NCBI RefSeq assembly: GCF_001625215.2
Contig: NC_030387.2
Span: 37,347,606-37,411,605, forward strand
Length of the DNA stretch: 64,000 nucleotides
Direction: 5' to 3'
Origin: Daucus carota subsp. sativus
Taxonomy: Eukaryota > Streptophyta > Magnoliopsida > Apiales > Apiaceae
Shown here one piece after another: positions 1-64,000 of the stretch. The notes under the pieces were generated by a model that saw nothing but the letters and a program-made list of their open reading frames with translations, had not been told where the DNA came from and searched no databases. A program made the position numbers and the translations under genes. Numbering within the stretch: the stretch's first letter is position 1; every line of letters begins with the position of its first letter.

Positions 1-2
1 GT

Positions 3-954
3 AGCATCAAACCTTGCCTTCAGTGGATCAAATCTCCCGATTCTCAGGCCCATGCCACTGTCTTCTTGGCCAAGTTTTACGGCCGCGCGGGATTACTAAA
101 TCTCGTCAACACTGGCCCCACCCATCTCCGTCCTGGTTAGTATTCTTGATCATTTTTCGATTTTTGTTAGTAGTCGATTTCATTTTTCATGATTAATTCT
201 AAAAAAATTCGATTAATTTTTTATAAGATTTTTCGATTTTTATTATTGTTTAATTTCATATTTTAAACGTGAATAAAAGATATTGTTGCATTTTTTGAAT
301 GAAAATCAACGTCAACAATCATTTAAGTTAATATTTTACGAATATTTTTTAACTTCGATTACTTGATAAATATTTTAGGAAAATAATATTTTGCTAGTAT
401 TATTTTTGTGTACTTTGTTTTGACAATTTTTCCTTGTGATTTCAGCTATATTTAGGTCGCTATTATACGAAGCTTGTGGCCGAATAGTGAACCCAATCTA
501 CGGGTCTGTCGGGTTATTATGGTCCGGAAACTGGCAGCTTTGCCAAGATGCTGTGGAGGCGGTTTTAAAAGGAAGCCCAATCACAAAAATTGCAAGCGAG
601 ACTGCTGAAACTAATGATGGGCCGCCACTGAAGGCCTATGACATTCGTCACATCCCGAAAGATGATAATTCTTCCGGGTCGAACCAGCTTCACCGGGTCA
701 GGAATCGGTGCAGGTTCAAGAAGTCGGGTGCAAAAACGCAAGCTAGTTCGGGTTGGGTCCGACCCGAGGACGAGTATACCCGATCACCGAGTCATGAGTC
801 GACATTGAGCCATTTATCTGAGGTGGCTATTAATGTGGAGGCTTCTAAAAACTTGGCTTGTGCAGATACGGCTGAGCCCGAGCCCGAGGGTTCGGCCCAT
901 TTTGAAGCTGATGGGGAAATTGAACTGGAGTTGACGTTGGGGTTGAGTATCTAG
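3..954 (+). CDS. LOB-domain (LBD) class II transcription factor, LBD41/42-like, 5' truncated by window edge
   Basis: Two exons are visible, 3-135 and 446-954, joined by a 310 bp intron with GT and TTTCAG ends. The split codon reads Pro-Ala-Ile across the junction. Exon 1 begins inside the LOB domain ([15 protein letters not shown], then a [12 protein letters not shown] stretch). Exon 2 opens with [16 protein letters not shown] and [13 protein letters not shown], both diagnostic of class II LBD proteins. The zinc-finger-like CX2CX6CX3C start lies upstream of the window. The tail is Ser/Glu-rich and ends [10 protein letters not shown], a leucine repeat like the LxLxL EAR repression motif, also seen at the C terminus of LBD41/42 relatives. 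Class II LBDs act as nuclear repressors in nitrogen, anthocyanin and hypoxia responses; the role of this copy is inferred. It is convergent with the KCS gene downstream. Confidence 0.9.
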
Positions 955-1670
955 GCGGGGTCTTAGAAACCCACTAATTTTGGGCTTGTTTAGTTTTTAA
1001 TGGGCTTTTATGCTTGTATACTTTTGTCTTTAATTAGAAATGTACAAATTGTGATTATAACTTTGTACTAAAGATAGATAACTTTGTTTTGAATGGGCAT
1101 TCAACTTTTCTCAATCATCAATTCTTCATATTTGATAAGATTGCCAAAGATAATATGCTATAAGTTTGATAAGATTTGCCAAGATAATATGCTATGCTAT
1201 ATCCTCTCTTCTAACCGAAATCGTATCCGTAAATTGCTGAATTGATTAAATATTTAAATATTTAATTAATTATCTTATTAATTTTCGATCAACCCACTCA
1301 GTTACCGATTAATCTTTGTTCTATGACTTTACTGATTAAATCAGTAAGTGATGATAAAAAAAATATTAACGAATCAAATAAAAAATACTCAGCTTACCGA
1401 ATATGAAACCACCTCTAAAAGCTAAAGTATATATTCCAATAATAATAATAATATAGCAGTATAACAAGTATACGTACATTCTTTCGGCCAAGTGCGCTGC
1501 CCCAACTGGTTACAGTTTCATAAGATTTACAGCTATTATTGTTTTTATGACAACTAGAACATGTACACTTTATCACACCAATGACACGGTTTAAATGAAT
1601 GACAGTGATCGGCGGTTCGATTCAGGGCTCAACCATATATTAGCTGGACCACCTGAATTAATCCTTGCAT
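955..1670. other. Convergent 3' intergenic region, no gene seen
   Basis: This is AT-rich sequence between the convergent LBD and KCS stop codons, and it must contain both 3' UTRs. Around 1131-1195 a unit of about 30 bases (TTTGATAAGATTGCCAAAG followed by ATAATATGCTAT) occurs twice in tandem. I see no coding region. Confidence 0.5.
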
Positions 1671-3161
1671 TTAAAGCTTCACAACTTCCGGAATATGCAC
1701 CGGATATCTGTCAATGCAGTCTTGCCACGGCCCGTCCGCCGGCGTCTTAACCGTCCGATTACACTTCCACACCGCACTGTTGCATTTAAATCCACTCCCG
1801 AACGCGATTTGCCACACTCGGTCACCTTTTTTCATCCTCCCCTTGGCCTCAATATAGCTCATTTCGTACCATAATGAGGAAGATGAGGTGTTTCCAAAGC
1901 GGTGAAGCGCCATGCGGGAGGCCTCCACGTGTTCAGCCGAGAGCTGGAGATTCTTCTGGAGCTCGTCGATGACTGCACGGCCTCCCGCGTGGATGCAGAA
2001 GTGCTCGAACGCCAACTTGAAGTCGGGAATGTAGGGTTTCCATTTAGGGTTAAAGATTTTTCGACCAATGAGAGTGAATAAAAAGAGCAGCTGTTCGGAT
2101 GCAGGAAGGACTAATGGACCGATTGTCGTAATATTCGATTTAAGAGCTTCGGCAGCAATTGCCATGAGATCTTTCGACAAATTAATCCCGCACTTCCCTT
2201 GCGCATCCTCCTCTTCGTAAACACACCGAAAGGCCTTATCGTCGCCTCCTTTATGAGTCCGAACCACACGAACCAACCTGTACTTAGCTCTCGACCTCTC
2301 GCGACGCTTGTTCGATAGCAGCATGGCCGCGCCTCCCATCCGGAACAAGCAATTCGGAAGCAGCATCGCACGCTCTTTCCCTTGATAATAATTCGGTGTA
2401 ATGATCTCGGTGCTGACAACAATTGCGTTCGAATTCGGATGCGTTTGGAGTAAATCACGAGCCAGATCAATCGAAATTAAACCAGCGCTACATCCCATTC
2501 CGGACAAATTAAAGCTCCTGATATTACTCCTCAGCTTATACTTGTTCACAATCATAGCGCTCAACGAAGGAGTGGGCGAGAACAAGCTACAATTCACAAT
2601 CAAAATATCAATATCTTTCGGCTTAAGTCCCGTTTTCTCAAACAAGGCATCAATACTAGAAAATATCACAAGCTCCGCCTCGCCTCGTGCCGCCTCCATC
2701 GTAGGCTTCGGAGGGATGTAATGTATCGCGGGAGGCAGACACGTCTCCTCCCCGAGTCCAGACCGCTCCAGGATCCGCATCTGGAAGTCCACTGACTTAG
2801 GGTTTTCCTTCAGGATCAGTCTCGAATGCTCCATGAACGTCGCGAAGGGGACTCGAAACGTGACAGGCGGCTTGTAGCATGCATAGTCCACTAAATAAAT
2901 CGATCTCGGCTTCGACATGAAGTACACTGTTGAGATAAAAATAATCAGGAACGTCGAGCACAAAACCTGCAGAGTGTCGAGCTGGACAGACTGCGCCATC
3001 GCAAGCAGCTCATGCGGTCCGATTCGCAGAATTTCGAGAGCAATCGAGGCTATGATCGGTACAAGAATAAATGTGAGAATGTGGTTGATCAGGTACTGGT
3101 ACCCTAGCTTCACATACTTGAGCTTCACGGAACTGGTAAAATTCGGCAAAATTTGAGCCAT
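1671..3161 (-). CDS. 3-ketoacyl-CoA synthase (VLCFA elongase condensing enzyme), KCS4-like
   Basis: A single uninterrupted exon of 496 aa. The family catalyses the first condensation of very-long-chain fatty acid elongation (acyl-CoA plus malonyl-CoA) in the ER membrane, feeding waxes, suberin and sphingolipids. Two hydrophobic N-terminal segments (about residues 24-44 and 67-82) fit the usual ER anchor. A FAE1/type III PKS-like catalytic domain follows. The catalytic triad is in place: Cys224 in GMGCSAG, His391 in CIHAGGR and Asn424 in RFGNTSSSS. The C-terminal DCIDRYPVHIPEVVKL matches the KCS4 branch as I recall it, more than KCS9 or KCS11. The length is slightly below the usual 500-516 aa because the N terminus is short. 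The Met at 3161 is the only reasonable start. Nothing suggests decay. Confidence 0.95.
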   Translation of the reverse strand: MAQILPNFTSSVKLKYVKLGYQYLINHILTFILVPIIASIALEILRIGPHELLAMAQSVQLDTLQVLCSTFLIIFISTVYFMSKPRSIYLVDYACYKPPVTFRVPFATFMEHSRLILKENPKSVDFQMRILERSGLGEETCLPPAIHYIPPKPTMEAARGEAELVIFSSIDALFEKTGLKPKDIDILIVNCSLFSPTPSLSAMIVNKYKLRSNIRSFNLSGMGCSAGLISIDLARDLLQTHPNSNAIVVSTEIITPNYYQGKERAMLLPNCLFRMGGAAMLLSNKRRERSRAKYRLVRVVRTHKGGDDKAFRCVYEEEDAQGKCGINLSKDLMAIAAEALKSNITTIGPLVLPASEQLLFLFTLIGRKIFNPKWKPYIPDFKLAFEHFCIHAGGRAVIDELQKNLQLSAEHVEASRMALHRFGNTSSSSLWYEMSYIEAKGRMKKGDRVWQIAFGSGFKCNSAVWKCNRTVKTPADGPWQDCIDRYPVHIPEVVKL

Positions 3162-4447
3162 TTTTGTGTGTGAAATTTGTGTGTGAGGTATTTACAGGGA
3201 GAGATTGAGGTTGAGGAAGAATGCAATGTGATAAAGGGAGAGGGAAGGTGGGAGATTTAAAGGCTAAAATGAGATGAGAAGAGGGGCAATCAATTGGAGG
3301 CAGATGAGAAAATTAAATGATCCTCACTTCACCTCACATTGCTAACGCTCTCCTAATTAGCTGGCCCTTTCTTATTTATTATCTTTTAATTTAATTTAAT
3401 TGATTTCACATATTTATCACAAAATAATTTATTTTTTTCCTACATCACGTAACCTGTTCCTATAGATAAATTATTACATTTTTCGTACCTAACTCGGGCC
3501 GGGTGTTTTGATCATAAATTAGAATAATATACACTGATTTTTGTTTTTAGAAAATTTTAAAAATATTAATTTTAAATGTGAGATTAATTAAATTATTTGA
3601 AATTACGTGAAAAAAATCGAATAATTTTTAAGTATTAGAAATAACTATTTACAGTTCTGTTGTTGACTTGTAGCTAGGTAACTAATTAGCCCTATTTTAT
3701 TGTACAATCTAAAAAGCTTTAATCTGGTAGCTAGCTAGCTAGTGGCGAGCTGCACAAAATTGAACCTAATCTCTTATTACGAAGACCAGAGAACAGTAAC
3801 AGAGATCGCAAAGTATGCAAAGAAACTGCTGAATAACATTCATCAAATTTTCATGTCACGTAGTAACCGTCAGTTTAGGCAATTGATGAAGCTAAACTCA
3901 ACTTGTATTCAAGAACATTGTGTTTACAACTTGAACGAAACAAATATATACAAGACTAACTAACTTCTTATCACTACTCTTGAATTTATATACAATTATC
4001 AGTTATGAGCTCTATTTGTAACAATTTTTCCCGCATTAAGCTCCTTCCTATCACACGTGTCATTTCTCTGACTTGTGTGTGACTTTTCTGCTATATTATA
4101 CTTAACAGTAACCAGTTGCATCCGTAGGTGGATATAAATATGTAAATAAGTCAAACTGTTTTTGAACTGCTCTACTTCATCTCTCGTATATATTAAAACA
4201 AATATTGATTAGTAAATATAATCGTACAGGACACTCTCGAATTATTCAAACTCGAAACTTTAATCACACACCTTAAATGTTAAATTGAGCTTAACTAAAA
4301 CGGACCAAACTTTGATTTGACCTGTAAGGTTGCAACTCAGAGCAACTGTACTATATATCAACAAAGGTCTCAGTATATTTAGTTCAACTTGAATGAATAT
4401 GTAATATTGTCCATTTTATAGAATTTACAAATAATATCAAACAGATA
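3162..4447. other. KCS 5' flank and AT-rich spacer
   Basis: The first roughly 150 bases hold the presumed KCS leader and promoter on the minus strand; TTTAAATC near 3255 is a weak TATA candidate. The rest is AT-rich spacer. A short TAGC tandem (TAGCTAGCTAGCTAG) lies at about 3728-3742. I see no supported gene. A 73-codon frame starting at 3742 has no recognisable features. Confidence 0.4.
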
Positions 4448-4457
4448 TTTAGAAAGA

Positions 4458-5179
4458 GGGTTAATAGGCAAAAAGATCACTGAACTCATAGACAACTTGC
4501 AATTGGGTCACTGAACTCAAAAAGCTTGCAAATGGATCACAGAACTAGATTTAACTTGCAGTCAAGAACCAATCAAGACTGGCAATTAGGTCACTGCGTC
4601 GTTAAGTATCAGTTGACTTTAACAGAATCCGTTAAAAAAATAAAAAAAACTTTGAAAAAAATGTTCGATTTTTTAAAAAATTCAGAAAACTTTGAAAAAA
4701 TATTGAAAGAAAAAGTAAAAATTTTGAAAAAAATCTAAAAAGTTTGGAAAAAGTTTAAGAAATCGAAAAATATGTGGAAATTCAAAAAACATACCTAAAA
4801 TTTTGAAATTAAAAAAATTTCAGAATTTTTTCCAAATTTTCAGATTTTTTCGAAGTGTTCACATTTTTTTTTCATATTTTTAGAAAAATTACATATTTTT
4901 TAATGTTTTTTTCAAAATTTTCAGATGTTTTCTAAGTTTTCAGATTTTTTAAAGAAAATCGAATTTTAATTTTTTTTTCAAAGTTTTTAAATTTTTTAAC
5001 GGATTCAGTTAAAGTCAACTGACACTTAACGGCAGAGTGACCTAAATGCAAATTTTTATTAGTTCAGTGAGTTGACTGCAAGTTAAATCTAGTTCTGTGA
5101 TCCATTTGCAAACTTTTTAAGTTCAGTGACCCAAATGCAAGTTGGTCATGAGTTCAGTGATATTTTTGCCTATTAACCC
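4458..5179. mobile_element. Mutator-type MITE (722 bp), long terminal inverted repeats
   Basis: The ends are inverted copies beginning GGGTTAATAGGCAAAAA. The inverted repeats run for roughly 190 bases, about 4458-4645 against 4990-5179, with scattered mismatches. Both arms carry the phrases for 'ACTGAACTCA' and 'ACTAGATTTAACTTGCAGTC' and reach the 'CCGTTAA...AGTTGAC' block. A perfect 10-bp direct repeat, TTTAGAAAGA, flanks the element at 4448-4457 and 5180-5189. Long inverted repeats plus a 9-10 bp duplication fit Mutator-like non-autonomous elements. The core is A/T-homopolymer rich (GAAAAA/TTTTTC runs) and carries no transposase. Confidence 0.85.
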
Positions 5180-5189
5180 TTTAGAAAGA

Positions 5190-7474
5190 CTAAATCTGGA
5201 AAAGCTGTAAAGCTGGGAAAAGTAGAAAGAGCATGAATGTGATAAATATTGTTAACTGTCTTAAAAAAAAAGGTGCCTCATGCATGTTTGTCCATATTGT
5301 TGATTTACAGCATTATTATAAACTGAATTTGTGGCGCAAAAGCCACTGCTCATCTCCAGTCATGCAAGCTCAATGAAGTCGTGTAAATTTTAGTTGGATG
5401 TTACATCGAATCCTCTATTCGTGGGGTTGAAACCCCACAGTCTATGCCATCAATTTTACATCTAAATCTGGTAATTTCAATTTATCCTTTCTTTCTGGTG
5501 AGTTCTTATAGCTGGTGCCTGGTGGCCATCGACCACTACTGATCAATGTTCTAGAGTTCGAGATCGGCTCATGTTACAATAAACATGTCTTTTTACGAAA
5601 CATATAAATTTTACATCCCCAATCAAAATTACACGATGAATAATGCGTTTTTATTTTTCAAAATTGGTTGTAGAAGATCAATATTATGACTTGACGCTGA
5701 CAAAAAGAAAATTGATTATAATTTACATAATCTTTTCTAGTTAAGTACTCAATCTCCTGTAAAATAACTAGCAGAAATTTATATTTTTTGATTTTAAATT
5801 ATGTGAAAGCGATATTGTTGATATAAATGTATTTGTTATGTATTATGATTTAAATATGAAATCTTTAATTATTTATGTTTCTTAATTACACATTAACTAG
5901 CAGGAAAAATTATACACTAGTACACAACTATATGTTTTTATAATAAATTAAAACATATAAATATAGTCATTTATATATATTTATCTTTCGATTAATTCTC
6001 AATTTATACACTGTGCGCTGGATAGTACTCTCATGGTCAGAAAATCAGCAAGAACAATATCGCGAGACTATGGTTTCATATACAAAATCGAATGTAAAAT
6101 TTTACACAAAATAAAATGACAAATGAGATGAGATATTTTAACTAATATTATTTATATAAATATTAAAATCCGTTCCAAGTCAAAAGTTAATCTATAATCA
6201 TATTAAGAAAAAATTTACGCTCAGGGTTGCACATGAAGCATTTTCCGTATCGCAATTGACACAACACCAAGAACATAATTAAGATGCCGAGCTATAAATA
6301 CATGTTGAATGTAACGTGATGATCCAGAACTGTGGTGAACTACGATTCAATTATTCGAAAAGGAATAAATGAGTAAATATGCAAAAATAATCAAAATATG
6401 ATTGCGTGCTAGCTTGTCGAAACATAAGAGGACTGTTGCAGTTTTCAGTATAGAGAGGCATGCATGTCACATTTATTATAAGCTTTGTGGCATGTACATT
6501 ACTTAGAAGTGGCGACATTTTTTAGTATTTGAAGGGGACCAATGGATTTATGGTCCATTGCGATTTCTATATAAGATATTGACCTATAAGCTGAATGGTA
6601 TGTATGGTGTACCTATCTAAGGTCAACCCTCAACATATATATTATTATAATGATTTCATAAAACATAACATAATAATTATATACTATAGAAAAGAGTTTT
6701 AAAATTTCTGCTCATAAAAATCACGAATCCTTAAAATTTTCAATCAAGTCGTGCTCATAAAAATCATGAATCCGAACTAATCAATTGGTCTATTGATTAT
6801 GAAGTTTGATCGGAATTTTTTTGAATAAATTAAGAATTTAAATTAAATCTGATTATAATCATTAAATTATTAAAAATAATTTTTAAAAATTATTCAGAAA
6901 TTCTTTTAAAATTCAAGAATTTTTAGAGCACCAAATCAAGCTGCTAATACCATACTGTATTCTTTGGTTCTATCCTTATGTGTATATGACAAAACACATT
7001 CAAAAGCAGTTACTTGTCATTTATTGGCATTTGAGCCTTTTCTTTGTGATAGAACGCAACTACTATTGTAGGTCATATAAATTTTATATTTATATTCGAA
7101 CCAGCAGCATCTTTGTGGCTCATATATAAACGAATGTAATGTTACACTAATATTTGGTATGAAACTAAACATGCTTAGGCTACTAAATAGGACAGACTCA
7201 CATGATTCATAAATTATATTGAACTCGTATTATCTACCTAAGGAGAGAGTATTAAAAATATTGACAGAGGTAGTACAGATAGTCTCCACCTATGGTTACA
7301 TTTTCACCGGAAACTGTCTGGAGATGACTCTCACAATTAGGATGGGACAAAAATCTGAATCAATCCAAATTTGAAATCTTAAAAATATTAAAATCATACT
7401 GAAACTAAAACTGATCAATTGATTTTGATTATAAGTTGGAACCGAATCGAAAAATATTGAGCCGATCTGATTAT
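5190..7474. other. AT-rich intergenic stretch, no gene seen
   Basis: No coding region is supported on either strand. A duplicated phrase, CTCATAAAAATCAYGAATCC, occurs twice around 6710-6775. Around 5400-5590 a GGGTTGAAACCCC stem and a GAGTTCGAGATC string faintly recall tRNA/SINE B-box sequence, but no convincing SINE could be delimited. Confidence 0.35.
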
Positions 7475-7483
7475 TAAAATAAT

Positions 7484-7886
7484 GAGTAAAATTCTGTGAA
7501 GACCACTTTTATTGGAGACCGCGGAGACCATTTATATTCTGCAAGCAAGACACTATAAAATACATTATTTTGTGAAGTATGTTCAACAAATATCATGTAT
7601 TCATTAAAATTGTTGAAGATCATCTATGTTTCATAAGTATATAATGTATGTTCTGCAAGTTGAACAATAACCTACAAACTAAATATATTTCGTAGAATAT
7701 AACATTTTGTAATGTTCTACATGCGAAACTTATATGATATTCAAGATTTTAAAATGAAATAATGATTTTGTACAACATGATGTGCAAAACTATACGTTTT
7801 GCAATGTTTTTATGCAATATTTCATTTGCAGAACATAAGTGGTCTTCACGGTCTCCAATAAAAGTGGTCTTCATAGAATTTTACTC
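7484..7886. mobile_element. Mutator-type MITE (403 bp)
   Basis: The terminal inverted repeats are about 45-50 bases: the left end opens GAGTAAAATTCTGTGAAGAC and the right end, reverse-complemented, reads GAGTAAAATTCTATGAAGAC, both continuing into CACTTTTATTGGAGACCG. The flanks are TAAAATAAT (7475-7483) and TTAAATAAT (7887-7895), a 9-bp duplication with one mismatch. The interior is non-coding and rich in TTCTGCAA/TTGCAGAA pieces. The GAGTAAA end is shared with the element at 37885-38818, which suggests related families. Confidence 0.75.
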
Positions 7887-7895
7887 TTAAATAAT

Positions 7896-9734
7896 GAGTA
7901 AATAGTATTTATAATTTTTTATAAAATTGGAGAAATTACTAATATATATGGTATGTATTCCGTAAAACTGTAACTTTTTTTTTGACAGGACTGTAACTAA
8001 TTAATTATTATACTGAAATTTAACTCGGCCTTGCAAAATAGAAGGGATTGGGAATTGGTCCAAACTCACTAAAGCCAACTTCAACCATAAATCTAAATTT
8101 GGATCATCAAATGATCCAAATTTAAGACGGGATCCAAATTTTATTCCCATCTTGTGATCCAAATATAGATCCAAATTCATCCATCCTTATAATATTGATA
8201 TACTTTGATGCATAAATATTTTAGAAAATGATTAACTAATTTCATCATGAATTATAATAATACAATTAACGACTAGACAAAGATAAAATATTACAAAATA
8301 ATTCGAAAAAGTTAAAACGGTACATAAAAATAAATTAAAAGTATTAAAATATCACATTAAAATACTAATTCTCATAATTAGTATATTTTCCCCACAAAAG
8401 CTCAATTGTTGCATTTCGAAATTCAAGAAGGTCAATATTTATCTTTGATTTTTCTGTAGCGATTGATAAATTATTGGAATTTTCTGTATTTTGAAATTTT
8501 ATTTATAATTAAGCGTTGTTTTAATTATATTCTATTTTTAATTAATCTATCTTTAATAACATTAACAAAATCATCAAATAATAAAAATAATAATATTTTA
8601 ATGTTAAAAAGATTTGGATCAGTGAATAGTATGATCCAAATTTGGACCGATACTACTCACTAATCCAAATTTAGATCACTTTTTAGTCCACGGTTGGACT
8701 GGTTTAAGGCAGAACTGCTCCAAATTCGGATTTTTGAATACCGTTGGAGATGCCTAACTCGATTAAGCAATACAAATAACACGGTCATGCATGAAAAATT
8801 AAGTGAATTACCGTGAAGCAATAAACCTTGTATTTATTCTACTGTGAGCGGCGAAGCTAGAAACAGCAGTTAGATTCTTTAAAGTGGAACTTTACCATCA
8901 ATGAGAGTATGTTACAACAAGAAGGCGCTTAAAAATCCACCGAGAGATGAAAGTTTTTGATTAAATTTTAATTGTTCATAAGAAATAATTTTTTCATCTC
9001 TTCATGCAATATTTTTAATCAAAACTGAATCCGAGATATTGAAACCGAAACTGATGATGATAATTTGCGGCTAAGATTTTTAATGTTTAACACTAAAAAC
9101 ATGCGATTCCGATTATAATTTCATCGAGAACTCGCACTCATTTTATCTTAATCACACCGATCTCGTATTTAGAACTTAGAAGGTTAAGAGGTGACCTTCA
9201 GTTAATATTCCTGCCGCATAAACTATTTTCATATTATCTTATACTCCTTGCTTCCTCTCAATTATTTACATCAGAAGACGACTCGATGCGCATCATATAC
9301 TCTTATAAATAGTTTGATAATTTTTTTTTTTGTAAATAGAAGTTTAATATTTAAATTTTTATATAAAAAAGAAAAAAAATAAATATAAGTTATGAAATTA
9401 TATTTCATATACGCCTTAAAATATGTATCAAGTAATGAAAAAACGGTAAAAAAAATAAAAGGGAAGGAGTCGGGGTATCATGTGATAATGTTCAAACGGT
9501 TAAGTGCTTCCTGTTTAAGATAAAACAGTGAAGTAGATGTTAGATTAAATAAAGACTTATTTTTTTTTATTTTTTTTTTGCCAAGATTAAATAAAGGCTT
9601 ATAAGTGATTAAAGTGTTTGGAAAAAAAAACAGAAGTTCTGTAGCAAAAATTAATATTCCTTATCTTTTAATAAGTGTTTTTTTGACTTATTACACATGA
9701 TTTTTAATCATTTTATCTACACTCCCCTCCAATA
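7896..9734. other. Degenerate repeat-rich intergenic stretch
   Basis: From about 8060 to 8750 the words 'GATCCAAATTT' and its complement recur on both strands, ending with 'CGGTTGGACTGG' and 'ACCGTTGGAGATGCC'. This resembles an old PIF/Harbinger-type MITE, but no clean ends or target duplication were found. About 9480-9735 resembles the 'AAGCACTTATAAGT... CAAACACTTTAATCACTTATAAG' MITE sequence also seen at 12670-12920. No gene is supported. Confidence 0.35.
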
Positions 9735-10239
9735 AAATCACTACGCCATAAAAGGCCTATCGCAACGCGACCTTTGTAAATGTTGCTAAAAAATGTTACC
9801 TTAGTTACACTACTTTCACCCTTCCGCAACATAATATTTTTCATGTTAGCTTAGCCAAAAAGGGGATGTTGCCTTTGTTAGAAAGTGTTTAAGGGTGCAA
9901 CATGGAGACAAATATGTTAGCTTAAGCTATTAAAAGGTGAAAATAATATTTTAACTTAAAATTAAAGAAAAAAGTAATTACTTGTATTAAAAATAAAAAT
10001 AGAAGTTATGTAATAATATAAACTAAAAATATAAAAAATTATATAAAATATTAAATAATTTAATAGGTGAATGATTTTATTTTAAATAATAAATATATGT
10101 TTATTTATTTAAAAAGTAAAATAAAATGTAAACAAAAAAATAAAATATAAACTAAATATATGTATATATGTTTATTTGAACAAGCGGGCGTGGTTCCCGG
10201 TGAAATCAGACAAGCAGCGGGACTTTGTTTCACTAACAC

Positions 10240-10445
10240 CCCGCCCCATTTTTTCACTTCCTTTTCCACTCACACTCAGTCATCTCTCTCATTTTCCACA
10301 CAGTCCTCTCTCGCTCTTCACCCCCACATCTCGTCTCTCTCTCTCTCTCTTCACCCCCACAGTCGCCTCTCTCTCTTTTCACCGTGTCTCTCTCGTCGCT
10401 CTGGTCTCTCTGGTCTCTCATCAGCACATCTCTCTCATCTCAGGT
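10240..10445 (+). repeat. CT-rich low-complexity tract inside the CACTA element
   Basis: A pyrimidine-rich stretch (CTCTCTC and CTTCACCCCCAC units repeated), followed by GGTTTGGATTTCAAG. It may act as promoter/5' leader for the element's transcript, since CT-rich leaders are common in plants. Open frames across it are low-complexity Ser/Leu/His translations and are not credible proteins. Confidence 0.5.
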
Positions 10446-11256
10446 TTGGATTTCAAGTTAGGGCATGGTTTGAGGGCTCGATGCTTTGATACTCCTAACT
10501 AGGGGTTTCTCTCTTTAAATCAGGGCTTCATTTCTTTATTTTCTTCCATTTACAGGTCTTTCTTCTTTTAAACTACATCTAATCGTACTTTATCTTTGAT
10601 TTCAGGTATTTTCAGCGGAGGCTTTGCATTTGGAATTAGGTATGGTGGCTTTGATTTAATTTTTTTCATCTGTATATAGTGGGGGCTGTTAATCTAACTC
10701 TATTTTCTATTTTCAGGGCTTCTTCGGTTGATTTTAAGGATTTCATTTAAAGGATTTAAAATTAGGGTTTCAGTTTAAAGATTTTGCTACAGGTATCTCC
10801 CTCTCTGCTTCAACATTTTTGAGTTTTTGGGTTTGTTTTTGTTGTTATTTGTTTTTATTAGGGAAGTTATCTGATTTTTGATTTTATTAGGGGTTTGGAA
10901 TTGCATTTTATGAATTTTTGTTGTTTTCATTTTGTGGCATTTGTTATTTGTTGCATTTTGTAGTTAATATTTGTTACTAGTTAACATTTGATTGATATTT
11001 TGTGGTAAGTGTATGTGTCCAGGACTTGTTATTAAATATTTATGCTTGAAATAGGTTGTTCTGGTGACCAGTTATGACTCTGTTTTGTGGTTTCTATATG
11101 TATGCTCTGTTTATAACTTAAAAAAATTTGACAATTAAGAGTAGCTGGTGTTGATTCTCTGTTGAACATTTGTATATTTTTGTGCTCTGCTGCCATACAT
11201 GTAAGATTCCATTGTAGATATTGTGAGCTAGTTGGTTAGATGCCATAACATATTAT

Positions 11257-11378
11257 CAGTACTAAAACAATGGAAAAGAAAATTGTAAGTATTTAACTTA
11301 ATCAGTTACACAAGTACAAGACCAGTACTAAAACAATGGAAAAGAAAATTGTAAGTATTTAACTTAATCAGTTACACA
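11257..11378. repeat. Imperfect tandem duplication, about 66-bp period
   Basis: The block from CAGTACTAAAACAATGGAAA through AATCAGTTACACA occurs at 11257-11312 and again at 11323-11378, almost identical over 56 bases and separated by a 10-base spacer. It lies in the apparent intron upstream of the CACTA coding exon. Confidence 0.75.
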
Positions 11379-11449
11379 TAATATTTGCCCTTTCAGTTTT
11401 CTCTGTTTTGAATTTGCTCGTTTATGTTCATGTTATTGTACTTTTGTAG

Positions 11450-11830
11450 GATAAAATTAACAAAAAAATCAATTCCGGGGAGGCTGCTGATGAAATGCTT
11501 TTGGATAAAGAGCATGGCCCGACTTGGCTCTTAGGGAGATGCAAGAAGCCGCAAAAACTATCAGCTGCTGCTCCAACGGATACATATGTCAAAGAATTGA
11601 CAACAAAAATTAAGGAAGGCCTTGCTGCTGAAGTCGAGGAAAAAGTGAAGAAAATCCAAGAAGAGGTAGATGAGCAGGTAAACAGGAAGGTGCAACAAAA
11701 TTTGGCATCGGTCCTTAAGAAACTTGGTGAAGCAAACCCCAACATCACAATTGATGTTACAGAGCTGTGTGCACATGTGGCTAGTGACAATGACGATGGC
11801 ACACCAATGACTAAAGGCACCAGCTTCTAG
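11450..11830 (+). CDS. TNPA-like (Transposase_24, Ptta/En/Spm) terminal exon
   Basis: An open exon of 126 codons plus stop begins just after a TTTTGTAG acceptor, in the frame DKINKKINSGEAADEML. It contains KEHGPTWLLGRCKKP, placed like the 'KEHGGRVRGVG' box of plant Ptta/En/Spm proteins. A charged coiled-coil segment (EVEEKVKKIQEEVDEQVNRK) follows, as in that family's C terminus. The family is the DNA-binding accessory protein of CACTA elements. Only the C-terminal part is recognisable, and earlier exons could not be resolved. The assignment rests on motif layout, not on a search. Confidence 0.5.
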   Translation, partial: DKINKKINSGEAADEMLLDKEHGPTWLLGRCKKPQKLSAAAPTDTYVKELTTKIKEGLAAEVEEKVKKIQEEVDEQVNRKVQQNLASVLKKLGEANPNITIDVTELCAHVASDNDDGTPMTKGTSF

Positions 11831-12215
11831 TTTGCTAATAGTATGGTTGTTTAGACTTTGGTTCTTTGAAGTTATTTTGACTAGCTAATAGTATGGGGTT
11901 ATATATCTAGACTTTTTGTTATTAAACTGTTAGTTTGCTGGTAGTTGGTCGATTCTGGATATTATGTTGGTTTAGCTGTGGATTTGATGTTGGAGTAAAT
12001 TGGATTTGATGTTGGTTTTTGTATGTTTACAATGGTTTGTTGAAATGATGGACAAATTTTGGGAAGTATTGTATTTTAACAGTAGAATTGCAAAATTTTT
12101 TGGATAAAATGTTGCAGTAGCCTATTTAAATGTTGCAAAACTTGTATTTCAAAACTGTTGCAGTATAGGAAAAATATGTTGCCAATTTAGCTGCTGCCAC
12201 CTGGCAACTTGATGG

Positions 12216-12301
12216 CCCCCACGTGGGCCCCACAGTGGGCCCCACGTGGGCCCCACAGTGGCCCCCACGTGGGCCCCACGTGGGCCCCACGTGGGCCCCA
12301 C
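12216..12301. repeat. GC-rich palindromic minisatellite with five CACGTG cores
   Basis: About eight copies of an 11-12 bp unit of the form GTGGGCCCCAC, each self-complementary. Five copies are joined through CACGTG (G-box), and two are joined through CACAGTG. It sits in the subterminal part of the CACTA element and contrasts sharply with the AT-rich surroundings. Confidence 0.85.
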
Positions 12302-12570
12302 TTTTTTAAAAAAATAAAATTACTCTAAGGTAACATAATTTTTTGTTGGAGTAGGAGAATAAAATGTTAGATTAAACACTCTTTGCTAACATATCTCGGT
12401 TGTTGCTGTAGGCAAACGATATGTTGCCTTAGACCCCCTAAGGCAACGGCAAAAATCCTATCATAAAATAAATGTTGCCTTAGCCCTTTTATGGGCCTTT
12501 AGCAACATATTGACCCCATTCTGCAACAATTTTTTTATGTTAGATAAGGCCTTTTATGGTGTAGTGAAAT

Positions 12571-13049
12571 TAAGACTCATTTTATTGTACAATCTTCTCT
12601 CATCATGAGCACAAACCTAAAAAAAACATATCCTAACATCATTTTCGGTTACATTCAATTAATTATAGTGGGTGTTTGTTTCCCGCTTTTAAGCCGGGCT
12701 TCTGATTTATAAGTTAGAAGCACTTATTTCGTACCGTTTGTGTAAAAAGTCAAGAAGCACTTATAAAAAGCTAGGAATGCTAGCTTTTGTTTCAGGGCTT
12801 CTGCTTATTTCCCAAACACTTTAATCACTTATAAGTCTTAACTTGCTTCTAACTTCTACTCCACTTTTTTATTTTAAACAATAAGCACTTATTTTAAGGT
12901 CACCCAAACGGCCCCATAAACTTTCCATACTTAAATCTGTTGTGGCAAATGTATCTACCAAATTATCCGACGCCACTAATAACTTCTAGTTTTGGTAATG
13001 TAAAATTACCAGATGGTCTCCGGAATACTCCCAACGCCCAGCTGGTAAT
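12571..13049. other. Probable hAT-like MITE remnant next to the CACTA element
   Basis: About 12668-12920 begins GGGTGTTTGTTTCCCGC and ends CACCCAAACGGCCCC, with inner words (AGAAGCACTTAT against ATAAGTGCTT) on opposite strands. This fits a degenerate terminal-inverted-repeat element of the 'GGGCCGTTTGG' hAT type. No target duplication could be fixed. Confidence 0.4.
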
Positions 13050-13051
13050 TA

Positions 13052-13354
13052 CTCCCTCCGTCTCAATTTATAGGTCCATTTTGAGAAAAAAATTTGTCCC
13101 AAAACACTTGTCCCTCTCTTCTTTCAATACAAATTTATCTACATATTAATTGTGATTTTTTTGAAACTCAACATTATTCTCATTTCTCAATGCACTAAAT
13201 CCCTATATTTATTGTGATTTTTTTGAAACTCAACTATATTCTCACTTATCATTGCACTAATTAATGATACATGATATAAGATTCTATCCAACAAATTTTT
13301 TTCTTAATATGTGTGTTTATTCCAAAATGGACTTATAAATTGAAGCTGAGGGAG
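13052..13354. mobile_element. Stowaway (Tc1/mariner) MITE, 303 bp
   Basis: The left terminus is CTCCCTCCGTCTCAATTTATA. The right terminus reads TATAAATTGAAGCTGAGGGAG, its diverged inverted complement. TA dinucleotides flank it at 13050-13051 and 13355-13356, the Stowaway signature. Internally ATTGTGATTTTTTTGAAACT is duplicated about 70 bases apart (near 13147 and 13218), so the core contains a tandem duplication. Confidence 0.88.
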
Positions 13355-13356
13355 TA

Positions 13357-14217
13357 ACAAGCTAATCTTATTTCCATTTTAGAAACTAAACAACAACATT
13401 AATAAATTTCACGTGATCTAGCTCATTAGTTGAAACAACCGCTTTTGCACCCTCTTAATTAAGTAAATAAAACAGCTACATCATTGATGTTTCTTCGGTG
13501 AACATTTTTGATCAGGTCAGAACTGATTATACAGGATAAGTCCAAATTAAAGTCGATAACTGAAAGAACGCTACTTCTTTTTGGACTTAATTTTTTTGTT
13601 GTCATTTCTTTTTCGTTTTTCTTTGGCAAAATAGTACATAATTATTATATTTCTTTTGAGAAGTAACTTATTTGAGTTCAACAATTGGTTTTTTTCTCTT
13701 TTTCAAATTAATTTATAATTAATACTCCTTTATAAGCATATATCTCGACGTTGTCCAAAATTAACTTAATGTCAAATCAGGCCTCTCTTGTCATCGACAT
13801 ATTATTTATGAATTGAATATTCATAATATATCGTTGATTTTGTTAGCCAGAATAACTCATTACAAATATTAGGGACTATTATTCGTTCAGTTGAGTTCGA
13901 ATTCAGAGTTGTTAGGTTTTTAAAATGAAAAATCATAGCAAATCAATGTTGGTTCAAATTTGGTTTCGAAAACGTCCATCCGACTTCAGAATGCATATTT
14001 TAAAATGACAAAGCAAGAATGAATAAAGTAAATTTTATATTGAAGATCATTCACAGATATGTCCGTTGAAAGAGAAAGACCACTCATAGATAATATTATT
14101 TATGATATTATTTTATTATTATTCAGTTCGATCCAAACCTATAACCAGAACCAAACTATTTAAAACAATTCACTGAATTTACGATCTCACTTTCAGTCAG
14201 TTTCGTGTCTAATATAA
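13357..14217. other. AT-rich spacer, nothing identified
   Basis: No gene, repeat boundary or RNA could be supported on either strand. Confidence 0.35.
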
Positions 14218-14226
14218 ATTTTTGCT

Positions 14227-15394
14227 GGGAAAATAGATTTTCTTGCCACTCAACTTATAGTGTTTTTAGAAACTTACCACCCAACTAATTTTTTTATTAT
14301 TTTAGTCACTAATGTTAGGTTTGGTTTTATTTTTAGCCACCAACTTAGGTTTGAATTTGATTGCCGGCATTATTATAATTTTTTTGTCACTAAACTTATT
14401 GCGTTTTTAGAAACTAACCACTAAACTATAATTTTTTTATTTTACTCACTAGTGTTAGATTTAGCTCTCTTTTTTTTGTCACTGAAGTTAGATTCAGATT
14501 TGATTATTAGCATTACATTTTATGTGTATCATTATTAAAATATAATGGTAGTCGGTAATATTTTGATGATTTGATATATGTTTGTATTTTTATATGTAGT
14601 ACTTTTTATGTCTTCAAGGTCGCTTACCTTGGATGAAAAGAATTTTACACGCATTATGTGGCCTTTAAAAGATGTAGTTTCATATATAACTTTATTTTTT
14701 TCTTCCGAATGAAAATTCAGCGTTTGAATTTTTACACACAAAAATAAGTTATGAAACTATGTTTTATAAGAATCTTAAATACATGCTAAGCACTAGAGAA
14801 AATTTGTAAACTAATGAGAGGGACGGAGGGAGTAATAATAATATAAAATGATGCATTATATATAGAGGACAATCATCGAAAATTAAGTTTTCCTCTCTAT
14901 TTATTTATCTCGAAAATTATAATAAGATAAAGTTATTAAAATTTTTGAAGATAAATTTAAAAGAGATCTTAGACTGAGCTAGTCCATTGAAAGTTTAATA
15001 GCGAAAGATGATGCGTCATATCACTCAATTACACTTTATCTTATGAGAGAGGGTGAATTGTTTAAAATCATTGATTTCATATTCATGATTTATTGAATTT
15101 TTAGAATCTAATTACTATTTTTCCTGATTTTAATTTTTCATTGGCTCATATTATATTATTATTGCTATATATAAGGATATAAACATACGACACATCATCA
15201 AAGATTAGATACTATAACTATGTATAAATGATGCTACAAAAAATTATCATAATGCTAGTAATCAAATCCAAACCTAAGTTGGTGGCTAAAAACAAAACTA
15301 AACCTAACATTAGTGACTAAAAGAATAAAAAAATTAGTTGGGTGGTAAGTTTCTAAAAACATTATAAGTTGAGTGGCAAAAAAATCTATTTCCC
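14227..15394. mobile_element. Mutator-type MITE (1168 bp) with duplicated terminal segment
   Basis: The ends are inverted: GGGAAAATAGATTTTCTTGC on the left, and GGGAAATAGATTTTTTTGCC from the right on the other strand. The inverted similarity continues for about 130 bases through CCACCAACTTAGGTTTG. A perfect 9-bp duplication, ATTTTTGCT, flanks it (14218-14226 and 15395-15403). Just inside the left arm, about 14380-14510, the terminal text occurs a second time in diverged form (TTTTTAGAAACTAACCACTAA then ACTCACTAGTGTTAGATTTAG), so the left arm holds two tandem copies. No credible protein is present. Confidence 0.85.
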
Positions 15395-15685
15395 ATTTTT
15401 GCTCAATCTTGAATTCTTGATCACAACTTATTGCTCGTATTGAAAAACTTCCAAACATCATTACTAGATCAACGCCACGTTGGACTTGTCCATCTAACAT
15501 ATTGAAGAAGCAATTCTTCTGTTAGAAATCAAGTCAGAACCCACAGGTCACAACCACACGAGTACGACAGTGTTGAGAAAATTCAAAGAAGCAATCCACC
15601 GAGGGACCTTAATTATCACAGACGTAATGTAAACATGTCAAATTAAGACAGACATAACCGAGTCCATGTGTACTATAAATATATA

Positions 15686-16712
15686 CTCTCTCCGGCCCGC
15701 TGGTTTCTATACACTTTTCTTTTCATACTCCCTCCGACCCTCTGATTTTTATACATTTTTCTTTTCAAATGTCCCCTTTAATTATATACATTTCAAAACT
15801 TTTCCAAAATAGTAAATTTTTAGAATATAAATATCCCACTCACCCACTATGTCCATCTACTTTTTCAAATATATCAATTAAATATTCATGAGTCCCGCCA
15901 CTTTACCTACTTTTCTTTATCTTTCTCATTATTTTACCATACTTTATACATTTTTATTAATCTCCGTGTTCATTTCACATGTATACATTACATCCCACAG
16001 TAGGGGTGTACACGGGTCAGTGAAACCGACCGAACCAACCCAAACCGACCATATTTCACCCGAACCAATCCGAACTTTTTGATCCGATTGATAATTGGAT
16101 TAAAAAATGAGTAACCCGAGTTGGACACGGGTTTCGTTTTTTTTAACCGATCCAACCCAATCCGATTAAAAAATATTAAATTACATACAAAAATTATTCA
16201 GCCCACCCAAGTAAAATGTTAGCCTATGCCATTTAACTAATTGTTGATTTGCTGTACTTTGCTAATTATTGGTTTGTTTTGCTTTACTATTGTTTTTGTT
16301 CAACTTAATTTTTAAATTTATCGCTGTAATTCTGAAGTGTCTGGTATCGAGCATAACTTGGTATGAACTTTAATTGTTTTGGGCAGCAGTGCAGATGTTA
16401 TAGTGCTCAACTCATTTTGTATATACTAGGTATTTCACCTCCTTGCTGTAGTACATTCGGTTAAAATTTTATTTTTTAATGTGTCGAAATTTGTTTTTGC
16501 TAGATTATGGAAAAGAAATTATTTTATATTTCATAACCCGATCTAACTGATCCGAACCGAAGTAATACAAATTGGTTTGGGTTATGAATTTAATTTTTAT
16601 GGTTTGGGTTGAGAATTTGAAAACCCGATTTAATTGGGTTGGATCGTTAAATTTCTTCAACCCGTCCGACCCGAACCGTGTACACCCCTATCCCATAGGG
16701 ACGGAGAGAGGC
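15686..16712. mobile_element. Stowaway-like repeat interrupted by a hAT MITE
   Basis: CTCTCTCCGGCCCGCTGGTT at 15686 and a second CTCCCTCCGACCCTCTGATT at about 15729 are diverged copies of the Stowaway terminus; both are followed by TATACA(C/T)TTTTCTTTTC. The matching far end, GGGACGGAGAGAG, lies at 16698-16710. A separate element (16001-16690) is inserted in between. No clean TA duplication remains at the right edge, so this is an older copy. Confidence 0.5.
16001..16690. mobile_element. hAT-type MITE (690 bp)
   Basis: The terminal inverted repeats are TAGGGGTGTACACGG at both ends. The flanks TCCCACAG (15993-16000) and TCCCATAG (16691-16698) make an 8-bp target duplication with one mismatch, the hAT signature. 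The subterminal regions carry repeated CCGAACC/GGTTTGGGTT words on opposite strands. It lies inside a Stowaway-like repeat and is therefore younger than that repeat. Confidence 0.8.
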
Positions 16713-18074
16713 AATACACACCGATAACTTCGTAGAGAGCTGATAGCAACGTATCCTATGCTAGCAGCTTCTTCAAAATAATAATATTAGATATCTGAAC
16801 TTAGATTTACAGATATCTAATATGTTGGAGTTGCTCTAGCTTAAGAATTTGAGTACGGTTTCAGTAATACATTAGACAAAATTATATCCGAAAATATGCA
16901 TCTGGAATCCAATACCAACTTATAAAATTAGTTTTTGAGTGAGGATGAATGTAAAATGTTTTGATTCTAATAAAGTTTTTGTAACCAAATATTCTGAGAA
17001 TTTTAAGAAAATTGGTCAGTCACTTAACATGATACAAGAAAAGAATTAAAATCATTATATTCTATCATTTCTAGTTAGGCAAAACTAATTTTTTTTCTAA
17101 GAAACATTATAATATATAGATATAGATATAGGTGAAAACAAGTTGAACTTGGTGCCCTGTGCTGCTGAGTGCCGAGACAAAGTAGGGTTTCATAATTTCC
17201 AAATTAAATATTTGGTGCTAATTAATAAATGTAGTTACAGGCAGCTGTTCTACCATCCCTGCCTTTGACTCTTAACACTGCCTGAGCCATCCATCTCTTC
17301 ACTACTGAACCTGTATAATTTGATATGTCAACTGCTGACCTGATTACATACACACATCAAGTTCATGTAGATTATTATTTATTATGGTATCTGTATATAT
17401 ATCGGTAATTGATTATCCAGATACTGATACTTCAACCCTCAAATCCCTAACTACTTTGGAGCTTTAATAGTTTCATACTCACTACAGGAACCAAACCTTT
17501 TGCATTATGAGACTCACATGTCTGTTCAATATCACACTCCTTGATTGCAAGGGTGACTTCGATTGAACCGACTAATAGTCATAAACAGTATTATCAGAAT
17601 CGAACTGTGCGCGATAGAAACAGATGAATAATGGATCTCAACTATGAAAAATCTTGTTGACATAAATTGACCTGAAACTTGACATAACTCGTGAGTGTCC
17701 CTCCTGACTTGAAATTACGTAAAAGCTGCATATGCCTGTAATCTCAAATTAACCTGGGATGACTGACTTTTCAGTTTCAGAACTGACAGGGATTTTCAAA
17801 CATCTTAGTCCATAACAGAGAAAGCGAAATTGAATACTCCAAGTAGCTGGACTTGAATAATTTCAGACTCGCCCCAACAAATTTCAACAAAGCACTTTAA
17901 CTGTAATGCTCCTAAAGACAGGAAGGTAGATTTAATTCAACTGGGTTCATTACTGAGAAACATCATTTGCAGTATATTGAAAAGGTAGATGTCCTTAAGA
18001 AAGTGGTAGATATTTAATCCATCAATTCAAGGCGTCAAAATCATCCGAAATCAGTTAATATAGATAAATAAAAA
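16713..18074. other. Spacer and ALG6 3' flank
   Basis: Non-coding, AT-rich. The last few hundred bases before 18075 should include the ALG6 3' UTR on the minus strand. No gene is supported. Confidence 0.4.
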
Positions 18075-21000
18075 TCAGAGGTGCTTTTCTTTGGCCATCG
18101 GAGCAGAGTGCTGTTTTGATAACATCCACTGTTTTTTGTTTGTGTAAACGGCAACTGCAATGAACTGGGAGAAGCATAAGAGCATAATGATGGCTTCAAA
18201 GAGAAAGGGGTACCTCCTGGGTGGACTAATGGTCAAGTATATGACGTGAAGAAGAACAGAAATCATAGTAATAACAGCGACTAGTAATGACTTTGCAGTG
18301 GATGTAGAACTCCTTTCCCTGGCATCTTGTTTCCAACCAGGTGCATTGTAAAGAAGTATAAAAATACCATATAGGGCAGCATATGGTATTACCAATTTAT
18401 CACGACAAAGAAGGGGAAACATAGAGAGCAATGCGAACTGTATGAGCCACTGGAAGATAGACGGTTCTTCCAAAGCCAACAAACTTGCTGGCAGTAGAGG
18501 CAGTAGAATAGACTTCTCGTGTACTGTATCGTCACAAGAGAGATTATATATTTATTTACAATCACTGAGATGTAAAATCACGAATGGAAAGATATATAAT
18601 TAACCTTTAAAAAAAAAGGTATATAATTATAAAGAAAGGTAAATTTTTAAATACCTTGGAATGAGAACATGTAGAAGGAGAATGCACTATTTAGCAGTGA
18701 ATACAAGAAACCATGACTGCTTGGATATCTTATTTGCTGAACCACTGAAGGCAGACATGTAAAAAGGGTAGCAGAAAGACTAAGAAGCTTTAGTGATTGA
18801 GTGGTGAACAATCTTTTCCACTTTATCATTATTGAAGTTGTGCACCAAAAGTTAGCCACATAATCTTCATAAATCCCCCTTTCAAATGGAGCTAGACGAG
18901 AGAGCACCTGCAGCAAGCATCATTGATAACGAAAAACAGGGGTATCCTCAAGAAATAAAAAAAAATTACACCCACCAATGAAAGATTGATTCTAGAAGCA
19001 ATTGTAACCTCGATGCTCGTAGATTTTTCTTTCAAATAGATCATAACGACACTTTAAATATATTTAAATACATGTTAATTACCTCCTACTCTCAGAAGGC
19101 TAGGTGAACCTGTTTTATTCAGATTAAACTACATAAAAAAAAAAGTCAGAAATAGTTGCAGTCCACTAGTATAACTATTCTTATAACAATTACTAAAAAA
19201 ATATGTTTGTCATAAGGAGAGGGTGTTAAACTCTTGGATGGAATATGTTTAAATACATAAAAGCATCTATTGAAGATATTTTCTGCCTTTCTGTTAACTG
19301 AGCAACTTTTTTATCTCCAATCCTCATTCAGATCTTTCATACATAGTGAAGCTGCTACCTGATGTACTTTTTGCATTTTTTTTTAAACACAATTTCAGAG
19401 AAGAAATGCAAGTAGACAACATAGACTGCAATAATGTTTAGTGAGACTTGCATGTGTAAGAAGTCGTGGTTCTTACCTCTAAAAAGGAATTCAATGAATG
19501 AAGATACGGCCACCAGACAACAGCAAATGTTCCTAAGACTACCAGCCCCAGTTTAAGTACCTCAATATACGGGTTTCGGCGTCTTAGGCATTTGCCAAAG
19601 AGGTGGCCGAAAAATGCAGGTGCAAAATAGGCACTCATCTGCACAAACAGAAAGAAAAACATCTAATTAGAAGATTATTACGTTAAAATAGATAATTCTT
19701 TAGTTCGTTGTAAATGAATCAGTATGTATGCTTATCGAATTTTTAAAGCTCTATTATAACAGTCATCCAATAGGTCTTTCACAATTTGCAATTTAATGAT
19801 CAATCCCATTCTACGGATGCTCAGTTTTAAGAGTACCTAAGATCAGCACGATAGGGGCTACCATATGCATGATACACATTTAAATCCTTGACAACATTAT
19901 CTTGCCCCGAAGATAGCACTTATGTTGACATATACCAAGTTTTCAGTGATCAGTCTATGTAAATTGTTTAGACTGTAGACTCCCTATGTCACACCTTAAG
20001 CTATATAATCAGCTGCTATGATAGCTAATACTTTGGCAAATTTCTTGGCGATTAGGAATTTTAAATTTTGGTCATTTGAATAATAACCATAGTCCATAGC
20101 ACTCCTATTCATTTTTTTCTCTTTCCCATCAATTTGAATAATATGCATAACAGTCTATCCTCGTAAACATTTTCCACTATCAACACCTAAATAGGTATAT
20201 AGGAGCACAGAGTAGACACCTAATAGCTTTCATATTGACATCATGACTCATGCAGATACATGGCGAGGTGTACAAAATAAATTTAATAATGGCAAGCTTC
20301 GTTCAATGTCCAAAGATATAAATACATAAACAATCAAGCAGTTACAACCACACCTTTGAATACAACCAGTTACGGTGGATAAATATATTATAGAAGTGGA
20401 CTATGGTTCCATTGCTGGGGATTTATAAATTTGAGCTAAATAGTATGTTTGTGGGAAGTGTGGAGACCTGTTTGTGATTAAGAGCTAGGCAGAACAGAGA
20501 AGAACCAACAAGCTCTTTTCCAGATATAATGGCGGCGATAGCTCCCACAGTAAGGCCCAAGCTGATACAGTTATACTGACAATTAATGAAAAAAGGATGA
20601 GAACCTTTAGAATAATCACACAAGATAAAATGGAATTCCAGCTGTTAATTTGCTACTTTTAGAAAGAAATACTTCCATGACTCCAATAATAAAGATATAC
20701 CTGAAAGTGACCATGATCGATTAGGATGAGGCATGGGCTAAGCAGAATGATTGTGGTATGCCAGGCTATATTATTTTTATGTGTACCCTGTTGTCCAGAA
20801 TAATATGCAGTGACAAAGCAAAGAACTGCAGGAAAGAATATCAAGGCATCAGACAATAAAACTGTCCATCTCATGAGTAGTTTTCTGCAGGGAAAGACAA
20901 AAAGAGAGGTTGGCGAATCTATGGACAATGGTTTCAGTTAGTAACAGAAAAATAATTAGCATAGTAGTAAATATATGCATACTGGTGGTTCAGGATAAAG

Positions 21001-21424
21001 ATTGAGAATACAAATGACTTCCAAAGAAATTTCACCCGGAGAATTAGAGTACACACCCGAGATAGGATTCATGTCCGCGCGAAGAATAAAGTGAGACAGA
21101 GTCAGGGTGGAAGTATCTAAGTAAAAGACCGTGAACATAGCTCTGATAAGCAGTAAGGGGAGGATAATCAAGTCCCCAGTAGCTGAGATCATTGATGGTA
21201 CTGTTTCGATACCACTCCTGAGGAGGAAGACCAAGTGTAATCTCCATCCAGTGTCTTTGTGCTTCAAAATCCCCATACTTGGGGGGATTTCCAGCACCTG
21301 AATAGGGATGCAGTGATACAGCAACTCTAACCAACAATGCAAACACGCTAATGCAAAGAAACAAAACAGCACTATTCTTGTAATCCCCCTTCTCCATTGT
21401 CGTCTTCTCCATCTCTCTCACCAT
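18075..21424 (-). CDS. ALG6: Dolichyl-P-Glc:Man9GlcNAc2-PP-dolichol alpha-1,3-glucosyltransferase (ALG6)
   Basis: Coding exons on the minus strand are 21424-21057, 20884-20701, 20575-20468, 19638-19477, 18907-18655 and 18523-18075. All have GT/AG junctions, and together they give 507 aa in one frame. ALG6 adds the first glucose to the lipid-linked oligosaccharide in the ER lumen during N-glycan assembly. The luminal signature is present at residues 58-92: HWMEITLGLPPQEWY, then a YWGLDYPPLTAYQSY block. Later landmarks are DHGHFQYN, the FAPAFFG and WWPYLHSL segments, RLAPFERGIYEDYVANFWC and LLCRDK. Hydrophobic segments throughout fit a GT-C multi-pass protein. The start is the Met at 21424, directly after a TTTTTAG acceptor, so a 5'-UTR intron (21425-21995, donor GTAATTG) is likely. 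No defect is seen. Confidence 0.95.
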
Positions 21425-23803
21425 CTAAAAATAAAGTAGTAGAGTCCTACAATGCCCTCAACTCCAAAATTTTTGAAATGACGAAATGCAACCCGAGATC
21501 AAACCAAAAAATCTGTACATAAATAAACCACATCAGGCCCCAAACTTCACGACAACCCCACAAACAAGCTTAAACTATTCCAGTCAGCATCATCATATGT
21601 TACCTTCAATGCAATACTAAAAAACAAATTCTCCCAATTCGCAATACCTAGAGCAAATATTGTGCAACCCAATTAAATTACAAGAATCAATTACAAATTT
21701 AAACTGAAATTATATATTACTCCATTCGACAATCGCCACGTGAGATTCCACATTTTTTAAAAAGCATAAACATACTGTCATACTCTAAAGAAATGGATCC
21801 ACAACCAACATATTTCATTAGCTATCGAAATTGAAGATGGTTTTCACGGAACTACTAATCGAAACATCTTCAATTGCTGCAGTAATTACTGATTAGAAAG
21901 CAGTTAGAATTAAAAGCGAGTGTGAACTAGAAAGCATCTCAGCAAGTGATTATAAACGAGTGTGCGAGGTAGGGGAGAAAATAATACACAATTACCTCCT
22001 CCTGTGTTTACAAGCGATTCTGAATCTGTGATAGATAATCGCTACCGTTGAACATGCGCTCTTGCCGCGGTCGTTGAAAAATTAGTCTCGCAACTCGCAA
22101 GCATGCGGAGGAGGTAGTGTATTTCTCGGTTAAGAAACGAGAACGAACCGCACCGAACCTGGTTTAAGTCTCTTCTACGATTCGGGTTTCTGTTTACAAT
22201 TCTTCAAGAAAAGCGCAGTAACTACTAAGTGTAATATTATCTTCCTGTATTTAAATATGAATTATAAATTATAATATATAAAAATAATATTTTTCATAAA
22301 ATTCGATAATAAAATTTGTGATAGTTACACGAAGAACATAGGGTCCGTTTGGCCAAATTTAAAAAATTTGATTTCATACTTAAAATAAAGAAGTGGAGTA
22401 AAGTGAGAAGTAAAATAAGTTAATAAAATATTTGGAAAACAAACAGAAACTGTGAGAGAGAATAGCATTCTCAGCTGCTTAAAAATGTTTCTATTTCTTT
22501 ACACAAACGGATAAAAAAAAGTAGAAGCCAGAAGCAGAAATGGCTTCTGGTTCCTAACAGCCTCGTATACTTTCTCCTTCTGAAAGGAGGTTTTAAGCAG
22601 AAACTTATTAATAGTTGTTTCACCTAACGTGCTTAATTATGTTAATTTATATTCAGTAATTTATAATAATTGTAAATTATTATTTTTTGTATTTTAATTA
22701 TATATATATATATATAGATATAACGTTTCTCAGTTGCGGCATCTGATTGGCGTTTAATCTTTTTTACTTAAAAAATAAATCAATTTTTTGAAGAAAAAAT
22801 ACATATTAACAATTTTCCCTAGAAATAAATAGTTTATTTATGAAAAATAAAAGCATCTTCAGCGGGTTTGGATAAAACTTGTTGGCAAAATCGAATACTT
22901 AAAATATTAAGTAAGATTTGTTGAACATGTATCACATTATGATTCCATGATATTGACAAATTTTTAACAACATAATGTGAATATTAAGTTGTTATGAATA
23001 AAATATGTCGCTTTAATACGTTAATAAATAATGTGAAATCGATTTCTTACAAATGTGCACAGATTTGACAAATATAGCCAACATCATATTTGATGTTGGC
23101 TATATTTAAATAAGGACAATGTATCATTCGGCTTAGATTTTCTCGATTCCAACACTTTAATTTATAATATATATTAATGATTTTTAACAAAAGATTCTAA
23201 ATGGTTGGAAATATTCTAAGATAAGTCAAACCATATCAATATTTAACAATAGTTGTTTTAATTTTTACTATTCTTTATACTTACTCTATTCCAGGTTATT
23301 TACGTTGTTTTTTGACACACACATTTTGATATTCTCATAAAATATAGTTCGATATATGAGAAAATATGTGATAATTTATTGAAATTCGATTAAATCAGTT
23401 TTTATAGTGTCTTCCACACAAAAACTAGAAAGATTTTTGAATTACCTATTTATTTTAAATTTTGGTGTTATATTTAAAGTTGATTCCATTTGGAAATTGT
23501 AGAGTCGCAAGTTGCAAGTATGTATTTGACAAAAAAAAATCCCTAAAAAAATGTATATATACAATTATGTTAAAAATAAAAAAATAATTTTTCTAAAAAG
23601 AATAAAATTGTACATATATTTTTAAAATACCTGTATATTTTTTTGTTTTTTTTTTTGAAAAATATATTTAATAGTGATAAAATTATTGACGGTATATAAT
23701 ATTCGCTTATTATAATTTAGTGGGCTTATAGAAGGGAATACCTTGAGAGAGCCGAGGGTTGAAATACGACGTCGTAGTAATTAAAGAGTAAAGAACCTCT
23801 AGA
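21425..23803. other. ALG6 5'-UTR intron and divergent ALG6/CCT6 intergenic region
   Basis: 21425-21995 reads as a 5'-UTR intron of ALG6, with a leader exon upstream to about 22060. From 22340 to about 22640 there is a degenerate repeat beginning GGGTCCGTTTGGCCAAATTT, with paired AGAAGCC/GGCTTCT words, of the same style as the repeat at 12670. A TA microsatellite lies at 22697-22717. The rest is AT-rich spacer shared by the two divergent promoters. No gene is seen. Confidence 0.5.
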
Positions 23804-23816
23804 AAACCCTAAACCC
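23721..23816 (+). promoter_or_regulatory. CCT6 proximal promoter: site II-like TGGGCT and telo box
   Basis: A TGGGCT (site II-type) hexamer lies at 23721-23726, and the telo box AAACCCTAAACCC at 23804-23816. This pair is typical of promoters of plant translation and chaperone housekeeping genes active in dividing cells. A CT-rich leader follows, then a 5'-UTR donor at 23927/23928 (CCAAG|GTAACC). The regulatory role is inferred from motif identity and position only. Confidence 0.5.
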
Positions 23817-24073
23817 ACATTTCAGTTTCAGTTAACTCACTACCCCTCTTTTTCCTCCTCTCGGAACGCCCTTCTGTTCCTACTCGATCTTCAAATCGCC
23901 GATCTATCCCGGCGTTATAACTCCAAGGTAACCCCTCTCCATCTCCCTCCCTCCCTCTCTCTCCCTCTCTCCCAGTCTACACATCTCTCTGATATAAATA
24001 AGGGTTTTCTATTTGCTGTAGCTTAATCTGTTTACGTGAAATCTGATAAAATCACACATCTACAGTATTAAAA

Positions 24074-27000
24074 ATGTCTCTTCGAGTTCTTAACCCTAAT
24101 GCCGAAGTACTTAACAAATCCGCGGCTCTACACATGAATATCAATGCTGCTAAGGGCTTACAAGATGTTCTCAAGAGTAATCTCGGTCCGAAAGGAACCA
24201 TTAAAATGTAAGATCCCGTTTCACTTTTACGCGTTGTTTTACTCTATTTATTTGATTATATTGAATAGTATATTGTCAATTGTTTGTTAATTTACTTAAT
24301 TACAGGCTTGTTGGTGGATCTGGAGATATCAAGCTCACCAAGGATGGTAACACGCTGCTCAAAGAGATGGTTAGTTTGCTCTACGGTCTTGACTTGTGAT
24401 GTTCCGGTGCTTGTTTGTTTGCTGCGATGTTTTACTAATAATTAATTAATATTTTTGTTTTGTTAAATTAGGTTAAGAACTTAAGATGCATTGTGGTGGC
24501 TAGTCTTTATGTGCCTTACTTTTTATTTGAATATGAGTAGGCTGAGTTGTTTTCTGATATCTACCCTTTTTTCCCGGTTCATGGAATTTTTCGAAGAGAA
24601 ATTTGATTTTTATGGATAATAGTTCCTGTTTAGGTAGATGCAGCACAGGCCTTACTCTGTTTCAGTGTTTAAACCCCTTCTATCATTTCAATTTTTAGCT
24701 ACATGTCTTGGTATAATGCTGATCATTATTATGTTCACTGCTGTAGCAAATTCAAAACCCAACTGCAATAATGATTGCACGAACTGCTGTTGCTCAAGAT
24801 GATATTAGTGGGGACGGTACTACTTCAACTGTAATCTTTATTGGCGAGCTAATGAAGCAGTCTGAACGCTACATTGATGAAGGTCTCTACTTGTTCTAAT
24901 TTTTTCTAATGCAGCATGCACACTACTAGTCACTAGAATTCAATATAATTTGAAATATATTAATACAGACTAAAGTTGGTCAATTATCACTTTTCACTCA
25001 AAACAGAAGCCAAAAGCTGTATAAATATGTATGTTGACAATATTCGCCCCTCTCTGCCATTCATTTGTGAGGTTTCTGCACACCTTATTGTAGGTGGAGA
25101 ACTGGAGATAGATTATTTCTCATCATTATGTTGTTAAAAAAACTAGATTACAAATCTAGTAATTCTTTTAGTCATTGTTAAGTAAACGTTCCTTCTAAAA
25201 CCTTAGAAGTGGTAGCTGCGGCACTAATTGGATCACTTATAATTGTCAACAGTCACCCATTCAATGTTGTAAATTATTGAACTGAAGTGCTGTACTTGTA
25301 ACACTAGCTACCACACTTACCAGTAACACTTAAGATGCAATAAATATAAGGAATACATTAGACGAGTGCTATTGAATCCCAATGGGACCCCCTAAGTAAT
25401 ATAAGCCATACATAAAAATCTGTGCCTGTGATACGGAAATTTTGATTTAATTGGAATGGTATCTCAACATTTTTTTTGGACATCAAACGAGGGAGTCACC
25501 CTCTATTGCACTGATTTGTTTGTAATGTATCTTGTCCGTTTATCCTCGTATCGGAAGGATTATTTTCTCTCCTCTACACCCTGTTGGTGAACTCTCAATA
25601 TATAGCCAAGTTATTATAGCATATTAGTTTTGTGATTACAATTGGACCGTTTATCCACCTTACCTTCTTAGCTCGTGTTATTTTAAGTAGTACTCCTTTT
25701 TTAATTTAGATGATCCCTAAGTTAGTGGTTGTAATTATTTTTCTCTTTAAAATTACTGTATCCAAATCTCTCTAGGTCTTTGGATATTCTTATTTCTTTT
25801 TATAATAACATTACTATAAAATACCTCCCTTTTATTCTACTTGCAGGAATGCATCCACGACTTTTGGTTGATGGTTTTGAAATTGCAAAGAAAGCGACAT
25901 TGCAATTTCTTGAAAAATTTAAGACTCCAGTAGTGATGGGTAATGAACCTGATAGAGAAATATTGAAGATGGTAGCCAGAACAACATTGAGAACAAAGGT
26001 TTATATGTTTATCTCTTCTGATTTACTAATCACATTGTGCATTTTTATCATGTGGATTCTGAAGTTAAGTCTCTAATATTCTCTGCAGCTGTATGAAGCA
26101 TTGGCAGATCAATTGACAGATATTGTTGTAAATGCGGTTAGTATATATGATTTTGATAATATCCTCCTTAACGTTAAAATTACAGTCTTAAGATCTTCTC
26201 CACTCCACAGTTATACTTATATTTAATTGTACCGAATGACATAGATTTATTCTCAGAGTCAAATTTTTGTGGCATTTGTTTGACAGGTGCTTTGCATTCG
26301 AAAGCCTGAAGAAGCTGTTGATCTGTTTATGGTTGAGATTATGCACATGAGGCACAAGTTTGATGTCGACACTCGACTAGTATGTAACTTTTGTCTCCCC
26401 CTCCCTCTCTCACTCACTCACTCCCTCACTTACTCTCACTTTAAATTTGAGATTGATGAAAGTTATTAGATTTTACTTTGAACATCTTCAATGGAACAGT
26501 TATGCATATGTGAACTATAATTTTATGTCAAAGTAATATTAACACATGACAGGCTATGCATGGACTAGTTATTTTTCTCCCTCTTTTCTCTTCTACTATA
26601 CTTGCCAATATTCGCCATACTGAAAGGGAAGATAAAGCAAAAAATCGACTAGATCAGAAAGGTTTATAAACTAATAAATTAGAGATGACAGATTCTTTTA
26701 TTTCTATAAAAATATTATCCCTGAATGCAGGACAACGAAATATATAACACATCAAACACACAGCGTCTGTTCAGTTACTAGTTGGGGAAGATGTAGAATT
26801 TTTCCAAACTAATTTGCAATTGTGATGTAGTTTTATTTAGAATTAGTATGTTTTCTGAGATACATATATACTGCTATAAGTAAACGCATCTGCATGTGCA
26901 GCCCCTTGATAGATGAACCTACTATCATTTTCCATGAGGTGCGGTCAACTTCTAGGCAATGGCAAGCTTAATATAGCATAGCTCAAATTGGTTAGAGATT

Positions 27001-27180
27001 TACCTTTTTACATTTGTTCAAGCTTGCCCATAAAGTAATTCTTTCATATAATCAGTTCTCCAAAAGAGTAAGCGGCAACTGAAGTCAAATTGGGATGGGA
27101 ACAGCTTAATCATACATCACTGAATGCAAAAAGTGTACCCAAGTCAGTTTTATCCCCCGGAATGATCCGTCTCTCTGTCG

Positions 27181-27211
<31 letters not shown>

Positions 27212-30200
27212 ACAGTCTACTATTAAATCAAGTATAGAAAAGTATGTAGGTGCAAGTTGGGTAATTATTAAAGATGTTGTGAAGCTAAGAGAACTAAACC
27301 TCTTCATCAACATCTTTGTTATCAACATCATAATCTTTATCATAATTGATGAATTAACATCAAGATGCTTAATTTTCAGTAGTTTAATCTCATCCTCCTT
27401 ATTTTCATAATCACATGCATTCAACGTCCTCGTTCTCAATTTCATCGATCATTCGCGTAGATGTTCAGTGTTCTACTGTTCTCCTAAGTTTTTTAAGGGG
27501 CGAAAAGCAAAGGGATGCAAGTAGAAGTAAATAAAGTGCAATACAAAAGAGTTTAACTCGTTCCCGAGTTTGAAAAGATTAGAGTGGAACTACTTCTTTA
27601 ATGTTCTCCCAAGTTGGAATGACATAGTACCTAGTTACTAGTTAGTAAGGGTATATTACCAATCAAGTCTTTCTAATTTAAGTCCCTGTCGGTCTATCAT
27701 CCCATTTTTGGACTGAGTTTATAAAATTTTTACTATGGGAGCATGAATAGGAATGCTAATTTCATAATTTGCTTTCCTCTTCACTTGCTCGCCTCTCTTG
27801 AAATTTGGCTTAAGGTTCAAAGATTTTGTTGAAATTTTGTCGAAATAACAGTGAGTACAGCAAACAGGGACCAAGTGGTGGCTGTCAAAAGTTTTCCCAA
27901 GGATGGACCAGCTAAAATAAAAACCAGAGTATAATTTGTATGAGGCCATGTCATAGATGATATAAATATTACTAATTTACTATTACAATCAACGAATACA
28001 TTGATAAACATATATTAAATTTAACAAGCTTAACCTATATTATCCTATATAATTATAATAAATTTTTGAAGAATTATAAATAAAAAGAGTGTAGTAATGT
28101 AACTAATGTTCGTCTAAACAGAATTTGCTAACGTAATCAGCCTTTTGCTTAACATTTGCTTAATTTATGATCATTTAAGAACTTGGCACTTTTAAGTACA
28201 TATAGGCATACCATATATTATGGATATGCTATAGTATGTGACGATAAATGTTAATTGTGTACAAAATTAAGATGCATGACATTTGTATGAGTTAGAGTAC
28301 TGTGTTGTGAAGGCTTTAGCTTCCATGGTTTTTGGCTTCGTGCTAGTGAGAAGTGCTATGTTGTGTAAGTGTTTGTTTGTGGTTGTTGTGTATGATTCAG
28401 AGTCACCGCGTTAATATATCTTGATTATTGTGCATTGTAGGTTGAGGGTCTCGTCCTTGACCATGGCTCAAGACATCCAGATATGAAGCGACGTGCAGAG
28501 AACTGTTATATGTTGACTTGCAATGTATCATTAGAGTATGAGAAAAGGTAATTTTGTGCTAAGCTCACACCCCCGTCCCACCAGCCACCAAAACATGTGA
28601 TAGTATTTTTTAATATATTTATTATTCGGGAATTTTGTGGTTTTAATCTCCTCAAATCCAAAACAATCTCCCTGTTTATCCATAACTTTGTTCATAGGTG
28701 CTGGAAAGCAATTTTTTTTGGATATGTTAAAACTAAAAAGCATGTATTATTGTAACTAATCCAAACATTTACTTCGCAGTCTACCCCTAGAATGCAATCC
28801 ACTTTCAATGATTATATAATGGCTTACGAGACAGAAAATTATAGTGACCTCTGTAGTTAAAGTAGTTAGCCACCATTTCAGTTAATTTTAGAGCACATTG
28901 TTTCCTTGTAAGTTCATATTCTGGGGTAAGCTGTACGCACATTTGGTGCGGTCCCTTTTTGTCGGGGTTTTATGCAGTGGCGTTGTATTTGCCATCTGCA
29001 TGCTCACAGTTTCGGAGAATAGTCGTTTTCAGTTATGATGACTATTTTAACTTTTTGATGCTGAACTCGTTTTTTCCTCAGTGAAATAAATGCAGGATTT
29101 TTCTACTCAAATGCAGAACAAAGAGAAGCAATGGTTGCAGCAGAAAGGCGTTCTGTTGATGAGAGAGTTAAGAAAATTATTGAATTAAAGAATAAGGTAC
29201 TAAATCAAGGAACTTGGAGTGTCAGCAAAACCAGGATTTTTGTTTTTGTTTATTTATGTACATGCTTGTAAATTTAGATTATTAAGCTAAATGTACTCCT
29301 TTTTTTTAGGTTTGTGCAGGTACTGATAACAATTTTGTTGTCATCAACCAAAAAGGAATTGATCCCCCGTCATTGGACCTTCTTGCTAGGGCAGGGGTAT
29401 GTCATATAAAATTATGAATAACTATCTTTAGATACAGGAGTTGAGCTGTGGACTCTTTACCTTTCAGAGTTGATTGTTAGTTTTTGTTGCGTTTGTATCA
29501 ATTCCTTTCTTAATTATTATGGAAAAGGTTTAGCATGTTATGTTCTGTATGCCTTTTGTACTTCCTATCGACTTGCATTCATTACTTATATGCTGTAAAC
29601 TTTTCATTACAAAATAAACTCCTCAGCTCTACAGAGCTTGTATAGTATTAAATTGGTGGTTCACAACAATAGTTTAAGTACCATTTATCTCGCTGCCACT
29701 GTTTCGTTCCAATTTGAAACCAGAGACCCTTAATATCTATCTATGATAAATGATTCATTGCTAATATATGATAACCTCAGTACCCTAGTGACATGCAAAT
29801 TTCACATAGCGCATGCAATCTGTAATTAATCGGTTTTCTCTGTTATAGTGGTTTCCTGCATAATACCAGCATAATAATGTTTTTCTATTGTAACTATTCA
29901 GTACATTCATTGCTTTACTGGAAGTGCATCTAATTTTATATGTATAAATTTTTATTGAACTTAGTATTTTATGAACAAAAGAGGTGTTTCTTGTGAAGGC
30001 CACTTTAGGGCTCTTGGCCACTGTAACTAAAAGTTTGGTTCCCTGTAGAATTGGGTCCTGGCCTATATGGGGTTTGGGCGAAAAATATCTAAAGAAACAA
30101 AAACACCCCAGGATGAGATATTAGAAGATACAGATGCAATATTTCTTTTCTTTTGGACATATCTTTAATTTCTTTATCATACTATATTCTACTATAAGCA

Positions 30201-31719
30201 ACAGGATGGAAGCTTAAGAAATGTATGATGCTGCAATTACCCCGAATCTTCCGGTTGTTAATTTTATATATCTCTTAACTTGCTTTATAATGTCCCGTAG
30301 ATTATTGCCCTCCGAAGAGCAAAGAGAAGGAATATGGAAAGATTAATTTTGGCTTGTGGCGGGGATGCTGTTAATTCAGTTGATGAGTTGACTCCAGACT
30401 GTCTTGGTTGGGCTGGGCTGGTGTATGAGCATGTCCTTGGCGAAGAGAAGTACACGTTTGTAGAGAATGTAAAGAACCCTCACTCTTGTACAATTTTAAT
30501 CAAAGGTATGTTGAAGTGCTTTCATAAATACAATCACTTGCAACTTACATGATTGTCAGATGTTAACCATTTTCTAGAACTGCTATTTTCCCTTGTAAGA
30601 AGTGGACTACTGCTAAGTTTTGTAGTTTAGTCAACTAATCTTGTTGCCATCCTCGATGGTCCAGGGCCTAACGATCATACCATTGCCCAAATTAAGGATG
30701 CTGTTCGTGATGGACTAAGAGCTGTTAAAAACACCATTGAGGATGAGTCAGTTGTACTCGTAAGCTGTCTTTTCTTTATAAGCACTGGGCTCATTGACTG
30801 ACCATGCGTTCTCTGTTACTGTTGTTGAATATATATAGAAGCTTGAACTGTTATATATATATATTGGTCCGCTTGAGTGAGAAGAAAATTTGATCAGGGG
30901 CCAATTTGAATTTATTTATACATAATTGGGCTAATGTGTCCCAGTTTCAGAATGAGGCACTTTATTTCAATATAGAAAACAGATAACATTGATGTGCAAT
31001 GTAATATAGCGTTGTGCTCGATTCAGGGGGCAGGGGCTTTTGAAGTTGCAGCCAGACAGCACTTACTCAACGACGTGAAGAAAACTGTTCAAGGGGTATT
31101 GAGACCTATCCATCACATTATTTGTTGCAAGTATTGCAGAATGTTTTCTGTAGTTTGTTAACATGGTTTTCTATTGAACAGCGTGCACAGCTTGGCGTTG
31201 AAGCTTTTGCTAATGCTCTACTTGTGGTGCCCAAGACACTTGCTGAAAACTCTGGCCTTGACACCCAGGATGTCATCATTTCTCTCACGGTACTACTAAT
31301 TTTAATAAGCTAGGTTTGGTTTTACTTAATGTCAAGTGTTATATAGGTGACACTAATGTCTGCTTTATAAAATATATGTAGGGGGAGCATGACAAGGGGA
31401 ATGTCGTGGGACTGAACCAGCACACTGGTGAACCTATTGACCCTCAGATGGAAGGAATTTTTGACAACTACTCGGTGAAACGACAAATTATCAACTCAGG
31501 GTAACTTCCATTTTACTCTCTGGCAAAATTTTGTCTTGGCATCTCTGATATCAGATCTCATGTGTTTTTGAGATTAGATCCAAAATTGCATTTTAAGATT
31601 ATAAAGTACATGTGTATTTAATATATGTTCTTTTGTCTTGCAGGCCTGTCATCACATCTCAGCTGTTACTGGTGGATGAAGTAATTCGTGCAGGGCGAAA
31701 CATGCGGAAACCAACCTAA
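24074..31719 (+). CDS. CCT6: T-complex protein 1 subunit zeta (CCT6), cytosolic chaperonin
   Basis: There are 15 coding exons: 24074-24207, 24306-24369, 24747-24882, 25847-25998, 26089-26136, 26287-26379, 28441-28547, 29082-29196, 29310-29396, 30301-30505, 30665-30759, 31027-31095, 31182-31289, 31382-31500 and 31644-31719. They sum to 1608 nt, i.e. 535 aa, the length I recall for Arabidopsis CCT6. A non-coding leader exon ends at 23927. CCT6 is one of eight paralogous subunits of the TRiC/CCT ring that folds actin, tubulin and other proteins with ATP. The equatorial-domain nucleotide motifs are LGPKGT (about residue 37), TKDGNTLL and GDGTTS (88-93). The apical part holds [15 protein letters not shown]. 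The C-terminal equatorial return includes [11 protein letters not shown] and the final exon ends [10 protein letters not shown]. The largest intron (26380-28440) carries an AC microsatellite. No defect is seen. Confidence 0.96.
27181..27208 (+). repeat. (AC)14 microsatellite in a CCT6 intron
   Basis: A pure AC dinucleotide run of 28 bases within the 2 kb intron between coding exons 6 and 7. The intron is otherwise unremarkable AT-rich sequence. A candidate polymorphic marker. Confidence 0.95.
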
Positions 31720-32460
31720 TTGTTTTGTTACTTTTTGTACTTCTTCCATGTGGATGTTTATTTAAAGCAATTTCTAGATGTATACTTGGATCCCATAATT
31801 TGTGAATGCTGATGATTCCGAATTTTGTTATTTCTCTTTGTTTGATACACACTAGTTCTCCGTTTTGGATGCCAAATTTGAGCAGTATGCAATTTTTTAC
31901 CCCCTTCCATTTCAGTTTTCCTTAAAAACTCTTCCATTTCAGTTTGATACCATCTCCACATGAAGTTATTTACAATGTTCAACGGGAAACGGGATTTAGC
32001 ATTAGTATTCTTCGACAACTTTTGTAACTCTTTTAAAAAGATTATTGAATGTTATAAAAATTAGACAACTTTGAAACTCTTTTAAATAGTTTATTGAATT
32101 TTATAAAAATTAGATTAGATCTAAATGACATGATTTTCATCATTATCAATTATCATACATTATTCATCGTTATTAATAAGCTTGGAATGAATATTATACA
32201 TTGTCAATTATGATTTGGATTACCGCAGAATCGACAAAAATAATAAAATATGTACAATTGCTTTGATTATTGTGGCTTTAAATATTAACAATTTTTAAAA
32301 AAATATATGAATCTTAGCAATAAAAATAAAAAACAGCATCATTTGAAGGTGTGAGTGGGCCCGGAATCCAGCGGTGGGACAACTGGACAAGCCGCGTAGT
32401 GTTAGGAGGCCCGTGAGAAAATAACATAAGTATTCACATCTTCATTTTGACCGTCTTTAC
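31720..32460. other. CCT6 3' flank to 14-3-3 promoter spacer
   Basis: This contains the CCT6 3' UTR and an AT-rich spacer. 'AACTCTTTTAAA' with 'ATTATTGAATGTTATAAAAATTAGA' is repeated imperfectly around 32024-32115. No gene is supported. Confidence 0.4.
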
Positions 32461-32476
32461 CAGCTGTCACCTTCTT

Positions 32477-32517
32477 ATTGGGCCCAAACCCAGCCCAATT
32501 TCATCCGTCTTATAAAT
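32477..32517 (+). promoter_or_regulatory. 14-3-3 core promoter: TTGGGCCCAAA, CCCAAT and TATAAAT
   Basis: A palindromic TTGGGCCCAA (site II, TGGGCC on both strands) is followed by CAGCCCAAT and a TATAAAT box at 32511-32517. Transcription probably starts about 30 bases later, giving a leader exon that ends at the donor TTCGAAG|GTCAG (32591/32592). Confidence 0.6.
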
Positions 32518-33001
32518 TTCACATCTTCACGTCTGCTGCTTCTCTCTCGCCCCCAAATCAAACCACACATCACTTATTTTTCAATTCGAAGGTCAGTTCT
32601 CTACTCTCTAGGGTTTGCTTTTCTTACATCTCGTACCTGTTTATTCAGATCTATGTTTTTTTTGTGCATTTCTGTTGTTTAAACTGCTTGTTATTACATT
32701 GTTTTCGATTGATTTCAATTTGCTTGTTGCTGCTCAACTGATCAACTGCTGAATTGTTTCTCGACGACATCGGAATTGACCGATCTGTTGATTTAGCGAT
32801 TTTGTCGTAATTTACTAGTGGAGTTTAAGTTAGTCAACTTGTTGAATTGTTACTTTTTTATTCTATATTTAAAAAAATGTTTAGTTTTACTGTTGTACTG
32901 AAAATCGGGGTCTAGTGTGATTTTTTTGAATATATGCTTGATTAATTTGAGGAATTTATTTTATTTTTAGTTTGTTGAAATGTATTTGGTTGAATTTTTT
33001 G

Positions 33002-33021
33002 ATATATATATATATATATAT
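33002..33021 (+). repeat. (AT)10 microsatellite in the 14-3-3 leader intron
   Basis: A pure AT dinucleotide run inside the 5'-UTR intron. Confidence 0.9.
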
Positions 33022-33400
33022 TTAATAGTCGATGTAATTAACTAATTATGCGTCCTAAGCAGATCTTGGCTAGAGATTTGAAAACCGGAGACCGATTGTC
33101 GGTTACAGTGATGCTGATTTTTTATTCGATTGTTACTGTGGTGCAAGTGACTATAAATTATAGCTGAAGATTTCGAATTAGTTGAATGATTTGATTTATT
33201 AGTAATTTGATTATGCAGTATATGAATCATGTGATTATGAATTGCAGGAGTGTGGATGTTGTTGTGTACTTTAGTTACTCAGGTTTTTTTAGTGTCAGTG
33301 AAATGCTTGTAATTTTGGTGGAATCATTGCTATATAATTTTATCTGTTCTAATTAAGAATAAAATGAAATTGGATTGTATGCAGATAAATAACTGTAAAG

Positions 33401-35782
<2,382 letters not shown>

Positions 35783-36617
35783 CAACATCAATGAAGTGCT
35801 AGAATAGTATTGTGTACTCGTCACATTGTGTCTTTATTACAGATTTTCATTTCGCAAGGATTTGGAAATATCTAGTTTGGATTTCAATTGATGATTGATG
35901 TTGTGATTGGGTTCTCTATTTATGGCTCTTCTAAATTGCAGTCAAGTGTAGTTTATTTTTTTATTATTCGTTTTCTCCTTTTTTTATTTATTTATTTGCC
36001 TTTTTTTTTTCTTTTTTTAGTTTTTGGTACTGATGCATGAATTTGTAAGTGGCACTCGTTTTGAATTTGAAATTCAACTAGTATTCATGTACTCTATTGG
36101 TGTGAATCTTTGGTGCTGCATTGAGGCTGATTTGACAGTAAATTTTGAGGAAATACACCTACAGTTGCACCAAAAATATTGTAGGGCAACTGAAGAGGTG
36201 CAGACATTTAAATTTACTATGGGTTACTGGTAGATTTCCTCATATTAGTTGCTGGTAGAATGTTGTCAACCATCGTAGGTACAAATTCCCTTGTTAAAAT
36301 AGAAGATTATTATTTATAAATCAGAATAGATATCAGGTTGAACTTCAGCTCGACAGAAAAATCATTTGTAAGCCAATTCTCACAGTTTGTATTAGAGAGA
36401 TTAAAGCTCAGTTAGTTCCTCTCACAAAAACTTGAAAAACAATAAGAGACTTAAACTAGTTCAAATTTAGGAAAATATAAAGACAAGGCAAGCCTAAAGA
36501 ACAAAAGAATTAGAATGATGATACTAAGGACACCTTATTACCGAAATTAGCTACAGGAACAAAAGGAAGAAATCTCATCTTGCGTATCACTTGTTATCTT
36601 TGGTAGCAGGCACTGCT
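35783..36617. other. 14-3-3 3' UTR and spacer
   Basis: T-rich 3' UTR sequence followed by spacer. A 69-codon frame at 36024-36233 has no recognisable features and lacks splice context, so it is not called. Confidence 0.4.
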
Positions 36618-37188
36618 TCATTTCTGGGGATTAGTCTGATGTCGCGATTGCTCTTTCTCCTTCACCTCGCTCCCTTGACTCTTGTCGTATCCTACATTCA
36701 CATAAAAATCATTGCAGTACTTGTCAGAACAAACCAGTAAATATAATATCTCATTAGTGACTAGCAATGCAGATTACAGAGTTGTAAAAGACAGATGAAT
36801 CAAAAGCCATACCAGGCATCATATTTAACTAGGGATAAAATCAATCAGTGATCTAACCTCGGAAAATAATCATTACAATTTTTCATTCGATTCCTTCCTG
36901 AGGTCGTTTTCTAGGCCTACATTTACATATGCATATTGTTTTTTAACACTAGACGAAGAGGGTAGCTCTACATTTACCTGTAGAGTTCTGATTACTATCC
37001 TGTCTGCGACTACCAGGAACGGTCTGATTCGTACCTCCAAAACCTTCTTCGTCTGACCTCGATGAGTATCCCTCTCCAAACGTATCCGACATCACATCCC
37101 TGTTCTTCATCAACAGAAAAATGCATGCATTGCATCATCTTATCATATCATCAAAAGACAAGAATGCAAACTATGTACATTACTCACC
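36618..37188 (-). CDS. 3' exons of an unrecognised gene or gene relic
   Basis: Three consecutive minus-strand exons keep one frame. The first ends at 37188, donor AAAAAAGG|GTGAG. The next is 37099-36978, followed by 36691-36618, which ends in TGA. The joined reading includes GIRFNSDKTTTKKGDVMSDT, then FGEGYSSRSDEEGFGG, and a polar tail (YDKSQGSEVKEKEQSRHQ). Upstream, to about 37340, the reading RTVFIEFSYEDAERV continues on the same strand, but its link to the exon ending at 37188 is unclear. The tail is hydrophilic and low-complexity; I do not recognise the family. No 5' exons are visible before the MITE at 37885, so it may be a truncated gene. Confidence 0.35.
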
Positions 37189-37344
37189 CTTTTTTGGTTG
37201 TAGTTTTATCTGAGTTAAATCTGATCCCTGCAGCCTTTTGAATCTCCGAGACGAAACAAAATGAGCTCTGTGTTCGAATTAATCTCACTAACCCGCTCTG
37301 CATCTTCATAACTGAATTCTATAAAAACAGTTCGAACTGTCCGA

Positions 37345-37875
37345 AAGATAAAAAATATATATGAACCAAAATTATATAAAAGCTTGGAGTAACAAGTCCG
37401 TTCCTCCCCACACTAATCTGGTCTTCCTCTAGATTTGGAGTTAATTTCTGGTTGCAACACACGTGTCAGCTAATTCAATCTTCCGCTAGATTTCGTTTCT
37501 ACTAGAGCAAAAAATTACACAAAAATAACTCATTATGTAACCTTATGCTGGGAAAAATTGCGTACTTTAGTTAAAAGCACGCGTCTGGTTCCAAAACACT
37601 GTTTAGATTTATAAAATTTTATTTGATTTTCCGGGTATTTTTGCATAATTATACTGCATTATCATTTTCATTGTCCAGTTATATTCGAATACTCTCCAAT
37701 TTTTTGACACACTCAACGTTACGTACTAGAGAAATTACCGGCCCTATAGAAAAAAAAATTCATTCTGAAAGCAGGAGATTCTTCGTGGAAATATATTTTC
37801 TATTAGCATTTCACCTTCCTTGTATTAACATATTTTCCATTCGAGTTGTGTGAAATCCTAGTAAATTAGGTTCAA
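37345..37875. other. Spacer, nothing identified
   Basis: AT-rich DNA between the gene relic and the next MITE. No gene or repeat boundary is supported. Confidence 0.35.
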
Positions 37876-37884
37876 TTTATATTA

Positions 37885-38818
37885 GAGTAAATCACAAAGA
37901 CGTGGCTAAATTTTACACCGATTTGCAAAAATATGGCTGAATTTTAAAAATGGCAAAAATTTGGCCAACATTTAACTCCGTTTTTCAATTTGTTGGCTGC
38001 CGTTAAATCTGCCCTAACAGAAGTAACGGAGCAAAGGGTAATTGTGTATTTATGAAATTATAATTGGGATGAACTCATGACAATAGCATACCATTTTCAA
38101 TACAAAAGTGAATACATCTAAATCTCTGTATATGAATTGATTGACAATCATGTATTATACAGTGGTAATTTAATCGATTAGAGGCCCAGACTCAACACGC
38201 ATCAGATTGAATATATCAGTAACTTAGTGCCTCCCACGGAAACAGCTAGGTAGCTTGGCCCCATATGTGTGTGTATATACAATTTTCATCTCACCTATGA
38301 GATACACGATGGTTGAAGGTAAAAAGGGGATGTAGGAAGGCAGTGGTTGGAAAAAATGTTGGGTTGTTCCAACATTGTTTGTGTATATGAATTGGAGTTG
38401 AAGAAGGGGGCAGGGGAGGTCGAATTGGATGTCTGGTGGTTGTAGCCGTGGCTGGTGGTCGTGGCCGTGATTAGACGAGAGGGAAGAAAGAGAGGTTTCG
38501 TGAGGCTGACTAATGAAGTAGGGACATGGTCGGAGTGTCTGGCAGCGGCATAGTGACATGATCGGAGCATGTGACAGCGGCCCAACATGATTGAACGGAA
38601 AAAAAAGAAAAGGAAGGAGGGTGTGGAGAGGAATAGACCAAAATACCCTTTGATTTTATGTTTTTTTAATGAAGTTAACGGCTGACATTAACGTTTCTAA
38701 GGGCAGCCAATAAATTAAAAAGCGGAGTCAAATGTTGGCCACATTTTTGTCATTTTTAAAATTCAGCCACATTTTTGCAAATCGGTGTAAAGTTTAACCA
38801 CATTCTTGTATTTTACTC
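37885..38818. mobile_element. Mutator-type MITE (934 bp)
   Basis: The ends are inverted: GAGTAAATCACAAAGACGTG on the left against GAGTAAAATACAAGAATGTG from the right. The arms stay similar for about 150 bases through AAATTTTACACCGATTTGCA and the GGCTGCC..AACGG block. A perfect 9-bp duplication, TTTATATTA, flanks it (37876-37884 and 38819-38827). The core contains a GT/GC-richer segment (38400-38600) whose frames show no recognisable domain. Confidence 0.88.
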
Positions 38819-38827
38819 TTTATATTA

Positions 38828-39369
38828 CACATGCCACACATCCGTACAAAAATTCTTTGCAAAACTGAGTCATTTAATCGCCAAGTGATAAGAATGATTT
38901 TCTGACATTTAAACAAATGGTGCAAAATGAAGGCTGGAATCTGGATTTCAATAAAAACATGCCACAAAAAAATGGTACACCCCCGAAATCTTGAAATAAT
39001 TAACCAAAAGATACATCTGTGGATGAAAATTTTGAAATTTTCATCTGTTTAATACAAAGAATTAAACTGATAACCTGATATCAATTTGGGATACAGGCCA
39101 AAGGAGAACAAAAATGACAAATGTGGTAATCTATAGCTCTCTTGCATGTGTGAGTTTACAGGTGAAAGAGTTGGCCACCGTCGGAAAAAATCTGAGTATG
39201 GGTAGTGAAAAGGGGATTTAAGCTATACCTCATATACTGAAGTAGGCTTCCATGGCTATTTTTGACCAAAATCAACTTGTGGGAGTCGCACACGAAGCAC
39301 AGTATTCTCAATAGTTATTAGTTAGTGTGCGAATATGGATAATTACTGGCCTACCTGTAGGTCGTACTT
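38828..39369. other. Downstream flank of the small membrane-protein gene
   Basis: Probably contains the 3' UTR of the minus-strand gene that stops at 39370. No other feature is seen. Confidence 0.35.
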
Positions 39370-42300
39370 TCACATGGACAACGGTAATAACATTCTTCTT
39401 TCCCTCTTTTTTGCGAGTGCCTGCCTAGAACTTCTCAAGCAAATGGGAAGAAGTATACCAAGGCATACAATGAAAAATGAAAGCCAAAAGTGTCGGAAGT
39501 AAAGGGTCACATATGACGAGATAACCAGGACGGAGGAAAGTATGGCATACAAAATTGCCACAGTGACATCAATCCTGCACAAGGTCAACATAATTTCTTA
39601 GATAATACACAGCCACATGTATATTAAGATTATATTTCTAGGAGGCCTTATGAAGAGGTCATATAAGTAGACATCTGTAAGGAAACTATGTAATGGGAAA
39701 AAAAAATCTGAAATTAATAACAGAGAGGTTGAGCGAGTGCAGATATTAATTCACTTGTATCGGAGACAGAAAACTTGGATATTTTAAAATATGTTCAACA
39801 TAGAAGCATAAGTGTAGCTTGATCAAAGTCACAGTAGAAAGCTGAACACCTAGTCATTATAAAGTACTATAACTGAAGCAAATTTCAGAGACTGACTGGG
39901 ACTGCTATGAGGAAATCTATTATATAAAACTGCCCTAAAAAATTTTATACGAGGAAGTTTGTGCAGTGGCATCTATGCACTCAATTGCTCTGCCATCACA
40001 ACCCTCTTTTCACATATGAAACCCTATTGTGTAGTGTTTTCATTACAAGTTTATCTTAACAATGTTTTCCACTTCAAGTGACAATACTCGTGTACTATAT
40101 GGCCTTTTCTTCTAAACAATCAACATATAAGGTTCCGATTCTGTGCATAGGACATAAATGTTTGCAAGAGAAGGGTTTCTAAATGTGTTGTCAATTTTTT
40201 TTAATCTTGAGTCACATCTGATAGAATTTTGACTGTATGATCCCTCATGAACGACTGAAATGTGGATCCGTGAAGTATACATAATCAGAAACGAAAGATT
40301 TTAATCTTTTATGACTTTTAATTGAAATGTGTAAGATCAATGTTCCATCTGGTAATATGTTTCAACCTAGAAAGTTGGGATTCTTAACTCACCCACCGCA
40401 GTGCGCACTCGATTCTTTGGTGCACAAGGATTCTTGTTAAATAATTAATTCTGTCATTAGTTGATTACTTAATCACTTGACTACTTATAATGCAACAATT
40501 GTGTTATGAATAATTATTATCTAGATTATTAAGGATAATTAACTTATTTATGACTATTTACTTTAAATATAAATGTAACTCTTGAAATACATGCATCATA
40601 TATATTTTAATTATTCTAATATTTGCTGAATAACCACACATCCAAATCCCCATAAATTCCTTAATTTATACATGTTCGAGATGAAGATACCCATCAAGAA
40701 AAGATCAGCCAAGATCTATTACGAGTACGTTAAATTTGTGAGCATATTAATCTTAAAAGATTAGATTGTAGCTGTAAACAGGTGAAGTCATGAACAAGTT
40801 ACAGAGAGAAAAGTATAATGTATATTGCCAAAACTTACTCTGTACATTACATCCTACAGTTTATATATACAGTTCATCTAACAGACTAAGTGGAGAGGTG
40901 TAACTAACTTCTAACCACCTTTCCCTCCTCCTCTATCTAGTTGATTATTTACATTTGTACCCTTCTGACTTTGACTTAAATTATCATCTTGCTTGGACTG
41001 TGATGTATCCTCAATATCCCCCCTCAAATTAGGAGGTGTGAAAATGTTCAACACTCCTAATTTGCCAAGAAGGAATGTGGTACGAGCAGCTGTTAATGCT
41101 TTGGTGAATAAATCTGCAGGTTGAAGATGTGTAGACAGATATGTAGGAATGATGAAGCCTGCTTTGACCTGATCCCTGACCAGATGACAATCCAGTTCTA
41201 TATGTTTAGTTCGTTCGTGTAGGACTGGATTTTCTGCAATCTGAATGGCAGAAGTGTTATCACAATATAGTGGAATTGGAAGCTTTGGTTTGAAATGAAG
41301 TTCAGTTAAGAGATTGTAGATCCATTTGATCTCACAAACAGCATTAGCCATAGATCTGTACTCGGATTCAGCTGAACTTCTAGAGACAACTTGTTGTTTC
41401 TTGCATTTCCAGGCAAGTAAGGAATTTCCAAGCATAACACAGAAGCCGGAAACAGATCTTCGAGTCATGGGACATGCAGCCCAGTCAGCATCACAATAAA
41501 TCTTGAGTTGCATATCATTTGAGGATGACAAAAGTAGACCTTGACCAGGTGCTTGCTTGAGATATCTAATCAATTTTAAAGCTGCAGCCCAGTGCTCAGT
41601 AGTAGGTTGTGACATGAATTGACTGAGTATGTGTACTGGATAGGACAGTTCAGGTCGAGTTATAGTGAGATATATCAACTGTCCTACAAGCCTCCTATAA
41701 GATGTACCATCTGTAAGAATTGTTCCAGAAGTAGTGCTGAGATTATGTTGAGCTTGAAGAGTAATAGGACTAGGTTTACAGCCAAGAAGACCAGTCTGCT
41801 GCAGTAAATTCATGGTGTACTTCCTCTGATGTAAATAAATTCCATCTTTTGATCTTGCAATTTCTATCCCTAGGAAGTAGTGTAAATGACCAAGATCTTT
41901 GAGCTTGAAGTGAGATTGGAGACAAGTTTTGACATCAGTCATAGCAAGATTTGATGATCCAGTGAGAATGATATCATCTACATATACCAGTAAAGCTGTG
42001 AATGTGGTGGATGTGTGTAAGACAAACAGTGAATTGTCAGCCTTAGATTGTGTGAAGCCATACTTGAGTAACACCTGTGAGAATTTATAGAACCATTCTC
42101 TCGGGGCTTGCCTTAAACCATACAATGATTTAATCAATTTACAGACAGGTCTGGTACCCTTGAAGTTTGGTGGAACAAGAACACCTGGTGGAATTTCCAT
42201 ATAAATTTCCTCATGTAGATCACCATGGAGGAAAGCATTGGTGATGTCTAACTGATTGAGTGTCCAATTTTGAACAGCAGCTAAAGACAGTATAATTCTC

Positions 42301-45300
42301 ACAGTAGACATCTTTGCAACAGGTGCAAAGGTTTGGAAAAAATCCACACCTAAAGTTTGAGTAAATCCTTTGGCTACTAACCGAGCTTTATATCTCTCTA
42401 CTGTTCCATCAGCATTATATTTCACTTTGTAAATCCACCTGCAACCAACAGCCTTTTTATTTGGTGGAAGGTCAACAATCTGCCAAGTATTGTTGGATTC
42501 AAGTGCATTCAATTCAATTTGCATTGCCTGACACCATGATGGATCTTTGACAGCCTGTTTATAATTTGGTGGTTCCATAATTTTCACAGAATTTGCCAGA
42601 AAACTCTGATATGGAGCTGACAGATGCTCAGTAGAATCAACTTGCTGAATTGGATAAAGTACAGTGGTGTTAGCAGATTTAGTCAGAAACTGAGGTAAAC
42701 CTGAGAATTCTTTATATTTTGTAGGTATTGCCTTCTGTCTTTGTGGTCTAGAAGGTAGTTGAGGAGGCATTGTAGAAGTCTGAGGTAGACTAGAACCAGA
42801 AGTTACTTTGTTACCAGAACCAGTTGTGGGACTAGAATCAGTAGTGTTACTAGAACCAGTTGTGGGACTAGAATCAGTAGTGTGATGAGAAGCTGTGGGA
42901 CTGACTAAATTCTGCTCATCTGAGTCATTTTGATGATGAGAAAAAATTGTTGGAGGTGTTGTAGGTTCCTGAGGAGTAAGATGTTGTTCAGGTGTGCCTA
43001 AATCATCCACAAAGGTGTATGTGGGAGGAAACATATTGATATTGGACTTTGGTTTATCTGAGAATGGAAGATAGACTCATAGAAGGTTACCTCTCTAGAT
43101 GTGAAGCATTGCCTAGTTTCAAGATTCATAAGTCTATAACCAGTTTGGTTAGGAGTGTAACCAAGAAAAACACATTTGTAAGCTCTAGGAAAGAATTTAT
43201 CCTGCCTTTTTGATAAAGTTGAAGCATAACAAAGACAACCTAAAACTCTGAGATGAGAATATTTAGGTTTCTTTTCAAACAACATTTCAAATGGAGACTT
43301 GTTGTTGAGTAGAGGAGTGGGAGTTCTATTTATGAGATATGTGGCTGTTAATAAACAGTCACCCCATAAGTATAAAGGTAGAGAGGCTCTGAATCTAAGT
43401 GCTCTAGCAACTGCTAAAAGGTGTCTGTGTTTCGTTTCAGCTCTGCCGTTTTGTTGTGGTGTTTCAACACAAGATCTTTGATGAACAATACCTAATTTGT
43501 TGAATAAGCAGACAAGATTGTGATTACAGAACTCTGTTCCATTGTCAGTTCTGACAAATTTAACAGAACTTGTAAAATGGTTCTGTACATAAGCAAAGAA
43601 TTTTTCAAAGATAAGAAGCACTTGAGATTTATGAGAGATGAGATAAGTCCATGTGCATCTACTGAAATCATCCACAATTGTTAAGAATGAATTACAAGTA
43701 GAATATGTTTTGCACTTATATGGACCCCAAAGATCACAATGTATGAGCTCAAAAATTTTAGTAGCTCTATTTGTGCTAACAGGAAATGGAAGTCTACAAT
43801 GCTTAGCAAAATGACAAATATCACAGTGAAAAACATCATTCACTGACATTTGAGAAGACAAGCAATCTATGTTTTTCATGACAGTGACTGGAGAATGCCC
43901 AAGCCTGTCATGCCATAGTTGAGAAGAGCTGTGTTGTTTAGTAGCAGATAGAGAATGGGAAGATGCAGATATATGTGCAGAAGAAATAGTACTTGTTGGA
44001 ATGATCAACTTGTACAAATTGCCATGAAGCCTACCAATCCCCACTATTTTCTTCATAGGGGCCTGTAGGAGACAATGTTGAGAAGAAAAAAGCAATGTGC
44101 AGGACAGAGATTGAGTTAGTTTACTCACAGAAATTAGATTAAAACTAAATTCAGGAATGAGTAAAACATGCTCTAAACAAAGATCAGGAGTCAAAACTAC
44201 TTTGCCTTGATGATGCACAATTGTTATGTGACCATTAGGAAGACAGATACTGACATTGCAAGGTGTTATTGATGTTAAGAGATGTGGATGACAAGTAATA
44301 TGGTCTGTGGCACCTGAATCTAATATCCAGTCTGTAGAAGAGTGACATCCAACTAAACAGATAGATGTAAAAGAGGAACACATGTTACCTGACTGTGGAA
44401 CATCAGAAACATTAGCAGTAGAAAGTTGAGACTGGTTGAGCAGAGATAGCAGTTGTTGATACTGATCTGTGGAAAATTGTGGCATATTCATGTTGTCAGA
44501 AATCACCTGTTCTGTAGTTGGAGTTGCAGATGAGTTTGCAATCACAGTAGAATCAGTGTTGGTGACATTGTTGGCAAATTTTGGAGAAGTGTTTCTTGGT
44601 GGAAAACCAATCAAGCGATAGCATCTGTCCTTAGTGTGATTTGTGCCATGACAGTAGGTGCACTCTAGGTTTCCCTTTCGAGGCTGAGCCTTGTTTGATT
44701 TGTCAGATTGACCTGATTTCTTGAAATCTGGCTTCTGAAAGCGTGAGTTGTATGAGACATTCTTAGACATTAATACAGCAGATTCAGGAGTAGAAGAGAC
44801 AGAGTGAGAGTAGTTTCTCTGTCTCTCATCTTGTTGTAAAAGACCTAAAACCTGAACTAGTTTAGGCATAGGACTCATCATAAGCAATTGACCACGAATG
44901 TTCGCAAAATTCTCATTCAATCCCATCAGAAAATCAGTTACTTTCATGATCTCATCATGTTGTTCAGATTCAGCTCTTGCTTTGCAAACACAAGGAGTTT
45001 TCAGAGTATTCTTGACATTGACAAACTCATCATACAACTTCTTAAACTTCGTATAATAAGCTGAAACAGAGAGTGTGTCTTGTGACAAATTTGACAGCTC
45101 TTTCTTCAGTTCAAAGAGCTTAGGACCATTATGATGATTAAAACGACTATGCAGATCATTCCACATGTCAGATGCAAGTGAAACATAACATAGACTAGAT
45201 CGAATCTCAGGCACCATGTCATGATCTTAACAACTAGAACAAGCAATTAAAGCTACCGAACATAAAAGAAGAGTACTGGAAAGGAAAATGCAGAGAGAAT

Positions 45301-48300
45301 AAAAGATAAAAACATTCATTCCATTTCATACCCAGCAAAGTAAGAGTAATATGTTTACTTATAGTACGATTCTATGTTCTACAACTATTGGGCTTGAAAA
45401 GGTCACCACTAAGTCCGAGAGTACAAGTTGGCTCACTATATATTTTCTAGCCCAATTCGTGACATCTCCACTCCTTCAACACATCCTTGTCCTCAAGGAT
45501 GCAACTTAAAGAAATCGTGTATTCAGCTTTCACCAATGCTTGCATATAGCTGCTGCTTGTATTCCATTTTCTTGTTGCATCAAGTTCCAAGCCCTTCTTT
45601 GTCGCAGAAGCCAGCTTCTTGCCATCATACTCCTTAAGCTGTCCAACAGCATACTCATCAATTGCATCCACCATGAAGAGGACCTCATAGCCCCTCATCT
45701 TGGGCCTCTCCAGGAATTGAAAATTCTCAACTGTCTTCTTGCTCTCACCAGTTATGTAATATATATCCTTCTGACCTTCCTTCATCCGTGTAACATAATC
45801 CTTCAGACTAGTCAGCTCCTCCCCGCTCTTGGTCGAATGGTACCTTAGCAAGTCTGCCAATTTTGCAATGTTCTGACTGTCCTCTTGGATTCCCAACTCC
45901 AAATTCTTTGAAAAAGCTTCATAGAACTTGGCATAGTCATCCTTGTTTTCAGCTATCTCATTGAACAGTTCAATGCACTTCTTCACAAGATTCTTTCTGA
46001 TGACTTTAAGTATTTTGTGCTGCTGTAACATTTCACGAGAGATATTGAGAGGCAAATCATCAGAGTCAACAACACCTTTGATGAAACCCAAATACTGTGG
46101 AATTATATTCAGAACATATGCTTCATGTATCATCATCGACTCAAATACCACTAAACCACAGCCACCATTTGTGTGCTCAGTAGGAAGTGTGCTTGGCCGT
46201 GAAAGAGCACCCAATTTGCTCCCAATTTGTGCAGCTTTCTTGTCGGATTTCTTTTCAATTGCAGAACTTTGTTGTGAAATGGTGATCTTTTGGCTACTGA
46301 TAGTTCCAGTCTTCACCTGGGATAATGATGCCTGCTGCAGTTGAGAATTAGTTTCATCTAATTCCTGAAAACTATCAGAATTGCTGGTGGGTAAAATTTC
46401 ATTTACTGTCATTGATTTATCAACCATTGTTGAACCTTCATCTGCATGACTTAATTGGAGTGTCTCAACCCTTTGTCTATCAATGGCTGCAGCTTTTAGT
46501 TGAGTTACTAACGATTGCTGCAGTTGCAACTTCGCTTCATCTAATCCCTTGAAATACTTTGGCCTGACAACATTTGTAACCCGTTTCGGACCTGGCAGTT
46601 CCTTATCACCTGTGGCTTCAATAATTGTGTCCATTATATCTGATGGTATTGCAACAAGCTCTGAAGTCACATCCGTAGTCTCCCCATCAGGCTCTATTCC
46701 ATGGAGCATTTTCTTTGACATTGTTGTTGGGGAAGTTTGTTCAAACTGTGTACCGCTTTGAGCTGGTTCCGCATCATCATTGTTGTCTATACTGACAGGA
46801 TTATCACCTGAAAACTCGCTAGTTTCGCCATCGTTGCTCTGTGAGCATGCTATATCTACTTGCAGTTTGTCCAATTGTAAATTTCCAGACTTGAACCCGA
46901 TATCAGTTTTTTCACCAGATATACTTTGTTCACTATCAGAGTGTGTACTTTCCTTTCTAACCAAACAACTAACTTCCTCTGTTGAATTATGAGGAATCTG
47001 ATGACTTGAAGAATTCTCATAAAGAGACAGAAGAGATAAATTCCGACAGGTTTCTTTATCTAGTTCTTGCTGAGTACTTCTCTCTCCTTCACAATTTTCA
47101 TGGACTATTTCTTTTGTGCTTCTGCAAACTGGTTTCTGTGGTGAAGTTGGTCCCCCCAAGTTAGCAGCTCCATCTTTGGCAACTTCTGATTTTGAAGGCA
47201 TTTGCACATCCGTCAAAGATGTGTGCGACTTCTCCTTACTCAAGGAATTCGGTTCGCTACCAAGTTGGCTATCAAACTTTGATGTGGTATCTCCCTCAGA
47301 TGCTCCAATGATTTCTTTAAAGTGGGTCCCAAATCCTAGACTCCCACTTATGCTTGGAAAAGGTGATGTATCTTGGTTTGCATTAGTTTGCTTAGATATC
47401 TTGCCTGAGATCGTCGCGAAATTAAAATCGTCAAACCCATCAAACTCGAGTATTGCAAGCACTGTCTTCAAAACAGTTGGGGCACACTCAAATTTGCCAC
47501 ACCTTGAGTACATCTCGACAAATGATGACTCCACAAAGTCATACAATCCTAAATGAACATTGATTGCAGATCCTCGTATCCTCTCATTTAGCCATTTTAC
47601 TATGGCATCCACAGTTATAAATGCAACTTTTTCTGATCCATGAAAGTGTGGTTGTAGATCTTGGTTCTGCTCATGAACAAACTTGGCCTCTTCTTCGGCA
47701 AACAACTTACCGTATTCATTTTCCTGAAGCTTAGAAACTGGAATCATGTCATACCCGGTAAAATGATAGACAGAATCATTATTCACGGTTTTTTCACTCG
47801 ACTCAACAACAAAAAGAACAGAATCAGCTTGAGGGCTCACATCAAACACTTCAGGAGCATATTTACCAGTTTCTAATACTTGAGATTGTTTAAAAGTCTC
47901 ACTATCATCAGCAACTATATTCTTAACTCCACAAAAATTATTTAAACCATCAACAATGGAGACAATAGCAGGCGTAGTAAGAGACTGATTTACCTTATTT
48001 GAGGACATTTCCTTAACTGGATTTGACAAATCAGCAAGACGCTTCTCCATTCTCTCAAGCACGTGAATGATTTGAATACGTGTATCCTCCCACTGCTCAT
48101 TTGATTCAACTTCCCTATATTGATACTGAGACCTGCCTTCACAAACTTCCGGACAACGTTCAAAAACATTCACATGAACCTGATTCGGTAAAGATGCCAC
48201 TATTTTCTTCTCCGTGATCAACTTACTAATTGCAACGAGTTTTTCATCTAACTGAGTGACCTTACTATCTAATTGATGCAGAAAACCCTTGGTGGTATCA

Positions 48301-50212
48301 GTAATTAGCATTGGAGATCTGGTAAGATAAGGTGTTTCGGGAGTAGTGTTGGAATAATATGATGGTTCTGGTGGTGGTTGAATATGATGGTAAACATGCG
48401 GAGGTGTTGGAGGTGGTGTATACTGGTGTAGAGGAGTTAGAGGTGGGTACGGATGATAGAAATCATGGGTGAAATTAGGGTTTTGAAAGGGGTTTGAAGA
48501 GTATGAAGCGAGAGGAGAGTTGATAGTAATTGTGCCGGCCATGTCCGAGAAATCGGTGGCTCTGATACCGATTGTCATGATCTTAACAACTAGAACAAGC
48601 AATTAAAGCTACCGAACATAAAAGAAGAGTACTGGAAAGGAAAATGCAGAGAGAATAAAAGATAAAAACATTCATTCCATTTCATACCCAGCAAAGTAAG
48701 AGTAATATGTTTACTTATAGTACGATTCTATGTTCTACAACTATTGGGCTTGAAAAGGTCACCACTAAGTCCGAGAGTACAAGTTGGCTCACTATATATT
48801 TTCTAGCCCAATTCGTGACACACCATAGAATTTAACATCCAGGTAATAAGCATATCATTACAGCGTTGCCATGGATCAAAATAAGGAGATGAAGTACCAG
48901 GAATCTTGAATTTACCAGTAACAAATCCAAGCTTGTTCTTCGCAGATAGTGCCAGAGTCATGGAGTGCTTCCATTCATTGAAATTATCTCCATCGAGAGC
49001 AGCAGAAACAATTATCTGTCCAGGATTATCTGAAGGATGCAGATACAAAGGATGACTGGATTCCAGAGAAATTGCAGTGAAGTCAGTATCAAAATCAACC
49101 GAAGATTCATCGGAGATGTGCGGATCAGCGTCATTAATCGTCGCCATAACTGTTTGTTGAAATGCTTGAGAGACTTTGAGAAATGAAACGAACCAAAGTA
49201 ACAGAAAAGACAAAAAATAACTAGAATCAAAGCTTGCAACAATGGCGGAATCGTGTTGCTCGCTCTGATACCATGTAAACAGGTGAAGTCATGAACAAGT
49301 TACAGAGAGAAAAGTAAAATGTATATTGCCAAAACTTACTCTGTACATTACATCCTACAGTTTATATATACAGTTCATCTAACAGACTAAGTGGAGAGGT
49401 GTAACTAACTTCTAACCACCTTTCCCTCCTCCTCTATCTAGTTGATTATTTACATTTGTACCCTTCTGACTTTGACTTAAATTATCATCTTGCTTGGACT
49501 GTGATGTATCCTCAATAGTAGCCTATGCTTAAAATACAAGCCTCTTCCGGTCTACGTTCTACAAAAACCAACCAGTACCTACTATCACTAATTCATTTTG
49601 TTCTTCAGCTCATTACAACAGAACCACATTTTCACTCAAATAATACACAGTGCAACATCCATATTACTCCCCCCCGTCTCAAATGACCTGTCTTGAGAAT
49701 TGAACACAGAAAGTTAAACAAGACATTTGTTTTAGGCTGGATGTTGTCATTAACTCACACCTAAAGTGACCATATATCATTTAAAAGTGCAAGTCATCTC
49801 AACATTTCTATTATGCAATGAAATTAATATCAGAATCATCAGTGATCAAACTTTTAAACACCAAAATTTAACCCAACTTCACATCTTTAACTAATTAATA
49901 TTCATAAGTAATATACTTATATAGTTATATACATACAATTAGCAACATACTAAAACTTTTTAGTCAAGAGTGTCAGAATAAATAGAACAGAGAGAGAGAG
50001 AGAGGAGGGAGGGAAGAGGGAGAGAGGGGGGGGGGGGGGGGGGGGGGGGGGGGAGGGAGGGAGAGAGAGGGGTACCAGGAAGTAATTTGGGGTTTAGGAG
50101 AGAACAAGGTGAGAGCAGAGCATTTATGTTGCGATCGGATCTGGTAGTCTCTGAGTTGCTCAGCGAGCTTAGCACGAGTTATCATTATTATTTTCACCGA
50201 TTCAAAATCCAA
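39370..50212 (-). CDS. Small two-exon membrane protein of unknown function, intron carrying nested LTR elements
   Basis: Exon 1 is 50212-50076 and exon 2 is 39574-39370. The donor TTCCTG|GTACC and acceptor TTGTGCAG|GATTG join in frame, forming Trp46 from TG|G, and the total is exactly 113 codons plus stop. The reading is [20 protein letters not shown], a soluble basic/polar start with [10 protein letters not shown]. Two hydrophobic helices follow in exon 2 (about residues 49-70 and 75-95), with FRHFWLSFF between them. A basic tail ends [14 protein letters not shown] recall similar short plant proteins but no function for them. Met10 (50185) is an alternative start. The intron is 10,501 bp; removing the Copia insertion and one 5-bp duplicate leaves about 1.75 kb. 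No break is seen in either exon, so the gene may still work if the intron is spliced. Confidence 0.7.
40773..41016 (-). repeat. Copia 3' LTR
   Basis: 244 bp; matches the partner at 49274-49517 with about one difference. It is preceded on the minus strand by a polypurine tract at about 41017-41030. Confidence 0.93.
41050..42500 (-). CDS. Copia pol: reverse transcriptase and RNase H region (fossil)
   Basis: Landmarks in minus-strand order are a [20 protein letters not shown] segment, LVAKGFTQ, the [13 protein letters not shown] box, the RT active-site motif YVDDIILTG, and the RNase H part with [16 protein letters not shown] and [13 protein letters not shown]. This order is diagnostic of Copia pol. 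It is part of the interrupted element and is described only as a domain remnant. Confidence 0.93.
43070..45216 (-). CDS. Copia gag C-terminal part, protease and integrase region (fossil)
   Basis: In minus-strand order: a UBN2-type gag segment (WNDLHSRF... [11 protein letters not shown]), the CCHC zinc knuckle [14 protein letters not shown], the protease motif [10 protein letters not shown] at about 44.3 kb, the GAG-pre-integrase HDRLGH box, and the integrase core (HCDLWGPYK, then [10 protein letters not shown]). The 5' part of gag is separated from this by the nested element. Confidence 0.93.
45217..45464 (-). repeat. Nested element 3' LTR
   Basis: 248 bp, TG...CA ends; identical by eye to 48573-48820. 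Confidence 0.93.
45447..48542 (-). CDS. Single long reading frame of the nested retroelement, with Hsp90 middle-domain homology
   Basis: The frame is open for 1031 codons from the first Met after the primer-binding site ([13 protein letters not shown]), and it ends about 18 bases into the 3' LTR. It also remains open upstream into the 5' LTR to a Met at 48602. The N-terminal region is Pro/Tyr/His-rich ([20 protein letters not shown]), followed by a heptad-like segment ([19 protein letters not shown]). The middle is acidic, Ser/Thr-rich and unrecognised. Around residues 813-992 it matches plant cytosolic Hsp90: [20 protein letters not shown], then [53 protein letters not shown] and [15 protein letters not shown]. 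That is the Hsp90 middle domain only, without the ATPase or dimerisation domains. A host-derived segment carried by a retroelement is the simplest reading; whether it is translated is unknown. Confidence 0.8.
45567..46106 (-). other. Captured Hsp90 middle-domain segment
   Basis: About 180 codons with strong similarity to the second half of the middle domain of cytosolic Hsp90, including the SREMLQQ loop that contacts the ATP gamma-phosphate in the intact chaperone. No introns interrupt it, consistent with capture through an RNA intermediate. Confidence 0.88.
48573..48820 (-). repeat. Nested element 5' LTR
   Basis: 248 bp; identical by eye to 45217-45464; followed on the minus strand by the GGTATCAGAGC primer-binding site. 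Confidence 0.93.
48821..49160 (-). CDS. Copia gag N-terminal part (fossil)
   Basis: A minus-strand reading including [34 protein letters not shown] and [20 protein letters not shown], the UBN2_3-type gag start of plant Copia elements. It stops at the nested element. Confidence 0.85.
49274..49517 (-). repeat. Copia 5' LTR
   Basis: 244 bp; pairs with 40773-41016. The TGGTATCAGAGC primer-binding site directly follows on the minus strand at 49262-49273. Confidence 0.93.
49518..50075. other. Intron remainder with low-complexity purine tract and possible MITE end
   Basis: This is the 5' part of the intron of the 113-aa protein gene. At about 49666 an ACTCCCCCCCGTCTCAAATG string resembles one Stowaway terminus, but no partner end was found. 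From 49988 to 50070 there is a GA/G-rich tract. Confidence 0.4.
50026..50053 (+). repeat. 28-base G homopolymer next to a splice donor
   Basis: An uninterrupted G run (C on the transcribed sense strand), preceded by an AG-repeat and GGA units, lying about 22 bases downstream of the donor of the 113-aa membrane-protein gene. A run of this length is prone to slippage and may be of uncertain length in the assembly. Confidence 0.9.
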
Positions 50213-50904
50213 AATAACTCAGATCGCCGAGTTGATATCGGTAAGTTGTGTAATAATCTGTTACAGAAAATAAATTGAAGTTGAATCCGGAGCGGAAACT
50301 GCTGGATGCTTGGAACGACGAAATGAAGCGAGCAAGCGCGATCATTTGGCGAGTCGGATTGGAGCGAGTCTACAATTTTCGCGGGAAGATGGTCAGTTTT
50401 ACGTTTTTGCTTAACTAAACGCTGGAAATCACAAAGAGCTTTTGTTGGCCTAAGTCAACTCTTGTTCAAACAAGTGAAACACGTCTCCATAAATATAGAT
50501 AAAAAAGTGACATTAATTTCTTATAATTTAGCATTGTTCATTGCTCTTTGTTATACAGTACCTTTGTAAAAATATAATGAAAGCACTCTTCCAAATTATT
50601 CAATAATATCAAATTAGTCACTCATTCTTACCGGGTATCATTCGACTCATTGAAGTTTTTTACAGGGTATCATTCGACTCATTGAAGTAATTTAATAATA
50701 ATATTTTAGTTAATATTTTTAAATTCTGGATGAGAACCGTTAAATATGTGGCAAACTTCCGATTAAATGGCAATAGATGGGCAACAAAATATCTTTTACA
50801 TCAACTGCTATATATTTGTGTTGGGTATTGCTCGTCAGTCCTCAGGGATCTTTTAAGCAATTTAAGTGACAGTTTTAGGGGGCGTTGGATAAATATACAA
50901 TGAT
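50213..50904. other. 5' flank of the small membrane-protein gene
   Basis: Promoter/leader region for the minus-strand gene, then AT-rich spacer. A GGGTATCATTCGACTCATTG unit is repeated in tandem at about 50633-50687. No gene is seen. Confidence 0.4.
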
Positions 50905-50914
50905 TAGAATTATA

Positions 50915-51197
50915 GAGTCGCGCTCTAGAGAGAACTAATACTTAAAATAGAACCATTGAATCATTAAGGTTTTGTTGCAGAACCTTATATTTCACATTGA
51001 TTTTCAGGATCTAAATCTAAATCTAAATACGTGTTTTTCTACATCGCGGTGTGTGTTAAGAAGTAATTTCCATATATAATACATAAAAAAGACATTTTTT
51101 TCATGTGAAGTTCTTCTGCAGAACCCTAACTAATACTAAAAATAAGATAAAGGTTCTATGAGTTTAGTGTCTAATAGTTCTCTCTCGAACATGACCC
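50915..51197. mobile_element. Mutator-type MITE (283 bp)
   Basis: The ends are GAGTCGCGCTCTAGAGAGAAC and, from the other side, GGGTCATGTTCGAGAGAGAAC. A perfect 10-bp duplication, TAGAATTATA, lies at 50905-50914 and 51198-51207. Paired internal words (TTGCAGAACC against GGTTCTGCAG-like text) fit a terminal-inverted-repeat element. Confidence 0.8.
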
Positions 51198-51207
51198 TAG
51201 AATTATA

Positions 51208-52593
51208 ATAAATTATTATTAGTGTTTTTTAACCACCGGACAGATAAAATAGTCTCATTATGTATTTAAAAAACGTTGGACGAATACCTATCAAGCAATT
51301 AAAAAATATTATAATACTTATCGTTGGATACTAATCCAACATTTCAAAATCAATATGTCCGTCAAAAGATCCTGACAATCTAACAATCTAACAAGGATCA
51401 GGACCCTTTGTGTATGTATACATATTTTGTGTATTTCTTTTCCCAATTTTATTCAAATAAACAAACTCCGCATGGCTTCTTTTTTTTAAAAAAAAATCGC
51501 TAGATGTTATCTTCCTGATATAACACTCTTTGTTCTCTGTATTGTCGATTTCTCTGTGTATATCATTTCAGTATAAAGAATTTTTTTATAGTATATTATT
51601 AATATATAATTATTTAAAATTTTCAATAATATACTATAAAACAAATTTTTCAATAATATACTATAAAGAAAATTTTAAAAATAACAACTTCAGATATATA
51701 GTCAACATTTTTAACAAAGGAAGTACAAATTTACCTGGTTGAAAATTATACGTGAACAATATTTTATCTCATTTTAGGCCGATCGTTGTTATTATGGTTG
51801 TAAATTGTTGTTACCGGGACCTTTACCTGGTTGAAAGATTGTTTATTTATGCCAAGCTTTCAAGATCTAGTTAGGTTACGTATATAAGAGGTAGAAAAAT
51901 TTGCATATATATGTAATAACGAGTTAAATCCTGAAGACCTTAACAGACATCAAATGATCATTGTAGATATTCGCCTCGCTTTTCCGGCAGCTTTATCCAA
52001 TTCAAAAGTAAACAGAAAGTTCCAACAAGTCAGTTGACTAGCACAAATTTGTCTTGATACGTAACCATGGTCGACCATTACCGTAAAAGTGCCGACGTTG
52101 CATCGAGCGATTGCAACAGAATTAACTTATCAAGAGATAAAGAGAAAGATGATACGATTCTAAATTCCACAACCCAAGGCCTATAACACCATAAATCAAT
52201 TTCAGCTGAACCATTTACTAGTCCCTACAGAACTATTCACCGCCTAACAATTTGAAATTAAGTTGCATCTTGACTATGAAATACTCCGTAGTATTTAATC
52301 AATTTGTTCCAAGATGAATTGACAACCTACCAAAAAGGAAATATTCAAAGCCAGTCACAATATATAATAAACCAAATCAATCTTTAAACGCAGTTTTCAG
52401 ATCACAAGAAATAGGCATAAATGTAATTGCAGGGAAACAACTTGATAAACAGTCTACCACAAAACGAGCTTGTCCTAACCAGCAAGAATCGAGTTTCTTG
52501 GATGAACAGTTCTGCATCGACTTTAACCAAAATGCAAATAAGATAACACACTAGTCCTTTTGACACCAGAAAAGAAAACCACATAGATAGCTT
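51208..52593. other. Spacer and U1-70K 3' flank
   Basis: AT-rich, with 'TTCAATAATATACTATAAA' repeated near 51622-51668 and 'TTTACCTGGTTGAAA' repeated at about 51730 and 51822. The end adjoining 52594 should hold the U1-70K 3' UTR. No gene is supported. Confidence 0.4.
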
Positions 52594-55500
52594 TTACTTG
52601 TACTCTCGAGAAAGTGACCTGTCCAATCGATGATATTCACGGTCTTCATCCATTTGATCATATCTATCATGATCACGGTCCGAATGCTGGTATCGATCAT
52701 GAATATCCTCATTACTGGGATTTCCATACTTACCAAGTCCATTGCGATCATCATAGTAATCATATGCCATTTCATTCTCGGCTTCAGAACGTCTATGCTC
52801 CTGTTCAGGTTGTTTGTACCATCCAGGATCATCCTCAGGCTCTGGATGACCATAACTCTTCTCTCTGTCACCATGGCGGTCACGCTCATGTTTTGAATCA
52901 ACACGATCATAGTCATAGTCTTTATCACGGGATCGACCACGATCACGACCAATGTCATCCACCTCAAGATCCCTACCTCTGATCTTTTCCTCATCGCGAT
53001 GGCGGTCACGACCACTGCGCTCTTTACGATCACGATCTCGTGTTCGATCACGACCCTTGTCTCTCTCCCTCTCCCTCTCCCTGTCTCTGGTCCTCTCACG
53101 ATCCCTATGGTGTCTATCTTCTCTATGATCACGATCCCTTGGCCTCTCATGAGAGTGCTCACGAGATTTCTCACGTTCCCTTTCTCTGTCCTTACCTCTT
53201 TCACGTGACTTTTCCCTGTCCCTGAAACTTATTTTAGTATCAACACTTGCACACAAATAGTAAAACTTATCATATGTACTTTTCAAACCAATGTGATCGA
53301 AGTAAAACCAACTAAAACTCGATAATAAATGTGGTCCAGATGACAAAAATGTCATTTTCAAGCCTCTAGAACTGTTATACATTCTTATGAAAATCATTGA
53401 TTATATAGGTTTCCATTGCCCTTCGTTCTTATGAAAAGCATAGTGCATCTCACTAGTAAGAATCTGCCAAGGTGCAAGCAGAGTATAAGTGAACTTCTTT
53501 GATGTATTAAATAGTACCATGTATGGTCCATCATCTATAGCCCCATTACATAACACCACTTGTCAACACAAGGTATTACTTATATGAGTTTCCATCACCT
53601 CTCTATCCCAATTATACCAAATACAGGAGACGATACAAACTAAATACCGAATATAGAGATCTCTATTTATGATTGTAACTGGTTATCAGCAACTTTGACA
53701 TAATTTGCAGGGTTAGTTTTTAAAACAATCTATAGGAATTACTATGAAAAAATTGTCACTTAAAAGGAATAGACAGCTATAAGCTTCACAGGAACAACAA
53801 ATTTAGAATTATTTCCCTTCGGCTCTGTTAGTTTGCATATCTTAAGCCCGTGATAGAACTATTTACCGTCAACTTTTTACTAAAGGGACTACAAGTCCCC
53901 CTAATCTTTCAAATTACCTCGTAAACAGTTTGTGTTCATTCATAAGGGTATTTCATGACATTCCCAGCTTCCAACAGGATTATTAAATACTAATCCTCAA
54001 TCAAATGGCTTAGTAAATGTCTTAAGAATGAGAGTATATAGTTTATCAGATTATTCATATAAAAATATTGACTTGTCGGTGATCTGTTTCCAAAAGGGAG
54101 TTTAATGAAGAAGTGAGGGTAAAATTAATATAAGAAGATAAATTTCTTTTAGAAGTAAAAAAGTCAGCAGACATACCACCCTGCCAATTATTTAAACAAA
54201 CTATGAAATTTTCCTAATTAGAAACCATATCACTGCTTTCTTGAATACTTTTAGAAGAAACAAACTTGTGCATGATACTGCACAAAGAAAAAGAAAGTTG
54301 GTAACTGAAGAATATACCTTTCCCGGTCTTCTCTTACTTTTGGCTCCTCAGACCGCCGTGATCCACCTGATTGATTCTGCTCTCTACATAATGGACAAAA
54401 AACCAAAGCATGCATTTTCATTACTAGTAAGCCCTTTAATTAAATTACATCAACTCATCACTTAACATGTGGTATATGAATTTTGATTCAATTGTGCCTT
54501 GTTAGAAGTCGTTTAGTTCGCTGAATGGTATCGGGTTGGAATGAGGAATCAGGTTTTAGTGGTATGGGATTAAGGTATCGTTCTTAATATCATGTGTTTG
54601 GTTGAGTGCTTGAATCAATATATTTCGATTCAAATATTTTTGAGTCGTTAAAATTGGATTAATATTTTTATTTATTACAAGTCATTTACATGTATTTACA
54701 TGAATAATGATGAAAATAACAAAAATAAGTTGATTCTTGATACCCTTCCTTCACACCTACCCCCTTGGGGTATCAAGAACTCATGTTTGAGGTATGGGTT
54801 TTAAATTAGTTTTTTTCAAACCAAAAACCAGGTATGGGTTTCAAATGAACAAAACCCATACCTGATACCTAAAAAAGGTCAAGCCAAATGACCCCTTAAA
54901 GGATTAAACAGAAAATGAGATTCTGGCTAAAACCAAGCAGCAGCAGTTTGTAGAATTGTCTTGCGCCAATAATACAACCAATCTTAAAGCTAAGCACAAG
55001 TTCGGTACTCAGGTAGCATAAAACATAATCCTTTTACTTTCATACCAAGGCAGCAAGGCTCCGGGAAGTACCAATCCCTGTTTAACCCGTGGGTAAGCAT
55101 AAAGAAATATCGAAGGACTAACCTTAAAAGAAATGCCCTTTTATCCAGTGTTGCATGGAGTTTTGTCAATCATTATACTATCCTTTAAGTCCTTAACAAC
55201 TAACTATGCACATACTGATCAAAAAGTATAAAGATTCATCACAATAAATAAAATGGTCCGGCTGCTGCATAGATAGATTACCTCCCAGAATGCCTCTGAT
55301 TGACTTCTTCACCTCCAACCCTGGTTGTACCAAGCCCACCTCCAAGTCTACGTGGTCTCCAGTTTGGAACAGTTCTACCACGCTCAACATCTACCAAAAC
55401 CCTTCTGTTGTCAAGCTTCCTCCCGTCAGCTTGTTTATATGCAGCTGCATCATATGATAGACAATCACTTAGAAATAAAGCAAACACTCGACATTTTCAC

Positions 55501-58500
55501 ATGAATAAAAAAATTCGAAGGGTAAGAGGGAACAGAATCTACACAAAGTATACCTTTCATGTCCCGAGTATGCATATATTCAATGAAAGCATAGCCTCTG
55601 GGTTTGTTTTTCTCCTTGTCTGCAACCAAGCGAACCTGAAACCAAATAAATTCACATATAAACTACTGGCCAAAGGTTAAAACAACTTTGCACCAAAGCC
55701 TAAGTGCCGTACATGCTTTGTTTTTCCTGGAGCTGCAATTAATTCAAACAGGTCGCATTTAATATATATGTATATATGGCACGGCAGACAGGCACTACTA
55801 TGCCACATAAGCCGTGCTCACCTTCAAATTCTACAGCTTCTGACGTGAGACGAATCACCACCAGTGCTAGTTTGTTGGCAAACTTTGGCCAAATTACCAG
55901 TTCAGCATACTACCCTTCCCCTTACCAGGGAATATATTTTCTAAATAATATATAATAATGTAAAACAATGTATTAAAATACCAGGAAACCTGTGTACTCC
56001 AGAAACGTTTTTTGTAGCCTTTAAATCCAGAAGTAAAACTTTTAGTATCAACAAAGTCATATACTTCTATGAAATCAGGAAGGGAAAAATATGCTAATAC
56101 TACCTATAGATTTTACCCAGGTGCAGGAAAAAATTGTCATTCTTCATTTGTTGCTTGAGAATAATGGCCAAAAGGCACAATGAATCACTGCTCCGACCAC
56201 TTACAAACCCGCTTCCATTCAAAGCAAAACATCATAGAAACACCACATATATGCTGGATATATTAGCTACTTCGCCAGGGGCAGGGCCCTTACTTTTTTG
56301 CTAAATCTTAGCGTGGAATTGGAAACAATACCTAGAAACTAATCAAACACCCATCCCTAAGAAGTAAGAACTATCTAAACCCAGAGATACAGGAGGCAAA
56401 CACATTAATTTACATACCCACAAACCTTTACCTTAGATATCCAATAATACCTGAGCAGAAGTCCAAATGAGAAACACCCCAATTATCTTTCAATCAACAA
56501 AGTACTCACAGTTGCAAAACTTGTGGACTTACATAAGTGAAATTTGCACTATGCATTACATGCTTCAAAAAACATTTTTTTAAGTAAGATTTTGAAACTT
56601 AACAGGCAGTCCGGTACCACAAGACAACCTTAAAACCAAGCACAAGACAACCTCGAAACCAAGCCAGCAACTCAAAAAATCAGGGGTATGACGGTACCAT
56701 TCGATCAAAGAAACAATATGTGGCTGGAGGAGTTCGATAAAAAAAAATACTAACATGCTGTTTTTCCTATTTAGGATATAAAGAGAATAAACCCTCCAAT
56801 AAAAAGGTAAATAGGTATAGTACAGATATGACTCAAAAACTATTTTATCAAATAAATTACCTAGATAAACGATTTAAACTTTTTTTGTCAACCTGTCCAT
56901 TTTTAATGTACACTTCTCCTTCAAGGGCATACGAAAACAAATGTTTGCTATGTGTAAGCTGGTTTACATTTACAAGTTTTCTCTCAGTCACACCCTCAAA
57001 TGTCAGATATAAAAACTGCTACAAATTTGAATTATATTCATGTTAATAATCGCTATTATTTTTTCCATAAAGAAATGATTTATAATATCTGCTTTTGATA
57101 AAAGTATAAAGTGCAAAAAGAATTAGATATGTTTGCAACAATTATTTTAATCACCCTGCCAGAGAGACCAGAACATTATATTTGTGATGCAATATAGAAC
57201 ATAGTTCCACTTCTTTTTTCCTTTAAAAACTGCAATTAAACATATATGTATAACTTTGTTATGAAAAGAAGGGACTACAGAAGCAACACACAGGCACAAG
57301 TTACAACTGGACACAAAAACTTCATCGATCTTACCCAACCAAATGCAAAACTGAGTCCCACTCTGGGAAACTCTTATAATACCTACCCGCTTGATAGGAC
57401 CATAAGCCTCAAACTCCCTTTTAATTCTGCTCTCAGTTGTCTCGTAATTCTGGAAGTAGGAACATAAAAGTTTGTTACCAAAAAGAAGAGGGAAACAGCA
57501 GCTTTGCAATGATTGATTAAAGGACAGCATTACTTACAAGCCTAGCTACAAAGAGTGTCTTGTATGGATCTCCAGAGATATTCGGGTCATTACTTGGGTC
57601 ATCTGGACATTGATCACGTGATAAACATGTTAACACATTTAAGAACAGGAAGAACAATTACATCTAAATACATAAACATAAAAGGGTAAAGCCACTTTAC
57701 ATTTCTCAAGTTCCTCTGCAGCCCGTTTTGCCCCTTCTTCCAGTCGTAACAGGTGGACCCTAGCCCTTTTTTCTGTCTGTACCACAGAAAGTAAAAACCA
57801 AAAAAGTATATTGGAATTTAGATTTAAGAGCAACAATTACAGGCACTTATCCCAAAAAGGAAGGCAACATCACGAGATCAAAACAGCATATAATAAAAAA
57901 ATATGATGAGCACATGCTTTCAGGAAATCTCTCCGTCGAAATTTCAAGGCTAAAGATTTACAACTCCATACTTTTCTGTTTCTGATTTAAATAATTATTA
58001 AGTTACAATTTGAAGAAACATTTCCCTCTGAAATCTTATGAAACAGTTCTATTCGTCTGTCATAGCTAATAGCCAATACGACGCAATAATTGCTATATTT
58101 AAAAGAGGGATGGGATTGCAAACACTGGGTATGACAGATTGCAGGATTAAATTGACAGAAAGAAGCACTGCGAGACTTATTATGTTGACCAAGACAACAA
58201 CAGAGGGAGGACGAAGAAGCTGGATGGCTAGGAAACTGAACACGGACTATATAAAAGACGCATTCCCTTTTAACTATCATTTTTATGCCCCATTCCTGAC
58301 GACTTCTTAGATGTTTTCCATTGACTTAATTTTCTGTCCAAACCTAGAAAATGAGGAAAACCTTTTCCCGACATATTACAACAGGGCCTTAATTTATTAT
58401 CGTTGGATTCACTAAAGAGTGTGCCTTGAAGGACATAATCTTTTCTCCAAAATTACTTTGCCTGGCTTATTAGTAGTTGAAACATACAAACCAAGCAATG

Positions 58501-61053
58501 GCATACTTGTATAAATTACATATAATGTCTTGCTCAAGATACCAATCACTGTCAATTTAGAACTTCAAGGAAAATTAAAAAGACAGGTCAGAGTAGTCCA
58601 CTTGATTATATTAAAAGCTCAATACCTGATTTATTTATAAAGAAATTAGAATTTGACTGTATTGGTACCTGGCATTGTAGCCAAGTGGATACAGTAAAAC
58701 ACCTAGTGGGGACGCCTATTCTCTTGGTAACTGTAAGTCTAGAGTTTGAGTATCAGTGGACTAGAGTTTAAGTTCAGTGGAGAGTACTGACATGCAAGGA
58801 ATGGCCAAAAATATTATGTTTAATAAGCCCAAATAAAGCCCTAAGATTTACCATTGTGCTTCCAACTGATTTTGTTATTCACAGAGAACAAAACATATTA
58901 AAAAGGGCCTTCAATTTACCACCGTGCTTCCACCTAATTTTGTAATGAGAAAACTGGGCCTGAGGGTGCCCCCAGTATACAATGTAAAATTCTGATGGCA
59001 TTTTTTTAATATAGCACCCAACCCCTGCATTTACAAAAATCCCTAACTATTATAATTTTTCTAACCTCAGGGTGTTACCTGAGGGCACTCTCAGGCCCAG
59101 TACCCTCATTTGTAATATATAAAAACAAAATTTTAAAAAAAATTAGGTTTCCTTGGTTATGTCACTTGGCTTACAGAAAGCTTGAGTGTATGATATCATT
59201 ATTCAGTCTTTTGATACTATCTACTGAATGCCCTTTACTCGCACTTCTCTCAAGTTGCACAAAACCTGCTAATTAGACAGCAGATGGTTTTTGTTCTAGA
59301 AAATATAATCATTAGCAACATAGTTCCCTCTCTCAAGTTGCACAAAACTGGTTTAAGTAGACAGCAGATGGTTTCGTTCTAGAAAATATAATCAGTAGCA
59401 ACATAGTTCCCTTTACTTGCACACATATATACTTCATATCCAGTACACCAAATACATTGAAACTGTAGGTTAACAATCATTAGTGTAGGACTCTAAGAGT
59501 TGGTATGATACCCGGTAATAGGTGCTCGATAAGCTCAGACATCAGGGTTACAGAAAAATTTCCGGAAAATACATAATTCTTTTAGTACAAGTGTACAACC
59601 AAACTCTGTTTTACTGTGTTCCCCCTACCAGTTTAACAAAAAATATCCGCATAACAGTTAAAGTAACACTAAGTGCATAAAAAGTCAGAAAGACGCCCCT
59701 GTATATAAAAGATTCATAACCATTTCAAAAAATTATAAATTAAATTAAGAAAATGGTGTAAAAAAAATCCATTTTACAAGAAAAGATGCCTTACAGGAGT
59801 TTCGCCCTTTTGAACTGGAGGAGCATACTCAGCATCACTTGGTTCAGCAAAGTTGGGTACATATTGAGCCATCCCTTAATTACGATAAAAATAAACAGTT
59901 ACTAAATCATGATCCTTGATACTAGAAAATGATAACTTTTTAAATCCAGAAGTGTTCAGAATACCTGTATATGGTGGACATTTATTCTTCTCAGGAGGTG
60001 GTTTGAACTCCAATGGAGGCCGGGGCTCAAAAAGCTTTAGCAGGTTGTTTGTTAAACCAGTTGGGTGACTTTGTCCAATCTGCACATGTGAAAATCAATA
60101 AATTGCATTCATTTTCTATAGCAAAATATATTAAGGATCTCATCCATTGAGCTAGTTGATTTAATTTTATTGATAATATTATCGAATTATAATTGTAATA
60201 CTCTGTGACAGAATCTTCATTTAGCCTTAAGAGTACCCATACTGGACATTCGACACTAAGGCATAGGTATGGATAGGAAGAACTTATTCCAGCCCAATTT
60301 CATTCTAAATTTTGCCAAGTACAACACATGAACATGTTTCCATGTTGGACACTTTCAGCAGAGTCCAGGTAACAAAGTTGTAATCAAATTGAATAAAAAT
60401 GTATGAGTTAAACATATAAGCCGTTAATATTTTGTAACGGCTAGAAATTTTAAAAAAAAAAATCTTCCAATTACATATGTAACCTCCGCCAAAAACATAG
60501 TTGTTATAACACCTTAACTACAATTAGGAACACAGAGAGACTTAATATGTGGGAATGGACTTGGCATAATCCATCTTTCATATCATAAAAGTTCATTAAA
60601 CTGACAGTGAGACACATTTTCGCATCCATATGCTTACCTATGAAAAATAAAATAAAATTTAAACAATAAAAAGGTATGATATTACCACAAGCACACACCT
60701 CACACTACATAGACATATCACAATGCTCGTGAACTCGAATACATCCCTAACAACACCGTAACTTATCCGATCTACTATGACCTCTAACCAATCAATACAT
60801 GATCAAACCAGCCTTACACATCAAAAAAATCATCAAACCGAACAAAAAAATGCATACATCAACAATTGAAACATCCGCAAATCCAAAAATCACTCTAATT
60901 AACATTAAATTAATCAAAATTAGGGTTTCAAATAATACACACCAGCTTGAGTTGCAAAACATTAGTCCTAGCCTGAGCCTTGACGCGGCTCTGCACGTTC
61001 GCCGGCCCGCCGGCGGCGTTGTTTCGCAGAAACGCATCGTTATAGTCTCCCAT
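52594..61053 (-). CDS. U1 small nuclear ribonucleoprotein 70 kDa (U1-70K)
   Basis: The ten coding exons are 61053-60943, 60079-59965, 59874-59795, 57776-57701, 57602-57538, 57449-57387, 55635-55554, 55444-55282, 54383-54318 and 53221-52594. They sum to 1449 nt, i.e. 482 aa. The protein binds stem-loop I of U1 snRNA and helps define 5' splice sites in the nucleus. The N-terminal U1-70K domain has [19 protein letters not shown] and PYTG. The RRM (about 140-220) has RNP2 LFVARL (144-149) and RNP1 RGYAFIEY (183-190). After it come [18 protein letters not shown] and a long RE/RD/RS-type charged tail ([20 protein letters not shown] and onward), the binding platform for SR proteins. Intron 6 (55636-57386) splits the RRM between its RNP motifs and is 1.75 kb long. 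Intron 3 (2.0 kb) carries a MITE and a SINE-like sequence. No defect is seen. Confidence 0.96.
54500..54900. mobile_element. Possible hAT-like MITE in a U1-70K intron
   Basis: The left end, GAAGTCGTTTAGTTCGCTG, and the reverse complement of the right end, GGGGTCATTTGGCTTGACC, are similar. Interior words (AGGTATGGGTT and AACCCATACCT) occur on opposite strands. No target duplication could be fixed, so the boundaries are approximate. Confidence 0.45.
58670..58800 (+). repeat. Possible tRNA-derived SINE fragment
   Basis: TAGCCAAGTGG (58678-58688) matches an RNA polymerase III A box, and GAGTTTGAGTATC about 55 bases later resembles a B box. Spacing and orientation suit a plant SINE head. The 3' tail and target duplication could not be identified. 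Confidence 0.3.
58947..59107. mobile_element. Short Mutator-type MITE (161 bp) in U1-70K intron 3
   Basis: The inverted ends are GAGAAAACTGGGCCTGAGGG and, from the right, GAGGGTACTGGGCCTGAGAG. The flanks TTTTGTAAT (58938-58946) and ATTTGTAAT (59108-59116) form a 9-bp duplication with one mismatch. Non-coding. Confidence 0.7.
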
Positions 61054-62442
61054 CGTCGATATCGTCGATCGATTAACAAATTAGGGTTTCTCGGTAATCT
61101 AGATTTCGATAGAGAGATCGGACGGTGTAGATTTCATGTATGTGGGCAATCTGATAGATGTGTGGATAGATACACGGGTTGTAAGTATTGTAGGAGAAAG
61201 CGGCAGCTAAAGTTTCTCTGAGGGTTTTTGGGTGTGATTTTTATACTTCGAGTTAGATATGTAACTCGTTATTTTGTGACTCGCCTATCCTGAGTCAACG
61301 CAGTTTTGCCCGATTTATCGATGATATAAAATACTTTTTGTCCATAGTATGTCAAATTGTGTGATTGGAATTTGATTTTAAATGTATCATAGATTTCTGC
61401 ATGATTCGTTAAAATTATTAGATAAAAGTATATGAATTGATAATTGATAATTTAATGAATACCCATATTTTGAATGAATATACATATTTCATGAATAATA
61501 TATATGTATTAATGTACACTCAAATAATCAAACAATCTTGGAGTAGACAATATATAGAATCATGATTATATCCCTATATTTAACATGTAATGTTACTATT
61601 TTATTTAAAAATATCATGTTTATAAAAATATAAATTATTTAGTAATTGTTAATATTTATTGGAATATAATATGATTTTGCATTGTGGTTAATGGTGGTAA
61701 CATATAATTAATCGTCAATACATGTAAAGATGACTGTTAATTTGTAAATTAATATATACATGACAGTACATTTTATAAATTTTAATGATAACAAACTTCG
61801 GTAATATATTCAGATCTTTTCTTATTTATTTAAATTTATTAATTAAATATTTATAAATATAATTATGTAATATATTTGATCTTATTGTTAAAGATATTTA
61901 GTTTTTTAGACAAAAGGCACATTTTAATTTTAGTGATTGTTTAGTTAAACTTATTTTTCAAGAATAAGGACGTGTTTGTGAAAAAAATAATATAAAACTC
62001 TACTTTATTTCTGAAATAAGTAATTGTTTGTCGATGGCAAATATTAAAAATATTTTTTAATATTTATATTTAAAAAAATTATAATTTTTTTTTCAAATAA
62101 GTATTTTTTTCCCCGTAAAATTGATTGCCAAACATGACCTTATTCTTGCCGTCTCTCATCAAGTGGAGCCTGGAAGGACCAAGATGTGAAATGACCGACA
62201 CAACCTACAAGTTGTTATCGGCTTATCGCTAAGGAAGAAATCACAAAAAATTTGGAACAGTACATTTAATAATATTATTAAATCCACCGTCTTGAAGTGA
62301 TTGGAGATTGATCTCACTGTATCTCTACTCTGTACATCCAAATCTGAGTCCTCTTAAGTCAGAAACTTCCTTTTGCGCATCAAAGACGTGCAGTATAACT
62401 TAGAACTTAGCTGCTCAAAACAAATCTTCGAGATCGATCGAA
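61054..62442. other. Divergent promoter region between U1-70K and the DUF1195 gene
   Basis: 61054 to about 61210 is the presumed U1-70K leader on the minus strand. The middle is AT-rich, with no gene or repeat boundary. The last roughly 150 bases form the leader of the plus-strand DUF1195 gene. Confidence 0.45.
61237..61245 (-). promoter_or_regulatory. TATA box candidate for U1-70K
   Basis: TATAAAAAT on the minus strand, about 185 bases upstream of the start codon. A CCCTAA-type motif (AACCCTAAT) lies in the leader near 61080. Confidence 0.45.
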
Positions 62443-62784
62443 ATGAAGAACGAAGATGCACTCCCAGTATCAGAACCGACGTCGTTCCACTCAACAACAG
62501 CACTCACTTCATCGATTGCTAAAAAAGAAAGTTCAGTCAGCTCCGGCTTATTTGACAGAGGGCGTTACAAGTTTTGGGCGTTGGCAGCCATTTTGCTTCT
62601 TGCATTCTGGTCAATGTTCACTGGCACTGTTACTCTCCGTTGGTCCACTGCCACTGGCAATCTCAATCGCTTTTCTGACGATTTTCAATCTCCTCTTCAT
62701 CACGATCTCGATGTTCTCGTAATCTCTCTCTCTCTCTCTCCCCCCCCTCTCTCTCCCTCTCCCTCTCTCTCTCCCTCCCTCCCT

Positions 62785-62850
<66 letters not shown>

Positions 62851-63141
62851 CTCTCACTCTGCTGCATTTTTTGTGTAATATAGTATATAGATGTTGAATT
62901 ATAGGTGTTTATTGATGTGATTGTGGATGAATAGGAAATGGAGGAGAGGGAGAAATTGGTGAATCACATGTGGGACTTGTACACTAATAACCGTCGGATT
63001 AAAATTCCGAGATTCTGGCAGGATGCTTTTGAAGCTGGATATGAGGATTTGATTAGTGATGTTGTACAAGTGAGAGAAGCTGCTATCTCTCAGATAGCTA
63101 AGATGTCGATGCACTCCATTCATCTGGATCTCATTCAACCT
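62443..63141 (+). CDS. DUF1195 family membrane protein, 3' end unresolved
   Basis: Exon 1 is 62443-62718 (92 codons) and exon 2 is 62935-63141 (69 codons), joined in phase (DVL|EMEEREK). The N terminus is Ser/Thr-rich. One transmembrane segment (about residues 44-66, FWALAAILLLAFWSMFTGTV) is followed by an EEREKLVNHMWDLY segment and FWQDAFEAGYEDL, which match my memory of plant DUF1195 proteins of unknown function. A GT donor follows Gln-Pro at 63142, so further exons may lie downstream or beyond the window. If that intron is not spliced, the frame stops at 63216. Intron 1 is dominated by a CT repeat that begins right at the donor. Confidence 0.75.
62723..62860 (+). repeat. (CT)n/(CCCT)n microsatellite filling intron 1 of the DUF1195 gene
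   Basis: About 140 bases of CT, CCCT and CCCTC units start about five bases after the splice donor (CTC|GTAAT). They make the intron almost entirely pyrimidine over its first two thirds. Confidence 0.95.
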
Positions 63142-63216
63142 GTGAGCTACCGTTCCTACCTACTTTGTTTTCTTTACCTTCAATTTATATATATAGTAGC
63201 TTATAAATATAAATAG

Positions 63217-64000
63217 TCACTGCTCTACAGCTCATATCTGCTGCCGTAAATTTATTTATGGTGAAGGAATCGATAGTCATTAGGTTAGAAGCATCAAATT
63301 ATTAATCTTGTGTTTGGATGGAATGAATGAAATTGAATGCAGCAGAATGAAATATCATGGGTATATGATCAAAATTTTCATTACTTCCTCCATTCCATTC
63401 CTAACATCATACACTATAGCTCAAACCCACCATTTAAAAATGAATACCGCATTCCTCACCAGTCACCATTGCCATGTGCTTCTTAGATTTTATACACAAA
63501 ATTTGCACGCACTCATTTTTTCTCAAATAACTTCTCTCCCACCGCCTTTTAATTTTATTCATTCATTCTCTCCAACCACACACAACATAATGGTATATAG
63601 TACTCTAGAATGTAAGCCAGTACGCAATTAGAGTTGTCACTTCATCATCTTCATCACTTAGAAGTACTTAAAAGTCGGAAGCAAGAAATATTAAGTAATT
63701 TTTTGTGTGATAAAATGTTAATCTCTACTAGTGTGCCTTTTAGTCTTGGAATATCGTTTCTCATATGAGTGTAACACCTGCACACTCTTTTGTGAAGCAG
63801 AAGTTAGGATCTTGTTGGAGTACAAAAGTTGTTGGCGAAATATCACATCTCTTTCTTGTCCTAAATGTGAAAATTATAAATGTCACTATTTGTTATAAAA
63901 AGTCATTAGAAAGTAGAGCAGGCAAGTCTTTATTGAACCATTGTATGGATTTTCTAGAGAACAGTAAATCCATCTAATCACAAAAGAGTCTTCAACTCTA
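63217..64000 (+). other. Probable intron or 3' flank of the DUF1195 gene with a MITE-like repeat
   Basis: From about 63308 to 63430 the words 'TTTGGATGGAATGAATGAAAT' and 'TTCCTCCATTCCATTCC' lie on opposite strands, suggesting a small degenerate inverted-repeat element. No third exon of the DUF1195 gene could be identified with confidence before the window ends. Confidence 0.35.

Follow-up and report, generated by a model that had tools for sequence, protein, structure and literature searches.

Bs1 of maize is the best known plant retroelement that has transduced several host genes. Elrouby and Bureau described it as an LTR element whose hybrid reading frame takes in segments of host genes, and the available passages on it portray one cargo set, from H+-ATPase, xylan endohydrolase and beta-1,3-glucanase genes, together with a gag domain (PMC13317346, PMC8616336, PMC7264820, PMC11963269). 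LTR-captured genes with mixed neutral and purifying patterns were reported by Jiang and Ramachandran from rice, sorghum and maize (PMC3726574); the words 'heat shock', 'hsp', 'chaperone' and 'intron' are absent from the main text of that paper. Retroviral RNA is exposed to nonsense-mediated decay when its 3' untranslated region is long, and Rous sarcoma virus, whose full-length RNA is exposed in this way, is described as carrying an RNA stability element (PMC2925335, PMC5580461). Our literature search, outside which most subscription journals lay, found no report of Hsp90 or Hsp70 capture by retroelements and none of several host genes carried by a non-autonomous LTR element. No paper was found on nonsense-mediated decay and plant LTR elements.

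The window analyzed here is a stretch of 64,000 nucleotides from carrot (Daucus carota subsp. sativus, NCBI RefSeq assembly GCF_001625215.2, contig NC_030387.2, positions 37,347,606 to 37,411,605 of the forward strand). It contains a complete LTR element of 3,604 bp at 45217..48820, with coordinates exact to the base. The explanation that we favor, and hold to be fairly probable, is that this is a non-autonomous LTR retroelement carrying pieces of spliced host mRNA, which would be kept as stop-free filler for an unbroken frame. The features of the element and of its insertion site are as follows.

48821..48825, no strand: right target site duplication CACCA, abutting the element
48573..48820, minus strand: 5' LTR, 248 bp, TGTCA...TGACA, 100% identical to the 3' LTR
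48559..48569, minus strand: putative primer binding site GGTATCAGAGC, a few bases past the 5' LTR
45447..48578, minus strand: single open reading frame (ORF) of 1,043 codons, from an ATG built by the last LTR bases into the 3' LTR
47439..48578, minus strand: element-specific, proline-rich N-terminal region, with a similar region in relatives
46160..47444, minus strand: captured host gene X, joined exons, 87-93% identical to G000:C1 (L040)
45578..46106, minus strand: captured Hsp90 middle-domain segment, 93.3% identical to the HSP90 gene G000:C3:41478809 over 526 bp
45465..45577, minus strand: 3' end of the element, motif ATCCTTGAGGACAAGGATGT and purine-rich tract, immediately before the 3' LTR
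45217..45464, minus strand: 3' LTR, 248 bp, with the ORF stop codon inside its first 18 bp
45212..45216, no strand: left target site duplication CACCA, abutting the element
40773..49517, minus strand: Copia element split by the insertion (host site), LTRs at 40773-41016 and 49274-49517

Paired LTRs, the 5-bp target duplication, the primer site and the purine tract are those of an LTR retrotransposon, and GGTATCAGAGC is presumably the complement of initiator tRNA-Met, i.e., a tRNA-Met-type primer site. Counted from a TTG, the same minus-strand frame extends over 45447-48602 and 1,051 codons, with the ATG at 48578; its stop codon ends at base 18 of the 3' LTR. Pfam gave no match in the ORF to polymerase, integrase or protease families, that is, to the pol genes required of an autonomous LTR retrotransposon (reverse transcriptase, RNase H, integrase and protease), and the element is non-autonomous. 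Terminal-repeat retrotransposons in miniature (TRIMs) are very short elements without coding capacity, and this class was rejected for a 3.6-kb element whose frame has about 1,043 codons. Among the genome matches inspected (assembly of 441 Mb, 11 contigs), there was no autonomous partner. The LTRs of the Copia element at the host site (244 bp) are 99.59% identical and differ at one position, indicating that the insertion at 45217..48820 is young. The young Copia element itself (40773-49517) shows gag, integrase and reverse-transcriptase-like frames, and its gag is split by the 45217..48820 element. Elsewhere in the window, we observed a 496-codon frame at 1671-3161 (minus strand) that we take to resemble 3-ketoacyl-CoA synthase, an inverted repeat at 14228-15394 with 157-bp arms of 93% identity, possibly a small DNA transposon, and a smaller inverted repeat at 37884-38819 (122 bp, 87.7%).

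The ORF consists of three main parts. In the numbering of a 1,034-residue query protein, residues 1 to ~370 were found solely in the element and its relatives, residues 373-823 matched gene X on C1 (L040), and residues 816-991 matched Hsp90, with the C3 gene as the top match. We take gene X to resemble At4g18490, an Arabidopsis gene of unknown function. A first-pass annotation of this DNA, made from the letters alone, had described a gag-like N terminus followed by an unrecognized acidic region. The gag-like description is not supported, and the acidic region needs correction: no Pfam gag match was obtained in the window ORF, the predicted fold of the N-terminal region was an unusable model (mean pLDDT 29), and the acidic region is gene X, a second captured host gene. 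Among the relatives described below, Ty3_capsid was detected under the Pfam cut-off in L060 (E 0.076) and L062 (E 0.16) and was absent from L061 and L063. An NCBIfam search returned nothing beyond Hsp90, Hsp70 and Gar1. ORF residues 341-377 (window 47472-47582, minus strand) bear a weak resemblance to PPR proteins (E 0.032) and are possibly a third host fragment.

The Hsp90 part, a middle-domain segment of 176 residues, was assigned by Pfam to residues 831-1018 of the ORF (8.3e-87), covering only profile positions 169-356 of 518, and the best PDB match of the ORF was an Hsp90-beta chain (3pry, 7.7e-76). Further HSP90-like loci with long matches in the protein search of the genome showed 78-86% amino-acid identity. 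The central claim of the first-pass annotation, a recent non-autonomous LTR element with host Hsp90 in one long frame, is borne out; the block matches HSP90 where a failure to do so had been named as the outcome that would overturn the claim, and the SREMLQQ loop is kept, as reported. A functional Hsp90 needs the N-terminal ATPase, the complete middle and the C-terminal dimerization domains, and this designation was set aside for a segment restricted to 169-356 of 518.

Gene X matched L040 DNA in four exons with 92.8, 90.3, 91.6 and 87.0% identity. Three clear exon joins in the element, at element positions 2200/2201, 2386/2387 and 2569/2570 (near 46621/46620, 46435/46434 and 46252/46251 in window numbering), fall where L040 has GT..AG introns. 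A fourth join, at the 5' edge (47437/47436), is marked by eight bases, TTTGATGG, that match the last bases of the upstream exon, a weak sign alone. Since the exons are joined without introns, capture went by way of mature mRNA, and the gene X portion is a copy of spliced RNA. Likewise, the Naf1 piece of the relative on C9 is without both introns that separate the three exons it matches in the host gene C5:42457282-42459136. The Hsp90 piece also lacks introns, as the first-pass annotation had noted, which is true but uninformative because the C3 HSP90 gene matches the segment uninterrupted, inside a 568-codon open frame. Intron loss in Hsp90 was therefore dropped as proof of mRNA capture in favor of gene X and Naf1, for both of which the exon comparison shows mRNA-mediated capture with joining in frame.

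A genome search with the 248-bp LTR, as the first-pass annotation had proposed, yielded at least four full-length matches (two in the window and two on C4) and at least four partial ones. The copy on C4 (L009) is 97% identical inside to the window copy and likewise carries gene X and the Hsp90 piece; its LTRs are identical to each other, and it has its own target duplication, ATGGA. Its Hsp90 reads SRKMLQQ instead of SREMLQQ, with 12 residues missing shortly before the loop. This copy ruled out a single-copy curiosity, and the fusion was mobilized after capture. The C4 copy sits in what is presumably a cytochrome P450 gene. It contains a nested LTR element (L009 1241-5742, G000:C4) with 790-bp repeats 99.87% identical, in which no stop-free run exceeded 223 codons. 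A host chimeric gene or an assembly artefact in place of a mobile element would account for a long intact frame and for near-identical copies numbering only two, but it is barely credible when the two copies lie at separate sites, where each is bounded by a 5-bp target duplication of its own and has two identical LTRs, and the window copy is nested in a Copia element. The possibility that the element was absent elsewhere and its LTR pair an artefact, which the first-pass annotation had named as a refuting outcome, is answered by the second copy with its own duplication.

Searching this genome at the protein and the DNA level added eight further loci, giving ten elements with seven cargo sets, some known from weak hits alone and all from one genome. 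L060-L063 were chosen as loci newly matched by the N-terminal part, apart from the LTR-like hits to residues 1-91; a weak match at C1:48669499 and host Hsp70 hits were left out. The relatives and their cargoes are listed below.

C9 (L042): N-terminal part, Gar1/Naf1 (9.9e-10) and Hsp70 (4.8e-31); LTRs 98.8% alike
C5 (L055, L053): N-terminal part, KH/zinc-knuckle, RRM (7.8e-17), Hsp90 (1.5e-15) and Hsp70 (1.3e-55); 5' LTR not seen
C2 at 24.9 Mb (L056): N-terminal part and two short Hsp90 pieces (Pfam 22.1 bits, cut-off 24.4)
C3 (L057, G000:C3:5918300-5922000): 922-codon frame with a faint Hsp70 remnant; 373-bp LTRs identical
C1 (L060, L061): frames of 949 and 880 codons, importin-beta N-terminal domain (2.1e-15, 2.5e-15) and HEAT repeats
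C2 (L062, L063): frames of 796 and 760 codons, weak GATase_5 match (0.001, 0.01; below cut-off)

The relatives have similar N-terminal parts and 3' ends and carry other host coding pieces in the sense direction and largely in frame, so that the whole looks like a family that keeps acquiring pieces of host genes; both these relatives and the second captured gene had escaped the earlier reading. The N-terminal proteins are linked at 31% (C9 and window), 38% (C3 and C1) and 30-33% (C3 and C2/C9) identity, and links at 30-38% would by themselves be weak evidence of common descent. The primer site is exact in the window (C7), C4, C9 and C3 elements has one-base changes in L060, L062 and L063 and was not seen in the remaining three, and ATCCTTGAGGACAAGGATGT or a close variant at the 3' end also ties the groups together. 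LTR pairs across the measured elements are identical or 98.8-99.8% alike. The C9 frame consists of two overlapping frames. In the C5 element, KH (6.6e-5) and zf-CCHC (0.022) are both below the Pfam cut-off, and the long stretch that splits the element we take for a nested insertion. The Hsp70 remnant of L057 was recognized by Pfam at 0.0022 (under the cut-off) and by PDB at 1.2e-4; the insertion is recent, as its 373-bp LTRs are identical, and the frame beside it is presumably part of a NAC gene. L060 and L061 are 99.6% alike, with the 5' LTR of L061 not seen. A further 5' fragment, L043 (C2:22.976 Mb), has stops in every frame. The names SF1 (for an SF1-like cargo), transportin and PurL are our presumption from Pfam hits alone. 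RNA-binding cargo was observed as RRM, with weaker KH and zinc-knuckle, in C5 and as the RNA-binding region of Gar1/Naf1 in C9.

Donor introns were seen to be removed in two of the seven cargo sets (gene X and Naf1). Five of the seven contain Hsp90 and/or Hsp70 sequence, in C2 and C3 only below the Pfam cut-off, and the other two sets are without any chaperone match. Such recurrence of Hsp70 and Hsp90 pieces could reflect stress-linked capture, in which the activity of the elements coincides with an abundance of heat-shock mRNAs and these are taken most often. We regard this as unlikely: a GAAnnTTC or TTCnnGAA pair was present in none of the four LTRs scanned, the number of three-unit sites at two mismatches was 1-3 in these LTRs against 0.9-1.5 in shuffles, the sample is seven cargo sets from one genome, and Hsp mRNAs are abundant without stress too. 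LTRs driven by heat-shock elements were rejected, with no perfect pair in the four LTRs. Capture linked to stress accounts for the choice of cargo and not for its retention, and it is therefore compatible with the filler explanation.

The Hsp70 pieces of C9 and C5 have nearly equal internal deletion ends relative to the host gene, with three coding deletions, and these near-identical ends suggest that both elements probably inherited the piece. In C5, the Hsp90/Hsp70 junction falls at a short match between both messages. In the 125 bp of Hsp90 that can be compared among the C3 gene, C5 and the window element, C5 alone has nine changes and the window element alone has one; a further one is shared and is also the base of a paralogue. 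The Hsp90 pieces of L056 show 87-91% DNA identity over 32-60 bp to the host loci L014 and L015 and 78% to the C3 gene. One ancestral Hsp90 capture was rejected, as no clear derived change is common to C5 and the window element and the L056 pieces fit other paralogues better. At least two Hsp90 captures probably took place, with exchange between elements as the alternative to separate capture for the Hsp90 of C5.

We then compared amino-acid and silent changes. In the comparison of the window copy with the C4 copy, 20 substitutions fall in the N-terminal part and change 10 amino acids, where 15.2 changes were expected (P 0.008, neutral simulation), whereas gene X and Hsp90 together have 32 substitutions with 21 changes against 22.9 expected (P 0.28); the whole frame has 52 substitutions (P 0.018). 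The N-terminal dN/dS was 0.46 (0.30-0.80) for C9 vs C5 and was not significantly below 1 for window/L043 (0.59, 0.32-1.23), C9/C2 (0.50, 0.25-1.36), L062/L063 (0.64, 0.41-1.04) and L060/L062 (0.73, 0.47-1.27). The tail common to L060 and L062 gave 0.23 (0.08-0.67); the overall value for this pair (0.68) was set aside because the alignment pairs cargoes that have no homology. For the cargoes, dN/dS was 0.88 (0.50-1.57) for Hsp70 of C9 vs C5 and 0.77 (0.48-1.32) for L062 vs L063, and the cargo amino acids are under no significant constraint between copies. Against host genes, the Hsp90 of C5 gave 0.97, over 42 codons only, and gene X gave 0.77, which is uninformative because the host gene itself gives 0.96 against its paralogue. 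The Hsp90 of the window copy gave 0.23 (0.11-0.44) against the host gene, a value that stands against full neutrality but is no proof of constraint in the element, because the host gene is strongly conserved and contributes some of the silent change. The dN/dS check that the first-pass annotation had suggested gives a signal of constraint for Hsp90 against the host gene and no significant one for the cargo between copies.

That annotation had also raised a chaperone role in particle assembly. A fusion whose Hsp90 or Hsp70 piece gives a particle protein its chaperone or client-binding function would agree with chaperone sequence in most cargo sets (five of seven, including two below the Pfam cut-off), with the better match of the short C2 (L056) pieces to other HSP90 paralogues and with the value of 0.23 for the window Hsp90. 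We nevertheless judge it very improbable. Only fragments are carried: the window copy is without the ATPase domain, C5 has ~42 Hsp90 residues, the Hsp70 of C9 and C5 has three deletions, and 12 residues near the catalytic loop are gone from the C4 copy. The cargo changes between window and C4 copies (21 against 22.9 expected) and the dN/dS of 0.88 for C9/C5 Hsp70 and 0.97 for the 42 Hsp90 codons of C5 also speak against the role, as do the two cargo sets without a chaperone match.

A different result was obtained for the openness of the frame. L062 and L063 differ by 206 substitutions in the frame, with 140 amino-acid changes against 138.3 +/- 5.8 under neutrality, and contain zero stops, an outcome reached in 1 of 5,000 neutral simulations (P 0.0002). 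Two indels separate their ORFs (12 and 3 nt), both in frame; their 5' LTRs (383 bp) differ by 55 substitutions and five indels (1, 1, 1, 1 and 11 bases), none a multiple of three and all upstream of the frame's first ATG. With a cruder model and 222 substitutions, the absence of stops had P 0.0015, and with half of them P 0.02. Codon counting gave a dN/dS of 0.72 (0.53-1.04) for this pair, leaving room for mild amino-acid constraint. Tests for the absence of stops gave P 0.01 for the window cargo against the host genes (141 differences; P 0.08 with half) and P 0.13 for the Hsp70 of C9/C5 (P 0.33 with half), and in the window/C4 cargo the absence of stops was not significant (P 0.21). Only for L062/L063 is the outcome of the frame test strong. 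In nine of the ten elements (all but L056), the stop codon that closes the longest stop-free run lies close to the first base of the 3' LTR, its end falling anywhere from 55 bp upstream to 98 bp downstream of that point, counting the 3' part alone in C4 and C5 and the second frame in C9. Openness is not universal, as C9 is in two frames and the C5 frame departs from that of C9 before the 3' end.

The cargoes could also be plain passengers, mRNA pieces brought in by template switching to no benefit, with frames still open because captures and insertions are recent. The lack of significant amino-acid constraint between copies agrees with this account, as do LTR pairs that are identical or 98.8-99.8% alike and the unremarkable lack of stops in the window/C4 cargo and C9/C5 Hsp70. 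It is a possible account, though to our mind a doubtful one, given that L062 and L063 have accumulated 206 substitutions with no stop and in-frame indels only, and that the 922-codon frame on C3 persists though its Hsp70 remnant is barely recognizable.

Under the filler explanation, a relative would act in trans as the source of integrase and reverse transcriptase, host mRNAs would be packaged alongside the element RNA, and the reverse transcriptase would change template at short matches, placing a host coding piece between the conserved ends. Less certainly, selection may keep an unbroken frame from the primer site to the 3' LTR rather than the cargo sequence; a stop-free host coding filler would then leave no long 3' untranslated tail, and the genomic RNA might be spared nonsense-mediated decay. 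Host coding sequence would be a natural source for long filler without stops. The wider form of this explanation, that a polymerase-less family selects for an open frame over a protein, with host coding pieces, chaperone mRNAs prominent among them, swapped in as filler that keeps the genomic RNA translatable up to the 3' LTR and whose amino acids drift freely, is plausible, and we advance it tentatively. The combination of neutral amino acids and a protected frame in one well-diverged pair makes it testable whether non-autonomous elements need open frames for the survival of their RNA.

In the available accounts of Rous sarcoma virus, protection comes from a dedicated RNA element, whereas here it is proposed to come from the frame itself, open to the 3' LTR. 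As in the rice, sorghum and maize cases (PMC3726574), host genes lie within full-length LTR elements; that survey counts annotated genes within LTR pairs, and its available passages describe no family that swaps cargoes in a single frame. Maize Bs1 is the closest precedent, compared by description only. Both have an element-derived part fused to several host gene segments in one frame (gene X and Hsp90 here, three genes in Bs1). Unlike Bs1 as described in those passages, the carrot family has seven cargo sets on related elements in one genome, and its cargo includes Hsp90, Hsp70, Naf1, RRM and importin-beta, with no gag domain established. The window element was not filed as a member of the Bs1 family, because the likeness is one of description alone and the gag domain is not established. 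With seven cargo sets in one genome, this family would turn the single case of Bs1 into a system for measuring the rate of capture, the choice of template and selection.
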